64,000 nucleotides of DNA, taken from Thermocrinis minervae (GTDB taxonomy: Bacteria > Aquificota > Aquificia > Aquificales > Aquificaceae). A program made the position numbers and the translations under genes. The stretch spans positions 772,750 to 836,749 of the forward strand of contig NZ_LT670846.1 of NCBI RefSeq assembly GCF_900142435.1, given 5' to 3'. Shown here one piece after another: positions 1-64,000 of the stretch. Positions within the stretch are counted from its first letter, which is position 1; every line of letters starts with the position of its first letter. Below the pieces are notes generated by a model that worked only from the letters and a program-made list of their open reading frames with translations, was not told the DNA's origin and ran no database searches.

Positions 1-1
1 C

Positions 2-61
2 CCCTGGGACTCTTTAGTCTTCGATCATGCCAAGATATTGAAGGAATTTCTAAGAAGGTAG
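2..61 (+). CDS. C-terminal end of an unidentified gene, cut by the window edge
   Basis: The first frame open from the window edge gives a plausible tail, WDSLVFDHAKILKEFLRR, followed by TAG. A second frame stays open to about position 96 and reads less like protein. Only 19 residues are visible, so no function can be assigned. The stop lies about 70 bp before tpx. Confidence 0.35.
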   Translation, partial: PWDSLVFDHAKILKEFLRR

Positions 62-132
62 TTGACCCATATCATAAAGGTTCTCTAACAGGATAGGATA
101 AAATCTAAGAAAAATTTGCAGGAGGTTTAGCC

Positions 133-642
133 ATGGCCGAACAAGTAACACTGAAGGGAAACCCTGTGACCCTATGCGGTCCTTCTCTGAAAGAGGGTGA
201 TGATGCTCCCGTTGCGGTAGTTGTGACTAAGGACCTCCAGGAAAAGGCCGTAGGTGGAGCAAAGGGCGTTGTTCAGGTGATAATAACAGTACCATCTTTG
301 GACACTCCAGTCTGTGAAACAGAGACTAAGAAGTTCAACGAGCTTATGGCTGGTATGCAGGGCGTAGACGTAACCGTTGTTTCCATGGACCTACCCTTCG
401 CACAGAAGAGGTTCTGTGAGAGCTTCAACATAGGGAATGTAACGGTAGCCTCTGACTTTAGGTACAGGGACATGGAGAAGTACGGAGTTCTAATAGCTGA
501 GGGAGCCCTTAAAGGCATACTTGCAAGGGCAGTCTTCGTAGTGGACAAAAACGGAAAGATAGCTTACAAGCAGCTTGTTCCTGAGATAACTCAAGAACCC
601 AACTATGACGAAGTGGTCCAAAAGGTAAAGGCCCTACTGTGA
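133..642 (+). CDS. tpx: Thiol peroxidase (Tpx, atypical 2-Cys peroxiredoxin)
   Basis: Reduces hydrogen peroxide and organic hydroperoxides with thioredoxin as electron donor, probably in the cytoplasm because no signal peptide is seen. At 169 aa it has the family length. The peroxidatic cysteine is C61 in the segment TVPSLDTPVCETE and the resolving cysteine is C95 in KRFCESF, the same numbering as the well-known enterobacterial Tpx. A strong GGAGG at 121-125 precedes the ATG. A TAAAAT hexamer at 99-104 could be a -10 element. It converges on the next gene, with a small hairpin between the two stops. The identification is secure. Confidence 0.97.
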   Translation: MAEQVTLKGNPVTLCGPSLKEGDDAPVAVVVTKDLQEKAVGGAKGVVQVIITVPSLDTPVCETETKKFNELMAGMQGVDVTVVSMDLPFAQKRFCESFNIGNVTVASDFRYRDMEKYGVLIAEGALKGILARAVFVVDKNGKIAYKQLVPEITQEPNYDEVVQKVKALL

Positions 643-661
643 TGGGGGCCTTCCCCATTTA
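642..661. terminator. Candidate bidirectional terminator between converging genes
   Basis: ATGGGG (642-647) and CCCCAT (653-658) form a 6-bp GC-rich stem with a 5-nt loop, followed by TTT on the + strand. It lies exactly between the stop codons of tpx and the converging membrane-protein gene. The T-tract is short, so strength is uncertain. Confidence 0.5.
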
Positions 662-1573
662 ATCCCTAAGAAGAAGGTAGATAAAGAAAAGCAGGGTTGC
701 TTGAAGACCAAAGAAGGCAGTAAGCTTTACGTAAGAGAAGTGCGGGCTTAGGTACCTTATAGCTATACCTGAGGTATTGTCAAGGAAAGCAAATACAAAA
801 GACAGTGCAGTCATTAGGTTTATGTATTTTTTCCTGTCGCTGAACAGGGCAAGGTGGCCAACGGTCAGCAGATAAAGGGGCATGGAAAGAAGGTGAGGGT
901 GGAAGACCTTCCACATACCCTCCCATGTTTTGGGTTTCATGTACCTCTCTGGGTTTCCTAGGTAGTAGTCTTTTATGCCCTGTAGGTCAAAGCCCATCTT
1001 GGAGAAGAAGGCCATAAAGCTGGATGCTATAAAGAGCAGGGAGAGCAAGGAGAATAAAACAAGGATAAGTCTTATAGTGGAAATCCCTACCTTTTCTCCC
1101 TTGGAGTTTGAAAAGAGAAATAAAAAGTTAAGGATTATCAAAAGGGCTACCGTAAGCTGTAAAAGTACAAAGAGTACTAGCTTGGGTAGCACCCAGTGAG
1201 GTCCCAAAAAGTAGATCACCATATCCCACGCGTGGTACAGTATGGCAGTAAGGAAGGCTGTAGCATTAAGGACTTTCTTGAAGGTTTCAGGAAAGTTTGT
1301 CTGCAAAAACAAGGAGCTGAGTACGAGAAGGAACATTGAATCTAGAAAGGTATGCACATGCATATCCTCCGAAAGTTGGGCCAAGGATATCCTTTCCGGA
1401 GATTCAGGATCTTGAAAGTAGTATCTGAGGAGGCTCTCATGGCTAAAACCATACTTGGTGTAGAAGAAGAGCCACGAGCTTACCCAGTAGAGCACGGAAA
1501 AGAGAAGGAAGAGCAGGAGCATGTAGTAGAGCATCCTATTTTCCTTTATGTTGGAAGATACGAAAAACCTCAT
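659..1573 (-). CDS. Polytopic membrane protein with internal duplication and paired HxH motifs
   Basis: A 304-aa protein with about eight hydrophobic segments. The two halves resemble each other. Half one has YGFSHESLLRYYFQDPE, then MHVH (H72, H74), H114 and GPH (H126). Half two has MGFDLQGIKDYYLGNPE, then FHPH (H225, H227), H240 and SPH (H278). The shared order GF...YY...PE / HxH / PH strongly suggests a duplicated four-helix unit whose histidines could bind heme or metal; this is inference. The start overlaps the stop of the FMN-binding gene by ATGA, so the two are translationally coupled. Together with the porin upstream it forms a leftward three-gene cassette. Not assigned to a named family. 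Confidence 0.75.
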   Translation of the reverse strand: MRFFVSSNIKENRMLYYMLLLFLLFSVLYWVSSWLFFYTKYGFSHESLLRYYFQDPESPERISLAQLSEDMHVHTFLDSMFLLVLSSLFLQTNFPETFKKVLNATAFLTAILYHAWDMVIYFLGPHWVLPKLVLFVLLQLTVALLIILNFLFLFSNSKGEKVGISTIRLILVLFSLLSLLFIASSFMAFFSKMGFDLQGIKDYYLGNPERYMKPKTWEGMWKVFHPHLLSMPLYLLTVGHLALFSDRKKYINLMTALSFVFAFLDNTSGIAIRYLSPHFSYVKLTAFFGLQATLLFFIYLLLRD

Positions 1574-2100
1574 CTAGCACCCCCAAACAGCACCTTCCAC
1601 ATATGAAGCACCTTCCTGGCGTTGTCCGTTATGGCCCTTGAGGTGAGGGTAGCACCCGTCATGTTTATTACGTCCTTTTTTAGCCTGACAGGATCTGCCC
1701 CTGACTTTCCTTTGAACTGCCTTAGCCATTCCTCATCGGGCATGTACTCCAAGGGTTCATTGAAGGAAAGGACCTCAATCGCAAGGATCCTACCCTTTGA
1801 ATCAAGGGCGTAAAGGACTGTCTCGGGATGCGTCCTTACAGTATGCACGTCTACGTAGGCGTAGCCTACTATCTGTCCATTCCTTTTGGCTATGTACCAA
1901 GAGATAAGCCTGCTGTTTAGTTTTACCTTAGAGGCCTCTTCTATGGCATTAACCTGCTCGGGAGTAAGCACTACATTCTTCACCTCCACCTTGGCACCTG
2001 GGAATATCTGAGCGAGGGCTCTGTCTAAGGTTTGGAACTCCCTTGAACCGCCGAAGGAGAAAAAGATAAGAACAATCAACAAAAACCAACATCTACACAT
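1570..2100 (-). CDS. FMN-binding domain protein (NqrC/RnfG-type, periplasm-facing)
   Basis: About 176 aa from the preferred start. The start is placed at an ATG that begins a typical export signal (MCRCWFLLIVLIFFSFGG). An in-frame ATG 60 nt upstream (2160) would only add a hydrophilic extension encoded by a hairpin. The C-terminal segment INMTGATLTSRAITDNARK carries the [S/T]GAT motif on which ApbE attaches FMN through a phosphodiester bond to the last Thr (known for the family). The protein is probably a periplasmic or membrane-tethered one-electron carrier. It lies between an outer-membrane porin and a His-rich membrane protein, which fits an electron-transfer path across the envelope. The partner electron donor is not visible here. 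Confidence 0.8.
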   Translation of the reverse strand: MCRCWFLLIVLIFFSFGGSREFQTLDRALAQIFPGAKVEVKNVVLTPEQVNAIEEASKVKLNSRLISWYIAKRNGQIVGYAYVDVHTVRTHPETVLYALDSKGRILAIEVLSFNEPLEYMPDEEWLRQFKGKSGADPVRLKKDVINMTGATLTSRAITDNARKVLHMWKVLFGGAR

Positions 2101-2118
2101 AGAGGATAAATATAAAGA

Positions 2119-2136
2119 CCCCTCCTTCAGGAGGGG
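2119..2136 (-). terminator. GC hairpin between the porin and FMN-binding genes (attenuator or processing site)
   Basis: CCCCTCC (2119-2125) pairs perfectly with GGAGGGG (2130-2136) around a 4-nt loop. On the minus strand it is followed by TCTTTATATTTAT. It sits between the porin stop and the likely start of the FMN-binding gene. It may attenuate readthrough so that the porin is made in excess, or stabilise the porin mRNA 3' end. Confidence 0.5.
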
Positions 2137-2169
2137 AACATGAGCAAGAGCCCTGGCCATGGCACACCC

Positions 2170-3534
2170 TTAGAACATAAAACCAAGGGTAAGCCTGTAC
2201 TCGTTTTCATCCTTCTTGTTGTCCTTGTAGTTTATCCTTACGTAGTCTGTCTTTATGGCCACCAGTGGATGAGGTTTGTAGGACAGTCCCAGGTTGTATA
2301 TGTCCCTTCTATGCCCCACCGGCTTTATAAAACCATCAGGAACCTCCTTGTGTGTGTCTATGTTCTCGTAGATACCAAAGAGGTAAAGCTCCTGATTACT
2401 CATATCAAAGAGTCTAAAAAGATCGTAAGCGACCTGTACGTAGAAGCCTTGCTGTTTTGACGGAAAACCGTTTATGCCCGCATCCTGTCCTATCCTTTTA
2501 GCATCCGTAAAGTTGACAAAAGCCCCTACGAACCTGATGTCAAAGCCCGCATACTGCCACCAGAGGTGGGGAGAGAGCAGGAAAACAGAGCCTACCTTGC
2601 TGCCACGCCTTAAGCCAAGGCTTGAATCCATTCCACCCTTGGACTGCACATCTCCATAGAAGAACGATGAACCCAGCTTAAGGTTGTAAGGGAGTTTAAG
2701 GTCTATCCTACCTGTAAAGCCGAGCCTGTCGGCGACAGCCCTTGCTCCCCTTTGTTTTAGAGATTGCATTATACGTGTGTTTGACGTTTTTTCATTTCCG
2801 TTTATCATAAGACCGTTAGTCACGTAAAACCTGTAGTCTACGTTCTTTATGGTGCCATAGATTCCAAGGCCCATCTCCTCCCACGTGGATGGGATAAGTG
2901 TCCTTTCAAGGAAGGGCCTTTGGGCGCTTGGAAAGGTAGGTGGTTCGTGAACCTCGTTTATGATACCAACAGGCATAAGGAGCAAGCCACCTCTGAAGCC
3001 AAGCTCTGGCCTGTAGGCGTAATCAAGCATGGCCAGCTCAGCCTTAAAGTATTCTCCTCCAGTTCCTTGCTCTTCGCTGGTTGAAGCATGCTCCAGCTCT
3101 AGCTCAGAGGTAAACTTCAGTCTTTCTGTAAAGGCATAGCCAAGGTACACAACGAACCTTTGCATGTCGGCTATGCTTTTGGCACCACCTCTTTTGTCTA
3201 CGTCGTTGTGTTCAAAGGTGAGCTCTCCGTAACCCCCTACGGACACGCCCTTTGGGTTGAACAGCGCCTTAGAGGCCGCGGGTCCAAGCCCTGAGTAAGA
3301 TCTAAACTCCACAGAAGGCATGGCGATTTCCAGCCTGAGCTTCCTTATCTCCTCCTTTAAGACCTCACTCTCTTCAGAAGCTTCCTTTTTACTCCTTTCC
3401 TGTTCTTCCTTTAGCCTTTGTATCTCATGCTGGAGGGCTTTTATCTGTTCCTCCAGTTGACGGATTTTGTCTTCTGTGGTTTGAGCTAAAGCAAAGCTGG
3501 AAAAGAGGGCTCCTAAAAGAAGCACCTTTCTCAT
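2170..3534 (-). CDS. Outer-membrane porin with N-terminal coiled coil
   Basis: A 454-aa exported protein. Residues 1-17 (MRKVLLLGALFSSFALA) are a signal peptide. Residues 20-70 are a Glu/Lys/Gln-rich coiled coil like the periplasmic trimerisation or peptidoglycan-contact segments of some porins. The rest alternates polar and hydrophobic residues with aromatic girdles and ends in Phe (LGFMF), as expected for a BAM-assembled barrel. Substrate unknown; the family resembles phosphate-selective-like porins only in general form. It is first in a cassette with the FMN-binding and His-rich membrane proteins. A palindrome-rich region directly upstream suggests repression by a Fur-family-like regulator. 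Confidence 0.8.
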   Translation of the reverse strand: MRKVLLLGALFSSFALAQTTEDKIRQLEEQIKALQHEIQRLKEEQERSKKEASEESEVLKEEIRKLRLEIAMPSVEFRSYSGLGPAASKALFNPKGVSVGGYGELTFEHNDVDKRGGAKSIADMQRFVVYLGYAFTERLKFTSELELEHASTSEEQGTGGEYFKAELAMLDYAYRPELGFRGGLLLMPVGIINEVHEPPTFPSAQRPFLERTLIPSTWEEMGLGIYGTIKNVDYRFYVTNGLMINGNEKTSNTRIMQSLKQRGARAVADRLGFTGRIDLKLPYNLKLGSSFFYGDVQSKGGMDSSLGLRRGSKVGSVFLLSPHLWWQYAGFDIRFVGAFVNFTDAKRIGQDAGINGFPSKQQGFYVQVAYDLFRLFDMSNQELYLFGIYENIDTHKEVPDGFIKPVGHRRDIYNLGLSYKPHPLVAIKTDYVRINYKDNKKDENEYRLTLGFMF

Positions 3535-3555
3535 GTCAACCTCCTTTATAGAGTT

Positions 3556-3624
3556 TGAGATTGTATCTCATTTATGCAGAAACTGATATTAGATGTCAAT
3601 ATGATTTATCTCATTTAAGATAAA
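3556..3624. promoter_or_regulatory. Double operator, Fur/PerR-like, upstream of the porin cassette
   Basis: Two inverted repeats are visible: TGAGAT-TGT-ATCTCA (3556-3570) and TTTATCT-N6-AGATAAA (3605-3611 / 3618-3624). The 11-mer TATCTCATTTA occurs at both (3564-3574 and 3607-3617), 43 bp apart, about four helical turns. The first is close to a 7-1-7 Fur-family palindrome. The sites lie just in front of the porin start, so they should control the leftward cassette. Confidence 0.6.
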
Positions 3625-3630
3625 CTCATC

Positions 3631-3809
3631 AGTTGTTTAGACTTAAACAGGGACAACATCTGCGATGCTCCTTACAGACCTGTGTCCTACAGCTCTGTGC
3701 TCTTTGAAAAGTACCCCATCAGCTTACTCTTCTACGACAGCTTTTTAGTTAACTTGTTTTTAACCCCAGCACGCTCATAGATAAAGAACCCCTTGCTAAA
3801 AGACCATGA
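3631..3809 (+). pseudogene. nosD: nosD remnant (C-terminal end)
   Basis: The frame reads DLNRDNICDAPYRPV and continues with SYSSVLFEKYPISLLFYDSF and LVNLF. This matches the C-terminal end of NosD, the periplasmic copper-loading factor of nitrous oxide reductase, where D-x-DGDGIGD-PYRPVS is followed by a leucine-rich helix. A frameshift or deletion follows. A second frame then resumes with STLIDKEPLAKRP and a stop whose TGA overlaps the ATG of the nosF remnant, as in a genuine nosDF operon. Everything upstream of this segment is gone. Identification rests on remembered family features, not a search. Confidence 0.65.
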
Positions 3810-4082
3810 TACGTGTAGAAGATCTGTATAAATACTTCCGAGGTAAGAAGGTACTTAAGGGGATAAGTGCAGAGTTCAAGGAGGGCAAGAGAACAGCCAT
3901 ACTAGGACCAACCCGATGGCGGGAGGGTAACCTTTAGGAACAACATTGACCAAAGGAGAGTGATAAGTTACATGCCACAAGAGCCGAAGTTTCCGGAGAA
4001 TCTTACGGTGCTTGATATAGTGAGGATGGTGGAGGACATAAGGGGTGAAAGATCCAAGGAGCTGGACAGTCTGTTGGAGCTA
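3806..4082 (+). pseudogene. nosF: nosF-type ABC ATPase remnant (Walker A deleted)
   Basis: It begins normally: MIRVEDLYKYFRGKKVLKG, then GISAEFKEGKRTAILGP. The next residues should be the Walker A loop. Instead there is a deletion of the order of 100-150 bp with a frameshift, and the frame resumes with DGGRVTFRNNIDQRRVISYM and PQEPKFPENLTVLDIVRM (Q-loop region). The reading then ends in LDSLLELF and runs into permease sequence, so the signature motif and Walker B are also missing. It cannot encode a working ATPase. The start overlaps the nosD stop. Confidence 0.75.
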
Positions 4083-4567
4083 TTCCTCTGTGTTCTTGTC
4101 CGTATGTGCAACCCTCATACTTCCTTATCTCTTGGTCTCCATAGCCCTTTATTACTACTTTTACGGTTTTGAGCACATGTACGTATTTCCTGTCCTGCTC
4201 TCATCTTCCTTAATTCCTCTCTTCGTTTCTGTCGGCATGTTCGTATCGCTGACCGTAGAAGATAGATTTACTGGCTTGCTCGTAGCTTTGCTTGTATGGC
4301 TATTCTTAGCAGGTCTGTACGATGCGTTCATCCTTTACCTGGCTATACTACTATCCGAGTATCCGGTGGAGAGTGTGGTCATTCTCCTGACCATGCTTAA
4401 TCCCATAGATACCAAACACCGGTCTTTCAGAGCTCCTGAGCTTTGTGGGTAGTTGGCTTAAGGAACGTTCCAGTCTACTCCGGCCTCTCTCCTTCTTGAC
4501 TACCTTCTTCTATACCTTTTCCTTCCTATTGGTGGGTTTGAGGGCATTTCGCAGGAAGGATTTCTGA
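4083..4567 (+). pseudogene. nosY: nosY-type ABC permease remnant
   Basis: An open frame encodes about 120 aa of transmembrane sequence (SVFLSVCATLILPYLLVSIA and onward), including the LNPID motif typical of NosY permeases. A frameshift near 4430 switches to a second frame carrying the expected C-terminal end, FVGSWLKERSSLLRPLSFL and then LLVGLRAFRRKDF, before the stop. The N-terminal helices are absent, because the sequence joins directly to the nosF fragment. The last bases overlap the probable -10 element of galU. Confidence 0.7.
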
Positions 4568-4582
4568 TAAAATATCCGGATC

Positions 4583-5470
4583 ATGGTCAGGAAAGCCGTT
4601 CTACCGGTGGCGGGTTGGGGGACGAGGTTTCTGCCAGCAACGAAGGCCATGCCCAAGGAAATGTTTCCGCTCATAGACAAGCCCATAATACAGTTCATAG
4701 TGGAGGAGTGCCTTGATGCAGACATAGAGAACATCATATTCGTCACAGGAAGACACAAAAGACCCATAGAACACCATTTTGACATAAACGCAGATTTGGA
4801 AAGGTTTTTGGAAAAATCGGGAAAGTACACTTTACTTGAAGAAATACGGCAAGTAAGCAGGCTTATAAACCCTATATACGTAAGACAGAAAGAGCAGCTT
4901 GGTCTAGGTCATGCCGTGCTGACTGCTGAGCCAGTGGTAGGAAACGAGCCTTTCTTAGTAGCACTGGGAGATATAGTACTAAGGGGCCCTTCAAATTCTA
5001 CAAGGGATATTATCAAAGTGTTTGAAAGATTAAAGAGAAGCGTTATAGCTGTCTTTGAGGTTCCTTATTCAGAAGTCTCCAAGTATGGCATAGTGAAAGT
5101 AGAAGATCCCTCCGCAGAACTGTCGCGCATAGTGGATTTGGTGGAAAAACCTAACGTGGATGAAGCACCCTCAAACCTGGCCATAGTGGGAAGGTATGTG
5201 TTTACGCCTGCTATCTTTGAAAAGCTTAGAAAGACAAGGCCAGGTAAAGGTGGAGAGATACAGTTGACGGATGCCATAAAGCTTTTGCTTGAGGAGGAAG
5301 AGGTCTATGCTTTTAAGATAAAGGCGAAGGTGTACGACACAGGGACACCCCTCGGTTACCTTCAGACCCTTGTTGATTTTGCTCTGCACAGAAAAGACCT
5401 AAAGGACGAATTCTTCCTCTTCCTACAGAGGATCGTCAATAGTAGTAACCTACAGCCAGATAGAACTTAG
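4583..5470 (+). CDS. galU: UTP--glucose-1-phosphate uridylyltransferase
   Basis: Makes UDP-glucose from UTP and glucose-1-phosphate for envelope glycans. It is 295 aa, the usual bacterial length. The nucleotide-binding loop is AGWGTRFLPATKAMPKEM near the N-terminus, followed by DKPIIQFIVEE and later VEKPN and GRYVFTP. There is no Shine-Dalgarno sequence; a TAAAAT hexamer (4568-4573) lies 9 nt before the ATG, pointing to a leaderless or near-leaderless transcript starting in the dead nosY sequence. The 3' end overlaps the converging bamA gene by 35 bp. The phosphohexomutase in this window could supply its substrate. Confidence 0.95.
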   Translation: MVRKAVLPVAGWGTRFLPATKAMPKEMFPLIDKPIIQFIVEECLDADIENIIFVTGRHKRPIEHHFDINADLERFLEKSGKYTLLEEIRQVSRLINPIYVRQKEQLGLGHAVLTAEPVVGNEPFLVALGDIVLRGPSNSTRDIIKVFERLKRSVIAVFEVPYSEVSKYGIVKVEDPSAELSRIVDLVEKPNVDEAPSNLAIVGRYVFTPAIFEKLRKTRPGKGGEIQLTDAIKLLLEEEEVYAFKIKAKVYDTGTPLGYLQTLVDFALHRKDLKDEFFLFLQRIVNSSNLQPDRT

Positions 5471-8018
5471 CTCTTTTCATATGATCCGTAGGTAAGGCCA
5501 CGTATACCCTCAAAGGTCCCACAGGTGTCTTCACCCCCCCTCCAATACCTACGTCCCACTTAAGAGCTTTTATCACATCTGGAAACCTGTTGCCCACTTG
5601 TCCTACATCCACGAAAGGAAAGATCATGAAAGAACCATGTACATAAAGGCCAAACTCAAGCTTTCCAAAAAGGTAGTATCTTCCTCCATTTGGTTGGCCC
5701 ACGCTTTCGTAAGAGTATCCCCTTAGGTTGTACAGCCCACCTAAGAAGAACCTGTCAAATATGGGTGCATTTCTGGAAGCGTAACCGCCCTCCAGCTTGA
5801 AATCAAGGTCCACACCCTCCTTCAAAGGTATCAGGTAAAAGGTCCTAAGGTCTACTTTGTAATAGCTTGTATCACCTTCCGCCCTTATAAGGCTAATGTT
5901 CTCGTACTGTAACCTTTTAGGTGAGAAAGGGTTATCCTTGTACTCCCTTAGGAGAAATATACCGTACTTTTTAAGATTCAATGTTTGCCCACTAAAACGG
6001 TTTGTGGTGATAGAAAGTACAGGTCCTATGGAGGTCCTTCTTGTAAGCCTGTATCCTACGCTTAAAGAAATACCTTCCGAAGTCAAATCGTAACTAAGAT
6101 GGTTTTCGTAGTTCTTAAATATAGAAGATTTAAACCATAGTTTTCTTGTAAAAATTGCGTTATCTGTGAAGTTTAGAGAGTATATCTCCTGTTTAGCCGT
6201 TTTCCTGTAGCTAAGTTCCGAGTTTAGACCAATTCCGAAAAGGTTTTTCCAGCCTACGTACAGGTCTATACCTAGCTTTTCCTGAGTGTTGTAGAGTAAA
6301 GATATGTCTAGGTACCCTCTTTTATCTTCTTGGAGCTCAATAAGCCTGTGAACTAATTTCTTATCTTTATCAAGAAAGGTATCTATTTTTATACCCGCAA
6401 ATAGTCCGCTTGCATAGTAAGTTTCGAGAGTTTCATCGTCAAGGTTTTCTGAGTAATAAGTATCCCTTACAGTCATGTACCTTAATTCACTAAGGCGTGT
6501 GTGGTTGTAACCGTAGAATAGATCGTCTCCAAGTTTGTACCTTGTACCTTCTGAAACTTTGTAAATATATGTGTAGTACGTGGTGTCTCCTTCTGTTTGG
6601 ATGTTTACCTCTGGAAGGTAATCTCCTTCCATGTAGCCCTTTTCTTTGAAGTACTTCTCTATGGATAGGTTTAGATCTTCTATGAGCTTAGTGTCGTATA
6701 TGGCTGGTAGCTTTGAATTGGCTTTTTTGAATATTTTCTTTATATTCTTGTTGTCTCCCTCGTACACGAAAGCCTTAATGACTTGTCTTGTACCCTTCTG
6801 TATCATAAACTTGATATAGACTTTCTTAGACTCCTTATCTACGAACTTTTCTACATACCCTTCAGCTAGGGTGTATCCTCCATTTTTAAGGCGATCGATC
6901 TCTTTATTCAGCCTTTCTTGTAGTGTTTCTTCATCGTAGTAACCTATGTATTCATCTCCCATGTAAGCTCTGTATCTTTCTCCCTCTTTTACACTAAACT
7001 CTACTCTTCTACCTTGCCATTCATAAGACACTTGTACGTCAAAGAAACCCTTACTTTTATAAAGCTCTTCTATTTTCTGCTTTGCTTCTTCTAGAGAGAG
7101 TGGATCTACACCCTTGTAGCTTAGATCGGTAGCTTCTAGCAACTCTTCTGGCTTAAAAAAGTGGGCTCCGTTGAAATAAAACTCATACTTTTGACCTTCT
7201 ATAACTTCAAACACGGGTATGGCAACGTAACCTCTTCCTGTGAGAGCTTTTAGGGTTGAGATGGGGCGGGTAAAGAGGTTTGAAATACCCTCAAAGAAGG
7301 CAGAGGAAAGGGATAAAAACCCTCCTCTTCCACTGTAGGGTAGGAGTACCTTCCACAAAGGCTTATTCAACCTCTCTTTTTTCACACTTTCAAAGTAGAC
7401 AAAGCTATCCAGGTACCCTTTTCGAATGTAGACATCTTGAAGTTTGAACACTAGCTGCGCCAACTCTTCCTGTCTAGCTATCCTACCCTCTACTATGTTC
7501 AAAGCCTTATCCAACTCCTTTGGGTTTATAGTAGTACCTTTGTACATACCACCCCTTAGAAAGTAAGCTTGTCCCTCATGGATATGTATATGTATGCGTG
7601 CTTTTCCGTCCTTGTCCACGTCTATGTTTACCTTTACCTTTGCATCCAGATAGCCTTCATTTTGGTAAAGTCTCAGTAGTTTGTTCTCTATATCCTCACT
7701 GCTAACATCCTTCAAAGCTTGGCCTTCGTAGATACCAAGGTAGTTCAATATAGTAGCTTTCCAGAGAGCTAAGTTCCCTTCTATCTTTACCTCTTCTATT
7801 ATAGGGTAAAGCTCTACATGCAACTCTACGTTATCGTTTATTCTTATAACGCTTACATCTTTTACTATGTCCAGAGACTTTAACATCTGCACGACTTGCA
7901 TGTAATTGTTTTCGTTTACCACATCTTCCAGGTTTGTTCCCGAAAGGGGATAGTTAGAAGATATGTAGACTTTAGAAAAGGCCAAGAAAGGAATTAAGAT
8001 TAAGATTAATAGTATCAT
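5436..8018 (-). CDS. bamA: BamA/Omp85 outer-membrane protein assembly factor
   Basis: Central subunit for folding beta-barrels into the outer membrane. It is 860 aa with an N-terminal signal (MILLILILIPFLAFS), a long series of POTRA-like repeats (about residues 17-480; recurring patterns such as LYQNEGYLDAKV, KGYLDSFVYF, KSKGFFDVQVSY and FKEKGYMEGDY) and a C-terminal 16-strand-type barrel. The diagnostic loop-6 motif is LRGY at about 765-768 (usually VRGY). The final residue is Tyr rather than the common Phe or Trp. A GAGGG sequence precedes the ATG. It is divergent from smc and converges on galU with a 35-bp overlap. Confidence 0.93.
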   Translation of the reverse strand: MILLILILIPFLAFSKVYISSNYPLSGTNLEDVVNENNYMQVVQMLKSLDIVKDVSVIRINDNVELHVELYPIIEEVKIEGNLALWKATILNYLGIYEGQALKDVSSEDIENKLLRLYQNEGYLDAKVKVNIDVDKDGKARIHIHIHEGQAYFLRGGMYKGTTINPKELDKALNIVEGRIARQEELAQLVFKLQDVYIRKGYLDSFVYFESVKKERLNKPLWKVLLPYSGRGGFLSLSSAFFEGISNLFTRPISTLKALTGRGYVAIPVFEVIEGQKYEFYFNGAHFFKPEELLEATDLSYKGVDPLSLEEAKQKIEELYKSKGFFDVQVSYEWQGRRVEFSVKEGERYRAYMGDEYIGYYDEETLQERLNKEIDRLKNGGYTLAEGYVEKFVDKESKKVYIKFMIQKGTRQVIKAFVYEGDNKNIKKIFKKANSKLPAIYDTKLIEDLNLSIEKYFKEKGYMEGDYLPEVNIQTEGDTTYYTYIYKVSEGTRYKLGDDLFYGYNHTRLSELRYMTVRDTYYSENLDDETLETYYASGLFAGIKIDTFLDKDKKLVHRLIELQEDKRGYLDISLLYNTQEKLGIDLYVGWKNLFGIGLNSELSYRKTAKQEIYSLNFTDNAIFTRKLWFKSSIFKNYENHLSYDLTSEGISLSVGYRLTRRTSIGPVLSITTNRFSGQTLNLKKYGIFLLREYKDNPFSPKRLQYENISLIRAEGDTSYYKVDLRTFYLIPLKEGVDLDFKLEGGYASRNAPIFDRFFLGGLYNLRGYSYESVGQPNGGRYYLFGKLEFGLYVHGSFMIFPFVDVGQVGNRFPDVIKALKWDVGIGGGVKTPVGPLRVYVALPTDHMKRAKFYLAVGYYY

Positions 8019-8067
8019 CCCACTTTAACCCTCTTTAAGAAAGTGATATTATAAAAATTCGAGATTC

Positions 8068-11000
8068 ATGAAAGGGTTTATAGACCTTTTGGTGGTTGAA
8101 AACTTCAAGTCCTACGGTGAGGGTAAAGTAGAGATCCCGCTAGGGAAAGGCTTCATAGCGGTGGTAGGTCCTAATGGGGCCGGTAAATCAAACATAGGGG
8201 ATGCTATATCCTTTGCTCTGGGTCTTGCCACGGCAAGAACCCTTAGGGCTAAAAACCTAAGCCACCTTATCTTCTCAAAGGATGGGAAAAGGGCAGATTA
8301 CGCCTACGTGGAGGTTCACTTCAAAAACTATGGAGCATTTCCTACACATGAAGAGGATGTTGTTATTTCAAGGAAGGTATACAAAGATGGTAGAAGTGTT
8401 TTTAGGATAAACGGTGTACAAGTAAGAGAATCGGAACTGGCAGAGTTTCTCTCCAAAGCTGGTCTATACGAAACAGCTTACAACATAGTGCTCCAAGGAG
8501 ATGTAGTGCGTTTCTTGAAGATGACACCAGTGGAGAGAAGGAAGCTAATAGAAGAGATAGCGGGCATAGGTGAGTTTGAAGAGAAGAAACAGAAAGCGTT
8601 AGAAAACCTTGGTCAGGTAGAACTGAAAATAAGAGAGCTAAGACTTCTGATAGATGAAGTAGAGCTTCAGATGGAAAAGCTATCGGAGGAATTAAAGAGG
8701 CTTGAGGCTTACAGAGAGTTGGAGCACAAGAGGAAGGTACTGCAAGCTAAGCTCTACCAAAAAGAGCTTACAACGCTAGAAGACAGAATCAAAGAACTTT
8801 TCTCACAGAAGCAAGCTATACATGACCAGCTAGAGCAGCTAAAAGGCACCATAAGGCAGCTAGAGGAAAAGCTAAAGGAGAAGGAAGAGCTTTTAGAAAA
8901 TACTAACAGAGAACTTTTGCCATATAGGGAAAAGGTAGGAAAGTTAAGCTCTGACTTGGAACATGCTGAAGAGAAGATAAAGGAGCTAAACAGAAGATCC
9001 TTGGAACTAAACCAGGAGGTAGTTTCTGCTACAGAAAGGGAACGTATCTTTCAAAGGACGCTGGAAGAGCTAGAATTTCAGATTAACACTCTACAGGAAA
9101 GCATAACTGTGAAAGAGGAAGAACTTAGGGAGCTTGAAGAGGAAGCCCAAAAAATAAAGGTAGAGCTAAGTCAGAAAGAAGATGTGCTCAGGGTATCCCT
9201 TGAAGAAGCTCACAGAGCTGAAGAAAAGCTAGGCCAAATGAACAAAGACCTAAAGGAGAAGAAAAACAGGCTTTCTTACATACAGCTCAAGGTAAAAGAG
9301 CTTGAGATGAAAATACAAAAGGTAATGGAAGACATACAGAGACTTTCAGACGAAGCCAATAGTATACAGAGTCAAAAGGAGGAGCTCCTCTTAAGCTTGG
9401 AAAACTACCGCAAGATGTTGGAAGAAGAAAACATATCCCTCTCAAAGAAAAGGATGGAATTAAAGGAAGCGGAAGAGAGGCTAAATGAAATGAGAAAGGC
9501 GAGGGAGGAGCTTCTCAAAAAGATGGCAGTGCTTGAGGATACTTTAAGTAGAATCTCGCCTGAAAGCCTTCCCTTTGAAGGTATAGAAGGAGTATACGGA
9601 AGAGTTTCTGACCTTATAAGTGTAAAGGATCCTCAGCATATAAAGGCTATAGAGGTAGCAGGAGGCGGTAGGCTTTCCTTTGTTGTGGTGGAAGACGAAG
9701 AGGTGGCCAGGAAGTGCATCCAAAGGCTAAAAGAGCTAAAGCTTGGGAGGATGAGCTTTATACCTTTGAACAAGGTAAGAGAGCAACCCCTTCCGCCATA
9801 CCCTAGGGTCAGGGGAGCGTTGGACTTTGTGGTGAAGCTAGTAGACTACGATCCTAAGTTCAAGAAGGTAGTATCTTTCGTGTTTGGAGATACACTGCTC
9901 GTGGAGGACTTTGAAGCTGCCAAGAGAATAGGCATAGGAACTTACAGGATGGTAACCTTGGATGGAGAGCTCTTTGAAAAGAGTGGAGTCATAAGTGGTG
10001 GCTCTTATGAAGTTAGGGGTGAACTAGGTAGAGAGGTTTACATAAGGGAGCTAGAAGATCTAAAAAAGCAAGAGGAGAAACTTTTAGAAAGTTTAAAGAA
10101 AGAAGAAGAACGTGTTAAGAGACTAAGGGAAGAGCTGGTAGAGAAAGAGGGAGTCTTACACATACTTCAAAGGCGCATAAAGGAAATAGAGGAAAAGGAA
10201 AAAAAGGATCTAGACAGACTAAAGGATATAGAAAACAGGATAATCAAAGCCCAGGAGTACATAACCATCACCCAAGAGGAGATAAAAAAGCTACAAGAGG
10301 AAGAAAAAAAACTCGTGGAGGAGATAAACTACCTAGAAAAGAAGATAGAAAACATCAGCATAAAGAGACAGTCTATACTTAGCCACTACAAGGAGCTGGG
10401 CATAGAAGAGTTAAGAAGACAGTATGAAGCGGTTGAAAGCAAACTCAAGCTAAAAAGAGAAGAGCTTTACAAGCTTCAGGTGGAGCTAAAAGAAAAAGAA
10501 GCACAGAAAGAAAGCGTTTTTAAGGAGATGGCAAGAGTAAAAGCACTTTTTCAACGTGTGGAAGAAGAACAAAAGGAGATATCCCAAAAGCTTGCATACC
10601 TCACCTCACACAAGGAACGCCTGCAAGAGGAGCTCAAAAAACTAAACGAGGAAGCGTACAAGCTTTATAAACTCAGGGATGAGCTTGAAAAGGAGATAAA
10701 GGATCTTCAGATAGAGCTTGGAAGGTTAAGGCTCCAAGAAGAGGAGAAGAGTACATATCTCAATTCCATACTTGTAGAGCTGGCAAAGCTAGAAGAAAGA
10801 ACAAAGGAACTGAAAGAAAAGCTTGCATCTCTTGGTGTAGAACAGACACTTCAGGTAGGCGAATCTATAAACTCTCTGAGGCAAGAGCTTGCGGCTGTAG
10901 AGAAGAGGCTTGAAAGGTTTGGAAACGTAAACTTTATGGCTGAAGAAGATTACAAACAAGCTTTAGACAAACACAAGGAACTTACAGAACGCTACAACAA

Positions 11001-11523
11001 AGCAAAAGAGGAAAAGAAGGCAATAACAGAACTCATACAGGAAGTGGAAAGTAAAAAGCTAAAGGCCTTTATGTCAGCCTTTAGAGCTATAAACGCAAAC
11101 TTAAAGAGGGTGTTCGCCTACCTTTCTCCGGGTGGAAGGATAAACATGGAGTTGGAAAGGGAAGACGACCCATTCTCAGGTGGTATACACGTACACATAA
11201 AACCAAGGGGAAAGGACGTCCAGTACATGGAAGCCATGTCTGGAGGAGAGAAAACACTTGCAGCTCTCTCTCTTATCTTCGCAATACAGGAATACAAACC
11301 CTCTGTGTTTTACTACTTTGACGAGGTGGATGCCCACTTGGATGAAGCAAACGCTGTTCGCGTAGCCCAGCTCATAAAGGAAAAATCTAAAGAACAGCAG
11401 TTCATAGTAGTTACCCTCAGGGAGGCTATGGCGGAGTTTGCTGACAAGCTTATAGGAGTAAGTGCAAGAGGGGGAATATCAAGGGTATTCCCCCTCCAAA
11501 ACATCACTCAGAACGCTCGCTAA
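8068..11523 (+). CDS. smc: Chromosome partition protein Smc
   Basis: The 1151-aa condensin ATPase. Walker A GPNGAGKS lies at 34-41. Two long coiled coils flank a hinge at roughly 510-650 ([16 protein letters not shown] ... [13 protein letters not shown]). The C-terminal head has the ABC signature [11 protein letters not shown] at about 1057 and Walker [13 protein letters not shown] at about 1081-1092. Upstream TATTAT/TATAAA sequence (8047-8055) is a possible promoter facing that of bamA. The 3' end overlaps the converging clpC by 20 bp. ScpA and ScpB are not in the window. Confidence 0.97.
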
Positions 11524-13948
11524 AGGCTACCTCCATCTTCTTACTCTTCTTTACGGGCTTTAGGTAAGGCTTGTCATCCTTTACTCTGATCTCAACTGTG
11601 TTCACATCCTTGAGGGTGCCCTTTATAAGCTCTTCTGCTAACAGGTCTTCCACATGACGCTGCAGCGCCCTCTTTATGCTCCTTGCACCGTACTCAGGCC
11701 TGTACTCTTTATCTATAAGCCAGTCTACAAAGCTTTTGTGCGCTTTGACCGTGACGTTCCATTCTTGTAGGTTCTTGTTGATCTCGTTGAGCTGCAGCTC
11801 TACTATCTTGGCTATGTCTTCTTTTTCCAGTGGTCTGTATACGATTATCTCGTCAAGCCTGTTGAGGAATTCGGGGCTGAAGGTCCTCTTGACCTGATCC
11901 ATGACGTTCTTCTTCATCTGCTCAAAGTCTATAATGCCAAACTTCTTCTCAAACCCCATGGTGGAGCCGTAGGCTATCATCCTAGCCCCCAAGTTGGATG
12001 TTAGGATGATTATGGTGTTGGAAAAGTCTACTACCCTTCCCATAGAGTCTGTAAGCCTTCCGTCGTCAAAGATCTGCAGGAATATGTTGAAAACGTCTGG
12101 ATGAGCCTTTTCTATCTCGTCAAAGAGTAGAACAGAGTAAGGTCTTCTTCTTACCCTTTCAGTAAGCTGTCCGCCTTCCTCGTAGCCTACATATCCTGGT
12201 GGTGCTCCTATTAACCTGGAGACGGTGTGCTTTTCCATGTACTCGGACATGTCAAACCTTATGAGGGCATCCTCCGTTCCGAAGAGGTATTCGGCCAAAG
12301 CCTTGGCTGTTTCTGTCTTTCCTACACCTGTGGGACCTAGGAACAGGAACACTCCTATAGGTCTGTGTCTACCCTTTAGACCTACCCTGGACCTTCTTAT
12401 GGCCTTTGCTATGGCTTTTATGGCTTCATCTTGACCTATAACTCTCTTCTTGAGCTCGTCCTCTATATGAAGGAGTTTTTGCATATCATCTTCATGAACT
12501 CTCTTGACGGGTATACCTGTCCATCTGGCTACTACTTCTGCTACGTCCTCTTCTGTAACCTTAGGTCTGTTTTTGCTCATCTCTTGCTTCCAGTGTAGCT
12601 TCATGTTTTCAAGCTTAGCTCTTAGCCTTAGCTCTTCGTCTCTTAACTTGGCAGCTTTTTCATAGTCTTGCTCTTCTGCAGCCTTTTCCTTCTCCCTTTC
12701 TATCTCCTTGATCTTCTCTTCCAGTTCTTTTATCTCAGGTGGGTACTGATAGGACTTTAGTTTTACGAGGGATCCTGCTTCATCCATGACGTCTATTGCC
12801 TTATCTGGTAGGTTTCTGTCCGTTATGTACCTTACGGAGAGCTGTACAGCTTTTTCTATGGCTTGAGGTGTGTATTCTACATTGTGAAACTCCTCAAACT
12901 TGCTCTTAAGACCGTAAAGTATTTTGATAGTATCCTCTTCAGAGGGTTGTTCTACTATGACGGGCTGGAACCTTCTTTCCAGAGCTCCATCTTTCTCTAT
13001 GTACTTCCTGTATTCATCCAGCGTTGTAGCACCTATTACCTGTATTTCACCTCTTGCGAGGGCTGGCTTTAGCATGTTGGAAGCATCGATAGAACCTTCA
13101 GCAGAACCTGCTCCCACTAGGGTGTGTATCTCATCTATAAAGAGGATTACGTTAGGAGCCTTTTCTAGCTCCTTGAGTATGTTTTTCAACCTTTCTTCAA
13201 ACTGGCCTCTGTATTTGGTACCCGCTACCAGAGCTGCCAGATCAAGGGCTACAACCCTCTTACCTTGCAAAGGTTCTGGGACCTCTCTGTTTGCTATCCT
13301 TTGAGCTAGACCTTCCACTATGGCTGTTTTTCCTACTCCAGGATCTCCGAGCAGTACTGGATTGTTCTTTCTCCTCCTTGAGAGTATTTGGATTACCCTT
13401 TCTATCTCCCTTTCTCTACCTATGACTGGATCAAGCTTACCTTCTCTTGCCATCTGTGTAAGGTCTCTGGAAAACCTGTCTAGGTTGGGCGTGGGAGCGT
13501 GCTTTATCGTCTCTTGAGGTGGTAGCTCTCCTAGTATCTGTAGGACTTCCCTTCTTACTGTGTATTCGTCAAGGCCGAAACCTCTTAGTATCCTACCACC
13601 CAGACCCGTCTTCTCTCTTACTACACCTATGAGTAGGTGTTCGGGGCCTACGAACTGGTGATGGAGTATGCGCGCTTCCTCTACTGCAAACTCAAGGACC
13701 CTTTTGGCGTCGGGCGCAAAGAGGATTTCACCCGAATGGGTCCCTCTTGTTACCTGTCCAAGTATAGCTTTTCTTATCTTTTCCGGCGTGAGTCCTGCCC
13801 TGGAAAGGATCAGGGTAGGCAAGTCCTCTTCTTTTATTAGAGCCAAAAGTATGTGTTCGCTTCCTAAGTATGTATGTCCAAGCTCAAGAGCTTCTTCTCT
13901 TGCTTGGAGTATCACCTGTCTTGCCTTTTCTGTAAACTTCTCAAACAT
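11504..13948 (-). CDS. clpC: ATP-dependent Clp protease ATPase subunit ClpC
   Basis: An 814-aa Hsp100 unfoldase. Residues 1-145 are two Clp_N repeats. AAA+ module 1 has Walker A GDPGVGKT at 201-208 and Walker [14 protein letters not shown] near 275. A UVR-type helical segment ([20 protein letters not shown]) lies near 430. AAA+ module 2 has GPTGVGKT near 540 and ends with the sensor-2 segment [10 protein letters not shown]. The UVR segment and total length separate it from ClpA and ClpB. It should work with ClpP, which is not in this window. The start follows GTGAGGTGAAAGG. The gene stands alone between convergent smc and thiG. Confidence 0.94.
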
Positions 13949-14006
13949 GGCCTTTCACCTCACTACTTAATTAAGATAGGTTCTAAAGGTGGCTTTTTCA
14001 AGGATC

Positions 14007-14810
14007 CTAGGACTTGAAAGGAACTCCTCTGGTAGGTGAAGAAGGAACGGCATAAGTTCTCTTTGGCATCCTTCCTGCAAGGTAAGATAATCTTCCAGCT
14101 ATCACTGCATACTTCATTGCTACGGCCATCTTTATAGGATCCTTTGCCTCGGCTAAAGCCGTGTTGGTAAGGATGGCATCCACACCTAGTTCCATGACAG
14201 GTGGTATGTCTGCCGCTGAACCTATACCTGCGTCTACTATTACGGGGACAGAGACAGCTTCCTTTATAAACATTATGTTGTATGGGTTCTGTAGACCAAG
14301 ACCAGAACCTATGGGTGCTGCCAAGGGCATTACTGCGGCACAACCTATGTCTTCGAACTTTTTGGCGTACACAGGATCGTCAAAGATGTAAGGGAGTACT
14401 ACAAAGCCTTCTTTTACTAAAAACTTGGCGGCTTTGTAAGTTTCCTCCATATCGGGGAGTAATGTCTTTTGGTCTCCTATGACCTCAAGCTTTATCCAGT
14501 TTATGCCTGTTGCTTCTCTTGCCATCATGGCCGTCTTTATGGCCTCTTCTGCTGTGTAGCATCCAGCTGTGTTGGGCAGTATCAGGTACTTGTTGGGGTC
14601 TATGTAGTCCAGAAGGTTTTCCTTGGTAGGGTCTGTGATGTTTACCCTTCTTACTGCAACGGTTATTATCTCTGCACCTGATGCTTCGAGGACTTCCTTG
14701 TTCTGCTGGAAGCTTTTGAACTTTCCAGAACCTATGATTAACCTTGATTTAAAACGCCTGCCTGCTATCTCGAGGTAATCATCCTCTAAGAGCTTTTCGT
14801 AGTCAAGCAT
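14007..14810 (-). CDS. thiG: Thiazole synthase ThiG
   Basis: Forms the thiazole phosphate ring of thiamine from deoxyxylulose phosphate, dehydroglycine and ThiS-thiocarboxylate. It is 267 aa from the chosen ATG, which starts [20 protein letters not shown], the normal N-terminus. The frame stays open a further 40 codons upstream, but that part overlaps the preceding Fe-S gene and has no thiamine-family similarity. Family signatures are [32 protein letters not shown] (Schiff-base Lys region) and [11 protein letters not shown] with [11 protein letters not shown]. It follows the Fe-S protein by 11 nt. No TPP riboswitch is seen. thiE lies 21 kb away. Confidence 0.95.
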
Positions 14811-14821
14811 GCATATAAAAT

Positions 14822-16006
14822 TTAATCCTGCTTTAGTCTTTCTGCAAGATAGTCGGCTATGTGCATTACCTTTTGACCAGTCTTGTGCTTTATACATCCG
14901 TCCTTCAGGTTTAGCACGCATCCTGGACATGCTGAGAGAACTACATCTGCCTGTGTCTTGCTAAGGTCTTCTATCTTCTCCTTCTGGACTTGATCCGAGA
15001 TCTGAGGGTTTGTTATAGAGAACAGGCCAGCAAAACCGCAGCAGGATTGGTCTTTTTCGGCCTTTACAAAGGTATCGCCTTCTACCTTCTTCAGAGCTGT
15101 ATAGAAGGTTTTTGGGTCTACCTTCATGGCTGAGTAAGAGTGACAGGGTACGTGGAAGGTAGTCCTTTTTCCATCTCCTTTAAACTCTAGATCTTGGATA
15201 AGCTCCACGAGGTCGTAGACCTTTTTGTTTAGTCCATAATCTTCGCTGAGAGCTCCTCCGCATGTGGGGCATGCAACCACAAAGGCGTCAAAAGAGTACT
15301 TTTCAAACTCCTTCAGGTTATGTTCTTTTAGGCTTTCAAAGGTTTTGGTGTCTCCAGAGTAGTAGTGGGGTGCTCCACAACAGCGTATGTCCTCCGGGAC
15401 TATCACCGTATAACCTGCTCTGTTTAAGAGTTTTATCACGTTCTTGCCTGTACTCGTCTGGAACATGTCTATCATACATCCTGTGAAAAACAGAAGGGTA
15501 GCCTTTGGATTTTTTACGTCAAAGACCTTACCTCTGAGCTCAAAGGCATCTTCCTTAAACTTGGGCATGTACTTTTTGGCACCAGTTGGAAAGAAAACCT
15601 TTATCTCATCCTTTGGAATGAACTTAAAAACTTTACCAGCCAACGGTACCAGCTTTCTACCTACTTTGGACTGCATGAGTTCAAGGCCTTTTAGTCCAGC
15701 CTTCTTTACTAAACTCTGACCTAGTGTCTGATTTTGAAGCTCTTTTGCCTTTACTAGTATTTCCTTGTAGTGGACGTCATTTGGACATATCCACTCGCAG
15801 CGCCTGCACATAGCACACTGATCCCACTGAAGGGCTACCTCTTCCGTCAGCGGAAGCTCACCCTTTAAAACCATCTCGGCCAGGGCAAGCCTTCCCCTTG
15901 CAAAGCCCCTTTCTTCCTCTATGTATGGATAAGTAGGACACACGGATTTACACAGCCCACACTTTACACACTTTTGAGCAAGTTCTAAAGGTATCTCCAC
16001 CATCAT
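14822..16006 (-). CDS. GlcF/GlpC-like iron-sulfur oxidoreductase subunit
   Basis: A 394-aa protein of the glycolate oxidase FeS-subunit / heterodisulfide-reductase-like family. Two ferredoxin clusters are present: C13-x2-C16-x2-C19-x3-C23-P and C63-x2-C66-x2-C69-x3-C73-P, each suited to one [4Fe-4S]. They are followed by two cysteine-rich CCG domains ([10 protein letters not shown] with [14 protein letters not shown] with CPGC). The usual flavin dehydrogenase partner (GlcD-like) is not adjacent, so the substrate is unknown: glycolate, lactate, glycerol-3-phosphate and succinate-type roles all occur in the family. No signal or membrane segment is seen, so it is cytoplasmic. Only thiG follows, 11 nt downstream. 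Confidence 0.8.
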
Positions 16007-16086
16007 AGTTCTTTATAAAGGTATTCTATACACGTATAAGCGTTTATGATGATTGTTAGTCAAAAGCTTTAAAATATTGTCTGGTC

Positions 16087-17463
16087 ATGATAAAGTTTGG
16101 CACAGATGGATGGAGGGCAAGGATAGGAGAAGACTTTACCTTTGACAACGTAAGGAAGGTTGCTCTAGCTCATGCTAAGGTCCTTCAGAGGAAGAACCTA
16201 AGAAAGATCTTTGTAGGTTATGACCATAGATTCCTGTCAGAGGAGTTTGCCAAAGAAGTAGCAAGCGTCTTTAAAGTAGAAGGTTTTGAGGTTTTCTTAT
16301 CTTCAGAGCCTTGCACTACTCCAATGGTATCCTTTGCTATAAAGTACCTGGGCTTTGATAACGGAGTTATGATAACTGCATCCCACAATCCACCTGAGTA
16401 CAACGGTTACAAGATAAAGGATTCCTTCGGTGGGTCTGCAACTGTAGAACTTGTCAAGGAAGTAGAAAAAGAAATAGAGAGGATAGAGAAAGTGCCAAAA
16501 GAAAGACAGAAGGTAGAAACTCTAAGTGTGAAAGAAAGCTATATAAACAAAATTCGGGAGTTTGTAAACTTAGAGCTATTCTCAGAAAAAGAATCGCGTA
16601 TGGTACACGATGCCATGTACGGAACGGCGGCTGGGCTCCTAAACCTTGCCCTTAAAAACACAAAGATAGAAGTACATTCCATACGTTCTTACAGAGATCC
16701 ACTCTTTGGGGGACATCCACCAGAGCCTGTAGAGAAATACCTTAAGCCTTTGATAGAAAAGGTGAGGTCTGGAGATTATTCCCTCGGTGTTGCAAACGAT
16801 GGAGACGGAGACAGGATTGCACTCGTGGACGAAAAGGGAAGTTTTGTTAACACACAGATGATATATGTGCTCCTTCTCCTACATCTACTCAAGCATAAGA
16901 ATATCAAGGATGGCATAGTCGTAAAGACCGTATCTACTACGTACCTAGCAGACAGGATATGCCGGGCCTTTGGTGTCAAACTAGTAGAGGTACCCGTAGG
17001 CTTCAAGCATATAAACGAGCTCATACTTAAGGAAAAGGTCATATTTGGTGGAGAGGAGAGCGGAGGTTATGGAGTGATCCACTACCTGCCAGAAAGGGAC
17101 GGACTTTTCAGCGCCCTTTACATCATTGAGATGCTCCACCTTCTAGGAAAGCCACTTTCTGAGGTCATACAGGACATATTCAAGGAGTTTGGTACAGCTT
17201 ACTACGAACGTGTAGACATGTACGCAGAAGAAGACAAAAAGCAAAAACTAAAGAACCTTATAGAAAATCCACCCCAGAAGCTAGGAAGTTACAAGGTAAA
17301 AGAAGTGATAACAAAAGATGGGTTAAAGCTTGTTTTTGAAAATGATGGATGGGTCCTTGCCAGAGCTTCTGGAACAGAGCCCCTCATAAGGATATACGCC
17401 GAGATGCCTACTAAAGAAGAGCTACAGCAAGTCATAAAGTCCATGGTAGATATCTTTTCTTAA
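16087..17463 (+). CDS. Phosphoglucomutase/phosphomannomutase (alpha-D-phosphohexomutase)
   Basis: Interconverts hexose 1- and 6-phosphates. It is 458 aa with the four superfamily motifs in order: the active-site serine S99 in MITASHNPPEYNGYK, the metal loop NDGDGDRIA, the sugar-binding GGEESGGYG and the phosphate-binding RASGTEPLIRIY. Glucose or mannose specificity cannot be told from sequence alone. There is no Shine-Dalgarno sequence; TAAAAT (16070-16075) lies 11 nt before the ATG. It would link PGI/PMI and GalU in this window to nucleotide-sugar supply. The next gene downstream is about 1.6 kb away, beyond the CRISPR array. Confidence 0.92.
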   Translation: MIKFGTDGWRARIGEDFTFDNVRKVALAHAKVLQRKNLRKIFVGYDHRFLSEEFAKEVASVFKVEGFEVFLSSEPCTTPMVSFAIKYLGFDNGVMITASHNPPEYNGYKIKDSFGGSATVELVKEVEKEIERIEKVPKERQKVETLSVKESYINKIREFVNLELFSEKESRMVHDAMYGTAAGLLNLALKNTKIEVHSIRSYRDPLFGGHPPEPVEKYLKPLIEKVRSGDYSLGVANDGDGDRIALVDEKGSFVNTQMIYVLLLLHLLKHKNIKDGIVVKTVSTTYLADRICRAFGVKLVEVPVGFKHINELILKEKVIFGGEESGGYGVIHYLPERDGLFSALYIIEMLHLLGKPLSEVIQDIFKEFGTAYYERVDMYAEEDKKQKLKNLIENPPQKLGSYKVKEVITKDGLKLVFENDGWVLARASGTEPLIRIYAEMPTKEELQQVIKSMVDIFS

Positions 17464-17954
17464 GAGTTTTAATACAGGTACTTTTAAAAGCCTTGAGACT
17501 CAAGACTTCTACGAGATTTGTTTTTACGAAAAACAAAAGGTTGTAACTTTTATGGTATAAAAAATCCGCTACATTTACTCCCTACCTTTCTCATCCTTGT
17601 AGTACAAGGGTTTTGTATGGGTACTTTTGGAAATACTTTTGAAAAAACGCAATTTTTTGCACTTTTTGACTTTATGGGTGTCTAAAACTGATGTGTATCT
17701 TTTAAAAAGCTTGAAAATCAGGGATTTGGGAAGGGTGTGGAGAGTCTTTATTTTTAAATTTTTAGATATCTGGATTCTTCATATTTATGCATTTCTGAGG
17801 CTTGACACTCAATGACTTTAGGAGGGTGAAAGTGCTGTTTTTGAGGGTCCTTCTGGCCCACTGGCGGTTTCCGGAAATGCACCTTCATTTGAGGGGGGTA
17901 CCCCCTTGACAAAATCTTTGAAGTGTGTATAATAGATAGATAGGTAAAGTTGAG
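17464..17954 (+). promoter_or_regulatory. CRISPR leader region, AT-rich and full of palindromes
   Basis: About 490 bp without a credible gene. It holds CTTGAG-A-CTCAAG (17492-17504), a 9-bp arm hairpin TTTGTTTTT-ACG-AAAAACAAA (17517-17537), CCTTGTA-G-TACAAGG (17595-17609, followed by GTTTTG and possibly the terminator of the upstream gene), AAAAAA-N5-TTTTTT (17642-17658), TTTCCGGAAA (17868-17877) and GGGGGTACCCCC (17894-17905). The 9-mer GGTACTTTT occurs at 17477 and 17620. The last 50 bp hold a strong promoter. Its position and AT-richness fit a CRISPR leader on the left, which would make the first repeat the newest. Confidence 0.7.
17906..17933 (+). promoter_or_regulatory. Consensus sigma-70 promoter of the CRISPR array
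   Basis: TTGACA (17906-17911), a 16-nt spacer, then TATAAT (17928-17933): both hexamers match the consensus exactly. The expected start near 17940 lies about 15 nt before the first repeat. The perfect palindrome GGGGGTACCCCC abuts the -35 box and could be an operator. Confidence 0.85.
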
Positions 17955-19044
17955 GTTTCTAATCTTCCTGGTGGAGTTGAAAGGCATGTAAAGCTCGGGA
18001 GCTTCAGGTTCACTGCGGAAGGTTTCTAATCTTCCTGGTGGAGTTGAAAGGGCTGTGATAAAGATCTTCCTATCCATGGCTTACCTGTTTCTAATCTTCC
18101 TGGTGGAGTTGAAAGCAGGAATAGGAGTAGCAAAACTAAACTCCACCTGGAAGTTTCTAATCTTCCTGGTGGAGTTGAAAGGGCCTGAGGGGATTAGCAT
18201 GACTCCACTGAGAGGTACTGTTTCTAATCTTCCTGGTGGAGTTGAAAGGCTATCATTCAAAGCAACGTCCCTGGCAAAGATCTTCAAGTTTCTAATCTTC
18301 CTGGTGGAGTTGAAAGTCGGGTTCTCGTGGTGGTAAACGGGGGATTATAAGGGTTTCTAATCTTCCTGGTGGAGTTGAAAGTGAGAATCAACGACTTGCC
18401 GGTTTTGTTATGCATGTTATGTTTCTAATCTTCCTGGTGGAGTTGAAAGTTGAGATGTCACCGTAGTCGACATTAAGAACAAGGTCGTTTCTAATCTTCC
18501 TGGTGGAGTTGAAAGCTGGCCAACCTTACTGATGCGGACCTGTTTGACAAGGTTTCTAATCTTCCTGGTGGAGTTGAAAGTCGTTTATCAAGCTCAGGGT
18601 AATGTGCGTATCCTTGTGTTTCTAATCTTCCTGGTGGAGTTGAAAGTCGTGAGCGGGATTATACTTTTTGAAGAGGGTAAAGCGTTTCTAATCTTCCTGG
18701 TGGAGTTGAAAGCAAGGCCGCATATCGTACATAAAAGAGTCTTGTATAAGGTTTCTAATCTTCCTGGTGGAGTTGAAAGGCACGTACCCAGTCCCGTACG
18801 GAACACGTACTGCATTGTTTCTAATCTTCCTGGTGGAGTTGAAAGGGAAAATTAGAACCCCACCCTGGCCGTGGGTGCTGTACGTTTCTAATCTTCCTGG
18901 TGGAGTTGAAAGCAGCTGTATTGCTGTGGCGGCCTTGATCTTGACTGCTTGTTTCTAATCTTCCTGGTGGAGTTGAAAGCGGTACTGGCAGGAGGGAGTT
19001 TTATACTCATCGAGAGTTTCTAATCTTCCTGGTGGAGTTGAAAG
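17955..19044 (+). CRISPR. CRISPR array, 17 identical 29-nt repeats and 16 spacers
   Basis: The repeat begins GTTTCTAATC, continues TTCCTGGTGG and ends AGTTGAAAG (29 nt). Repeat starts are 17955, 18022, 18087, 18153, 18220, 18288, 18353, 18421, 18487, 18552, 18618, 18684, 18751, 18817, 18884, 18951 and 19016. Spacers are 36-39 nt and no two look alike. All 17 repeats read identically, including both ends; there is no decayed terminal repeat. The GAGTTGAAA(G) ending is shared with Aquificales and other type I-B/III-like repeats, but type cannot be set without cas genes, and none is in the window. Promoter and leader on the left set the direction. The last repeat lies 41 nt before the SNase ATG. 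Confidence 0.98.
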
Positions 19045-19085
19045 TGTTGTAGGGAGTTATACTTACAAACAAAGGAGTGTTTGCC

Positions 19086-19610
19086 ATGAGGAAGTACGCT
19101 GTGTTTCCTGTGATCTTGTTGCTTTTGGCGTTCAGCTTTAGCAGTGGGTTTTTATTTGACCATCTAGGCAAGAAGGAAGCAGTGGTACATCATGTAACGG
19201 ATGGGGATACCATAGTGGTGATAATAGATGGAAAGAAGGAGAGGGTGAGGTTGATAGGGATAGATGCTCCAGAGAGTAGCATAAACCCAAGGATCGAAAA
19301 GCAGAGGTCTTTAGGAGATGTTCAGACAATTCTCAAGATGGGACAAGAGGCTAAGGAGTATGTGCAATCCTTAGTAAAGCCGGGGGACAAGGTGTACCTA
19401 GAGTTTGATGTCCAGCAGAGGGATAAGTATGGAAGATTGCTGGCGTATGTGTATTTAAAAGACGGAAGGATGCTAAATAAAGAGATAATATGCAACGGCT
19501 ATGCCATGCCCTTAACCATACCACCCAACGTAAAGTATGCAGATGAGTTTAGAAGGTGCTACATACAGGCAAGAGAAAAAGGCTTAGGCCTCTGGAAGGA
19601 AACCAAGTAA
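19086..19610 (+). CDS. Secreted thermonuclease-like protein (SNase family)
   Basis: About 174 aa. Residues 1-25 (MRKYAVFPVILLLLAFSFSS) are a signal peptide or membrane anchor. The SNase core follows: VTDGDTIVVIIDGKKERVRL with IGIDAPES (metal and catalytic Arg region), then DVQQRDKYGRLLAYVYLKDG and EKGLGLW. The ATG is preferred over an in-frame GTG nine nt upstream, because AAAGGAG (19071-19077) is 8 nt from the ATG but overlaps the GTG. The protein probably degrades extracellular or periplasmic DNA or RNA with Ca2+. It is immediately downstream of, and codirectional with, the CRISPR array, with no terminator between. TATACT (19058-19063) may give it its own promoter. Confidence 0.85.
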   Translation: MRKYAVFPVILLLLAFSFSSGFLFDHLGKKEAVVHHVTDGDTIVVIIDGKKERVRLIGIDAPESSINPRIEKQRSLGDVQTILKMGQEAKEYVQSLVKPGDKVYLEFDVQQRDKYGRLLAYVYLKDGRMLNKEIICNGYAMPLTIPPNVKYADEFRRCYIQAREKGLGLWKETK

Positions 19611-19669
19611 TGAAATATGGAGAAAAATTGAAAATAAAGCGGTTTCTAAAAACCCTTAGGTAAAGGCAT

Positions 19670-19675
19670 TAAAAT
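19670..19675 (+). promoter_or_regulatory. -10 element of alr, 6 nt before the start codon
   Basis: TAAAAT ends 6 nt before the alr ATG, and no Shine-Dalgarno sequence is present. A start site 6-7 nt downstream of the hexamer would fall on the ATG itself, giving a leaderless mRNA. Confidence 0.55.
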
Positions 19676-19681
19676 AGAACT

Positions 19682-20725
19682 ATGTCCAGAGCCGTCCTTG
19701 AGATATCCAAGGAAGCCATCAGACATAACGCAAGAGCTCTTTCTTCCTACTCAGGTAAAAAGGTAATAGCTGTTATAAAGGCAAACGGATACGGTGTAGG
19801 TGCTGTCCAAATGGCCAGTATTCTGGAGGATATGCCAGAAGTAGAAGGGTATGCTGTTGCTTGCGTGGAGGAGGGTATAGAGCTAAGGAAGGAAGGTTTT
19901 AGAAAAAAAATTTTAGTACTTGGTGGTGTCCTCAAAGGAGAAGAAAAGGCTTTTTTAGAGTACGAGCTTACACCGGTGATTTCACATGCAGAACACCTTA
20001 AGGCTATAGAGAGTGTTCCCATCAAGTTTCAATTAAAGTACGACACAGGTATGGGAAGGCTTGGCTTCTTCAAAGACATAGTCCATGACCCACGGGTGGA
20101 GGGTATTTTGACACACCTTTCTAGTCCACTAGACAAGGACTTTTCTCTTGCACAAATAGTATGCTTTGAGAGAATAATAAAACACTACCCTAAGCTTCCC
20201 TATGTACACCTGGAGAGCTCTGCAGGAGTTGTGTACAAAGTACCTTGGACTACCCACATAAGGATTGGCCTTGCCCTTCATGGAGAGAAACCCTTTCCAG
20301 GATATCCCATAGAGCTAAAAAGAGCACTCACCCTAAAGGCAAGGATACTATCAGTAAAGGAGCTTCCAAAAGGCTTTCCCGTATCTTACTCCAGAACTTA
20401 CATAACAGATAAGCCCAAGAAGGTAGGGGTTGTCGCCTTTGGATACGCCGATGGCCTTCACAAGGTACTTTCCAACATTGCCCACCTATACTACAAGGGA
20501 AAGCCTGTAAAAATCTTGGGTAACATAACTATGGACATGACTATGGTAGATTTAGACGGTACTGATGCTAAAGTAGGCGACTGGGTTCACATAGTGTGTG
20601 AGCAGCAGAGTTTTACAGATCTTGCCAGGCTCGCCGGAACTATTCCCTACGAACTTATGTGTAACCTGTCAAACCGAATAAGGAGGGTACTACTAGATGA
20701 AGAAAGGATACTTAATCAGCTTTGA
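19682..20725 (+). CDS. alr: Alanine racemase
   Basis: A PLP enzyme that converts L- to D-alanine for peptidoglycan. It is 347 aa, near the family length. The PLP lysine is K33 in AVIKANGYGVGA (the common form is VVKADAYGHG). The second catalytic Tyr region is FPVSYSRTYI. Further family marks are KYDTGMGRLGF and LGNITMDMTMVD. It is first in a two-gene unit with tmk, which starts 29 bp inside its 3' end. The chosen ATG gives the normal N-terminus. Confidence 0.95.
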   Translation: MSRAVLEISKEAIRHNARALSSYSGKKVIAVIKANGYGVGAVQMASILEDMPEVEGYAVACVEEGIELRKEGFRKKILVLGGVLKGEEKAFLEYELTPVISHAEHLKAIESVPIKFQLKYDTGMGRLGFFKDIVHDPRVEGILTHLSSPLDKDFSLAQIVCFERIIKHYPKLPYVHLESSAGVVYKVPWTTHIRIGLALHGEKPFPGYPIELKRALTLKARILSVKELPKGFPVSYSRTYITDKPKKVGVVAFGYADGLHKVLSNIAHLYYKGKPVKILGNITMDMTMVDLDGTDAKVGDWVHIVCEQQSFTDLARLAGTIPYELMCNLSNRIRRVLLDEERILNQL

Positions 20726-21308
20726 AGGCATAGACGGTTCAGGGAAAACCACTCTATCTAGAATGCTTTATGAACATCTTCTTAAAGAAGGCCACAAAGT
20801 CAGCCTCTATAGGGATCCAGGAAGTACAGAACTTGCTGAAAACATAAGGAAGCTAATCCTTGAAAACGATATGGATCCTACTACAGAGCTTCTGCTTTTT
20901 GAAGCAGCAAGGAGCAGCCTGGTGTGGGAGAAAATCCTTCCAGACTTAAGAGAAGGAAAAATAATTCTTCTGGACAGGTTCATAGACTCTACAGTGGTTT
21001 ATCAAGGTTTCGGAAAGGAGATAAACCTGGGTACCGTCAACATACTCAACCACATCTCCACCAGGAGCATAAAGCCGGACCTCACAATCATAATAAACAT
21101 TCCCCTTGAGAAGGCAGTAGAACGCCTAAAAACTTCCAAAAGTCGTTTTGAACAGGATCTGGAGTACCTAAGAAAAGTCAGGGATGCTTACTTTCTCCTG
21201 CCAGACATGTACAAAGAAAGAAGGTACGCTTTCGTAGATGGCAGTAGAGAACTCCAGGAGGTGTTTGAGGAGGTTAAAAACCTAGTGCTCAGTTTAATAA
21301 ACGATTAA
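20697..21308 (+). CDS. tmk: Thymidylate kinase
   Basis: Phosphorylates dTMP to dTDP. It is 203 aa with the P-loop FEGIDGSGKTT at about 8-18, the DR motif in IILLDRFIDSTVVYQG, and a short lid. It overlaps the alr 3' end by 29 bp in another frame, so translation is probably coupled. It converges on the TerC gene with a 4-bp overlap of stop codons. Confidence 0.95.
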   Translation: MKKGYLISFEGIDGSGKTTLSRMLYEHLLKEGHKVSLYRDPGSTELAENIRKLILENDMDPTTELLLFEAARSSLVWEKILPDLREGKIILLDRFIDSTVVYQGFGKEINLGTVNILNHISTRSIKPDLTIIINIPLEKAVERLKTSKSRFEQDLEYLRKVRDAYFLLPDMYKERRYAFVDGSRELQEVFEEVKNLVLSLIND

Positions 21309-22231
21309 CCATTGCCCTTTTTAGAAACAATAGAGGCGATCATAGATATGGCCAAGACACTTATGATGAGCAGTAAAGATACATAAGGCGGTATGTGGTA
21401 GAAGTTAGACACTAGCATCTTAAAACCTATGAAGGCTAAAACAAAGGCAAGCCCATAGTGGATGTAGTGAAAGAGGGGGAGTATGGTAGAAGCTGCAAAG
21501 TAAAGAGCTCTAAGACCTAAGATGGCAAAGATGTTGGAAGTGTAAACTACAAAAGGGTCTCTTGACACAGCTATGACAGCAGGTACTGAGTCTATGGCGA
21601 ACATTATGTCCGAGGACTCTACAAACATCAAAGCCAAAAAGAGAGGTGTGGCGTACACCTTTCTGCCCTCCCTTATGAAGAAGCTACCAGACTCTACGCT
21701 TGGCTTCATTGGGAATAGATTGCTTGCTATCCTATAGGCCAAAGTGTTTTCTGGATGAAACTCTTTGTCTTCCATGGTGAGGATCTTTACTGCAGAAGCT
21801 ATAAGGATAAGACCGAAGGCGTAAACTATCCAGTTTATCTTCTCCACAAGCCACAGACCTGTAAAGATGAAAATAAAACGGGTCACTATAGCACCAAGCA
21901 CGCCCCAGAAGAGGACCTTATGCCTGTATTCTTCAGGTATCTTAAAGTAAGAGAAGATGAGGATGAAGACGAAGATGTTGTCCAAGCTTAGGGATTTTTC
22001 AAGAAGGTAAGCGGTAAAGTACTCTACAGTTCTGTCAAGACCTTTTGTGTAGTACACATAACCTCCAAAGGCAACACCAAGGGTGAACCAAAAGAGGGAG
22101 AAGAGTAAGGACTCCTTTATGGATATCTTGTGAGGAGTTCTGTGGAAGACAAAAAGGTCCAAAAAGAGGGCAATAAAGACTACGGCTCCAAAGACTAACC
22201 AGTTTATTTCCATTTCAGCTGGCCAGTTCAT
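21305..22231 (-). CDS. TerC/Alx family integral membrane protein
   Basis: A 308-aa protein with about eight or nine transmembrane helices and the family signatures FTAYLLEKSLSLDNIFVFILIF and FVESSDIMFAIDSVPAVIAV, whose acidic residues are thought to bind metal in transport. Known relatives export Mn2+ (Alx) or are linked to tellurite resistance, often acting in metalation of exported proteins. The start overlaps the PGI/PMI gene by 17 bp, so it is third in a leftward unit. The specific metal cannot be inferred. Confidence 0.9.
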   Translation of the reverse strand: MNWPAEMEINWLVFGAVVFIALFLDLFVFHRTPHKISIKESLLFSLFWFTLGVAFGGYVYYTKGLDRTVEYFTAYLLEKSLSLDNIFVFILIFSYFKIPEEYRHKVLFWGVLGAIVTRFIFIFTGLWLVEKINWIVYAFGLILIASAVKILTMEDKEFHPENTLAYRIASNLFPMKPSVESGSFFIREGRKVYATPLFLALMFVESSDIMFAIDSVPAVIAVSRDPFVVYTSNIFAILGLRALYFAASTILPLFHYIHYGLAFVLAFIGFKMLVSNFYHIPPYVSLLLIISVLAISMIASIVSKKGNG

Positions 22232-23162
22232 GCTTTATTCTTTCTATTACCCTAACAGGAATAGGGTCGTAGCCATAAGTTTGAGCTAGCAAGCAGCTTG
22301 TGTAATCCCCGAGATAAAGCAGGTACATGAGTCTCTTAAGGAGTGTGTTCCCTTCACCCTTCAGTATTATGGGAGCTATTCCCAGCTCCTTGAGTATGTT
22401 CTGAGTTATGTCAACCCTTTTCTTTATCCTTTCATGATCCTCTTCATCGTGCATGATCAAAAAGACTAAACAGTTTCTGGTTTTTGGGTTGTCAAGACCT
22501 ACTACCTCGTTATGGTGCATCTCGGGAAGGGTTACATAATAGCAGAGGCTTTTGGAGTTTTCGTTTATCTGAGTTTTCCACCTGAAGGCTACAGGTTCTG
22601 TTAGGGGTGTAGCGTAGATTATCGGAACATAACCGTAAAGCCTTTTAGCTATGTAATCTGCTTCCTTCTTTATATTCTCTTTGCTGTCCTCAAGATGCTC
22701 TGAAACGTCCTTCATACTGATACCAAATAGGGAAAGCAAAGATGAGAGCATGTACCCAAAAGCATACCTAGGGGGAAAACCTTCTGGTAGGGAAATGTGG
22801 AGTACTCCGTGCATTAGAGCAAGTTCTTTTAGCTTTCCGCCCGAGCTTATAGCCACAAGCCTGCATCTCCTCTCTAGTGCTTGCTCAAAAACGCTTATTG
22901 TCTCCTCCGTGTTACCGCTGTAACTTGTACATACTACAAGCCAGTCCTCTCCTACGAACCTGGGAAGGTCGTATCCCCTTAAAGACAGCATAGGAAGGTT
23001 TAGGTCCCTCTCAAGGAGCAGCTTAACAAAATCCCCTACTATACCAGAACCACCCATACCAGAGAAGATTACACCCTTAATCTTCTCAAGGCTTATCCTG
23101 TGAGGGAGGTCCACCAAAAACTGTTTTGGAAATTCTTCTAACAGACTCAGGGCTTCTGTCAT
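22215..23162 (-). CDS. Bifunctional phosphoglucose/phosphomannose isomerase
   Basis: A 315-aa SIS-domain sugar isomerase, linking fructose-6-P to glucose-6-P and mannose-6-P. The first SIS fold carries IFSGMGGSGIVGDFVK and the phosphate-binding CTSYSGNTEETIS. The C-terminal half has EMHHNEVVGLD, with the conserved His and Glu of the archaeal/Aquificales-type bifunctional enzyme. It is much shorter than classical Pgi. It overlaps the upstream unknown gene by 4 bp (ATGA) and terC by 17 bp. It can feed the phosphohexomutase and GalU steps for envelope sugars. Confidence 0.88.
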   Translation of the reverse strand: MTEALSLLEEFPKQFLVDLPHRISLEKIKGVIFSGMGGSGIVGDFVKLLLERDLNLPMLSLRGYDLPRFVGEDWLVVCTSYSGNTEETISVFEQALERRCRLVAISSGGKLKELALMHGVLHISLPEGFPPRYAFGYMLSSLLSLFGISMKDVSEHLEDSKENIKKEADYIAKRLYGYVPIIYATPLTEPVAFRWKTQINENSKSLCYYVTLPEMHHNEVVGLDNPKTRNCLVFLIMHDEEDHERIKKRVDITQNILKELGIAPIILKGEGNTLLKRLMYLLYLGDYTSCLLAQTYGYDPIPVRVIERIKHELAS

Positions 23163-23857
23163 AGATCAAACTTTACCATAACCCTTTCCTTCCCTGGGGG
23201 TGGTGCCTCATGTCTTAGCAGGTTTAAAGAGAAGTTAAGATTATCGTAAAGGGTTATAGAATAGTTGTCCCAGAATACACACGTACCTGCAAGACAGAAG
23301 TAACCACCGGAGGTAGGTGCTATCTGCTCTGCTATCAGCAGTGTGTAGTAACCCATGTTAGATTTTGCTGTATCCTCAGCCCTTACAACTATCTTTATAT
23401 CAGGCATGAGGGGTTTTATGGAGCAGGTACATGCAAGCATTACCTTTTCCACTCCCTTGTTGTACCTTCTTACCTTGCTGCTTACTACAAAGTAAGGGTC
23501 TGAGTTATGGTTATTTACCTCATCAGTGACTTCATCAGGGTTTAGTTCCATACCAAACCTTCTGGCTAGGGTGTTACAAGTGTCGGCTATCCTGTCCTCG
23601 TTCTTGTAGTATCCTAGAAGTATGACCTTCTTTCCAAGCTCCCACACCCATTTTTCTACATCTTGGGCTTCCTTTTCCGTGAAGGGTATCTCTGGGTAGT
23701 TAAAGACTATTGTGTCGTATTCCTTTAGGCTTTCCCACTTGTCTACCTCATCTATCTGTATGCCTGCCTTTGTAGCTTCCTTCTGAAGTATGGAAAAATA
23801 GTAGTAGTCTGTAATGGTAAACTCTTGATGCGTTATACTCCAAGCCACCCTAGCCAT
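23159..23857 (-). CDS. Unrecognised 232-aa protein, possible GATase-like (DUF4350-type) fold
   Basis: The family was not recognised with confidence. The N-terminal half shows alternating strands and helices: YDTIVFNYPEIPFTEKEAQD, VEKWVWELGKKVILLGYYKN, then ARRFGMELNPDEV. This pattern (acidic turn, glycine-rich strand end, late RRFGMEL) resembles glutamine-amidotransferase-like/DUF4350 domains. The C-terminal half has CTCS and CLAGTC cysteine pairs. No signal peptide or membrane helix is seen. It is first in a leftward unit with PGI/PMI and TerC (ATGA overlap with the former), and divergent from rimP across 39 bp. No function is proposed. Confidence 0.7.
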   Translation of the reverse strand: MARVAWSITHQEFTITDYYYFSILQKEATKAGIQIDEVDKWESLKEYDTIVFNYPEIPFTEKEAQDVEKWVWELGKKVILLGYYKNEDRIADTCNTLARRFGMELNPDEVTDEVNNHNSDPYFVVSSKVRRYNKGVEKVMLACTCSIKPLMPDIKIVVRAEDTAKSNMGYYTLLIAEQIAPTSGGYFCLAGTCVFWDNYSITLYDNLNFSLNLLRHEAPPPGKERVMVKFDL

Positions 23858-23884
23858 GGTTTTAATTATATCATTCTTCTAAGC

Positions 23885-23890
23885 TATAAT
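23885..23890 (+). promoter_or_regulatory. -10 element of rimP-nusA, 6 nt before the start codon
   Basis: A perfect TATAAT ends 6 nt before the rimP ATG (23897). No Shine-Dalgarno sequence is present. It supports both the chosen start and a leaderless transcript. Confidence 0.65.
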
Positions 23891-23896
23891 TTTCTT

Positions 23897-24355
23897 ATGC
23901 GCATAGATGAAAAAGCGGTAGAAGAAAGAGTAAAAGAGTTGGTAAAACCCATAGTGGAAAGGATGGGGTATAGACTCTTTGACGTCGAATTCAGACCCGA
24001 GAAGGGGTGGGTACTCAGGATCATAGTGGACAAGGAGGGGGGTATTACGGTAGGTGAATGTGAGGAGATAAGTAAAAGGGTGTCAGCTTTGTTGGATGTG
24101 GAAGATCTGATTCCTTTTTCTTACTTTCTTGAAGTTTCTTCACCTGGCCTAACAAGGGAGCTTAAAAAGCCAGAACACTTTGAGTTCTTTACAGGTAGAA
24201 AGGTGAGGATTATCTTGAGGGAGCCTGTACAGGGGAAGAGGGAGTTAGTGGGCGTTATAAAGGGTGTAGAAGAGGGGATAGTTAAAGTGGAGGTGGAGGG
24301 TCAGGTGGTCCATATACCCTTCTCTGTGATAGCAAGAGCTAACCTGGAGATGTGA
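23897..24355 (+). CDS. rimP: Ribosome maturation factor RimP
   Basis: Helps assemble the 30S subunit. It is 152 aa from the chosen ATG (MRIDEKAVEERVKELVKPIV), the family's normal N-terminus. The frame remains open 24 codons further up, but those overlap the divergent gene's start and the promoter. Motifs are GYRLFDVEFRPEKGWVLRI, ISKRVSALLD and FLEVSSPGLTRELKKPEHF. It overlaps or abuts nusA, in the conserved rimP-nusA order; infB does not follow here. Confidence 0.93.
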   Translation: MRIDEKAVEERVKELVKPIVERMGYRLFDVEFRPEKGWVLRIIVDKEGGITVGECEEISKRVSALLDVEDLIPFSYFLEVSSPGLTRELKKPEHFEFFTGRKVRIILREPVQGKRELVGVIKGVEEGIVKVEVEGQVVHIPFSVIARANLEM

Positions 24356-24357
24356 AC

Positions 24358-25332
24358 ATGGTGAAAAATCTAAGAAAGCTCATAGAACAGGTGGCCAAGG
24401 AAAAGAACTTGCCTGTATGGACGGTGGAGCGTGCCCTCAAGGATGCCATAGCCGTAGCCATAAAGAAGGACAGGAAGATAAGAGATTACTTAGACGTGGA
24501 GTTGGAGGACGAGGGAATAAAGGTTTTCTTGGTTAGGAAGGAAGGAAAGGAACCTCTGGATATATCACCTGAGGACTTGAACAGGTTGGCAGCTTACGCA
24601 GCTAAGGAGGAGTTCCTGAAGGAGCTAGAGAAAGCCGAAGAAGAGAGGGGTTACCTCGAGTTTGTAGAGCTTGAAGGCCAAATAGTGTTCGGAGTCGTCA
24701 GGAAGATATTTGAAAACTCGGACATACTCGTGGATCTCGGAAAGGTAACGGCCATACTCCCAAAGAGGGAACAGATTCCAAAGGAGAGTTACAAAGTGGG
24801 AGACAGGATAAAGGCTCTCCTTCTGGAGGTGAGAAAGCAAAAAGGTCGCTACCAGCTCATACTTTCAAGAACACATCCTAAGTTTCTCTTAAGGCTTCTT
24901 GAGTTAGAGGTGCCGGAGATAAAGACGGGAGAGATAGAGGTAAAGGCCATAGCAAGGGAACCCGGAGAAAGAGCAAAGGTGCTTGTAAGCTCCAAGGATA
25001 CAAAGATAGATCCTGTAGGTGTAGTTGTTGGCCTGAGAGGTTCTCGTATAGCTCCTGTATCAAAGGAGCTTGCAGGTGAGAAGATAGAGGTCATAAGGTG
25101 GACTGAGGATATAGAGGAGCTTATAAAGAGAAGCCTATCCCCGGCACCTGTTACAAAAGTAAGGCTCATACCTGAAGAAAAGAGGGCGGAGGTGGCAGTT
25201 CCAAAGGAAAAGCTTTCCGTAGCCATAGGCAAACACGGTTCTAACGTTAAGTTGGCCAACAAGATTACAGGTTGGTATTTGGATGTCATGTCAGAAGAAG
25301 ACTTCGAAAAACTTCAGTCGCTAAGACGCTAA
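24358..25332 (+). CDS. nusA: Transcription termination/antitermination factor NusA
   Basis: An RNA-polymerase-binding elongation factor. It is 324 aa from the ATG that has GGAG (24346-24349) 8 nt upstream; an in-frame GTG two codons earlier is less well placed. An N-terminal polymerase-binding domain is followed by S1 (ILVDLGKVTAILPKRE), KH1 (VDPVG-type segment IDPVGVVVGLRGSRI) and KH2 (VAIGKHGSNVKLANKIT). There is no acidic C-terminal repeat, as in most non-enteric bacteria. It is cotranscribed with rimP; the rRNA methyltransferase gene follows one base after the stop. Confidence 0.95.
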   Translation: MVKNLRKLIEQVAKEKNLPVWTVERALKDAIAVAIKKDRKIRDYLDVELEDEGIKVFLVRKEGKEPLDISPEDLNRLAAYAAKEEFLKELEKAEEERGYLEFVELEGQIVFGVVRKIFENSDILVDLGKVTAILPKREQIPKESYKVGDRIKALLLEVRKQKGRYQLILSRTHPKFLLRLLELEVPEIKTGEIEVKAIAREPGERAKVLVSSKDTKIDPVGVVVGLRGSRIAPVSKELAGEKIEVIRWTEDIEELIKRSLSPAPVTKVRLIPEEKRAEVAVPKEKLSVAIGKHGSNVKLANKITGWYLDVMSEEDFEKLQSLRR

Positions 25333-25333
25333 G

Positions 25334-26599
25334 ATGGAAGAGTTAACGCTTGATATAGAAAAGCTTGTACATGGTGGCTATGGACTTGCCACTTACGGCG
25401 GCAAAAAGGTTTTTGTAAGGTATGCCCTACCCGGCGAGAGGGTAAAGGCTCAGGTAATAAAGGAGAAAAAGGACTACATAGAGGCCCAAGCAGTAGACAT
25501 TATACTGCCTTCTGCTTATAGGGTTGACCCACCATGTCCTTATTATGGCTTCTGTGGTGGATGCCAGCTTCAGCACCTAGAGTATGGACAGCAGCTTGAA
25601 CAAAAGAAGCTGATCCTGCTTGAAGACCTATACAGGATAGGCGGTATAAGGGAAGAGCTTCAGGTGAAAACGGTAGCTTCTGCTAGCTACCACTACAGGA
25701 TAAGGGTACAGTTCAAAGTGAAGGATGGAAGGCTCGGATTCTTTAAACCTCAAAGTAACGAGCTTATAGAGATCTCTGAGTGCATGCTTTGTCATTCGGA
25801 GATAAACGCGCTCGTTCCATCTTTAAAAGAGGTCCTAAAGAAGGCAAAGGATGTTCAAGAAATTCATGTACTCTACTCTCCTACAGAGGACGAGTTTTTG
25901 GTAAAGCTTGTAGGGCCTATGGCTCAAGATAAAGACACACTAAGAAAGCTTATGGAAGGAACGTTACCAAAGCGCGTTGTAGGCTTGGGAGACTTTCATA
26001 TACTTAGCGGCAAGCTTATAAAGAGATCTCATGTGGGCAGGGAGTTTACCTTCATAAAAGTTGGAAACTACACTTACAGGGTGAGCAATGAGTCCTTCTT
26101 CCAGGTTAACCATACCACTTGGGAAAAGCTTATAGAGGAAGCTATTGAAGGTGCTTACGGAAGGGCTCTTGAACTTTACTCTGGAGTAGGCTTTTTCAGT
26201 CTCCCCCTCTCTGAAAAGGTGGAATTTTTAACAGCTGGAGAGATGAATCCCACATCAGTAAAGGACGCTCAGTACAGTGCGAGGCTTATAGGGAGAAGCA
26301 ACATAACCTTTGTTCACTCCCCTTCTAAGGAGATACTAAAAGATCATGCTGGAGAGCTTGTGGACTTTGTGCTAGTAGATCCACCACGCACCGGCTTGAC
26401 GGGAGAAGAACTAAAACTCCTGCTTCAGATGAAACCTACCCGTATAAACTATGTCTCTTGCAACACTTCCACCCTTGCTAGGGATCTCTCCATCCTTGTA
26501 AAGGGTGGCTACAGCATAAGGGGTATTACCCTTGTGGACAACTTTCCCCAGACCTACCACATAGAAAGCGTGGTGAGGCTAGAGTTTAAAGGGACATAA
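25334..26599 (+). CDS. rRNA (uracil-5-)-methyltransferase, RlmD/TrmA family
   Basis: A 421-aa SAM-dependent m5U methyltransferase. An N-terminal TRAM domain (LDIEKLVHGGYGLATYGGKK) is followed by iron-sulfur cysteines in CPYYGFCGGCQLQHLEYGQQ plus a later C in ECMLC. The Rossmann domain has ALELYSGVGFFSLPL (motif I), LVDPPRTGL, and the catalytic-cysteine segment YVSCNTSTLARDL. The Fe-S set favours an RlmD/RlmCD-type rRNA enzyme over TrmA, but the exact uracil cannot be inferred. It is the third gene in the rimP-nusA unit and overlaps the converging frr by 14 bp. Confidence 0.88.
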   Translation: MEELTLDIEKLVHGGYGLATYGGKKVFVRYALPGERVKAQVIKEKKDYIEAQAVDIILPSAYRVDPPCPYYGFCGGCQLQHLEYGQQLEQKKLILLEDLYRIGGIREELQVKTVASASYHYRIRVQFKVKDGRLGFFKPQSNELIEISECMLCHSEINALVPSLKEVLKKAKDVQEIHVLYSPTEDEFLVKLVGPMAQDKDTLRKLMEGTLPKRVVGLGDFHILSGKLIKRSHVGREFTFIKVGNYTYRVSNESFFQVNHTTWEKLIEEAIEGAYGRALELYSGVGFFSLPLSEKVEFLTAGEMNPTSVKDAQYSARLIGRSNITFVHSPSKEILKDHAGELVDFVLVDPPRTGLTGEELKLLLQMKPTRINYVSCNTSTLARDLSILVKGGYSIRGITLVDNFPQTYHIESVVRLEFKGT

Positions 26600-27140
26600 T
26601 ATCTTGCTCCTTTGCCTCCATAAGTTTGTTTATCTCTTCTATGTACTTGTCTGTGAGCTTCTGGAGTCTATCCAAGGACCTTTTTATATCATCTTCGGAT
26701 ATACCCTCTAACTCTTCTATCATCTCCTTGGCGGATCTTCTTATGTTGCGGACTGCCACTCTTGCCTCTTCCGTCATCTTATGGAGCATACGCACTAGAT
26801 CCTTTCTCCTCTCTTCAGTGAGAGGGGGGAGTATAACCCTTATCGTGTTGCCTTGTCTTTGAGGTGTCAGGTTTAAGTTTTCCATTATGGCTTTTTCTAC
26901 GGCGGGTACTGCGTTGGAATCCCACAGCTGTATGAGTATTTGGTTAGCTTCAGGCACCGATATGGTCCCTAGCTGCTTTAAAGGGACTTTGGTTCCATAG
27001 TACTCCACCTTTAGATCCTCAACAAGTGAAGTGCTTGCTCTTCCAGTCCTAAGACCTGCTATCTCGTTCTTGTAATGGTTTAGGGCCTTCTTCATATCCT
27101 CTTCGGCGCTCTTTAGTATATCCTCCACCATCTGCAGCAT
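26586..27140 (-). CDS. frr: Ribosome recycling factor
   Basis: Splits post-termination ribosomes together with EF-G. It is 184 aa, the standard length, with the hallmark helices LRTGRASTSLVEDLKVEYYG and LTEERRKDLVRMLHKMTEEA. It is last in the classical order rpsB-tsf-pyrH-frr, 3 nt after pyrH. Confidence 0.97.
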   Translation of the reverse strand: MLQMVEDILKSAEEDMKKALNHYKNEIAGLRTGRASTSLVEDLKVEYYGTKVPLKQLGTISVPEANQILIQLWDSNAVPAVEKAIMENLNLTPQRQGNTIRVILPPLTEERRKDLVRMLHKMTEEARVAVRNIRRSAKEMIEELEGISEDDIKRSLDRLQKLTDKYIEEINKLMEAKEQDIMSL

Positions 27141-27143
27141 GGC

Positions 27144-28735
<1,592 letters not shown>

Positions 28736-28751
28736 AGTAGCACCTCCTTGA

Positions 28752-29585
28752 TTACTCTTCTTCCTCCGCTCCCTTGTCTATGTACTCGTACTTTTCAGAC
28801 ATCTCAAGAGCTTTTTCGAATAGAGCCTTTTCTTCTTCTTCAACGGTGACAACCCTTCTCCTGGGTACTTTGACCTCTGCAGCTTCCTCACCCAAGCTTT
28901 CTCTTCTCATCTTTCCTTCTATGACGGCATCGGCTATCTTTGATGTCAGGAGCTTTATGGATTTAATAGCATCATCATTACCAGGTATTATGTAGTCTAT
29001 AAGGTCTGGATCACAGTTAGAGTCTGCTACGGCAACTACAGTTATGCCCAACTTTTTGGCCTCTGTTACTGCTATGTGTTCTCTAACAGTGTCCACTACC
29101 CATATTATGTCTGGTACACGCTTCATGTTGATTATTCCACCGTAGAGCTTACGGAGCCTTTCCATCTTCCTGCGTAGGTCCCTTACCTCCTTCTTAGGAA
29201 GCACATCAAACACACCGTCAGCTTCCATTCTCTCAAGAGTCAAGAGCCTAAGTATGCTCTTACGTACTGTTCTAAAGTTGGTAAGGAGTCCACCAACCCA
29301 CCTTTCGTTTACGTAGTGGACGCCTGCCCTTTCGGCCTCTTCCTTTATGACATCCTTGGCTTGCTTCTTGGTACCTACGAAAAGAACCTCTGCACCCTGA
29401 GCCACGCTGTCAGCCACGAAGTGGTAAGCCTGGTCCAGGTAAACTACAGTCTTGTTAAGGTCTATTATGTGAATGCCGTTACGTACCCCATACAGATATG
29501 GGGCCATTTTTGGGTTCCATCTGCTCTTAGAGTGCCCAAAGTGAACACCAGCTTCAAGAAGTTCTCTCATAGAAACTACAGCCAT
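28752..29585 (-). CDS. rpsB: 30S ribosomal protein S2
   Basis: A 277-aa S2 protein with the signatures [19 protein letters not shown] and [20 protein letters not shown]. The C-terminal extension after about 235 is Glu-rich (ending KGAEEEE), longer than in E. coli. Its GGAGGT Shine-Dalgarno sequence lies near 29594-29599 on the reverse strand. It is first in the rpsB-tsf-pyrH-frr operon and has a structured leader of about 85 nt. Confidence 0.97.
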
Positions 29586-29601
29586 AAACTAAACCTCCTG
29601 T

Positions 29602-29648
29602 CGGGTTTTGCCTCCCTTTCTCCAGAAACCCCACAGAGGGGCAACCCG
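29602..29648 (-). promoter_or_regulatory. Structured 5' leader of rpsB (candidate S2 autoregulatory element)
   Basis: CGGGTT (29602-29607) pairs with AACCCG (29643-29648); GCC/GGC next to it extend the stem across a 2-nt bulge. An inner CCCC (29629-29632) / GGGG (29638-29641) hairpin can form as an alternative. It lies between the promoter and the rpsB Shine-Dalgarno sequence, where r-protein feedback sites are usually found. Confidence 0.45.
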
Positions 29649-29676
29649 TTGGAGAAAGGTGCGGTCTTAACTTAAA

Positions 29677-29684
29677 ATTATAAT
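29677..29684. promoter_or_regulatory. Overlapping divergent -10 boxes of rpsB and ffh
   Basis: ATTATAAT reads TATAAT on both strands: 29682-29677 for rpsB and 29679-29684 for ffh. The two polymerases would compete for one melted site. No good -35 hexamer was seen on either side. Confidence 0.55.
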
Positions 29685-29708
29685 ATAAAAGTACGGAGGT
29701 GCTGAAGC

Positions 29709-31031
29709 TTGTTAGAACTTTTAACAGAGAAGTTCTCAAAGAGCCTTCTTAGACTTAGGGATTCCAGGAAGGTGACAGAAAAGGTAGTTAACGATGTTCT
29801 AAGGGACATAAGGGCAGCCTTGCTTGAAGCAGACGTAGACTACCAGGTGGTCAAAAGCTTTCTGAAGAGGGTAAGGGACAGGGTCTTATCCGAGGATCTA
29901 AAGAAAAGCCTCTCCCCGGCTGACAGTATAGTGTTTACCGTATACGAAGAGCTTACCAAAATCCTTGGACAACAAAAGGAAGATCTCAAAAAGGGTGTCG
30001 TTCTCTTCGTGGGTCTTCAGGGAACAGGAAAAACTACCACTATAGGAAAGTTAGCGCATATGCTAAAGGCACAGAACTACAATGTGACTGTTAGTTCTAC
30101 GGACGTGAGAAGACCCGCGGCCATGCTCCAGCTTCAGAGGCTCTCCGAGAAGGTAGGAGTTCCCTACTACAGCTTTGAAGAAGGTCTTTCTGCAGTGGAC
30201 ATAGCAAAGAAGGCTGTTGAGAGGTACAAAAAGGAAGGTATGGACTTTCTGCTCCTGGACACAGCTGGAAGACTCCATGTGGACGAGGAGCTTATGGAAG
30301 AGTTAAAGCAGATAAAGGAAGCCGTAAAACCTTCTGAGATACTCTACGTGGCGGATGCTATGCAAGGTCAAGAAGCGCTGAACGTGGCACGCACCTTCCA
30401 CGAAGCCTTAGGGTTAACGGGTGTGATACTGACCAAGATGGACGGCGATGCAAGAGGTGGACTTGCGCTATCCGTAAGAGAAGCCCTTGGAGTTCCCATA
30501 AAGTTCATAGGCGTGGGTGAGAAGATTGAAGACCTTGAACCCTTCTACCCAGACAGGATAGCCCAGAGGATACTTGGTCTTGGTGACATACAAAGCCTTG
30601 TGGAAAAGGTTCAGCAGACCATACCGGAGGACGAAGCTCAGGTACTTGCTACAAAGGTTCTAGAAGGAGACTTTAACTTAGAGGACATGCTCAGGATAAT
30701 AAGGTTTATCAAGAACCTGGGCCCACTTGAAAAGGTCCTTGGTATGCTGCCGGGCATATCGGCACAGCTAAAGCACATAAAGATAGATGAAGAAAAGTTC
30801 AAGAAGACTGAGGCCATAATCCTCTCTATGACAAAGGAAGAAAGAAGGAATCCTAAGATAATCAACATGAGCAGAAAGCAAAGAATAGCAAGAGGAAGCG
30901 GTACAACAGTGTCGGACGTAAACAGAGTCTTAAAGGAATACGAGGAGATGAAAAGACAGATGAAAAAGCTAAAAGGAGCACTTGGTTTAGGTACCATGCC
31001 AAGATTACCAAGATTCCCCTTTAAATTTTAG
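29709..31031 (+). CDS. ffh: Signal recognition particle protein Ffh
   Basis: The SRP54 GTPase that targets membrane proteins with 4.5S RNA and FtsY. It is 440 aa. It starts with TTG, supported by GGAGGT (29695-29700) at 8 nt. The N domain covers 1-95. The G domain has G1 GLQGTGKTT at 102-110, then DTAGR and TKMDGDARGG. The M domain runs from about 305 with RNA-binding SRKQRIARGSGT and a methionine-bearing tail (MKRQMKKLKGALG). The 3' end overlaps the converging TPR lipoprotein gene by 27 bp. Confidence 0.96.
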   Translation: MLELLTEKFSKSLLRLRDSRKVTEKVVNDVLRDIRAALLEADVDYQVVKSFLKRVRDRVLSEDLKKSLSPADSIVFTVYEELTKILGQQKEDLKKGVVLFVGLQGTGKTTTIGKLAHMLKAQNYNVTVSSTDVRRPAAMLQLQRLSEKVGVPYYSFEEGLSAVDIAKKAVERYKKEGMDFLLLDTAGRLHVDEELMEELKQIKEAVKPSEILYVADAMQGQEALNVARTFHEALGLTGVILTKMDGDARGGLALSVREALGVPIKFIGVGEKIEDLEPFYPDRIAQRILGLGDIQSLVEKVQQTIPEDEAQVLATKVLEGDFNLEDMLRIIRFIKNLGPLEKVLGMLPGISAQLKHIKIDEEKFKKTEAIILSMTKEERRNPKIINMSRKQRIARGSGTTVSDVNRVLKEYEEMKRQMKKLKGALGLGTMPRLPRFPFKF

Positions 31032-31454
31032 GGCCTCTTCTATCTGTCTTAGGGTACTAAGGTACTCGGGCTTTTTCTGTATGCTGAGAGCTTTCTTTAT
31101 GTATGGGTAAGCTTCTTCCGGCTTCCCCTGTTTATACAGAACGTAGGCCAGGTTGTTAAGAATATCCGGGTCGTTGGGCTTTAAAGCTATAGCCTTTTCG
31201 TAAGCTTCTTGTGCCCTTTCGTATTCCATCTTCTGGGTATAGACATTTCCAAGGTTGAAGTAAGCTTTCCAGAGTCTCCTGTCTTTGCTTATAGCCTTTT
31301 CGTAGTACCTTTGGGCTACGTCAAGTTTGCCCTCTTTCTCGTATATGTAGCCGAGCGTTAAATACTCTTCAGCTGTTAGGGGATAATCTAAAATCACAAT
31401 CTTAGGTACAGAACACGAATAGACAAACAACAGAAAAAGCAGAAATATCCTCAC
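31005..31454 (-). CDS. TPR-repeat lipoprotein
   Basis: A 149-aa protein with a lipoprotein signal ending in a lipobox-like VYSC (cysteine 14). Three or so tetratricopeptide repeats follow: YLTLGYIYEKEGKLDVAQRY, AYFNLGNVYTQKMEYERAQE and ILNNLAYVLYKQGKPEEAYP. It is probably tethered to a membrane and acts as a scaffold for a periplasmic or outer-membrane complex (a role like PilF or NlpI is possible but unsupported). It is last in the nfeD-tsaC-EAL-TPR series and overlaps the EAL gene by 4 bp. Confidence 0.8.
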   Translation of the reverse strand: MRIFLLFLLFVYSCSVPKIVILDYPLTAEEYLTLGYIYEKEGKLDVAQRYYEKAISKDRRLWKAYFNLGNVYTQKMEYERAQEAYEKAIALKPNDPDILNNLAYVLYKQGKPEEAYPYIKKALSIQKKPEYLSTLRQIEEALKFKGESW

Positions 31455-32071
31455 TCTATGATCCCTACGATATGTTCTTCGTAGCCGAAGATGTAACCAT
31501 GTCCAAGATCTGCACCTACATCTATAGCCAGCTGCAGTTTTTTGAGAGAATCTATCTTCTTAAAGCATACCAGAGAGCCAAACTGTTTTATGTATGAAAC
31601 AAGCCTCTTTAGGTCCTTATGGTTTAGCTTGCTGTAAAAATCCTCCTTTAGTGCTACCACCTCAAAGGAACCAAGAAGCATCTGGCTAAAGTCCATAGTG
31701 GGTACGTAAAAGTCATCGATGCAGATTCTACCACCCGCGGTCTTTATCTTCTGAACATAAAAGGCAAGATCCTGTATGGACATGTCCGCATTTATGCATA
31801 CAAACAGATCTGCTTTTTTGAGAAGCACGCTATCTATAGACAACTCTACGGGTAAGTTTATGAAGATGTTAATGTCTTTCAGGTTTTTTAAAGCATATTC
31901 TAGTACCGTGTTCTCAACTTTTGCCCTCACATCTTTGGACAATTCTAAGAAATGGATTTCCTCACCTTCCCTTGTATAAACTCTTGACAGAACTTTATAG
32001 CCGTACAAGGTATCATCTCTTAACCTTACTATAGATTCAAGAACCATACTTACTTTCAATCTTTTATCCAT
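31451..32071 (-). CDS. Degenerate EAL-domain protein (probably catalytically inactive)
   Basis: A 206-aa single-domain protein whose layout follows EAL phosphodiesterases of the YuxH type: GYKVLSR where GYEaLlR is expected, INIFINLPVELS for the substrate-loop Asn, GGRICIDDFYV for the IDDFG segment, EVVALKEDF for the K-x-D segment, and GHGYIFG for QGYLFG. The EAL glutamate is Lys and the second metal-binding Glu (E-L-T/S-E) is replaced (CINADMS). Known families of this kind bind c-di-GMP or protein partners instead of cleaving the dinucleotide. It overlaps its neighbours by 8 bp (tsaC) and 4 bp (TPR). Confidence 0.72.
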   Translation of the reverse strand: MDKRLKVSMVLESIVRLRDDTLYGYKVLSRVYTREGEEIHFLELSKDVRAKVENTVLEYALKNLKDINIFINLPVELSIDSVLLKKADLFVCINADMSIQDLAFYVQKIKTAGGRICIDDFYVPTMDFSQMLLGSFEVVALKEDFYSKLNHKDLKRLVSYIKQFGSLVCFKKIDSLKKLQLAIDVGADLGHGYIFGYEEHIVGIIE

Positions 32072-32690
32072 TTTTCTTCCCTCCCTTAAGCTTTTTCCAG
32101 AAATTTAGGATATGTTCAAAAGGTACATTACCTTCCCGGATAGGTCTTATACCGTTGCCCACTACTCTAACGACAGTGGAAGGTTTCCCTTCCAGTCTGC
32201 CTGCATCCACGTAAAGGTCTACGCTATCACCAAAGTATTCCATGGCTTCTTCCACACAGCTGGCCGGTTTTTGACCTTCTGGGTTTGCACTTGGTGCCAC
32301 CACTACATCACCAAGCCTTATGAGAATATCTTTAAGAAAGACTCCCTCTTTTAGGAGCCTGAGTCCTATACTTTTTCTACCCCGCGTAAGGTATAGAGGA
32401 AGGCTTGTCCTCTTTTGAAAGACAACAGTCACGTGTAGGTCTAGTATGTCCAGCTGCCAGGGTTTTATCAAGAGGTCAAACAGGTAAGCCTGAGACTTAT
32501 CACCTAGTAATACCAAAAAGGGTTTGCCGCTAGGCCTTCTTATGTTGTAGAGTCTTTCTACAGCTTCTTTTGATCCGGCTCTTGCGAGAAGTCCATATAT
32601 GGTGTCCGTTGGAGCAAAGACTATCTTCCCATCCCTTAAGAAGGACAGGATTAAGTCCTTAGCCTTTGGATCGTCAGCTTTCACTATCAA
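32064..32690 (-). CDS. tsaC: Threonylcarbamoyl-AMP synthase (YrdC/Sua5 domain)
   Basis: Makes the activated intermediate for tRNA t6A37. It is 208 aa, a single YrdC domain without the Sua5 C-terminal part. Characteristic segments are IVFAPTDTIYGLLARA, YNIRRPSGKPFLVLL, VVAPSANPEGQKPAS and GKPSTVVRVV. It overlaps nfeD by 17 bp and the EAL gene by 8 bp. The TsaD/TsaB partners are not in the window. Confidence 0.9.
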   Translation of the reverse strand: MIVKADDPKAKDLILSFLRDGKIVFAPTDTIYGLLARAGSKEAVERLYNIRRPSGKPFLVLLGDKSQAYLFDLLIKPWQLDILDLHVTVVFQKRTSLPLYLTRGRKSIGLRLLKEGVFLKDILIRLGDVVVAPSANPEGQKPASCVEEAMEYFGDSVDLYVDAGRLEGKPSTVVRVVGNGIRPIREGNVPFEHILNFWKKLKGGKKNG

Positions 32691-33936
32691 CCTTTTTTAC
32701 CTCCAGTTTGAGACCCTTGACTTTCAGTATTTTAACCCTGTCCCCCTTCTTCACTTCATCCTTTGAGTGAGCGAACCATATCTCCCCGTTTACAAAAACT
32801 CTCCCTTCACCGTTTACGAAGTCTTCCAGAGCTTGAGCTTCTTGGTTTATTAGTTCTTCCACCCCAACTTTACTTTTCAGTTTCTGGGCTTTGAGCCCAA
32901 GCCTACCTACGACTAGGAAAAATACAAGGCTGGCGAGCACCACTCCACCTATCACGGATATGGGTATCCTGCCGTATGGGGATGTGGGGTCTACCAAGAA
33001 GAAGGATCCTATGGCCAGAGATAGAGTACCTGCTACAGTCAGCCCACCATGTGTAGGTGTAAGCATTTCCAGGACAAGCAGTATTATGCCGAAGGCTATG
33101 AGTAGAAGACCTACCCAGTTTATGCCTATTATCCCAAGGCCATAGAGGCCGAGCAACAGGCTTGTGGTTCCTATGCTACCAGGTAACACACTCCCTGGGT
33201 TATACAGCTCAAAGATAAGCCCATATATGCCTATGATCATAAGCAGATAGGCTAACGTAGGGTTGGTTATGAAGGTCAAAAACTGTTCCTTTAGGTTCTT
33301 CTCAAGGTTGACTATATCCTGGTTTTCTGTTTTAAGAACTATCTTTAAACCACCTTTCTCAAAGGTACGTCCGTCTATGTTCTTAAGAAGGTCCTGGAGG
33401 TCTTTGGCTATAAGGTCAATGACTCCTTGCTTCAGGGCTTCCTCGGCTGTGAGGGATATGCTCTCCTTTACCATTCTTTCCAAAATCTTTTCGTTCCTTC
33501 CTTTCTGCTTGGCTATACTCCTTACAAAGGCCAAGGTATCCTGAAGGATCTTTTCTTCAAGGACTTTGTTTTTTTCTTGATCTCCTACAGTTACAGGATG
33601 GGCAGCACCTATGTTAGTACCTGGGGCCATGGCTGCTATGTCTGCAGCTACGGTTATTATGGCACCCGCCGATGCAGCTCTGCCACCAGGAGGGTACACG
33701 TAGACCACCACTACAGCCTTTGAACTCTGGAAAGTTTGCACTATTTCCCTCATAGAGCTTTCAAGGCCGCCGGGTGTGTTGAGGAGGAGTATGTAGACGT
33801 CACCAGGAGTTGTTTCTTTTAACGTTCTTTTTATGTAATCTACCGTAGTGGGTGTTATGGGATCTGCCCATTGAGCTACGTAAACCTTTGCAAAGGATAT
33901 AACAAAGAAAAGCAAGCTTGAAATCAGTATAAGCAT
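32674..33936 (-). CDS. NfeD-family membrane serine protease (long form)
   Basis: A 420-aa protein with a signal anchor (MLILISSLLFFVISFAKVYV), then a ClpP-like serine protease domain (LLLNTPGGLESSMREIV; GGRAASAGAII with the catalytic Ser; Lys in a later helix). Four to five transmembrane helices (about 225-345) follow, then a C-terminal OB-fold NfeD domain (FVNGEGRVFVNGEIWFA). The long form usually pairs with a stomatin/slipin and cleaves its C-terminal region in membrane microdomains; no stomatin gene is adjacent here. It is divergent from flgF across 18 bp and first in a four-gene leftward unit. Confidence 0.9.
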   Translation of the reverse strand: MLILISSLLFFVISFAKVYVAQWADPITPTTVDYIKRTLKETTPGDVYILLLNTPGGLESSMREIVQTFQSSKAVVVVYVYPPGGRAASAGAIITVAADIAAMAPGTNIGAAHPVTVGDQEKNKVLEEKILQDTLAFVRSIAKQKGRNEKILERMVKESISLTAEEALKQGVIDLIAKDLQDLLKNIDGRTFEKGGLKIVLKTENQDIVNLEKNLKEQFLTFITNPTLAYLLMIIGIYGLIFELYNPGSVLPGSIGTTSLLLGLYGLGIIGINWVGLLLIAFGIILLVLEMLTPTHGGLTVAGTLSLAIGSFFLVDPTSPYGRIPISVIGGVVLASLVFFLVVGRLGLKAQKLKSKVGVEELINQEAQALEDFVNGEGRVFVNGEIWFAHSKDEVKKGDRVKILKVKGLKLEVKKVDSES

Positions 33937-33954
33937 GCTTAATAATTTTATTTA

Positions 33955-34683
33955 ATGGCTTTAGATTACCAGGGGATATACATACTTGGGAGTGGGATGC
34001 TCCTACAGGAGAGGAAGCTAGACCTTACTGCCAACAACATGGCCAACGCGGACACTGTAGGTTTTAAGAAGGACCTTATGCTTGTGTCCACTTGGAGGAC
34101 TTCAAACAATCAACCTTACGCTGGTATGTCTCCCGAAGATCCAGCTAAGAACTTCCTGTACCCTATAGTAGAGAGAACCTACACAGATCTGTCGCAGGGT
34201 GTTGCTAGGGATACACAGAATCCATTAGACTTTGCTATAGAAGGTGAGGGGTTTTTCGCTGTAAGGGATGGTCAAGGGAACGTATACTACACTAGGAACG
34301 GAAACTTTAGACTGGATAAGGATGGTTATTTGGTAAACGCGCAGGGTTATCGGGTGCTCTCGGACAGCCTGCAAGAGATAAGAATAGAAGGTCAAGTCCA
34401 AGCAGCAAAGGATGGAACGCTCTTTGTAAACGGGAACCTTGTGGCAAGGTTAGGTGTTTTCTCTTTGACGAACCCCCAGAAGGTGGGTGATACACTCTTT
34501 GTAGGTACTGCGGCCCCAGCCACTAACTATAGGATACTCCAGGGTGTGTTGGAAAACTCCAACGTAAACATCATACAGGAGATGGTAAACCTCATACAGG
34601 CGGCTAGAGCTCACGAGGCATACTCAAACCTTATAAGATCCCTAGATAGCCTTCAAGAAAAGGTAAACAACCTTCCAAGGTAG
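33955..34683 (+). CDS. flgF: Flagellar basal-body rod protein FlgF/FlgG family
   Basis: A 242-aa rod or hook-basal-body protein. The N-terminal rod motif is LDLTANNMANADTVGFKKD, the mid part is DFAIEGEGFFAVRDGQGNVY, and the C-terminal end is SNVNIIQEMVNLIQAARAHE. The length favours FlgF over FlgG. It stands alone: neither neighbour is flagellar, fitting the dispersed flagellar genes of Aquificales. A TTGAAA (33918-33923) and AATAAT (33941-33946) pair with 17-nt spacing precedes the start by 8 nt, so the mRNA may be leaderless. Confidence 0.9.
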   Translation: MALDYQGIYILGSGMLLQERKLDLTANNMANADTVGFKKDLMLVSTWRTSNNQPYAGMSPEDPAKNFLYPIVERTYTDLSQGVARDTQNPLDFAIEGEGFFAVRDGQGNVYYTRNGNFRLDKDGYLVNAQGYRVLSDSLQEIRIEGQVQAAKDGTLFVNGNLVARLGVFSLTNPQKVGDTLFVGTAAPATNYRILQGVLENSNVNIIQEMVNLIQAARAHEAYSNLIRSLDSLQEKVNNLPR

Positions 34684-34684
34684 T

Positions 34685-35551
34685 CTAAAAGAGACTTCTT
34701 TGTTTTGGTTTAGAGTAGAGCTTTTCTACATCTTGTAGGATACTCTTCATCTCGTATCTAAGGAGTTCTTTTTTTAGCCCTTCCAGTGAAGGTTCCTTAA
34801 CGAGGAGGTCTTCCTCCTTGATTTCAATCGGTGGTGGGTGTAGCTTTACAAGGTAGTAAGAGAGACTAAGCTTTTCCCTATCTGCCTGTGGGTAGAGCCT
34901 TTGAAACTTTTCCCAGTTTTGTAGTATGTTTTCTACGGAACCAAAAGTTTCCAGAAGCTTTAGTGCTCCCTTTGGACCTATTCCCTTTATGCCCTCCACG
35001 TTGTCTGTCTTGTCTCCAACTAGGGCAAGGTAGTCTGGTATGAGCCTGGGTGGTACACCAAACTTTTCCACTACCTTTTTCTCATCAAAAACCTCGTTGT
35101 TCATAGGGTTTACCACTGTAACCTTTTCAGAAATCAACTGTAGCACGTCTTTGTCTGGGCTGTATATATTCACTTGAAAGGATCTTTCCACACTATACAG
35201 GGTTAGAGAGGCTATAAGATCGTCGGCTTCGTACCCTTCTACTTCAAACCTTGGAATTCCTAAAAGATCTACAAACCTTTTTATGACTGGTATCTGAAGC
35301 TTTAGAGGGTCTGGCATGGAGGGTCTTTTGGACTTGTACTCTTTAAAGACCTCTTTCCTCCTCGTGGGTGCGGGATGGTCAAAGCAGATAGCAAAGTACC
35401 TAGGGTTTTCTTCCTTCATTATGGCCAAAAGAGCCCTTAAAAAGCCGTAGATAGCTGACGTAGGAAAGCCATCCTTAGTAGAAAGGGGAGGAAGTGCAAA
35501 AAAGCTCCTGTAGATGAAAGCAGAACCATCCAAAAGATAAAGCCTTTTCAT
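34685..35551 (-). CDS. Stand-alone Pol I-type 5'-3' exonuclease/flap nuclease
   Basis: A 288-aa protein corresponding to the N-terminal nuclease domain of DNA polymerase I. Metal-site segments are LYLLDGSAFIYRSFFALP, ICFDHPAPTRR, EVEGYEADDLIASL and YSPDKDVLQLI. The helix-hairpin-helix is VGDKTDNVEGIKGIGPKGAL. In Aquifex-type organisms Pol I lacks this domain, so a separate flap nuclease must process Okazaki fragments. The last residues, KQRSLF, resemble the QLSLF beta-clamp-binding peptide, a plausible way to recruit the enzyme to the replisome. The start overlaps thiE's stop (ATGA). Confidence 0.92.
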   Translation of the reverse strand: MKRLYLLDGSAFIYRSFFALPPLSTKDGFPTSAIYGFLRALLAIMKEENPRYFAICFDHPAPTRRKEVFKEYKSKRPSMPDPLKLQIPVIKRFVDLLGIPRFEVEGYEADDLIASLTLYSVERSFQVNIYSPDKDVLQLISEKVTVVNPMNNEVFDEKKVVEKFGVPPRLIPDYLALVGDKTDNVEGIKGIGPKGALKLLETFGSVENILQNWEKFQRLYPQADREKLSLSYYLVKLHPPPIEIKEEDLLVKEPSLEGLKKELLRYEMKSILQDVEKLYSKPKQRSLF

Positions 35552-36189
35552 GGCATGTAGATCTTATCCTTCACTACCCTCTTGTAAGCCTCCACCAGAG
35601 ACTGGGCTGCCTTTTTAACATCCTCAAAACCAAGTATGGCGGACACAACGGCTATACCCTTTGCCCCGGCTTCTACCACTTCCTTCACTCTGTAGGGCAT
35701 TATACCACCTATAGCTATGACTGGCTTTGTGGTCATCTTACAAGCCTGTCTTAGACCTTCTATACCTACCAGTTTGTAGTTTTCCTTGGTGGTGGTCTCG
35801 TAGACGGAGCCAAAACCTATGTAGTCTATGGGTAAATGCTCTACCTCCCTTAGGGCTTCTACGCTGTTGACCGAGTATCCTATGTACATCTTGTCTCCCA
35901 CGAGCTTCCTTACCACATCAGGTGGTAGGTCTTGACTTCCTACGTGCACACCGTCCGCCTCCACTGCCAGGGCCAGGTCTACCCTGTCGTTTACCACCAG
36001 GTCCACCCCATACCTTCTGGTGAGCTCTCTAAGCACCAAGAGCTCTTCGTACATCTGTCTGGAGCTTTTGTTCTTGAACCTGTATTGGACAGCGGTGACA
36101 CCACCCTGTATAGCCTGCTCTATAGTACTTATAAGATCCCTGTCTTTAAAGTACTTATCGTCCGTTACCAAATATATGGTGAGATTCAT
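35548..36189 (-). CDS. thiE: Thiamine-phosphate synthase
   Basis: Joins HMP pyrophosphate and thiazole phosphate. It is 213 aa from MNLTIYLVTDDKYF, the normal family N-terminus. The frame stays open 18 codons further but would run into the divergent gene. Motifs are QGGVTAVQYRFK, VVNDRVDLALAVEADGVHVG, and KPVIAIGGIMPYRVKEV. TATATT (36203-36198 on the reverse strand) lies 8 nt before the ATG without a Shine-Dalgarno sequence. It is followed by the 5' nuclease with ATGA overlap. thiG is elsewhere in the window. Confidence 0.93.
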   Translation of the reverse strand: MNLTIYLVTDDKYFKDRDLISTIEQAIQGGVTAVQYRFKNKSSRQMYEELLVLRELTRRYGVDLVVNDRVDLALAVEADGVHVGSQDLPPDVVRKLVGDKMYIGYSVNSVEALREVEHLPIDYIGFGSVYETTTKENYKLVGIEGLRQACKMTTKPVIAIGGIMPYRVKEVVEAGAKGIAVVSAILGFEDVKKAAQSLVEAYKRVVKDKIYMP

Positions 36190-36194
36190 AGAGT

Positions 36195-36203
36195 TAAAAT
36201 ATA
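36195..36203. promoter_or_regulatory. Overlapping divergent -10 boxes of thiE and the RNA methyltransferase
   Basis: TAAAAT on + (36195-36200) is 7 nt from the + ATG. TATATT on the minus strand (36203-36198) is 8 nt from the thiE ATG. The two start codons are only 18 bp apart, so both mRNAs must lack a normal leader. Confidence 0.6.
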
Positions 36204-36207
36204 AACC

Positions 36208-36780
36208 ATGCTCAACTATAACGTCTTCATTGCTCTTCTCCACTACCCAGCGATGGACAAAGATGGTAAACCTATCGTGACTTCCTTTACTACCATGGAT
36301 CTACACGACATAGCCCGCCCCTGTAGAGCCTATGAGATAAATACCTATTACATAGTCCAGCCCGTTGATGGACAGAGGTACATAATAAGGAAACAGCTAG
36401 AATATTGGCTCTCTGAAGAAGGTAAGAAGGATAATCCTACAAGGTACGAGGCTGTAAGCTTGGTAAAGCTTGCCTACACTTACGAAGAAGTTTTGGAAGA
36501 TATTCAAAAAAGGACGGGTAAGATGCCAAAGGTAGTGGGTACAGATGCCAGAAAGTATCCAAACACGGTCTCTTATGACTTTTTAAGGCATGAGATACAA
36601 AAGAGGGAAGATAACTTTCTAATAGTCTTTGGAACAGCTTACGGCATACCACCAGACCTTATGTCCACCTTTGACTATATACTGGAACCCATATACGGAG
36701 CAGGAGATTGGAACCATCTTTCCGTGAGGAACGCTGCAGCCATAATATTGGATAGACTCCTAAGCAGGAACAGGTGCTAA
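36208..36780 (+). CDS. SPOUT-type RNA methyltransferase (PF09936-like)
   Basis: A 190-aa protein recognised by the conserved start [20 protein letters not shown] and by the knot-region segment [20 protein letters not shown], then [20 protein letters not shown]. These mark a SAM-dependent trefoil-knot RNA methyltransferase family that in other bacteria often sits beside trmD. The target RNA is not known. The stop is followed after one base by mraY. Confidence 0.82.
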
Positions 36781-36781
36781 C

Positions 36782-37861
36782 ATGCTCTACCACTTAGCTT
36801 TAGAACTCAGACACTATTTTTTTGCCTTTAATGTCTTTAAGTACATAACCTTTAGATCCCTACTTGCCATAATCTTGGCCTTCGTGCTTGTACTGGTGAT
36901 AACTCCCATATTCACCAGAAAGATGAAGGCAGTCCAGAGGCTTTTTAAGGGGTACGTAAGGGAGTACACTCCAGAGGGTCATGTAATAAAGAGGTACGTA
37001 CCCACCATGGGTGGTTTTGTCATCCTCCTGTCTATACTAGTGAGCTCTTTGCTTCTTATGAGGCTTGACCTTATCTACTTTTGGATCATAACCTTCTGCA
37101 TGGTTGGCTTTGCCCTGATCGGCTTTTTGGATGACTATGTAAAGCTAAAAAATAAAAAGGGAATATCTGCAAAGCTTAAGTTTTCCCTCCAAATGGTAGT
37201 AGCTACCGTAACGGCCCTTTTTATATACTTCTTTACTGACGTAGGAACTAAGCTCTATTTCCCTGTATTCAAAAACCTACAGGTAGACCTTGGGCTTTTC
37301 TACATACCCTTCTGCGTTTTTGTGATAGTGGCTACCTCCAACGCCGTAAACCTTACGGATGGGCTTGATGGACTCGCCATAGGACCTGTTATGACTACAG
37401 CCGGAGCTTTGGGAGTAGTCTCTTACGCTGTGGGGCATGCTACACTTTCCAAGTATCTAAACATACCCTACGTGCCATACGCAGGTGACCTTACAGTTTT
37501 ATGCTTTGCCATAGTAGGTGCAGGGCTTGGCTTTTTGTGGTTTAACGCGTACCCGGCTCAGCTCTTCATGGGGGATGTGGGTGCCCTCTCCTTGGGTGCT
37601 ACCCTTGGGGTCATAGCTGTAGTCTCTAAGTCTGAGTTACTCCTCCCTATAGCTGGTGGTGTTTTCGTGTTTGAAACCTTGTCGGTCATACTACAGGTAG
37701 CCTACTTTAAGCTCACCAAGGGAAAGAGACTTTTCAAGATGGCTCCCTTTCATCATCATCTTGAGCTTTCAGGGATTCCAGAACCTAAGATAGTGGTCAG
37801 GATGTGGATAATCTCCTTCCTGCTGGCCGTTTTAACAGTTGCCACCCTTAAGGTAAGATGA
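36782..37861 (+). CDS. mraY: Phospho-N-acetylmuramoyl-pentapeptide transferase
   Basis: Forms lipid I in the inner membrane. It is 359 aa with about ten helices. Catalytic motifs are [28 protein letters not shown] and the cytoplasmic [11 protein letters not shown]. The MurNAc-pentapeptide loop PTMGG is present near residue 74. It overlaps the next gene by 4 bp and follows the methyltransferase by 1 bp. Other mur genes are not adjacent. Confidence 0.96.
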
Positions 37862-38934
37862 GGTGGGATGTTATCGTAGTAGGTGCAGGACCAGGGGGAT
37901 CTAGCGCCGCCTATCATCTAGCAAAGGCTGGCCTCAAAGTCTTGCTCTTGGAAAAACACAAACTACCAAGGCCTAAACTCTGTGCAGGTTGTTTGTCAGG
38001 CAGGATAGAGAGCTTGCTTCCAGAAGGCTGGAATAAGCTAGTACTTAATACTATTAGTGGTGGAACTTTGGGTTACAGAGGTGAGGAGTACACAGTCTTC
38101 TCTGATGGGCCTGTAGCCTACATAGTAGACAGATCAGAATTTGACAGCTTTTTAGCCTGTAGCTCTGAGCAGGCTGGAGCTACGCTTGTGCAAGGTGTAG
38201 AAGTTTTAGGAGTACATCAAGAAGGTAAGGACCTGGTAGTAAAGACTACAAAGGGAGATTTTATGGCTGATTTTGTAGTAGGTGCTGATGGGTTTTACTC
38301 AAAGGTAGCCAGGTCTTTAGGTTTTCGAAAAGAAAAGTTCTTCAGATCTGTAGAGTTTTTTACAGAAGGAGATCTAAAGAACAGGGTGATCATAGACATA
38401 GGTATAGTCCAGAGGGGTTACGCATGGGTGTTTCCAAAAGGAGACGCTGTAAGTGTAGGAGTGGCATCCACTGGAAGAGAAAACCTACTGAAGGTTGTGG
38501 AATCTTATTCAAAGTTAAGGGGTTATAAGTTTAACCTTGTGAAAGGTTGGCATATACCATACACGGAGAGTCCAAAGGATGTTTTCTTTGGGAGGGGAAA
38601 GGTGCTCCTGGTAGGAGATGCTGCAAACCTGGTGGATCCACTCCTGGGAGAAGGTATATACTACGCTGTACTAAGCGGAAGGTTGGCCTCCCATGCTATA
38701 GTAAGCAACCCTTCAGACCCTATAAAAGCCTATATAAGCCTTCTCAAAGATACAGTGAAAGATCTCATGTATGCAGGATTCATAGCCAAACTGGGTTATA
38801 GGTACCAAGGAGTAGCCTTTAAGCTGGCAAAACAAGGTAGCCTAGAGAGGTATTTAGATTTTCTAAAGGGAAAACATTCCTACAAAGGCATGTTTTGGAA
38901 GGGACTGCTTCCTTTTATAAAAGGTTTCTTTTAA
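37858..38934 (+). CDS. Geranylgeranyl reductase-family FAD oxidoreductase
   Basis: A 358-aa flavoprotein. The dinucleotide fold is [20 protein letters not shown], followed by the family's [14 protein letters not shown] cysteine motif. The mid motif is [16 protein letters not shown] and the third FAD motif is [20 protein letters not shown]. The family saturates isoprenoid chains (quinone, chlorophyll or lipid side chains). In Aquificales a menaquinone or methionaquinone side chain is a possible substrate, but this is inference. Its start overlaps the mraY stop (ATGA). Confidence 0.85.
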
Positions 38935-38960
38935 AGAATAATTAATAAAATTTTTATACT

Positions 38961-39494
38961 ATGCACCGCATCAAGGACAAACCTGTAAAGCTTCTTATAC
39001 CACACGAAAAGGTTCAAGAAAGGATAAAGGAGCTTGCAAGAGAGATAGAGGATTACTTCAGAGAACCTTTCCTAGTGGTGGGTCTTCTGAAAGGAGCTTT
39101 CGTATTCCTTGCTGACCTCATAAGGGAGATCCAGCTGCCAGTAAAGGTGGACTTCATCTGGGCATCTAGTTATGGCTCTTCCACTGAAAGCTCTCAGCAT
39201 GTGAAGATAGTAAAAGACCTAGACATGGACGTAAGCGGCCAAAGAATCTTGCTCGTAGACGACATCCTAGACACGGGCTACACCCTCAAGGAGATAAAGG
39301 AGCTTCTACTTTTGAAGGGTGCTAAAGAGGTAAAGACGTGCGTCCTTTTGGACAAGAAAGAAAGAAGAAAGATAGACGTCGAGGCAGATTTTGTGGGCTT
39401 TGATATACCCAACTACTTTATAGTAGGCTATGGCCTTGACTGGGACGAAGAAGGGAGGAATCTAAAAGGTGTATATGCGGTGGAAGATGCTTAA
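38961..39494 (+). CDS. hpt: Hypoxanthine phosphoribosyltransferase
   Basis: Purine salvage, making IMP or GMP from hypoxanthine or guanine plus PRPP. It is 177 aa with the PRPP loop ILLVDDILDTGYTL and the purine-site segment VGFDIPNYFIVGYGLDWDE. TAAAAT (38946-38951) is 9 nt before the ATG and no Shine-Dalgarno sequence is seen. Its last 8 bp overlap the start of the M48 protease gene. Confidence 0.94.
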   Translation: MHRIKDKPVKLLIPHEKVQERIKELAREIEDYFREPFLVVGLLKGAFVFLADLIREIQLPVKVDFIWASSYGSSTESSQHVKIVKDLDMDVSGQRILLVDDILDTGYTLKEIKELLLLKGAKEVKTCVLLDKKERRKIDVEADFVGFDIPNYFIVGYGLDWDEEGRNLKGVYAVEDA

Positions 39495-40269
39495 GGTAAA
39501 GGCCATACTCCTTATCCTCCTTACGTTCATAGCTGGTTGCGCCACAGTAGGTATGGAGTCTGCTTTTCTACCAACTGAGCAGGAAGTAAGGTTAGGCCAA
39601 TCCTTAAAGGATGAGGTATTTAAAAAGTATCCCCTTTACCCTAACAAGGAAGCGCAGGCCTATCTACAAAGCGTGGGTCAGAGGATTGCCAGGAACAAGA
39701 CAAGACCCATACCCTACGAGTTTTATCTGGTAAAGTCCGATGAGGTAAACGCCTTTGCCCTACCGGGTGGTCCAGTGTTTGTAACCACTGGACTGTTTAA
39801 ACGCCTCAGCAGCGAGAGCGAGCTTGCAGCCGTTTTAGGTCATGAGATATCCCACGTGGAGCTAAGGCATCACGCCAAATTTTTGGAAAAGGTCTACGGT
39901 CTTAACTTCTTGCTTAACTTAGCGTATGTTCTTTCAGGTGGTGGAGCAAGGGGTGAGGTAGTTGCACAGCTTGGAAGCATAAGCGCAAACCTTCTTGCTT
40001 TGAAGTTCAGCAGGGATCAAGAGAGCGAAGCAGACCAGAATGGTATAAAGCTTATGCTACAGGCAGGATACGATCCTTATGGAATGATAAGGGTCTTTGA
40101 AATGTTCAAGAAGATGGAAAAACAAAGGCCACCCGAGTGGCTTTCAACCCACCCCCTTCCAGAGTCACGTATAGTAGAAGCTAAACGAACAGTTGAGATG
40201 TTAAGACCTTCAGGTGCCCTGATAACCGACACGGAGGAGTTTCACAGGATAAAAAGGCTGGTAAACTAG
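39487..40269 (+). CDS. M48-family metalloprotease lipoprotein (BepA/YfgC-like)
   Basis: About 260 aa. The chosen ATG begins a lipoprotein signal, MLKVKAILLILLTFIAGC, with lipobox IAGC; an in-frame GTG 18 nt earlier only adds a charged extension. The zinc motif is HEISHVELRHH, with the third ligand in SRDQESEADQNG. The family includes outer-membrane quality-control proteases that interact with the BAM complex, which fits a lipidated periplasmic enzyme; the exact role here is inferred. It lacks the TPR domain of full BepA. Confidence 0.88.
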   Translation: MLKVKAILLILLTFIAGCATVGMESAFLPTEQEVRLGQSLKDEVFKKYPLYPNKEAQAYLQSVGQRIARNKTRPIPYEFYLVKSDEVNAFALPGGPVFVTTGLFKRLSSESELAAVLGHEISHVELRHHAKFLEKVYGLNFLLNLAYVLSGGGARGEVVAQLGSISANLLALKFSRDQESEADQNGIKLMLQAGYDPYGMIRVFEMFKKMEKQRPPEWLSTHPLPESRIVEAKRTVEMLRPSGALITDTEEFHRIKRLVN

Positions 40270-40283
40270 GCTAAAATTTTCTC

Positions 40284-41426
40284 ATGAGCGTTTTTATGGG
40301 AGTAGGAACAGCAGGGCTAAAAGGTAGCAAAAAGCCCGACATTCTGGTAATCCACCTGCAGAAGGAGTGTGCAGCCTCTGTGGTCTTTACAGGCAACCAC
40401 TTTAAGGCTGCGAGCGTCTTATACTCAGAGGAAGCCTATAGAAGGAGCGGAGGGTACATAAGGGCCCTAGTAATAAACAGCGGTAACGCCAACTGCGCCG
40501 TGGGTAAAGAGGGCATACTACACGCCGAGCTTATGGCCAAGAAGATATCGGAGTTGCTTGACATTCCAGAAGAACAGGTCCTTGTCTTCTCCACCGGTAT
40601 AATAGGTAAACCATTACCCATAGAGGACGTGCTAAAGGCTATAGAGCATGCATGTTCAAACCTGGAGGAGCTTGATCTGAAGACTGCGAGCGAGGTAATA
40701 TCTACTACTGACAAGTTTCCCAAGTATGACTTCCTTAAGAAAGACCACCTTGAGGTGTTCGGTTTTGCCAAGGGAGCCGGGATGATACACCCAAACATGG
40801 CTACCATGCTGGCCTTTGTTTTTACCAACGCAGACCTAGACCCTTACGAACTAAGTAGCATTCATAGGGAGATAACAGAAAGAACTTTTAACTCCATAAG
40901 CGTGGATGGCTGCACGAGCACCAATGATTCTTTTGCCCTTATAAGCCTTGGTGTATACAGGGAAAATGACCTTACCAAGGTGAGAGATGCTGTAGAAGAG
41001 GTGTCTTTGAGCTTAGCTAAAAAAATAGTAGAAGATGGAGAGGGAGCCACAAAAGTTATAAAGGTAGTAGTCAAGAATGCAACCCTTCAGCTGAAGGCCA
41101 GGCTCATAGCTGAGAAAATAGCCACGTCTAACCTAGTTAAGACGGCCATATTTGGGGGAGATCCTAATTTTGGTAGGATACTGGCAGCTGCAGGATCCAC
41201 AGCCTTCCCCATAGACCAGTTTAAACTAAAGCTCTACATAGGTAACCACCTTGTCTACGACTCAAAGGTGCACCCTCATGCTCTAAAGCACGCAAAGGAG
41301 TACCTACAGACGGAAAAGGAGATATCCATAGTGCTGGACCTTATGGAGGGCAAAGAAAGCTGGACCTACTATGCTTCTGACCTTGGTTACGAATACATCA
41401 GGATAAACGCCGAGTATACCACTTGA
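40284..41426 (+). CDS. argJ: Bifunctional ornithine acetyltransferase / N-acetylglutamate synthase
   Basis: Closes the acetyl cycle of arginine biosynthesis. It is 380 aa, a single precursor that self-cleaves before Thr174 in PNMATMLAFVF to give alpha and beta chains. Other marks are INSGNANCAVG, FSTGIIGKPLP and GGDPNFGRILAAAG. TAAAAT (40272-40277) is 6 nt before the ATG, with no Shine-Dalgarno sequence. The histidine-phosphatase gene begins at its stop codon (TGATG). Whether it also uses acetyl-CoA cannot be seen from the sequence. Confidence 0.95.
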   Translation: MSVFMGVGTAGLKGSKKPDILVIHLQKECAASVVFTGNHFKAASVLYSEEAYRRSGGYIRALVINSGNANCAVGKEGILHAELMAKKISELLDIPEEQVLVFSTGIIGKPLPIEDVLKAIEHACSNLEELDLKTASEVISTTDKFPKYDFLKKDHLEVFGFAKGAGMIHPNMATMLAFVFTNADLDPYELSSIHREITERTFNSISVDGCTSTNDSFALISLGVYRENDLTKVRDAVEEVSLSLAKKIVEDGEGATKVIKVVVKNATLQLKARLIAEKIATSNLVKTAIFGGDPNFGRILAAAGSTAFPIDQFKLKLYIGNHLVYDSKVHPHALKHAKEYLQTEKEISIVLDLMEGKESWTYYASDLGYEYIRINAEYTT

Positions 41427-42034
41427 TGAAACGCATATACTTGGTCAGACACGCCCAAAGTGAGTACAACGAAAAGGGAATCTTTCAAGGAAGGTTAGAC
41501 AGCGATCTTACACCCTTAGGCTTTGTCCAGGCAAGGCTATGCGCCCAATACCTAATGGACAAGGGCATACAAATAGTCTACACTTCTCCCCAGAGAAGGG
41601 CTTACAAAACAGCCCTGACCATAGCAGATGTTCTAAACCTTGAGGTAATAGTAGATGAACGTATAAAGGAAATGTCCTTCGGCGTGTTGGAGGGTAGACA
41701 CTTCTGGACCATGGTAGAAGAAAACAGGGAGATGTTCCTAAACTGGCTTAGCAACCCTGTAAAGTATCCCCTTCCAACGCAGGAGGACATGGGAGAGTTT
41801 GAAAGAAGGGTAAGCAGCTTTCTGGAGGATATAAAAGAAGTCCCCTACGAAAACCTAGTGGTGGTAGCGCACGGTGGAACCCTCCATGCCCTTGTATGCC
41901 TTGCCCTTAACCTAGGTCTTGAAAACAACTGGAATATTCACATGGATAACACAGGCATAAGCTTGCTTGAGTACGATGGAAGGTTCCACCTTAGGTACCT
42001 AAACGACACGTGCCACCTAAAACTCCTTAAGTAA
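41426..42034 (+). CDS. Histidine phosphatase (PGM-like; candidate metal-independent phosphoserine phosphatase)
   Basis: A 202-aa member of the dPGM/histidine phosphatase branch. The catalytic set is R8-H9 in LVRHAQSEYN, R57/R58 in SPQRRAY, E82 and H149 in VVAHGGT. Hydrogenobacter thermophilus uses enzymes of this fold (PspA/PspB) as metal-independent phosphoserine phosphatases. The C-terminal NDTCHL resembles, from memory, PspA's NITCHL. That makes serine biosynthesis a good hypothesis over glycolytic mutase activity, for which the protein is short. An in-frame TTG one codon earlier is possible. It follows argJ directly and converges on rpmI. Confidence 0.8.
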   Translation: MKRIYLVRHAQSEYNEKGIFQGRLDSDLTPLGFVQARLCAQYLMDKGIQIVYTSPQRRAYKTALTIADVLNLEVIVDERIKEMSFGVLEGRHFWTMVEENREMFLNWLSNPVKYPLPTQEDMGEFERRVSSFLEDIKEVPYENLVVVAHGGTLHALVCLALNLGLENNWNIHMDNTGISLLEYDGRFHLRYLNDTCHLKLLK

Positions 42035-42220
42035 GCCCCTTACCTTGTCTTCCCATCCAGGGTTAACAAGGGTAGGCTTCCTTAGCCTCCTCTTCCTGTC
42101 TTTGGCCTTCTTGGTGTTGTAGTGGGAGCCTCCTGCTCTCCATCTCTTTATCTTACCCGTGGCCGTTATCTTAAACCTCTTCTTTGCCGACTTGTTTGTC
42201 TTCATCTTAACCTTAGCCAT
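42017..42220 (-). CDS. rpmI: 50S ribosomal protein L35
   Basis: A 67-aa basic protein, VKMKTNKSAKKRFKITATGK at the start and KKAKDRKRRLRKP in the middle, typical L35. It lacks the usual infC and rplT neighbours. A perfect TATAAT on the reverse strand (42233-42228) lies 7 nt before the ATG with no Shine-Dalgarno sequence. It overlaps the converging phosphatase gene by 18 bp. Confidence 0.95.
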   Translation of the reverse strand: MAKVKMKTNKSAKKRFKITATGKIKRWRAGGSHYNTKKAKDRKRRLRKPTLVNPGWEDKVRGLLKEF

Positions 42221-42227
42221 GCTCAGT

Positions 42228-42233
42228 ATTATA
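42228..42233 (-). promoter_or_regulatory. -10 element of rpmI, 7 nt before the start codon
   Basis: TATAAT on the reverse strand followed by ACTGAGC and then the ATG. A strong case for a leaderless transcript of a ribosomal protein gene. Confidence 0.6.
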
Positions 42234-42303
42234 ACACGTGCCTGTCAGATTGAAAAGCCTTGGCCGTTATATATGAATAGGAAACGTAAAAGGAGGTATA
42301 GCT

Positions 42304-43026
42304 ATGAAAAAGCTTCTACTGTTTGCACCATTTATGGCCCTTGCCCTTGAGATGGACATCTCCTACAGCCCCTCTTACTTCAAATGGAAAGAGCCAGTTA
42401 TGGAAAACAAGGGATGGCTTCACAGGGTAGACTTTAGCCTCAAACAACCCTTTAACAAGCTTGTCTACGGTAAGCTTGGGGCTTCCCTCTTTGGCGGAAA
42501 CGTGGACTACAAAGGGCAAACTTGGGGAGGAACTCCAGTAGATTCTGACACCACCTACGAGGGATGGGAGATCAAGGGACTTTTGGGTGTTGACTACCCC
42601 ATGAGCAAGCAGATGAAAGTAGGAGGCTACACGGGACTTGCCTTCAGGAAATGGACCAGAACCTCAGGCGGTTCTCTAAATGCAATAGGTTACACCTAAA
42701 AATGGCACTCCCTCTACGCTCCTTTAGGCTTTACCCTTGAGTACAACGTAAAGCCTGTTACCTACTATGCTGACGCTGGGCTTACCTTCCAGATAGACAA
42801 TGAAAACTATGCTCCAGCCTTTGACGTAAAGACAAGGCCTGGTAAGAAGGTAAACCCTTACATAGAGTTAGGACTAAAGTATAGCAAGCTAAAACTGGGA
42901 GTGTACTATGAGAAGTTTAATACAGGAAGCTCAAGCTATAAGTACAGCCCAGTAGTGAACGACTACTTGTATCAACCCTCTTCAAAGATGGACCTTTACG
43001 GTGTAAGGCTTGGACTGTCCTTTTAA
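42304..43026 (+). pseudogene. Outer-membrane beta-barrel protein gene interrupted by one in-frame stop
   Basis: It starts with AAGGAGG and a signal peptide, MKKLLLFAPFMALALE. The barrel-like frame runs to AIGYT at a TAA (42697-42699), then continues in the same frame without any other fault: KWHSLYAPLGFTLEYN through to YGVRLGLSF and a normal TAA. Without that codon the product would be 240 aa, ending in the C-terminal Phe expected of an outer-membrane barrel. One base change (for example from GAA, CAA or AAA) explains the stop. It is a recent pseudogene, a sequencing error, or a readthrough or re-initiation case. The substrate of the barrel is unknown. Confidence 0.75.
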
Positions 43027-43043
43027 AGGGGCTGCTGGCCCCT
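43027..43043 (-). terminator. Hairpin between converging genes, probable lepB terminator
   Basis: AGGGGC (43027-43032) pairs with GCCCCT (43038-43043), 5-nt loop. On the minus strand it is followed by TTTAAAA. The lepB stop codon lies inside the stem. Confidence 0.5.
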
Positions 43044-43716
43044 ACTTGTCTATAAGAGACATGCCTATCCTGTCAAACCTAGGATGAAGCAAGGCTATGA
43101 AAAGCTGTCTTAGGCCTGTAAGGAGAGATACCTCCGTAGTGTTAAGGGGTGGTGTCTCTCCAGAGTAGTATATGACGAAGGCTTTACCCACTATATTTTC
43201 CCTTGGAAGGAATCCCCAGTATCTGCTGTCCTCGCTGTTGTCCCTGTTGTCTCCCATCACAAAGTAGTTATCCGGTGGTACCACAGCTGGCCCAAAGTCC
43301 TTCCTTGGTATCATAGGGTTTGCGTAGAGGTATATGAGATGCTTTCTTCCGTTTGGTAGAGTTTCTTCGTACACAAGTCTCTTGCTTCCCTCCTCGTACA
43401 TCTCGCCTACGTACCTTAAGGGCAAGGGCTTACCGTTTACTATCACCTGGGCTCCCCTTACCTCTACAGTGTCACCAGGTACGGCTATGATCCTCTTTAT
43501 GAAGTCGAGTCTTTCATCCACCGGCCATTTGAAGACTATCACATCACCCCTCTGGGGTTCGGAAAACCTGTACACGAGCTTGTTCACCAGTATAAAGTCT
43601 CCAACTAGAAGTGTAGGCTTCATAGATCCTGAGGGTATGTTGTAAGCCTGAGCTACAAAGGTTCTTATGAGGAGTACTACTATAAGCACCGCCACAAACT
43701 CTTTAAAAAGCCTCAT
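43042..43716 (-). CDS. lepB: Signal peptidase I
   Basis: Removes signal peptides on the outer face of the inner membrane. It is 224 aa with one N-terminal anchor (about 5-22), the catalytic Ser31 in IPSGSMKPTLLVGD, general-base Lys74 in FIKRIIAVPGDTVEVR, and the box E motif MGDNRDNSEDSRYWG. TATAAT on the reverse strand (43731-43726) is 9 nt before the ATG, with no Shine-Dalgarno sequence. It is divergent from moeB. Confidence 0.96.
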   Translation of the reverse strand: MRLFKEFVAVLIVVLLIRTFVAQAYNIPSGSMKPTLLVGDFILVNKLVYRFSEPQRGDVIVFKWPVDERLDFIKRIIAVPGDTVEVRGAQVIVNGKPLPLRYVGEMYEEGSKRLVYEETLPNGRKHLIYLYANPMIPRKDFGPAVVPPDNYFVMGDNRDNSEDSRYWGFLPRENIVGKAFVIYYSGETPPLNTTEVSLLTGLRQLFIALLHPRFDRIGMSLIDK

Positions 43717-43761
43717 CTACATCAGATTATAACCCAAAAGCTTGTTGTATATTTATATCCT

Positions 43762-44577
43762 ATGTTTAGGTTTACAGAGGAGCAGATAAAGAGGTACGCG
43801 AGGCATATCATACTCCCAGAGGTTGGCGGTAAGGGGCAGGAGAAGCTCCTAAATTCCAAGGTGTTAGTTATAGGTGCCGGTGGGCTTGGTTCTCCAGCCA
43901 TACTCTACCTGGCCGCTGCAGGAGTCGGTACCATAGGCATAGTAGACTTTGACGTGGTGGATTTTTCAAACCTTCAAAGGCAGGTGATACACAACACCAA
44001 CAGGGTGGGCGTGCCAAAAGTGGAGTCAGCCAAAAGAACTGTAGAGGAGCTAAACCCAGACGTCAAGGTTATCACCTACAACACTATGATAAACAAAGAA
44101 AACATCATGGACATAATAAAAGATTACGACGTTGTCATAGATGGTACTGATAACTTCCCCACAAGGTTTTTGATAAACGACGCATGTTACTTTGCAGGAA
44201 AACCTCTTGTCTCCGCTGCTATGTTGAGGTTTGAGGGCCAGGCAACCGTCTTTGACTTTAGAGACAAAGAAAACTCACCTTGTTATAGGTGTCTCTTTCC
44301 AGAGCCACCACCTCCGGGTCTTGTACCATCTTGCCAAGAGGCAGGCATACTAGGTTCTATAGGTGGAATAATGGGTTGCATACAGGCCACAGAGGCCATA
44401 AAACTCCTGCTCGGCATAGGTGAACCCCTCGTAGGAAGACTGCTCATAATGGATGCCCTTTCCATGGACTTTAGGACTGTAAAGCTTAGGAAGGATCCCA
44501 ATTGTCCCCTCTGCTCCGAAAAGGCTACCATAAAGGAACTCATAGAGTATCAACAAGCCTGTCAGGTAAACTTCTGA
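43762..44577 (+). CDS. moeB: MoeB/ThiF-family adenylyltransferase (E1-like)
   Basis: A 271-aa enzyme that activates the C-terminal Gly-Gly of MoaD and/or ThiS by adenylation. The ATP loop is [20 protein letters not shown], with the zinc cysteines CYRC and CPLC and the acidic [15 protein letters not shown]. There is no rhodanese domain. In a genome with dispersed genes one such protein may serve both molybdopterin and thiamine pathways. TATATT (43748-43753) is 8 nt before the ATG. It is first in a moeB-pdxJ-gpsA unit (TGATG junction). Confidence 0.88.
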
Positions 44578-45299
44578 TGAGGCTTGGTGTCAACATAGAT
44601 CATGTAGCAACCCTGAGGCAAGCCAGAAAAACCTTCGAGCCTAGTCCAGTCTTTGCTGCCCTTTTGGCCCAGAAGGCTGGAGCGAACCAAATAACTTTGC
44701 ACCTTAGAGAAGACAGAAGGCACATACAGGACGAGGACTTGGAGCTCATAAAAAGGGTGGTCCATATACCTGTAAACCTAGAGATGGCACCCACCCAAGA
44801 GATGAAGCAGATAGCCTTACGCATAAAACCCAACAGGATCACCCTAGTACCTGAAAGAAGGGAGGAAATCACCACAGAGGGTGGGCTTGATGTTGTAAGT
44901 CTCAAGAACTATCTAGTTGAGTACCTAAAAGATTTTAAAGGCATCATTGAGATATCCCTCTTTGTGGAGGCAGATCCTAAACAGATAGAGGCAAGCAAGG
45001 AGGTAGGTGCTGACGCCATAGAACTTCACACAGGTACTTATGCAAACCTTTACAACGCTCACAGAATTAAGGAAGCAAAGGATGAGCTAAAGAGGTTAAA
45101 GGAGGCAGGCCTTCTGGCCAAAAGCTTGGGTCTGAAGGTTTACGCAGGACATGGTCTGACTTACCATAACGTAAAACCATTGGTAGAAGAGCTGAGGGAT
45201 GTAGTAGAGGAGCTAAACGTAGGACACTCCATAGTGGCCAACGCTCTCTTCTTTGGTTTTGAAGAGGCCGTAAGAAGGTTCAAAGAGCTCATAGAATGA
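44577..45299 (+). CDS. pdxJ: Pyridoxine 5'-phosphate synthase
   Basis: Condenses 3-amino-2-oxopropyl phosphate with deoxyxylulose phosphate to form PNP. It is 240 aa from [17 protein letters not shown], the family N-terminus; the longer frame upstream lies inside moeB and is rejected. Motifs are [30 protein letters not shown] and [10 protein letters not shown]. The start overlaps the moeB stop and its stop overlaps the gpsA start (ATGA). Confidence 0.95.
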
Positions 45300-46282
45300 G
45301 TCAGAAGTTTACCATATTAGGTGGTGGTAGGTGGGGAACAGCCCTAGCCTCGCACCTATCTAGGTTAGGGCATGAAGTCCTCGTGTACGATAAGAACCCG
45401 AAGGTGGTAGAAAGCCTAAATGCAGGTGTAAACCCCTACCTAGAAAGTCAAAGTTTAGAAAGGATAGCCTCTACTCAGGATCTAAAAGAAGCCATAGATT
45501 TTTCTCAGTACTTGGTGGTAGCACTTCCTGTTCAAGCCATAAGGTCTGTACTAGAGAAGGCAGAGGTAAGAGGGAAAGTAATCATATCAGCCTCCAAGGG
45601 TCTTGAGATAGGTACGCATAAAAGAGTATCTCAGATCATAGAAGAGCTCAGTCAAGATTGTCAGATCTTTTGTCTTTCTGGACCTTCTTTCGCCGTTGAA
45701 GTAATGAAGGGTCTTCCTACTGCTGTAGTGTTGGCAGGTCAGGATATGGAACAGGCCCAGAGGCTAAGAGAACTTATCTCCAGTCCATACTTTAGGGTAT
45801 ACCTCTGTGATGATATTGTAGGAGTAGAACTAGGTGGAGCTCTCAAGAACGTCATAGCCATAGCCTGCGGCATATCTGATGGACTTGGATATGGACATAA
45901 CGCAAGAGCCGCCTTAATGACCAGGGGTCTTGCCGAGATGGTGAGGATAGGTGTACAGCTGGGTGCAAAGAGAGATACCTTCTACGGACTTTCCGGTATG
46001 GGTGACCTCTTCCTCACAGCAAGCTCGGACCTTTCCAGAAACAGAACCTTTGGTTATCTGATAGGTCAAGGTCTTTCTGCTGAAAGAGCTTTAGAAAGGA
46101 TAGGTCAGGTGGTGGAAGGGTACCACACGGTAAAAGCAGTAAAAGAGCTCTCAGACAACCTTCAAATATACGCACCTATCTCTCAGGCTCTTTACTCTCT
46201 CCTTTTTGAAGGCAAACCCTTAGAAGAGGTTCTGAAGGATCTCCTTCTAAGACCTTCTCTCTCTCCTTATGAAAGTCTATAA
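45296..46282 (+). CDS. gpsA: Glycerol-3-phosphate dehydrogenase (NAD(P)+)
   Basis: Makes sn-glycerol-3-phosphate for membrane lipids. It is 328 aa with the NAD-binding [19 protein letters not shown], the substrate loop SGPSFAVEV, and [17 protein letters not shown] with the catalytic Lys. Its 3' end overlaps the converging zinc-ribbon gene by about 107 bp if that gene is full length. Confidence 0.95.
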
Positions 46283-46388
46283 GCTCACCTGGATAGTAGT
46301 ACTCATTGCAGTGACTACATCTGAATATACCGCCACCACAGCATTCTATGACCTCTAAGATCCTTCCACATCTTGGACAGACATCCAT
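46176..46388 (-). CDS. Small zinc-ribbon protein
   Basis: A 70-aa frame starting MDVCPRCGRILEVIECCGGG, with a second knuckle [16 protein letters not shown]: CxxC plus CxxC, enough for one zinc ribbon (YfgJ-like in size and plan). A start four codons earlier is also open, but it runs into the promoter repeats. The C-terminal half overlaps the gpsA 3' end antiparallel, so the last 30 residues are less certain. The function is unknown. It is divergent from the GGDEF gene. Confidence 0.6.
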   Translation of the reverse strand: MDVCPRCGRILEVIECCGGGIFRCSHCNEYYYPGELIDFHKEREKVLEGDPSEPLLRVCLQKGESKEPER

Positions 46389-46409
46389 AATATAGTACAT
46401 AATATAGTA
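46386..46409. repeat. Tandem 12-bp repeat containing -10-like sequence
   Basis: CATAATATAGTA occurs twice in perfect tandem (46386-46397, 46398-46409), immediately before the ATG of the GGDEF gene at 46415 and over the start of the zinc-ribbon gene. Each unit contains a TATAGT hexamer (46391-46396 and 46403-46408), so the promoter appears duplicated. Confidence 0.6.
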
Positions 46410-46414
46410 TATTA

Positions 46415-48901
46415 ATGAACCTACTTGGAATCACAGTCAAGGAGATTATAAGGGGGGAAGAGCCGCAGGTCAGGGAGGACGTGCCTCTGAAAGAGGCCTT
46501 CTCCGTGATGAGAGAGAAGGGAAGGGGTTATGTTCTCCTTACAAGGGATGGTAGACCAGCGGGCATACTCACAGAGAGGGATTTAGTAAGACTCATAAAT
46601 TCAGGTGTAGATCTTAGGAAACCAGCTTATCTGTACGGAAATAAGGAGCTTATCACCTGTAGGGCAGACAGAAGCCTGTGGCATGCCCTTTACCTCATGC
46701 TTGAAAACTCCATAAGGAGACTCGCCGTTGTAGATTATGAGAATAAGTTCCTTGGCGTGATAACTGTTGAAGATATTCTCAAGGTACTTGAGGATGATGT
46801 TTTTGATAGAGATTTAAAAGTGAGAGACATAATCTGCAAGAGAAAATTTACCTATGTGAACAGGAATACCAGCATAAAAGAATGTTTAAGGATAATGGAT
46901 GAGAAAAATATAGGAGCTTTACCCATCCTGGAAAACATGATTCCTGTAGGTATAATAACTGAGAGTGACATCCTAAAGAACTTTGATGATATGGACCTTT
47001 CAGATAGTGTAGAGAAGTACATGTCCAAACCGGTCATAACGGTTGAGGAGGATAAAAAAGTATATGAAGCTTTAAAGATTATGGAAAAGCAAAAAATAAG
47101 AAGGTTAGTAGTGGTAGATAATACGGGTAAGGTTACTGGATTAATAGCCGTAACGGATGTGTTAAGAGCTATAGGTGGAGATTTTAAGGATTTTATACAG
47201 AAGTTAAAACACGTTAAGGATATCCTTGACATTTTCCCTGAAGTAGTATTGGAGCTTGTAGATAGAAGTTTTCAAGAACAGATAGTTATCTGGCAGAACA
47301 AGAAAGCAAAAGAAATCTTAGGAAATTTGCTAGACAAGGACATAAAAGAAATTTTTCCGGAGATACAGTGGATACAGTTCTACACACAGCTTATTAAAGA
47401 AGGAAAGATAGAAAGGTACAAGTTTTACGTAAATAGTAGTGTGTACGAAGTATCAGCTTCATACCTTCCTGTAGAAAATAAGCTTTACACAAACGGTAAG
47501 ATAAACCTCCTGATAAGGGACATAACCAAAGAAGAAGAGCAACTTAAAAGCACCCTTAGGATAATAGAAAACTACCGTAGGATAATAAATTCCACGGAAG
47601 ATTTGATGATAATATACGAAGCTTCTACTGGTAGGATAAAACTTTTCAATATGGCCACTCTGAAAACTCTGGCTTACACTGAGGAAGAGCTAAAGAAAAT
47701 GACCATCTTTGACATAATTCAGGACGATCACTCCATCATAAGGAATAATATTGAGAGGATAGTAAGGGAGGACGTGGTGATAAGGGGAGAGAGGCATTAC
47801 AAAAGAGCTTATGGGGATGTGATAACTGTAGAGGTAGTAGCCACAAAGGTTGAGTTAGAGTCCACGCCGCATATACTTGTGGTAGCCAGGGACATAAGGG
47901 AAAGAAAAAAGATGGAAGAAGAGTTGCAAGAGAGCTACAGGAGGCTTAGACTCCTGTACGACTTTACCTTGGCCTTAAACGTGTGTACTTCTGAGGGTGA
48001 GGCTTACAACCTTCTGGCGAAGACGCTTGTAGAAAAGCTTGGTGTTGACAGCCTTACCGTCTACATGATAAACCCCTCCCTAAACAGAATAAGCGGGATA
48101 ATACATTACGGGCAGGACATGCAAGAATGCATGGAAACAGATATAGATCAGTGTAAGGTGGTTCTGAGCACCCAACCACTTGTCTACACACCAGATGGGC
48201 TTATAGATTGTCCCTTCTCTAAGGTTCCAAGGGAGTTTTCTTACATGTGTATACCTGTTGTCTCTTCTGGAAGGATTATAGCTGTACTAAGTATGTTCTC
48301 CAAGAGCAAGGATTACTTTGGAGGAATAGTAAAGGAGCTTATAGAAAGCTTAGTCAACACCTTCTCGCCCTTTATATCCAACCTAAGGCTCATAGAGATA
48401 ACCAGGGAGCTATCCATTAGGGACCCACTTACGAACGTCTACAACAGAAGGTTCCTGATGGAGGTCTTTGAGAAGGAGCTGGAAAGGAGCAGGAGAGAGA
48501 AAAGACAGCTGAGCGTTGTTATTTTTGACCTTGATGACTTTAAAAAGCTAAACGACACCCATGGACACATCATAGGCGATACTGCCCTCAAACACGTGAC
48601 AACCTTAGTCTCAAACTCAATAAGAGCTATGGATCTACTGGGAAGATACGGGGGTGAGGAGTTCATGATAATCCTACCATCCACCACTAAGGAGGATGCT
48701 GTGAAGATAAGTGAGAGGATAAGGAAAGCCCTTAAAACAAACCCTCTAGACATAGGAGACAATAGAATATTTATAAGTGCAAGCTTTGGTGTTGCAACTT
48801 TCCCAGAAGATGGGGAGAGCGTGGAAGAACTACTCAAAAAAGCCGATGAAAGGTTATACAAGGCAAAGAGGGAGGGAAAGAGCAAAGTGGTTTACCGGTA
48901 G
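46415..48901 (+). CDS. CBS-PAS-GAF diguanylate cyclase (GGDEF)
   Basis: An 828-aa cytoplasmic signalling protein with no membrane helix. Four CBS motifs (about 8-125 and 135-260) sense adenyl ligands. PAS-like domains follow near 275-375 and 385-505 (ITKEEEQLKSTLRIIENYRR; VARDIRERKKMEEEL), then a GAF domain (about 520-660) with several Cys. The GGDEF domain starts SIRDPLTNVYNRRFLMEVFE, with GRYGGEEF near 745 and the inhibitory I-site RAMD just before it, so it should be active and feedback-controlled. It converges on the soeABC-type operon (10-bp overlap). Which input dominates cannot be inferred. Confidence 0.9.
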   Translation: MNLLGITVKEIIRGEEPQVREDVPLKEAFSVMREKGRGYVLLTRDGRPAGILTERDLVRLINSGVDLRKPAYLYGNKELITCRADRSLWHALYLMLENSIRRLAVVDYENKFLGVITVEDILKVLEDDVFDRDLKVRDIICKRKFTYVNRNTSIKECLRIMDEKNIGALPILENMIPVGIITESDILKNFDDMDLSDSVEKYMSKPVITVEEDKKVYEALKIMEKQKIRRLVVVDNTGKVTGLIAVTDVLRAIGGDFKDFIQKLKHVKDILDIFPEVVLELVDRSFQEQIVIWQNKKAKEILGNLLDKDIKEIFPEIQWIQFYTQLIKEGKIERYKFYVNSSVYEVSASYLPVENKLYTNGKINLLIRDITKEEEQLKSTLRIIENYRRIINSTEDLMIIYEASTGRIKLFNMATLKTLAYTEEELKKMTIFDIIQDDHSIIRNNIERIVREDVVIRGERHYKRAYGDVITVEVVATKVELESTPHILVVARDIRERKKMEEELQESYRRLRLLYDFTLALNVCTSEGEAYNLLAKTLVEKLGVDSLTVYMINPSLNRISGIIHYGQDMQECMETDIDQCKVVLSTQPLVYTPDGLIDCPFSKVPREFSYMCIPVVSSGRIIAVLSMFSKSKDYFGGIVKELIESLVNTFSPFISNLRLIEITRELSIRDPLTNVYNRRFLMEVFEKELERSRREKRQLSVVIFDLDDFKKLNDTHGHIIGDTALKHVTTLVSNSIRAMDLLGRYGGEEFMIILPSTTKEDAVKISERIRKALKTNPLDIGDNRIFISASFGVATFPEDGESVEELLKKADERLYKAKREGKSKVVYR

Positions 48902-49905
48902 CTTATCCTTGTCCTCTTCCTCTCCATGAATCCTTTTCTTAGAGTATAACCCTCTTTGGGATATAGCCCGTAGAAGAGGTTTTGAACATGGTTTCCTTCC
49001 ACGAAGAAGCTCCATCTTTCTATGGCGGAGCCTAAAAGTATAAGAGCAAAGGTAACTGTGTAGAGGTGGTATGCCCTTACTCCTGATATCCACGAGTAGA
49101 GTATTAAGAATAGGGGTATAACAAAAGTAAGTATGTACGCCAGTGGGATGGCTGTAGGTAGAAGCTCCTTACCTTTGGCGTAATAGAACTCTTCCGTACA
49201 GTAGTTGTTGGTGGTTGTGCCAGTGTCAAGAACTCTTATTGGTCTGTTGTGAGGCAAATTGAGAGCCTCGTTGAGGGTAGGTCTTTTGAGGAAAGCCTGT
49301 CTTATGTTGAAGGCAAGCCTAAAGGCAAGGCCAAGAGCCAGGAAGAGGAAAGTTAAAAACACGTAAGTTCCTATGAACTCTGGCCTGTAGTGGTACACGA
49401 GCAGTAAAGTGGCGGAGGATCCGAGCATGAGGTACATGTTTAGATAGTAGAGGACGCTTATGGACGTGTTCCACTCAAGCACAAACTTGTTGGAGGCGTA
49501 TATCATGGCTGTGGAAAAGCTGCTTAGCCAGCCGAGCACAAAGGTAACTATTCCAAAAGTATGTTCAAGAAAGGGGTTTACCTGATAGTATTTGAGGACT
49601 AGGTAGACAAAAAGGGTAAACCCGTAAGCACCGCTGAATACAGCCTCCCTTGAGAGCCAAGAGGTCCTAAACCTCTTTATAGCCTTCCAAGCCCTGAGCT
49701 TGTGACCCAGGTGAAAAGAAGCTCCTATGGCCCCTAGGCCTATAAGCACCAAAGATATCAAGCCTGATATCAGTACTGCGTTCTTGGGAAGGGCGGTATT
49801 CTTGCCAAAGAGGGTCAAAAACTCCATAAAGTAGGTAAAGGTAAATAGGCCTATGGAGGTGCCAGCTGTGAGAAAGAACCATATCAAAGACAGAGGTGGA
49901 TGCAT
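48892..49905 (-). CDS. soeC: SoeC/DmsC-like membrane anchor of a molybdoenzyme
   Basis: A 337-aa protein with about eight helices and the DmsC/NrfD-like opening MHPPLSLIWFFLTAGTSIGL, then GASFHLGHKLRAWKAIKRF and SWLSREAVFSGAYG, conserved in quinone-reactive anchors. It passes electrons from the Fe-S subunit into the quinone pool. It follows the Fe-S gene by 3 nt. The long 220-250 loop (TGTTTNNYCTEEF) is also seen in sulfite-oxidising SoeC-type proteins as remembered. The gene symbol is tentative. Confidence 0.75.
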   Translation of the reverse strand: MHPPLSLIWFFLTAGTSIGLFTFTYFMEFLTLFGKNTALPKNAVLISGLISLVLIGLGAIGASFHLGHKLRAWKAIKRFRTSWLSREAVFSGAYGFTLFVYLVLKYYQVNPFLEHTFGIVTFVLGWLSSFSTAMIYASNKFVLEWNTSISVLYYLNMYLMLGSSATLLLVYHYRPEFIGTYVFLTFLFLALGLAFRLAFNIRQAFLKRPTLNEALNLPHNRPIRVLDTGTTTNNYCTEEFYYAKGKELLPTAIPLAYILTFVIPLFLILYSWISGVRAYHLYTVTFALILLGSAIERWSFFVEGNHVQNLFYGLYPKEGYTLRKGFMERKRTRISYR

Positions 49906-49908
49906 GGT

Positions 49909-50607
49909 CTATCCTCCTACATGATGTCTTCTTAGTACTTCTAAGAACAGAGGGTTGTCTGGTTTTAGTACATGATCATCCACGTGTATCTTGGTCTCTG
50001 TCCTGGGTAGGTAGTGGTTGGCGGGGTTCGTTCCCATGTCTGGGAAGAGTACAAAGCCGTTCCGCTCCTTTATCATCCTGTACGCTTCGCTGTTGGGATC
50101 CTCTATGTCTCCGAAGAATCTAGCCCTTGCCGGACATGTGAGCACGCACGCTGGCTTTCTGTGTTCGGGTGGTAGTGTTTCATCGTATATCCTGTCTATG
50201 CACAGGGTGCACTTCTTCATCACTTTATCAGCTTCATCAAACTCTCTGCATCCGTAAGGACAAGACCACGAGCAGAGTTTACATCCTATACAGTCATCGT
50301 AGTTCACGAGGACTATGCCGTCCTGTTCTCTTTTATAGCTTGCTCCGGTGGGGCATACAGGCACGCAGGGAGCATCCTGACAGTGCAGGCAGGACTTAGG
50401 AAGATGAAATACCTGGGTGTTTGGAAACTCTCCCACTTCGTAAGTCATTATCCTGTTGTACCAGACACCCTCTGGCTCCCTGCCATAAGGGTCAAAGTCA
50501 GAAAGGGGACCGAAGGACGCCTGCGTGTTCCACTCTTTACAGTTGGTGGCGCAAGCATGACAACCAACGCAAGTGTTTAAGTCTATGACCAAGGCAAACT
50601 GAGCCAT
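49909..50607 (-). CDS. soeB: SoeB-like four-cluster [4Fe-4S] electron-transfer subunit
   Basis: 232 aa from the ATG preceded by AAGGAGG; 14 extra codons upstream are rejected. Four cysteine groups are seen: CVGCHACATNCKEW, CLHCQDAPCVPVCPTGA, CIGCKLCSWSCPYGC and CTLC ... CVLTCPARARFFGD, enough for four [4Fe-4S] clusters as in DmsB/PsrB/SoeB. It has no signal peptide, and the catalytic subunit lacks a Tat signal, so the complex is expected on the cytoplasmic side. It is the second gene of the operon. Confidence 0.85.
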   Translation of the reverse strand: MAQFALVIDLNTCVGCHACATNCKEWNTQASFGPLSDFDPYGREPEGVWYNRIMTYEVGEFPNTQVFHLPKSCLHCQDAPCVPVCPTGASYKREQDGIVLVNYDDCIGCKLCSWSCPYGCREFDEADKVMKKCTLCIDRIYDETLPPEHRKPACVLTCPARARFFGDIEDPNSEAYRMIKERNGFVLFPDMGTNPANHYLPRTETKIHVDDHVLKPDNPLFLEVLRRHHVGG

Positions 50608-50618
50608 GACTAACCTCC

Positions 50619-53462
50619 TTAAGGCTTGTACCTTAATACCTCTACCCACCTTTCTTCTATGTAAGGTAGGGGCTTTACTTCAAACTGTGGGTATGTTTCT
50701 GGTGACTCGTCCTCGGCCTTGTAAACCTTTACCTTGGTGTCAAACCATGCCAAGTGTCCTGTTATAGGGTCTCCGTAGTAAATCTCCCTTCCTCCTATCT
50801 TTATGCTGTGAGGTATGACGTGGTTGAGCAGGAAACCTAGTGTTCCTTCTTCGGCGTCTGGTTTTAGGCCCCATGTTCCCCTCATCTTTCCTATGGCGTT
50901 CCATGTCCAGACAGAGTTGGGTTCTGTTGTTTCTGTCAGGAACACTTGGCATTTTACCTTACCTACCCTTGATTCTACCCATACCCAGTCTAGGTGTTTT
51001 ATGCCCAGCTTTTGTGCTGTTTTTGGGTTCATGTAAAGGTAATTCCTTGTAGATATCTGCCTAAGCCAAGCGTTTTGGGAGTCCCAGGAGTGGTACATCC
51101 ACTGAGGTCTCTGTGTGAAGGCATACAGTGGGTATTCCTTACCACTTATCTCCTCTTCAAAGGGTGGGTACCAGAAGGGTAGGGGGTCAAAGTACTTTAT
51201 GAGCCTTTCCCTGAGTATGGGATCGTTGGGTGGTTGGTTTTTACCCTCCCATAGGCCCTGCCCAGCTAGCCTGAAGGTTTGTAGTGCTTCAAGGTAAAAG
51301 TTGAATATGATAGGATCTGTCTTTTTCACAAAACCTACACTCTTTGCCCACTCTAAGTAATCCTTGTTGGCATGTCTGTAGTAGCGCATGTTGTCGGGAA
51401 GTTTGTAGTAGAAGAAGCCTTTATTCTTTATGTACATCTCAAGCTGGTTGGGGTTTGGTTCTCCTACAAAGTGTTTGTCTCCGTTTTTACCCCTCCAACC
51501 TGCCAGAGCACCCACTCCCGGCCTTATCTGCCAGTTTATCAAGAAGTCTTTAAAGTCTTTGTACTTTCTGGAACCATCCTCGTTGACAAAACCAGGGAGC
51601 TTTAGCCTGGAGCCTATCTCCACCATCACGTCTCCCCAACCTCTTACATCGTAACCGTACTCTCTAGGATCCACTATGGGATGCCTTAGCGCATCAACGG
51701 GACCGTCCACAGAAGATGGTGGTCTGTCAAGCAGGGAGAGGGCAAACCATTGCTCCAGGTATGTAGCGTCTGGAAGAACCAGGTCTGAGTAAGCTACCTG
51801 CTCACTGTAGAAAGCGTCTATTGTTATTATCTTGGGTATTATGTAGTTTCCGGATGGATCTGTGGCTGTAAGGGCTTCAAGGATGTAGGGTATGTTCTGA
51901 GAAGAATTCCAGGCCATGTTGGCCATGTATATCATCAACACTTCGATGCCGTAAGGATTCTGTTGGTAGGCTGCTGGTATTACGTTCTGTATGCAACCGT
52001 GCGCGGACATGGGGAAGTACCAGCTGTACGCCCAGTCTATCCTTATGGGGTTTCCCTTTTCATCAACGAGCAAATCGTCAGGATTTTGAACATATCCAAG
52101 GTGCGGACCAGGGTAAACCTCTCCGTATTTTATCTCATCTGGTCTTGATATCTTGTAAGGTTTGGGAAGATCCTCTATATGCTTGGGGTATGGTGGCTTG
52201 TTGAGGAATCCACCTGGAGTGTCTATGCATCCTAGCATCATCATAAGTAGGAAGACAGCCCTTGCTGTTTGGAAACCGTTGGTATGAGAACCTACACCTC
52301 TCATTATGTGGAAGGATACGGGTCTTCCTCTTGTCTTTTTATGCTTCCTTCCCCATACGTCCGTCCATTCTATGGGGAGTTCTAAGGGTTCGAGGAAAGC
52401 AACAGTTCCCATCTCTTTGGCTATACGCTCTATATCCTTTGCAGGTATGCCTGTTATTTTCTCTACCTTCTCTGGGCTGTAGTCCTTTACAAGTCTCTCG
52501 GCAAATATATCAAAAGCTGGTCTTACCTTGTAGCCCTCTGGTGTGGTGAATTCACCTATGAAGGCTGGGTCTAGATCTTCTGGAACTATGGCATCTGCTG
52601 GCTTGAAGGTTCCAGATTTTTTGTCAAACACCATAGGCTTTCCTTCTTCGTTTCTGTAGAAAAGACCGTCCTTGGATGTTCCTGGAGCTTGTATTACCAG
52701 GTAGGGTGCGTTGGTGTAGGTCTTTAGGAACTCCCAGTCCACTAGGTTGTACTTAAACAGCACATGCATAAGGCCCATGATGAAGGCCCCGTCCGTTCCT
52801 GGCTTTATGGGTACCCACTCGTCAGCTATGGCACCGTAACCCCACCTTACAGGGTTGACCACTACGAACTTGCCTCCCTTCCTCTTCATCTCCTGTATGC
52901 CGAGTTTGAAAGGATTGGAAGAGTGGTCCTCGGCCACGCCTATCATCATAAAGTACTTGGTGTTTTCAAAGTCAGCCTCTCCAAACTCCCAGAAGGAACC
53001 ACCTATGGAGTAAAGACCTGCAGCCGCTATGTTAACAGAGCAGAAACCTCCGTGAGCTGCCCAATTTACTGTTCCAAGCTGGCTTGCAAACCAGCTGTTT
53101 ATGGCCTGCATCTGATCCCTTCCTGTGAAGAAGGCTATTTTGTAAGGGCCTTTTCTTCTTGCTTCATCCAACCACTGGACGGCTATCTGTATAGCTTCTT
53201 CCCATTCTATTTCCTTAAACTGCCCTGAACCTCTTGGACCAACCCTTAAAAGAGGCTTCCTAAGCCTAGCCGGGCTGTACTCTTTCATTATTCCGGAAGA
53301 ACCCTTCGCACAGAGGACTCCTTTGTTGGTAGGGTGAGCGTCGTTACCCTTTATGTAAGCTATCTTGTTGTTTCTTACGTAAACCTCTATACCACATCTG
53401 CAGGCGCACATGTAGCATGTACTGTAGGTCTTCCTGTCGTAAAAGCTACCTCCTATCTCCAT
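50619..53462 (-). CDS. soeA: Molybdopterin oxidoreductase, SoeA-like sulfite dehydrogenase catalytic subunit
   Basis: A 947-aa DMSO-reductase-family enzyme. The N-terminal [4Fe-4S] motif is C16-x2-C19-x3-C23 ... C51. The probable molybdenum ligand is C141 in AAHGGFCSVNIAAAG. No twin-arginine signal is present, so it is cytoplasmic, unlike PsrA, PhsA and most DmsA. Size, cofactor motif, cytoplasmic location and the A-B-C gene order fit the membrane-bound sulfite-oxidising SoeABC of sulfur oxidisers. Polysulfide, thiosulfate or tetrathionate chemistry cannot be excluded. The Shine-Dalgarno sequence AAGGAGG is 6-7 nt upstream. moeA, moeB and moaD lie within about 17 kb. Confidence 0.78.
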   Translation of the reverse strand: MEIGGSFYDRKTYSTCYMCACRCGIEVYVRNNKIAYIKGNDAHPTNKGVLCAKGSSGIMKEYSPARLRKPLLRVGPRGSGQFKEIEWEEAIQIAVQWLDEARRKGPYKIAFFTGRDQMQAINSWFASQLGTVNWAAHGGFCSVNIAAAGLYSIGGSFWEFGEADFENTKYFMMIGVAEDHSSNPFKLGIQEMKRKGGKFVVVNPVRWGYGAIADEWVPIKPGTDGAFIMGLMHVLFKYNLVDWEFLKTYTNAPYLVIQAPGTSKDGLFYRNEEGKPMVFDKKSGTFKPADAIVPEDLDPAFIGEFTTPEGYKVRPAFDIFAERLVKDYSPEKVEKITGIPAKDIERIAKEMGTVAFLEPLELPIEWTDVWGRKHKKTRGRPVSFHIMRGVGSHTNGFQTARAVFLLMMMLGCIDTPGGFLNKPPYPKHIEDLPKPYKISRPDEIKYGEVYPGPHLGYVQNPDDLLVDEKGNPIRIDWAYSWYFPMSAHGCIQNVIPAAYQQNPYGIEVLMIYMANMAWNSSQNIPYILEALTATDPSGNYIIPKIITIDAFYSEQVAYSDLVLPDATYLEQWFALSLLDRPPSSVDGPVDALRHPIVDPREYGYDVRGWGDVMVEIGSRLKLPGFVNEDGSRKYKDFKDFLINWQIRPGVGALAGWRGKNGDKHFVGEPNPNQLEMYIKNKGFFYYKLPDNMRYYRHANKDYLEWAKSVGFVKKTDPIIFNFYLEALQTFRLAGQGLWEGKNQPPNDPILRERLIKYFDPLPFWYPPFEEEISGKEYPLYAFTQRPQWMYHSWDSQNAWLRQISTRNYLYMNPKTAQKLGIKHLDWVWVESRVGKVKCQVFLTETTEPNSVWTWNAIGKMRGTWGLKPDAEEGTLGFLLNHVIPHSIKIGGREIYYGDPITGHLAWFDTKVKVYKAEDESPETYPQFEVKPLPYIEERWVEVLRYKP

Positions 53463-53481
53463 GGAGAAACCTCCTTATGGA

Positions 53482-53571
53482 ATAAGCTATCACGTTAGAA
53501 GTTCCACGTGACTAAAATTTTCTTATACTGCCATAAGCTGCATTTATAAGCTCTATAAGCTTATCTTATGG
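53482..53571. promoter_or_regulatory. Repeat-rich control region between soeA and the O-antigen ligase gene
   Basis: ATAAGCT occurs four times (53482, 53533, 53546, 53555). The last is inside a perfect palindrome ATAAGCTTAT (53555-53564). CCATAAG (53531-53537) and CTTATGG (53565-53571) are inverted arms enclosing three of the copies. CACGTG (53505-53510) is another palindrome. It looks like a multi-site operator for the molybdoenzyme operon. Confidence 0.55.
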
Positions 53572-54680
53572 TTTATTGTCTGGTAAGATTTTATCCCATG
53601 ATCTACTTGCTTCTAGTTTCTGCCTTCGTCTCCATAAGCCTTTTTGAGGGGCTTGTATTGATAGTCCTCTTGTATACCGCTTACTTGATGCTTAAGGGGG
53701 AGATAAGACCTAAGGGTATTCTAGGCTTGCCGCTTGTGATGTACTCGGTGCCATCCTTTGCCTCTTCTGTAGCTTACTATCCTGGGAAGGCCATAGAAAG
53801 GAGCTTCTTCCTTCTCTCCTACTTTTACGGTCAGAGGCTGCAAGGTAGAAGAGAGCTTCTCCTTCGGATAAATTACACACTCCTGGCTTTTGGTTTCTTG
53901 CTTATACCAGTCCTCCTCTGGAAACACTACACAAAAGGTGAGATATCCCTACTGTGGGGTGGTCCCTTTGAAGTTTCAAACTTTTATTCTCTCTTCTTCC
54001 TTGCTTCCCTTTCCTTGCTGTTGTACAAAAAAAGGCCTGTCTATGTGATACCGGCAATGCTGTTCCTTGTTGTGGTCTTTTTCAGTCAGAGGAGGTCAAC
54101 CCTTATAGGGCTAGTGTTAGCTCTCTTTATGCTCCTGTGGCTCTACAGGCACAAGCTATCCAAAAGGTCTATGCTTGGCGTGACCTTTGGTGTTCTGTCC
54201 CTTATTCTCCTGCTTGGAGTTTTTTTCTACTACAAGGATCCACGTATAAGGGTAGTTTTTGAGAAGGGTATAAGTCTTGAGACTTTAGATGAGTTTTCAA
54301 GCAAGAGGCTGTATAACCTTAGGTCTGGCCTTATGGTCATAAGGGATGACTTTAAGGAGAAAAACCTGTTTGCCATCCTGTTCGGACACGGTATAAACCC
54401 TGCCGAACGCCTACCTTACCCTTCCGTTGTTGGGGGCTACGAGTCTGTGTTTGTGGTATCCGAGTTTACAGAGAGGGGACTTTTGGGGCTTTTAGGAGTC
54501 CTATGGTTTATGTTTGCTTACTTTAGGAGGCTTCTTGTTTATAGATTAGATGATCCTCTTAAAATACCCTTTCTTCTTATGCTCTGCGTTCATCTAGGTG
54601 GAATCGTCTTCACCGGCTTTTGGGATGCTATGCTTCCTCTTTACCTTATCATGTTTAGGATGGTAGAGGATGGATCCTAA
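53568..54680 (+). CDS. O-antigen ligase-like membrane protein
   Basis: A 370-aa polytopic protein (about ten to twelve helices). The family pattern is FFSQRRSTLIGLVLALFMLL in the middle, a periplasmic loop rich in charged residues, then FGHGINPAERLPYPS and a VSEFTERGLLGLLGVLWF segment. It resembles WaaL/Wzy-type proteins that ligate or polymerise undecaprenyl-linked glycans. The start is uncertain: the first ATG follows TATAAG by 8 nt; a second at 53598 is also plausible. It overlaps the next glycosyltransferase by 11 bp. Confidence 0.78.
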   Translation: MVYCLVRFYPMIYLLLVSAFVSISLFEGLVLIVLLYTAYLMLKGEIRPKGILGLPLVMYSVPSFASSVAYYPGKAIERSFFLLSYFYGQRLQGRRELLLRINYTLLAFGFLLIPVLLWKHYTKGEISLLWGGPFEVSNFYSLFFLASLSLLLYKKRPVYVIPAMLFLVVVFFSQRRSTLIGLVLALFMLLWLYRHKLSKRSMLGVTFGVLSLILLLGVFFYYKDPRIRVVFEKGISLETLDEFSSKRLYNLRSGLMVIRDDFKEKNLFAILFGHGINPAERLPYPSVVGGYESVFVVSEFTERGLLGLLGVLWFMFAYFRRLLVYRLDDPLKIPFLLMLCVHLGGIVFTGFWDAMLPLYLIMFRMVEDGS

Positions 54681-55710
54681 GGCGACCCTTTTCTTGATGG
54701 GACATTCGGCGGGTGTTGGTGATGTACTGAGGGTTACCGCTGCCTTAAAAGCCTTTAAGATGGCCTATCCTGAGTCTGAAATACATCTTGTGCTTCTTAC
54801 CAAGGACAAGGGATACGTCTCTGAAGAGCTCATGTCCAAGCATTGCCTCTTAAACTCTTTTCACTCCATAGACAAGAGGATAAGGTCTTTAAAGGATTGG
54901 AAGAGGTTTTTCAACGACTTTGAGGTGGTAGTGGAAAAGGTAAGGCCTGATCTCATAGTGGATTTGGAGCCTCACGGTCTTAAAAGCTCCTTTCTTTGTA
55001 TGTATGCAAGGCTAAAGTATGGCATAAAGACGGTGGGTATAGCCGAGTTTCCTTTAAGAGGTCTTTTTTATACAGTAAGGGCAGAACCTACAAGAAAGGT
55101 CCTAAAGTCTGTAGACTACACAGACAGATTCTTTGTAGCCTTAAAACCTCTTGGCATAGAGAGGAAAGGTACACCTATAGAGCTGTGTGAAACTCCGGAA
55201 GGGAAGGCCTTTAGAGAATCTTTCAGAAGACTTTACAACATACCTAACAAACCCCTCTTGGGCTTGAACATAGGATGTGGAACACCCGATGCGCTCTGGA
55301 GAAGGCCGTCCTTAAAGCTTCTTAGACAAGTGGTAAGGACTCTACAGTCTAAGATGGATGCTTATCTTGTGCTAACTGGTGCATCCTTTGAGAAGGACAT
55401 AAACCAAGCATTCCTTCAAGATTACGACCTTCCAGCTTTAGATATGGCTGGAAAGACAAGCATATCGGAGCTCACAGGTTTGATAAAGTCCTTCAGTCTT
55501 TTTATCTCCACAGACAGCGGACCATACCATATGGCCGTAGCCTTAAGGGTTCCAACGCTGGCCATCTTTGTAAAAGATTTTCCTCAGTCTTATCATCACC
55601 ATCCATGGGTGAGGTGTGTAGTTCTTGACTCTGAAGAAAAGATAGATAAGGCTGTACGGGCAGGTCTTGAGCTCTTACTCCCACTCTCTTTCCAAGAAGC
55701 TTCTCTCTAG
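54670..55710 (+). CDS. Glycosyltransferase family 9 (heptosyltransferase-like)
   Basis: A 346-aa GT-B enzyme. The N-terminal LFLMGHSAGVGDVLRVTAAL corresponds to the GDxxxxTPal acceptor motif. The C-terminal half has GLNIGCGTPDALWRRPS and FISTDSGPYHMAVALRVPTL, the donor-binding signature with the conserved Asp-Ser-Gly-Pro. It probably adds heptose or a related sugar to LPS core. It follows the ligase gene by overlap and converges on the DUF72 gene (36-bp overlap). Confidence 0.88.
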   Translation: MDPKATLFLMGHSAGVGDVLRVTAALKAFKMAYPESEIHLVLLTKDKGYVSEELMSKHCLLNSFHSIDKRIRSLKDWKRFFNDFEVVVEKVRPDLIVDLEPHGLKSSFLCMYARLKYGIKTVGIAEFPLRGLFYTVRAEPTRKVLKSVDYTDRFFVALKPLGIERKGTPIELCETPEGKAFRESFRRLYNIPNKPLLGLNIGCGTPDALWRRPSLKLLRQVVRTLQSKMDAYLVLTGASFEKDINQAFLQDYDLPALDMAGKTSISELTGLIKSFSLFISTDSGPYHMAVALRVPTLAIFVKDFPQSYHHHPWVRCVVLDSEEKIDKAVRAGLELLLPLSFQEASL

Positions 55711-56466
55711 ACTCTTTGGAATATCTGCAGGATAGCCCATAAGGTTTTTAAGCTCCAGAGCGTTATAGACGGCCTTTGCCTTCGGTGTATTGTTGAAAAA
55801 CACGTAAGTGTCTTTGTCTCCAAGCTTCTTTATCTTGTCCCTTAATTTTTTGAGTTCTTCCAGTGAATACAGATAGTCGTAAGGATTTTCCTCGTTCCTG
55901 CCGTGTATCCTCACGTAGTTTATGCTTCCAACGCTTACCCAAGGTCCTACTAGAAAGCCCTTCTTGGGTGCGTCAACGTTCACAAGAGAAAAGCCTATAC
56001 CTTCTAAAAAGGAGTAAAAGTCTGCCCTTTTAAAGCTCTTACTCCTTACCTCTATTACCTTTTGTACTCCTGAAAAGTCTTTAGCTAACTTTTCTATGTA
56101 TGCAAGGCTTTCCTCGCTGTAATGGAAGCTTTCGGGAAACTGAAACAGTAAGGCTATAAATCTCTCTTCCTCCTTTAAAAGTGGCTCTATCTGGTATAGA
56201 AAGCTGTCCACATCCTTCTGTGTATAGCTTCTTACGTGAGTAAACAGCCTGTTTGCTTTTAAGGAGAACTTTAACTCTCTAGTCCTGGATAGCATACTCT
56301 TCAAGGTTCCTCTATCTGGAAACCTGTAGAAGGAAAAGTTGAGCTCCACCACTACAAAGTACTTCTCGTAGTACCTTAGAAGCTCATCCCTTTTTATGTG
56401 AGGAGGATAGAAAAGACCTATCCATTCGGGATAGTAGAAGCCACTGCAACCTATGTATACCCTCAT
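55675..56466 (-). CDS. DUF72 family protein
   Basis: 263 aa from MRVYIGCSGFYYPEWIGLFY, the usual DUF72 opening; four extra codons upstream are less likely because this ATG overlaps the GT83 stop as ATGA. Other family marks are YFVVVELNFSFYRFP, FSLKANRLFTH, FQFPESFHYSEE, NYVRIHGRN and YVFFNNTPKAKAVYNA. The fold is a TIM barrel of unknown biochemical function. Nothing in the context explains its role. Confidence 0.88.
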   Translation of the reverse strand: MRVYIGCSGFYYPEWIGLFYPPHIKRDELLRYYEKYFVVVELNFSFYRFPDRGTLKSMLSRTRELKFSLKANRLFTHVRSYTQKDVDSFLYQIEPLLKEEERFIALLFQFPESFHYSEESLAYIEKLAKDFSGVQKVIEVRSKSFKRADFYSFLEGIGFSLVNVDAPKKGFLVGPWVSVGSINYVRIHGRNEENPYDYLYSLEELKKLRDKIKKLGDKDTYVFFNNTPKAKAVYNALELKNLMGYPADIPKSLERSFLEREWE

Positions 56467-57941
56467 GGCGCTACACAAACCCCAAAGTCTGAAAAGTTTT
56501 TGCCCCTTTTAACATCAAGTATATACTTAAGCAGGCGTGATTCTGAACCTGTGTAAGCTCTAAAGGTGTAGATGGGTTTGCAACTAAAGGTACCCCACTG
56601 AAAAACTACCAAGGATCCAGGCCTTGGGCTCTCTCTCCTGTTTACTTCCTTACCAGCGTAGAAGGGTAGACTATGAAGGAAGTGTCCAACGCTGTACACG
56701 CTTGCTCTCTGGGCTTTCAAGATCTCTCCTACTTCTTTGTAAGGTCTGTAGGCTTCAAGCCAAGGAAGTACCCCAAACAGGAGGATAAGGTAGAAGGAAA
56801 GAATACTGTAAATAGGTGCAAGCTTAGGAACCTTCAGGCTCACTAAGAAAGCAGATACAACAAACAGAAGAAGATAAGACGGAAGAGACAGGTAAAATAC
56901 ACCAAAGGTGCTGACAAGCATAAGGAGAGAGGAAATCGCAAGGGAAGACCAGACCTTTATCCTATTCCACTCTTGTCCATCCAAGAAACTGGCTGTAAGG
57001 ATAGCCATAGCAGGATAAGCTGGCATAGTGTAGACGGGTATCTTCTGCTTTACAAGGCTAAAGATGAAAAGAATCACCAAAGACCACGCAAAGAAAAAGT
57101 ACAGCTCTCTCCTTTTTCTTAACAGCACCCATACAAGAGAAAGGTAGAAGATAAAAGAGTAAGGTAAAAAGGAAGCAAGAGTGTCCACAAGGTAAAAGTA
57201 CCATGGATCACCACCAGAGTAAACACGTTTTAAGTTTTCCTCAAAGAAGACTTTCAAAAAAGCCTCCCTGTGCGTTGCAAGCTGGTAGACATGCCACCAC
57301 AACCCAACTGCTAAGGAGAGGACTGTAAGTATGTAGTATCTTGCCTTCAGAAGCTCCTTTGGGTCTGTGAAAAGAAGGTAGAGAGAGACTACAGCCGCAG
57401 GCAGTAAAAAACCCGCCGGACCCTTTACCCACATGGCCAAGGAGGAGGATAGAAAGGCAAACAGCAAGAAGACAAACTTCTTATACCTATAGTAAGCTTG
57501 CCACAGGAGAAGACTAAGGGATATAAAAAAGGAAAAAGGTACCTCCGGAGAAGCATAGTGAGAGTTTACGAAGAAAGGCACAGACAGAAGTATTATGATG
57601 GCAGCAAGTGTGGAAGCCCTAGTGCTCTGGCCTGTAAGCCTCGCAAGAAGGAATACCACAAGGGCAAGCAGAAGACCAAGGACAGTATGCATAAACCTAA
57701 GGCCCACCTCGTTTACACCAAAGAGCTTATAACCCAAAACCACAAACCAGTATGTGAGGGGAGGCTTTTCTAGCCTCAATTCACCGTTGTAGTATGGGGT
57801 AATGTAGTCTCCTGTCTCTAGCATACGTCTTGAGGCATCTGCATAAAAAGCCTCGTTGGGAGACCAGACTTGGAAAGGGAATAGACCTATAAAGTATACA
57901 AGTATGCTGATAAGAAGTGCAGAATAGATCAGTACACCCAA
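56463..57941 (-). CDS. Integral membrane glycosyltransferase, ArnT/GT39-GT83-like
   Basis: A 492-aa protein with about eleven helices. The first periplasmic loop carries SPNEAFYADASRRMLETGDY followed by NGELRLEKPPLTYW, the PMT/ArnT-type catalytic loop, where an acidic residue binds the lipid-linked sugar donor. Relatives add aminoarabinose or other sugars to lipid A, or mannose to proteins. The substrate here cannot be decided. It overlaps moeA by 13 bp and DUF72 by 4 bp. Confidence 0.85.
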   Translation of the reverse strand: MGVLIYSALLISILVYFIGLFPFQVWSPNEAFYADASRRMLETGDYITPYYNGELRLEKPPLTYWFVVLGYKLFGVNEVGLRFMHTVLGLLLALVVFLLARLTGQSTRASTLAAIIILLSVPFFVNSHYASPEVPFSFFISLSLLLWQAYYRYKKFVFLLFAFLSSSLAMWVKGPAGFLLPAAVVSLYLLFTDPKELLKARYYILTVLSLAVGLWWHVYQLATHREAFLKVFFEENLKRVYSGGDPWYFYLVDTLASFLPYSFIFYLSLVWVLLRKRRELYFFFAWSLVILFIFSLVKQKIPVYTMPAYPAMAILTASFLDGQEWNRIKVWSSLAISSLLMLVSTFGVFYLSLPSYLLLFVVSAFLVSLKVPKLAPIYSILSFYLILLFGVLPWLEAYRPYKEVGEILKAQRASVYSVGHFLHSLPFYAGKEVNRRESPRPGSLVVFQWGTFSCKPIYTFRAYTGSESRLLKYILDVKRGKNFSDFGVCVAP

Positions 57942-59161
57942 GGGAAGTAGACCACTTTAACCCTAGAGCCTTCCTCTATACGCTTTACATCTTCAGGCAC
58001 AACCATGTAGGCGTTCATGCCCACATAAGAGGTGAGCATATGAGACTGAAGCTTTTCTGAGTAGTCGCACAGGAGTTTTCCATTTTCGTACCAAACCCTT
58101 GCTCTCACAAACTCCCTTCTATCCGCATCCTTTCTCTCAAAGGTTCTTATAAGGTAAGCCTCCTGATAAGTAGGCATGTAGTCTTCTCTTCCCATCATCT
58201 TAAGGAGGGCAGGCCTAACTATGAGGTCAAAGGCTATAGCACACGAAACAGGATTACCTGGAAGACCGAAGAAAAGTCCCCTCTTGCCGTATGTACCAAA
58301 GAGTATGGGTTTTGCTGGCTTTATCCTAACCTTATGAAACTTCACATCTACACCCACTTCTCTGACGAGCATCTTAACAAAGTCCTTATCTCCAGCGGAT
58401 ACACCACCAGTGGTTATAAAAACATCGTAGTCATAAATATTGGAAAGAATCTTCTTTATAGTTTCTGGGTCATCCTTAACTATTCCAAGGTTCTGCACGT
58501 TCAGGCCCATTGCCTTTGCCATGGCAAATATGGTGTAATTGTTGGAAGTCCTTATCTGGGATGGTTTTTCTATAGGTTCTCCCACGTCTTTTATCTCGTC
58601 ACCTGTGGATAGAACGGCTACCTTTGGGAGGGTGTATACGCTCAAGATAGCTTTATTGACTGAAGCACAAAGACCGATCTCGTAAGGCCTTATGACAGTC
58701 CCTTTCTTTATAAGTACCTCCCCTGCCTTTACCTCTTCTCCTTTCCTTCTTATGTTTGCTCCTGACTTTAACGCTTTCTTTATGAGGACTGTATTTCCAT
58801 CCCTCTGGGTTAGCTCTACAGGAACTACGCAGTCAGCACCCTCTGGCAATGGTGCACCTGTGAAGACCTTTACTGCCTGTCCCTGCTTTACGGTGTAAGT
58901 CTGCTCGCCACCCGCGGCCACTTCACCTATCACCTCAAGCCTTACAGGATTATCTTCTGAAGCGTTTTGTATGTCCTGACTTCTTACCGCATAACCATCC
59001 ATTGCCGAGTTGTCAAAGAGGGGTTTATCCGTATCGGTAAGTACATCTTCTGCCAACACCCTACCTAGACACTCTGTAAAGGCAAGCCTCTCGGAAGTTC
59101 CGATGAGTACTGTGTTTTCTAAGACTATACTTAGAGCTTCTTCGTAAGGCATCAGGTCCAT
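57929..59161 (-). CDS. moeA: Molybdopterin molybdenumtransferase
   Basis: Inserts molybdate into adenylated molybdopterin. It is 410 aa with DNSAMDGYAVRSQDI in the N-terminal domain, PKVAVLSTGDEIKDVGE, TTGGVSAGDKDFVKMLV and LFFGLPGNPVSCAIAFD. Its client is likely the SoeA-like enzyme 5 kb away. TATAAT on the reverse strand (59176-59171) is 9 nt before the ATG and there is no Shine-Dalgarno sequence. Confidence 0.95.
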   Translation of the reverse strand: MDLMPYEEALSIVLENTVLIGTSERLAFTECLGRVLAEDVLTDTDKPLFDNSAMDGYAVRSQDIQNASEDNPVRLEVIGEVAAGGEQTYTVKQGQAVKVFTGAPLPEGADCVVPVELTQRDGNTVLIKKALKSGANIRRKGEEVKAGEVLIKKGTVIRPYEIGLCASVNKAILSVYTLPKVAVLSTGDEIKDVGEPIEKPSQIRTSNNYTIFAMAKAMGLNVQNLGIVKDDPETIKKILSNIYDYDVFITTGGVSAGDKDFVKMLVREVGVDVKFHKVRIKPAKPILFGTYGKRGLFFGLPGNPVSCAIAFDLIVRPALLKMMGREDYMPTYQEAYLIRTFERKDADRREFVRARVWYENGKLLCDYSEKLQSHMLTSYVGMNAYMVVPEDVKRIEEGSRVKVVYFPWVY

Positions 59162-59170
59162 CGTATACCT

Positions 59171-59176
59171 ATTATA
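59171..59176 (-). promoter_or_regulatory. -10 element of moeA, 9 nt before the start codon
   Basis: TATAAT on the reverse strand, then AGGTATACG and the ATG. It is one of the clearest short-leader promoters in the window. Confidence 0.55.
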
Positions 59177-59232
59177 AGCTGTCTATTGCAAAAAATTTTC
59201 AACGGTACATATTAAGAGAGGGGGTAATAAAC

Positions 59233-59586
59233 ATGGACAGGACCTTGTACTTACTTGAGGACATGCTGCTTAGAAGCGTAGAGGAGGAAATAAGGGAAAG
59301 GTACGAAGAGGTCGCCTCCATGTATTCCCATAACATGGAGGTTATGAACATAGCCAAAAGCATCCTGGGTTTGTGTCAGTACATATACGATGTATACAGA
59401 GACATACCCAATCCAGAGAGAAAGCTGGACGAAAGCTTGTACTCTACACTCTACTCCATACTCAAGGACTTTAGCATAACCCTTTACGATCTAACAATAG
59501 CTGAAGGTGAACAACTTTACTACGTTATCTCCTCAGCCTATCAAAAGATAAACAGCGCTAACAATCTACTTGAGAGGTTCTACTAA
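59233..59586 (+). CDS. Unrecognised small all-helical protein
   Basis: A 117-aa acidic protein predicted to be almost entirely helical (MDRTLYLLEDMLLRSVEEEI, then RERYEEVASMYSHNMEV, and a tail INSANNLLERFY). No cysteine motif, signal or membrane helix; no family recognised. GAGAGAGGGGG lies 10-20 nt upstream as a possible Shine-Dalgarno sequence. It is divergent from moeA and overlaps the converging GT9 gene by 21 bp. The codon pattern looks like that of its neighbours, so it is probably a real gene. Confidence 0.65.
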   Translation: MDRTLYLLEDMLLRSVEEEIRERYEEVASMYSHNMEVMNIAKSILGLCQYIYDVYRDIPNPERKLDESLYSTLYSILKDFSITLYDLTIAEGEQLYYVISSAYQKINSANNLLERFY

Positions 59587-60495
59587 ACTCAAAGCCTCTT
59601 CCACTATCCTCCGTGGATCAATTTCAAGACATCTATAGTCTGCGTACTTACACTTGCCTTTTCCATGTACATCACAAGGTTGGCAATCCAACCCTTTGAT
59701 GAGATACTTACCTTCATCCTCAAATACAGAAAAGCCAAGGGTGGGATGAGTTCCACCATAGATCTGCAACACTTTTGTCTTTACAGCCCTGGCCATGTGC
59801 AAAAGTCCCGAGTCGTTACCTATAAAAAGCCTAGCCAGCTTTAACACTGCCAAGGTATCTACCAATGATAGCTCTCCGCATAGGTTCAGAGCAAGCGGGT
59901 GCTTAACAAGATCCCTCTCCTCAGCACTTCCCACCAAAACAACCTTAAAACCCAGACCTATGAGCTTGTTTACAACTTCTTCAAAGTATGGATAACGTTT
60001 TTTCCTGTAACGTGCTCCTGGACCGACTGCTATAAAACCCTCCCCCACTTTTTCCCTCAAAAGATTTAACCTCTCCTGAGAGACTTCTATCTTAGGCCTT
60101 ATATGGTTAACGCCCAAGATCTTCCCATAGCTTTCAAGGACGTTGTAGGGTTTTCTGAAAACCTTGAAGGTCACAGAGAGTCTCCTCCTTATGGACTGCT
60201 TGTCGTAAGAGAGCCACCTTCCCCTTATCAATAACCTTAAAAGCATACTCCTTAAGTTTTTGTGAAGGTCTATATACAGGTCAAAACCCTTTAGGATGTT
60301 TACAGTCTTTAGAAGCTCGTCCTTCCTTATCTGGATTACCTCCACCCTTTTATCATCGCTAAAAAGCTCACCGTAAGGTTCAAAGGTTAAAAGAAAAGGT
60401 CTGTAGCCTAAGCTTATGAGTGGATCAAACAAGGAAGATACAAGGACCACATCGCCGAGGGATGAAAACCTTACAAGCAGTGCTTTCTTATCCAC
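59566..60495 (-). CDS. Glycosyltransferase family 9 (heptosyltransferase-like), second copy
   Basis: A 309-aa enzyme with LLVRFSSLGDVVLVSSLFDP at the N-terminus (GD-x-V acceptor motif), YIDLHKNLRS, FIAVGPGARYRKKRYPY, and the donor signature FIGNDSGLLHMARAVKTKVL. The C-terminal end has a cysteine cluster (DCQPCDVHGKGKCKYADYRC) common in this family. It probably acts in LPS core assembly with the other GT9. It overlaps moaD by 8 bp, so envelope and molybdopterin genes share a transcript. Confidence 0.88.
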   Translation of the reverse strand: MDKKALLVRFSSLGDVVLVSSLFDPLISLGYRPFLLTFEPYGELFSDDKRVEVIQIRKDELLKTVNILKGFDLYIDLHKNLRSMLLRLLIRGRWLSYDKQSIRRRLSVTFKVFRKPYNVLESYGKILGVNHIRPKIEVSQERLNLLREKVGEGFIAVGPGARYRKKRYPYFEEVVNKLIGLGFKVVLVGSAEERDLVKHPLALNLCGELSLVDTLAVLKLARLFIGNDSGLLHMARAVKTKVLQIYGGTHPTLGFSVFEDEGKYLIKGLDCQPCDVHGKGKCKYADYRCLEIDPRRIVEEALSLVEPLK

Positions 60496-60724
60496 CGCTG
60501 ACTGGAGGGATAAGGGCTACCCTCTCGCCTCCCTTTAAAGGGAAGTCATCGTCCACGTACTCTTCGTTCACTGCTACTTTAGAAGCTTCTATAAGATGCC
60601 TAAGATCTGGATACCTTTCGGAAAGGTATCCTTTGAGATCCTTTACGCTTCCTTGAAAGTCTATATCCTCTTGAGACTTCTTTAGCTTCTCCCTGATTAT
60701 GGAAAAGTACATCACCTTAAGCAT
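60488..60724 (-). CDS. moaD: Molybdopterin synthase small subunit MoaD
   Basis: A 78-aa ubiquitin-fold sulfur carrier ending in PPVSGG, with the Gly-Gly that is adenylated by MoeB and thiocarboxylated. The strand pattern VMYFSIIREKLKKS and GGERVALIPPVSGG matches MoaD rather than ThiS. TATATT/TATTAT sequence lies 8-10 nt before the ATG. It is divergent from rpsF. Confidence 0.88.
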   Translation of the reverse strand: MLKVMYFSIIREKLKKSQEDIDFQGSVKDLKGYLSERYPDLRHLIEASKVAVNEEYVDDDFPLKGGERVALIPPVSGG

Positions 60725-60731
60725 TAAGGTA

Positions 60732-60740
60732 TATAATATA
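60732..60740. promoter_or_regulatory. Overlapping divergent -10 boxes of rpsF and moaD
   Basis: TATAAT on + (60732-60737) serves rpsF with a leader of roughly 50-55 nt. TATATT on the minus strand (60740-60735), or TATTAT, serves moaD with almost no leader. Confidence 0.5.
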
Positions 60741-60747
60741 CATCGCT

Positions 60748-60790
60748 TCCCAGGTTTAGCTTGGGAGGCCAGGATTACTGTCCAGGAGGT
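60748..60790 (+). promoter_or_regulatory. Leader of the rpsF operon, candidate S6:S18 feedback site
   Basis: TCCCA (60748-60752) and TGGGA (60762-60766) can pair across GGTTTAGCT. This is followed by CCAGGATTACTGTCCAGGAG, in which CAG/CTG or GGA/TCC can pair right in front of the Shine-Dalgarno sequence. Many bacteria regulate rpsF through an S6:S18-binding leader; whether this sequence fits that consensus was not testable here. Confidence 0.35.
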
Positions 60791-60795
60791 ATGAG

Positions 60796-61134
60796 ATGGG
60801 TAGAAAGTTTTACAAGACTCTGCGCTATTACGAAAGTGTGTTCGTGCTCAAGCCTACCCTCACAGAGGAAGAAGTCCAGAAGGTCTTAAAAGACGTAAGG
60901 GACTTCATCCAGAAGAAGGGTGGTGTTATACTGACCGAAGAAGACTGGGGTCTAAAGCAGCTAGCTTATAGGATACAAAACTTTATGCATGGTAGATACT
61001 TCGTCTTCCAGATAAAGACGGAAAACCCGCAGCTACCCAACGAACTTGACTTCTTCTTCAAGATAAATGACAACATTATCAGATGGCTTAACTTCCAGGT
61101 AAAGGAAAAGGAGGTAAAAGCAATTGCTCAATAA
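60796..61134 (+). CDS. rpsF: 30S ribosomal protein S6
   Basis: A 112-aa S6 protein with LRYYESVFVLKPTLTEEEVQ, WGLKQLAYRIQNFMHGRYFV and INDNIIRWLNF. The start has GGAGGT 6 nt upstream; an ATG five bases earlier is out of frame. First gene of rpsF-ssb-rpsR-rplI. Confidence 0.97.
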   Translation: MGRKFYKTLRYYESVFVLKPTLTEEEVQKVLKDVRDFIQKKGGVILTEEDWGLKQLAYRIQNFMHGRYFVFQIKTENPQLPNELDFFFKINDNIIRWLNFQVKEKEVKAIAQ

Positions 61135-61549
61135 GGTCCTTATAATAGGACGGCTTACAGGTGATCCCACCTTTCAGTATCTTCCTTCAGGTGCTAAGGT
61201 GGCTGAGTTTACCTTAGCTTACAACAGAAGGTATAAGGTAGGTGAAGAGTGGAAAGAAGAAAGTCACTTCTTTGACGTGAGAGCCTATGGTAGATTGGCA
61301 GAAGATCTTCCTACTAAGCTTTCTAAGGGATATCTTGTAGTAGTAGAAGGTAGACTTACTCAGCACAGGTGGATAGACAAAGAAGGGAACAAACGAAGTA
61401 AGGTACGGATAATCGCAGAATCTGTAAGGATTATAAGTAAACCAAAGGTAGAGGATACCATAGAAGAAGAAGTTCTGCCAGTTGAACGTTTTGAAGATCT
61501 TGACTCAGAAGAGCACAAAATAGAAAACGATGAAGACATAGTCTTTTAA
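61124..61549 (+). CDS. ssb: Single-stranded DNA-binding protein
   Basis: A 141-aa OB-fold protein: NKVLIIGRLTGDPTFQYLPS, then FTLAYNRRYKV, FFDVRAYGRLAEDL and KVRIIAESVRII. The acidic tail is ENDEDIVF rather than the classical DDDIPF, but it keeps acidic residues and the terminal Phe that recruit partner proteins. It starts with TTG, supported by GGAGGT (61110-61115) 8 nt upstream and overlapping the rpsF end by 11 bp. Confidence 0.95.
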   Translation: MLNKVLIIGRLTGDPTFQYLPSGAKVAEFTLAYNRRYKVGEEWKEESHFFDVRAYGRLAEDLPTKLSKGYLVVVEGRLTQHRWIDKEGNKRSKVRIIAESVRIISKPKVEDTIEEEVLPVERFEDLDSEEHKIENDEDIVF

Positions 61550-61561
61550 GGAGGTGGTATT

Positions 61562-61780
61562 ATGCAAGTGAAAAAACCAGCCAAGAAAACTTGTTATTTC
61601 TGTGAGCAAGGAAAAGACCCAAGCTACAGGGATTATGAAGAGCTAAGGAACTTTATGTCCGAAAGAGGAAGAATCATAGGTAGAAGGCAAACGGGAGTCT
61701 GCGCAAAACATCAGAGAAAGCTCTCTGTTGCCATAAAGAGGGCCAGACAGCTAGCACTGTTACCATACGTGATCATGTAG
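61562..61780 (+). CDS. rpsR: 30S ribosomal protein S18
   Basis: A 72-aa basic protein with [20 protein letters not shown] and [20 protein letters not shown], typical S18. It retains cysteines (C-x2-C and a third C) like other thermophile forms that may bind zinc. It has a strong AAGGAGG Shine-Dalgarno sequence and lies 12 nt after ssb. Confidence 0.96.
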
Positions 61781-61791
61781 GAGGTAAGAAC

Positions 61792-62235
61792 ATGAAGGTA
61801 ATACTCCTCAAGGATGTAGAGGGTTATGGAACTATAGGCGATATAGTGCAGGTGAAAGACGGCTTTGCCAATAACTACCTTATACCGAGAGGATTGGCTC
61901 TTAGAGCCACACCTTCCAACGTAAAGCATGTGCAGAGTATACTGCAACAAAAAGCTAAGAAGCTTCAAAAAGAGAAGGAAAAGGCAGAGAAGCTTGCTAA
62001 GGAACTTGAAGGTCTGGTGGTAAGCATAAAGAGAAAGGTGGGTGAAAAGGGTAAGCTGTTTGGTTCTGTGACCGTGAACGAAATCGCTCAAGCTCTTCAA
62101 AGCTTAGGATACGACGTAGACAGGAAGAAGATACTGCTCAAAAACCCTATAAAAGAGGTGGGCATGTACACGGTGGCCATAAAGCTCCACCCTGAGATAG
62201 TGGTAAACATAAAGGTTGATGTACAGCCAGAGTAG
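61792..62235 (+). CDS. rplI: 50S ribosomal protein L9
   Basis: A 147-aa protein. The N-terminal domain MKVILLKDVEGYGTIGDIVQ with VKDGFANNYLIPRGLA is diagnostic. A long charged helix (about 42-75) follows, then the C-terminal domain KLFGSVTVNEIAQAL. It is last in the rpsF operon, with Shine-Dalgarno AGGAGGT. Confidence 0.97.
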   Translation: MKVILLKDVEGYGTIGDIVQVKDGFANNYLIPRGLALRATPSNVKHVQSILQQKAKKLQKEKEKAEKLAKELEGLVVSIKRKVGEKGKLFGSVTVNEIAQALQSLGYDVDRKKILLKNPIKEVGMYTVAIKLHPEIVVNIKVDVQPE

Positions 62236-62254
62236 GATATATTAAAAGACCATC

Positions 62255-63175
62255 ATGAGAGAAATCGAGTACAAAGGAACCAAGTCTGTAGAGTATTCCA
62301 AGTTTTTATACTTCTTGCCCTTCCTCTTAGCCCTTCCGCTCTCTTGGGTACCCATTGACAACCTTTTGTGGTACCGCCTGGCACTTTACGGATATGGCCT
62401 TTCTTCCATTCTTTACCTACTGAACCTTTTCTTAAGGTCTAAAGCTTTGGGCAGATGGGCTACTTTGAGCCTTTACCTGTCGCTGCTTTTAAACCTTATA
62501 GCTATGGGAAGGAGAACTTACCAGACCTATCAGATGGGGGCCTTCCATCCACCGTGGAGCAACCTCTTTGAAGCCCTTACCTTCTGGGCTTTCATGGTGG
62601 GTGTTTTGTACCTTATTTTGGAGCTAAAGTACCACGTTAGGCTTCTGGGTGCCTTAGTGGTCCCAGTATCCTTCTTACTTTCCCTGTTTGCAGACGTATA
62701 CGCCGTCAAGGAAATAACTCCACTTATACCCGCACTAAGAAGCTATTGGCTTTACTTCCACGTGGTTACAGCCTTCTTAGGTTATGCTGGCTTTACTGTA
62801 GCCTTTGGGGGTGCCCTTCTGTACCTTGTGAAAGAAAAGTTTCCAAACCTTTCCTTCCTTCCTTCAAAGGATCTTCTGGAAGAGATATCCTATAAAGCTG
62901 TAGTCTTGGTTTTCCCTGTGTGGACTTTGTCAATAATACTAGGTTCCCTATGGGCTTACGAGGCATGGGGTGGCTATTGGAGTTGGGACCCTAAGGAAGT
63001 TTGGTCTCTGATAGTTTGGTTATTCTTTGGAGCTTACCTTCACGCTAGACAGATGCTAGGCTGGAAAGGTAAAAGAACTTCCTGGATGCTCGTCTTTGGA
63101 TACATTACAGTGCTTATCTGCTTCTTTGCTATAAACCTCTTCTTCCCAGGACTTCACAGCTATGCAAAAGATTAA
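62255..63175 (+). CDS. ccsB: Cytochrome c biogenesis protein CcsB/CcsA-type (heme-handling WWD domain)
   Basis: A 306-aa polytopic protein (about eight helices) of System II cytochrome c maturation. The tryptophan-rich WGGYWSWDPKEVWSLIVWLF motif near 245-265 presents heme. Conserved histidines include that of YLHARQ and the one in YFHVVTAFLGYAG. It works with a ResB/Ccs1-like partner not in the window. In a c-type-cytochrome-rich chemolithotroph this is an essential pathway. TATATT (62238-62243) lies 11 nt before the ATG. Naming of CcsA versus CcsB varies between databases. Confidence 0.87.
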   Translation: MREIEYKGTKSVEYSKFLYFLPFLLALPLSWVPIDNLLWYRLALYGYGLSSILYLLNLFLRSKALGRWATLSLYLSLLLNLIAMGRRTYQTYQMGAFHPPWSNLFEALTFWAFMVGVLYLILELKYHVRLLGALVVPVSFLLSLFADVYAVKEITPLIPALRSYWLYFHVVTAFLGYAGFTVAFGGALLYLVKEKFPNLSFLPSKDLLEEISYKAVVLVFPVWTLSIILGSLWAYEAWGGYWSWDPKEVWSLIVWLFFGAYLHARQMLGWKGKRTSWMLVFGYITVLICFFAINLFFPGLHSYAKD

Positions 63176-64000
63176 GAGGTATAACTAAGAAGCTTTTCTG
63201 ATTCCTTCTTGGCTTGTTGGATTATATCCTCTATGTGTTCCTTGGAGATGTTGAGAAGCCTAGCCACCTTTCCCAACAGACTTTCGTTCTTGTTCACATC
63301 TTCAAGTAGATTACTTATAGACAACAGGAAGCCTATTTCGTTGGGCTTTCCTTCGTAAGCTTGGATTATGTCCTCATCCAAGGATAACTCCCTTGCTACT
63401 TCCTCTGGACTCTGGTTTAAAGCTTCACTCGCCGTTGAAAACAGGCCTGCAAGGTAGGCTTTTTCTTTTATATGGGGTGCGTATATACTTGCGAGCTTTT
63501 CCATGAGGATGGCTTTAAAGAGGGCTTTCTTCCATATCTCTATGTCATCATCGTCTGCGAAGACTTCAGAGAGAGCAAGAATAATAGTGAACTTTACCAG
63601 ATTATCTAAGCCTAAATACGCTACGGCTTCATCCACCGTAGATATCCTTTTGGGTTTTGGAAAGTAAGCAGAGCTTGCAAACTTTAGAAGCTTGTAAGTA
63701 GCTCCAACATCCTTTTCTAGCACTTCCACAACATTTTTTATATCTCCCTTCTTTAATGCTTCATAGAGTTTTAGTATAGTGGTCTTTATAAAGGCTACCG
63801 TTCTTGCATCTTTCACACGGATAGGTTTGGCCAGATAAAAACCCTGGAAAAAGTCAAACCCTAATTCTATCGCGAATTCGTAATCTTCCTTGGTCTCTAT
63901 ATTTTTTGCTATTATTCCTTTTTTAAGGTCCTTCAATATACCGATCACTTCAGTGAGTTCTTCTTCATCGTACGGACTGTTTTTTATGTCTATCTTCACA
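63172..64000 (-). CDS. EAL-HDOD (YuxH-like) signalling protein, 5' end outside the window
   Basis: At least 275 residues are visible. The first visible residues, MKIDIKNSPYDEEEL, look like the internal K-x-D strand of an EAL domain, so this Met is not the true start and the gene runs beyond the window edge. The EAL part ends GIIAKNIETKEDYEFAIELG and FDFFQGFYLAKP. An HDOD domain follows from about residue 70 (LLKFASSAYFPKPKRISTVD, EAVAYLGLDNLVKFTIIL). Known relatives bind c-di-GMP or act in signal transduction without phosphodiesterase activity. It converges on ccsB with a 4-bp overlap. Confidence 0.85.
   Translation of the reverse strand, partial: VKIDIKNSPYDEEELTEVIGILKDLKKGIIAKNIETKEDYEFAIELGFDFFQGFYLAKPIRVKDARTVAFIKTTILKLYEALKKGDIKNVVEVLEKDVGATYKLLKFASSAYFPKPKRISTVDEAVAYLGLDNLVKFTIILALSEVFADDDDIEIWKKALFKAILMEKLASIYAPHIKEKAYLAGLFSTASEALNQSPEEVARELSLDEDIIQAYEGKPNEIGFLLSISNLLEDVNKNESLLGKVARLLNISKEHIEDIIQQAKKESEKLLSYTS

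Follow-up and report, generated by a model that had tools for sequence, protein, structure and literature searches.

In the 64,000-nucleotide stretch of Thermocrinis minervae DNA analyzed here (the window, whose positions are used below), the plus-strand segment at 3640-4567 is a pseudogene remnant of nosD, nosF, and nosY that keeps the original gene order. Sequence comparisons make it very probable that this segment is non-functional as a nosD-nosF-nosY module, and that it descended from an ancestral operon of the Aquificaceae lineage. NosDFY is a maturation ABC system consisting of a periplasmic protein (NosD), an ATPase (NosF), and a membrane protein (NosY), the genes for which help put copper into the nitrous-oxide-reducing enzyme.

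Intact reference operons were taken from two relatives of the same family, G022 and G010, and the residue numbers given for kept and missing pieces are those of G022 NosD, NosF, and NosY. The translated search proposed in an earlier sequence-only reading of this DNA, performed by tblastn with the three G022 proteins against the window, yielded collinear, same-strand matches (E values of 1e-11 for NosD, 6e-18 for NosF, and 1e-30 for NosY). Read in order, the frames of the segment correspond to the NosD C-terminal end, followed by NosF and then NosY in two pieces each. Collinear homology to all three proteins is thus combined with disabling lesions, and that reading's proposal of a decayed nosD-nosF-nosY operon, with its parts still in order and an ATGA overlap, was confirmed by the NosD profile TIGR04247, the tblastn matches, and a lesion map drawn from a frame-aware alignment of the remnant. 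Another ABC system, considered as an identity for the segment, was ruled out by the NosD-type neighbor and by best matches to nosDFY.

The nosD remnant (3640-3809, plus strand) retains residues 332-366 and 377-396 of the C-terminal end, as located by TIGR04247, tblastn, and alignment. Its frame 1 from 3640 matches positions 313-353 of TIGR04247 (E 4.4e-8, NCBIfam profile search); residues 1-331 are missing, a 10-codon gap separates residues 366 and 377, a frameshift lies near 3754, and the native stop TGA is kept at 3807-3809. This stop overlaps the nosF start in an ATGA, read directly from the sequence at 3806-3809 (plus strand), and the same overlap occurs in the intact G010 operon. Both nosF pieces were located by tblastn, frame-aware alignment, and profile A3: the N-terminus (residues 1-35; 3806-3910, plus strand), which the profile matches at 776555-776662 in the genome, and a middle piece (residues 53-114, including the Q-loop MPQ; 3912-4082, plus strand), inside which lies a further 5-codon gap. 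Between them the Walker A motif is deleted (residues 36-52, a 17-codon gap), with a frameshift beside the deletion at about 3911. One deletion fuses NosF residue 114 to NosY residue 88, taking the NosF signature and Walker B with it; with residues 36-52 and 115-232 missing, none of the three motifs of a functional NosF is intact. NosY is represented by its middle (residues 88-197; 4081-4410, plus strand; profile A1, E 3.8e-26, as well as tblastn and alignment) and, beyond a 7-codon gap and a frameshift after residue 197, by its C-terminal end (residues 205-255; 4415-4567, plus strand; the same three methods), where the native terminus is kept as KDF followed by the stop TGA, ending at 4567. 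Neither NosD nor NosY is full-length and open, as NosD residues 1-331 and NosY residues 1-87 are missing and both frames are broken.

Overall, nosDFY occupies 928 bases in the remnant versus 2638 bases in G022, such that about 65% has been deleted. The damage is chiefly by deletion, with three frameshifts and no in-frame stops in 308 aligned codons. The sequence-only reading had described the kept pieces correctly (the NosD C-terminus, the NosF N-terminus without Walker A, and the NosY middle and C-terminus), and the few frameshifts it mentioned number three; however, it understated the damage, overlooking the loss of NosF after residue 114 and the fact that large deletions did most of the decay. 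The operon is a known one, and the segment is an ordinary pseudogene remnant of it.

The genome is a single contig of 1,367,821 bases, rated 100% complete, and NosZ is absent from the whole of it: profile TIGR04246, used since PF18793 gave no matches even in controls, matched only over its last approximately 100 positions, at no more than 45 bits versus a cut-off of 625. A working NosDFY would accordingly have no nosZ in the same genome. The remnant is the sole NosD match genome-wide (TIGR04247; profile A2, E 2.3e-10), and no second NosY was found in a whole-genome search with profile A1. The remaining matches to the NosF profile are ABC ATPases, with no further NosD or NosY anywhere in the genome to accompany them. 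With no NosZ and no further NosD or NosY in a complete genome, relocation of the machinery, which the sequence-only reading had allowed for, is excluded for these three proteins; the genome search that it suggested recovered neither nosZ nor an intact nosDFY. A plasmid blastn search with the region gave no match, and no traces of nosZ or nosL at a meaningful score were found in the window. The sole NosL-family match in the genome is a 190-aa protein of a type found across the family, and a match to the nos membrane protein at 36992-37138 of the window lies inside an intact, unrelated gene of 359 aa.

The present-day absence extends beyond the last step of denitrification, as neither NirS nor full-length NarG was found in the whole genome. 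The NOR/oxidase-like subunit that adjoins the nos genes in G010 also lacks a close match in this genome; the best one is 30% identical, comparable to the second gene of this kind in other relatives, and close copies occur in five genomes, each matching at 75% or more. The deficit is accordingly wider than the last denitrification step, to which that reading had confined the loss.

We compared the region with 40 relatives by blastn, which found nos operons in G022 and G010, both ordered nosZ, membrane protein gene, nosL, nosD, nosF, nosY. In the tree, the remnant clusters with these nosZ-linked operons (support 98/99), which supports its descent from the family's nosZ-linked operon. Its identity to the G038 copy is 36.6% versus 38.2 and 38.9% for the intact genes, and its identity to the G034 copy is 39.5% versus 38.6 and 38.2%. 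The remnant thus stands about as near to the outgroup copies as do the intact genes. This indicates that, relative to the divergence of genera, the decay is probably young; it proceeded mainly by deletion. The differences that the remnant does carry retain the codon-position pattern typical of coding sequence, and in simulations of neutral change (300 copies per value) stop-free copies made up 7% at 0.1 changes per site and at most 2% at 0.15 and above. The end branch of the remnant is long (0.67 versus 0.36 for G022 and 0.45 for G010); because GalU of the same genome is also long-branched in its own tree (0.34 versus a median of 0.098), this length does not clearly indicate prolonged neutral drift. 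The suggestion that the loss was recent holds insofar as there are no in-frame stops and no excess substitutions. Remnants of nosD or nosY outside an operon were found in no other genome searched (40 relatives, none of the same genus).

The distribution of nos genes was surveyed by profile counts over 41 genomes, 10 of which have a NosZ above the cut-off. A further genome, G013, encodes a divergent NosZ-like protein with its own NosD, NosF, and NosY relatives (L028); this protein is 34% identical to G022 NosZ and under the family cut-off. Genomes with near-identical GalU differ in the presence of nos genes (G010 versus G018; G022 versus G005 and G014), and these pairs differ in nirS as well, suggesting that an entire denitrification island was gained or lost. 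In G036 (L031), nosZ (at about 6371) and nosD (at about 9670) are each split by a frame change, that in nosD within a TA repeat, reflecting either early decay or sequencing error. A blastn match in G015 was a chance one, in a low-complexity, lysine-rich gene.

The remnant sits between a porin-like gene (2170-3534, minus strand) and a gene for a GalU-type nucleotidyltransferase (4583-5470, plus strand; PF00483), and only 15 bases separate its end from the galU start codon. In many relatives a BamA-type gene comes after galU, and the genes upstream of galU vary. No relative examined has nos genes at galU, and decay in place is therefore without synteny support; an ABC ATPase encoded upstream of galU in L038 is not NosF, being 32% identical to it and having an unrelated gene next. 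On the other side, the minus-strand cluster at 659-3534 encodes the porin-like protein along with two others, an FMN-binding protein (PF04205) and a membrane protein of 304 aa that matches no Pfam family; relatives of these two adjoin in L064 too. Two perfect palindromes upstream of the porin-like gene (start 3534, minus strand), GAGATTGTATCTC (3557-3569) and TTATCTCATTTAAGATAA (3606-3623), resemble operators that a regulator acting on the porin cluster might use.

The lack of nos genes at the galU site of every relative, together with their patchiness among close relatives, would suit a nos fragment that arrived beside galU by horizontal transfer, already broken, and never worked in this lineage. 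We consider this very unlikely, as the tree places the remnant with nos operons of its own family, from which it diverges to a genus-level extent and without excess change; a recent import should be near some donor, yet none was present among the genomes searched, and the third-position GC of the remnant (0.55) falls within the range of its neighbors. Alternatively, the remnant, although dead as protein, may have been kept since part of it serves galU as a promoter or leader, the upstream region of galU falling inside it. Such co-option as regulatory DNA seems improbable: neither a sigma-70-like promoter (mean of shuffles 1.8) nor an Rfam match was found in the region, and if the decay is young, persistence needs no selection. 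A working operon whose frames were broken only by assembly errors is scarcely credible. The three frameshifts do depend on single assembled bases, but the single-contig genome lacks approximately 1.7 kb of nosDFY and nosZ in its entirety, and the long neighboring genes (860, 1151, and 454 codons) are unbroken.

We therefore favor decay of an ancestral operon. In relatives, nosDFY forms the 3' end of the nosZ operon, and an ancestor of this lineage of Aquificaceae would have carried an operon of that kind; once selection on N2O reduction ceased, deletions would have taken most of nosD and the genes upstream of it (nosZ, the membrane protein gene, and nosL), as well as the nosF Walker A and the sequence between the middle of nosF and the middle of nosY, and three frameshifts would have broken the remaining pieces, presumably in that order. 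We infer that nosZ was in the lost 5' part and that the ancestor respired N2O. As for the N2O-reducing ancestor proposed from the sequence alone, the tree argues for the ancestral nos cluster, and N2O respiration itself would follow from it.

The remnant provides physical evidence, beyond presence and absence, that a nos operon was once present in an Aquificaceae lineage now lacking the denitrification genes sought; it captures decay by deletion at an early stage, and it supports loss, besides gain, behind the patchy occurrence of N2O reduction among Aquificales. The mechanism of decay is commonplace, and the case is one of ordinary respiratory-pathway loss with a well-preserved fossil. A literature search found no paper on nos pseudogenes in Aquificales; in Yellowstone populations of this group, narG, norB, nirK, and nirS were not found (PMC3665934).

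Compared with the nosZ operons of G022 and G010 (NosZ family TIGR04246), the remnant is alike in its nosD-nosF-nosY order and, for G010, in the ATGA overlap, and it shares 45-48% residue identity with them across the kept columns. Unlike those operons, it lacks nosZ, the membrane protein gene, and nosL, as well as most of nosDFY itself, and it carries three frame breaks. Loss of nos genes is known in other bacteria, having been discussed for Neisseria and Azospirillum (PMC4250227), and denitrification is incomplete in Thermus (PMC10989939). Those cases are alike in the modular loss or lack of denitrification steps; T. minervae differs in lacking nirS, full-length narG, and nosZ together and in having kept a physical remnant.
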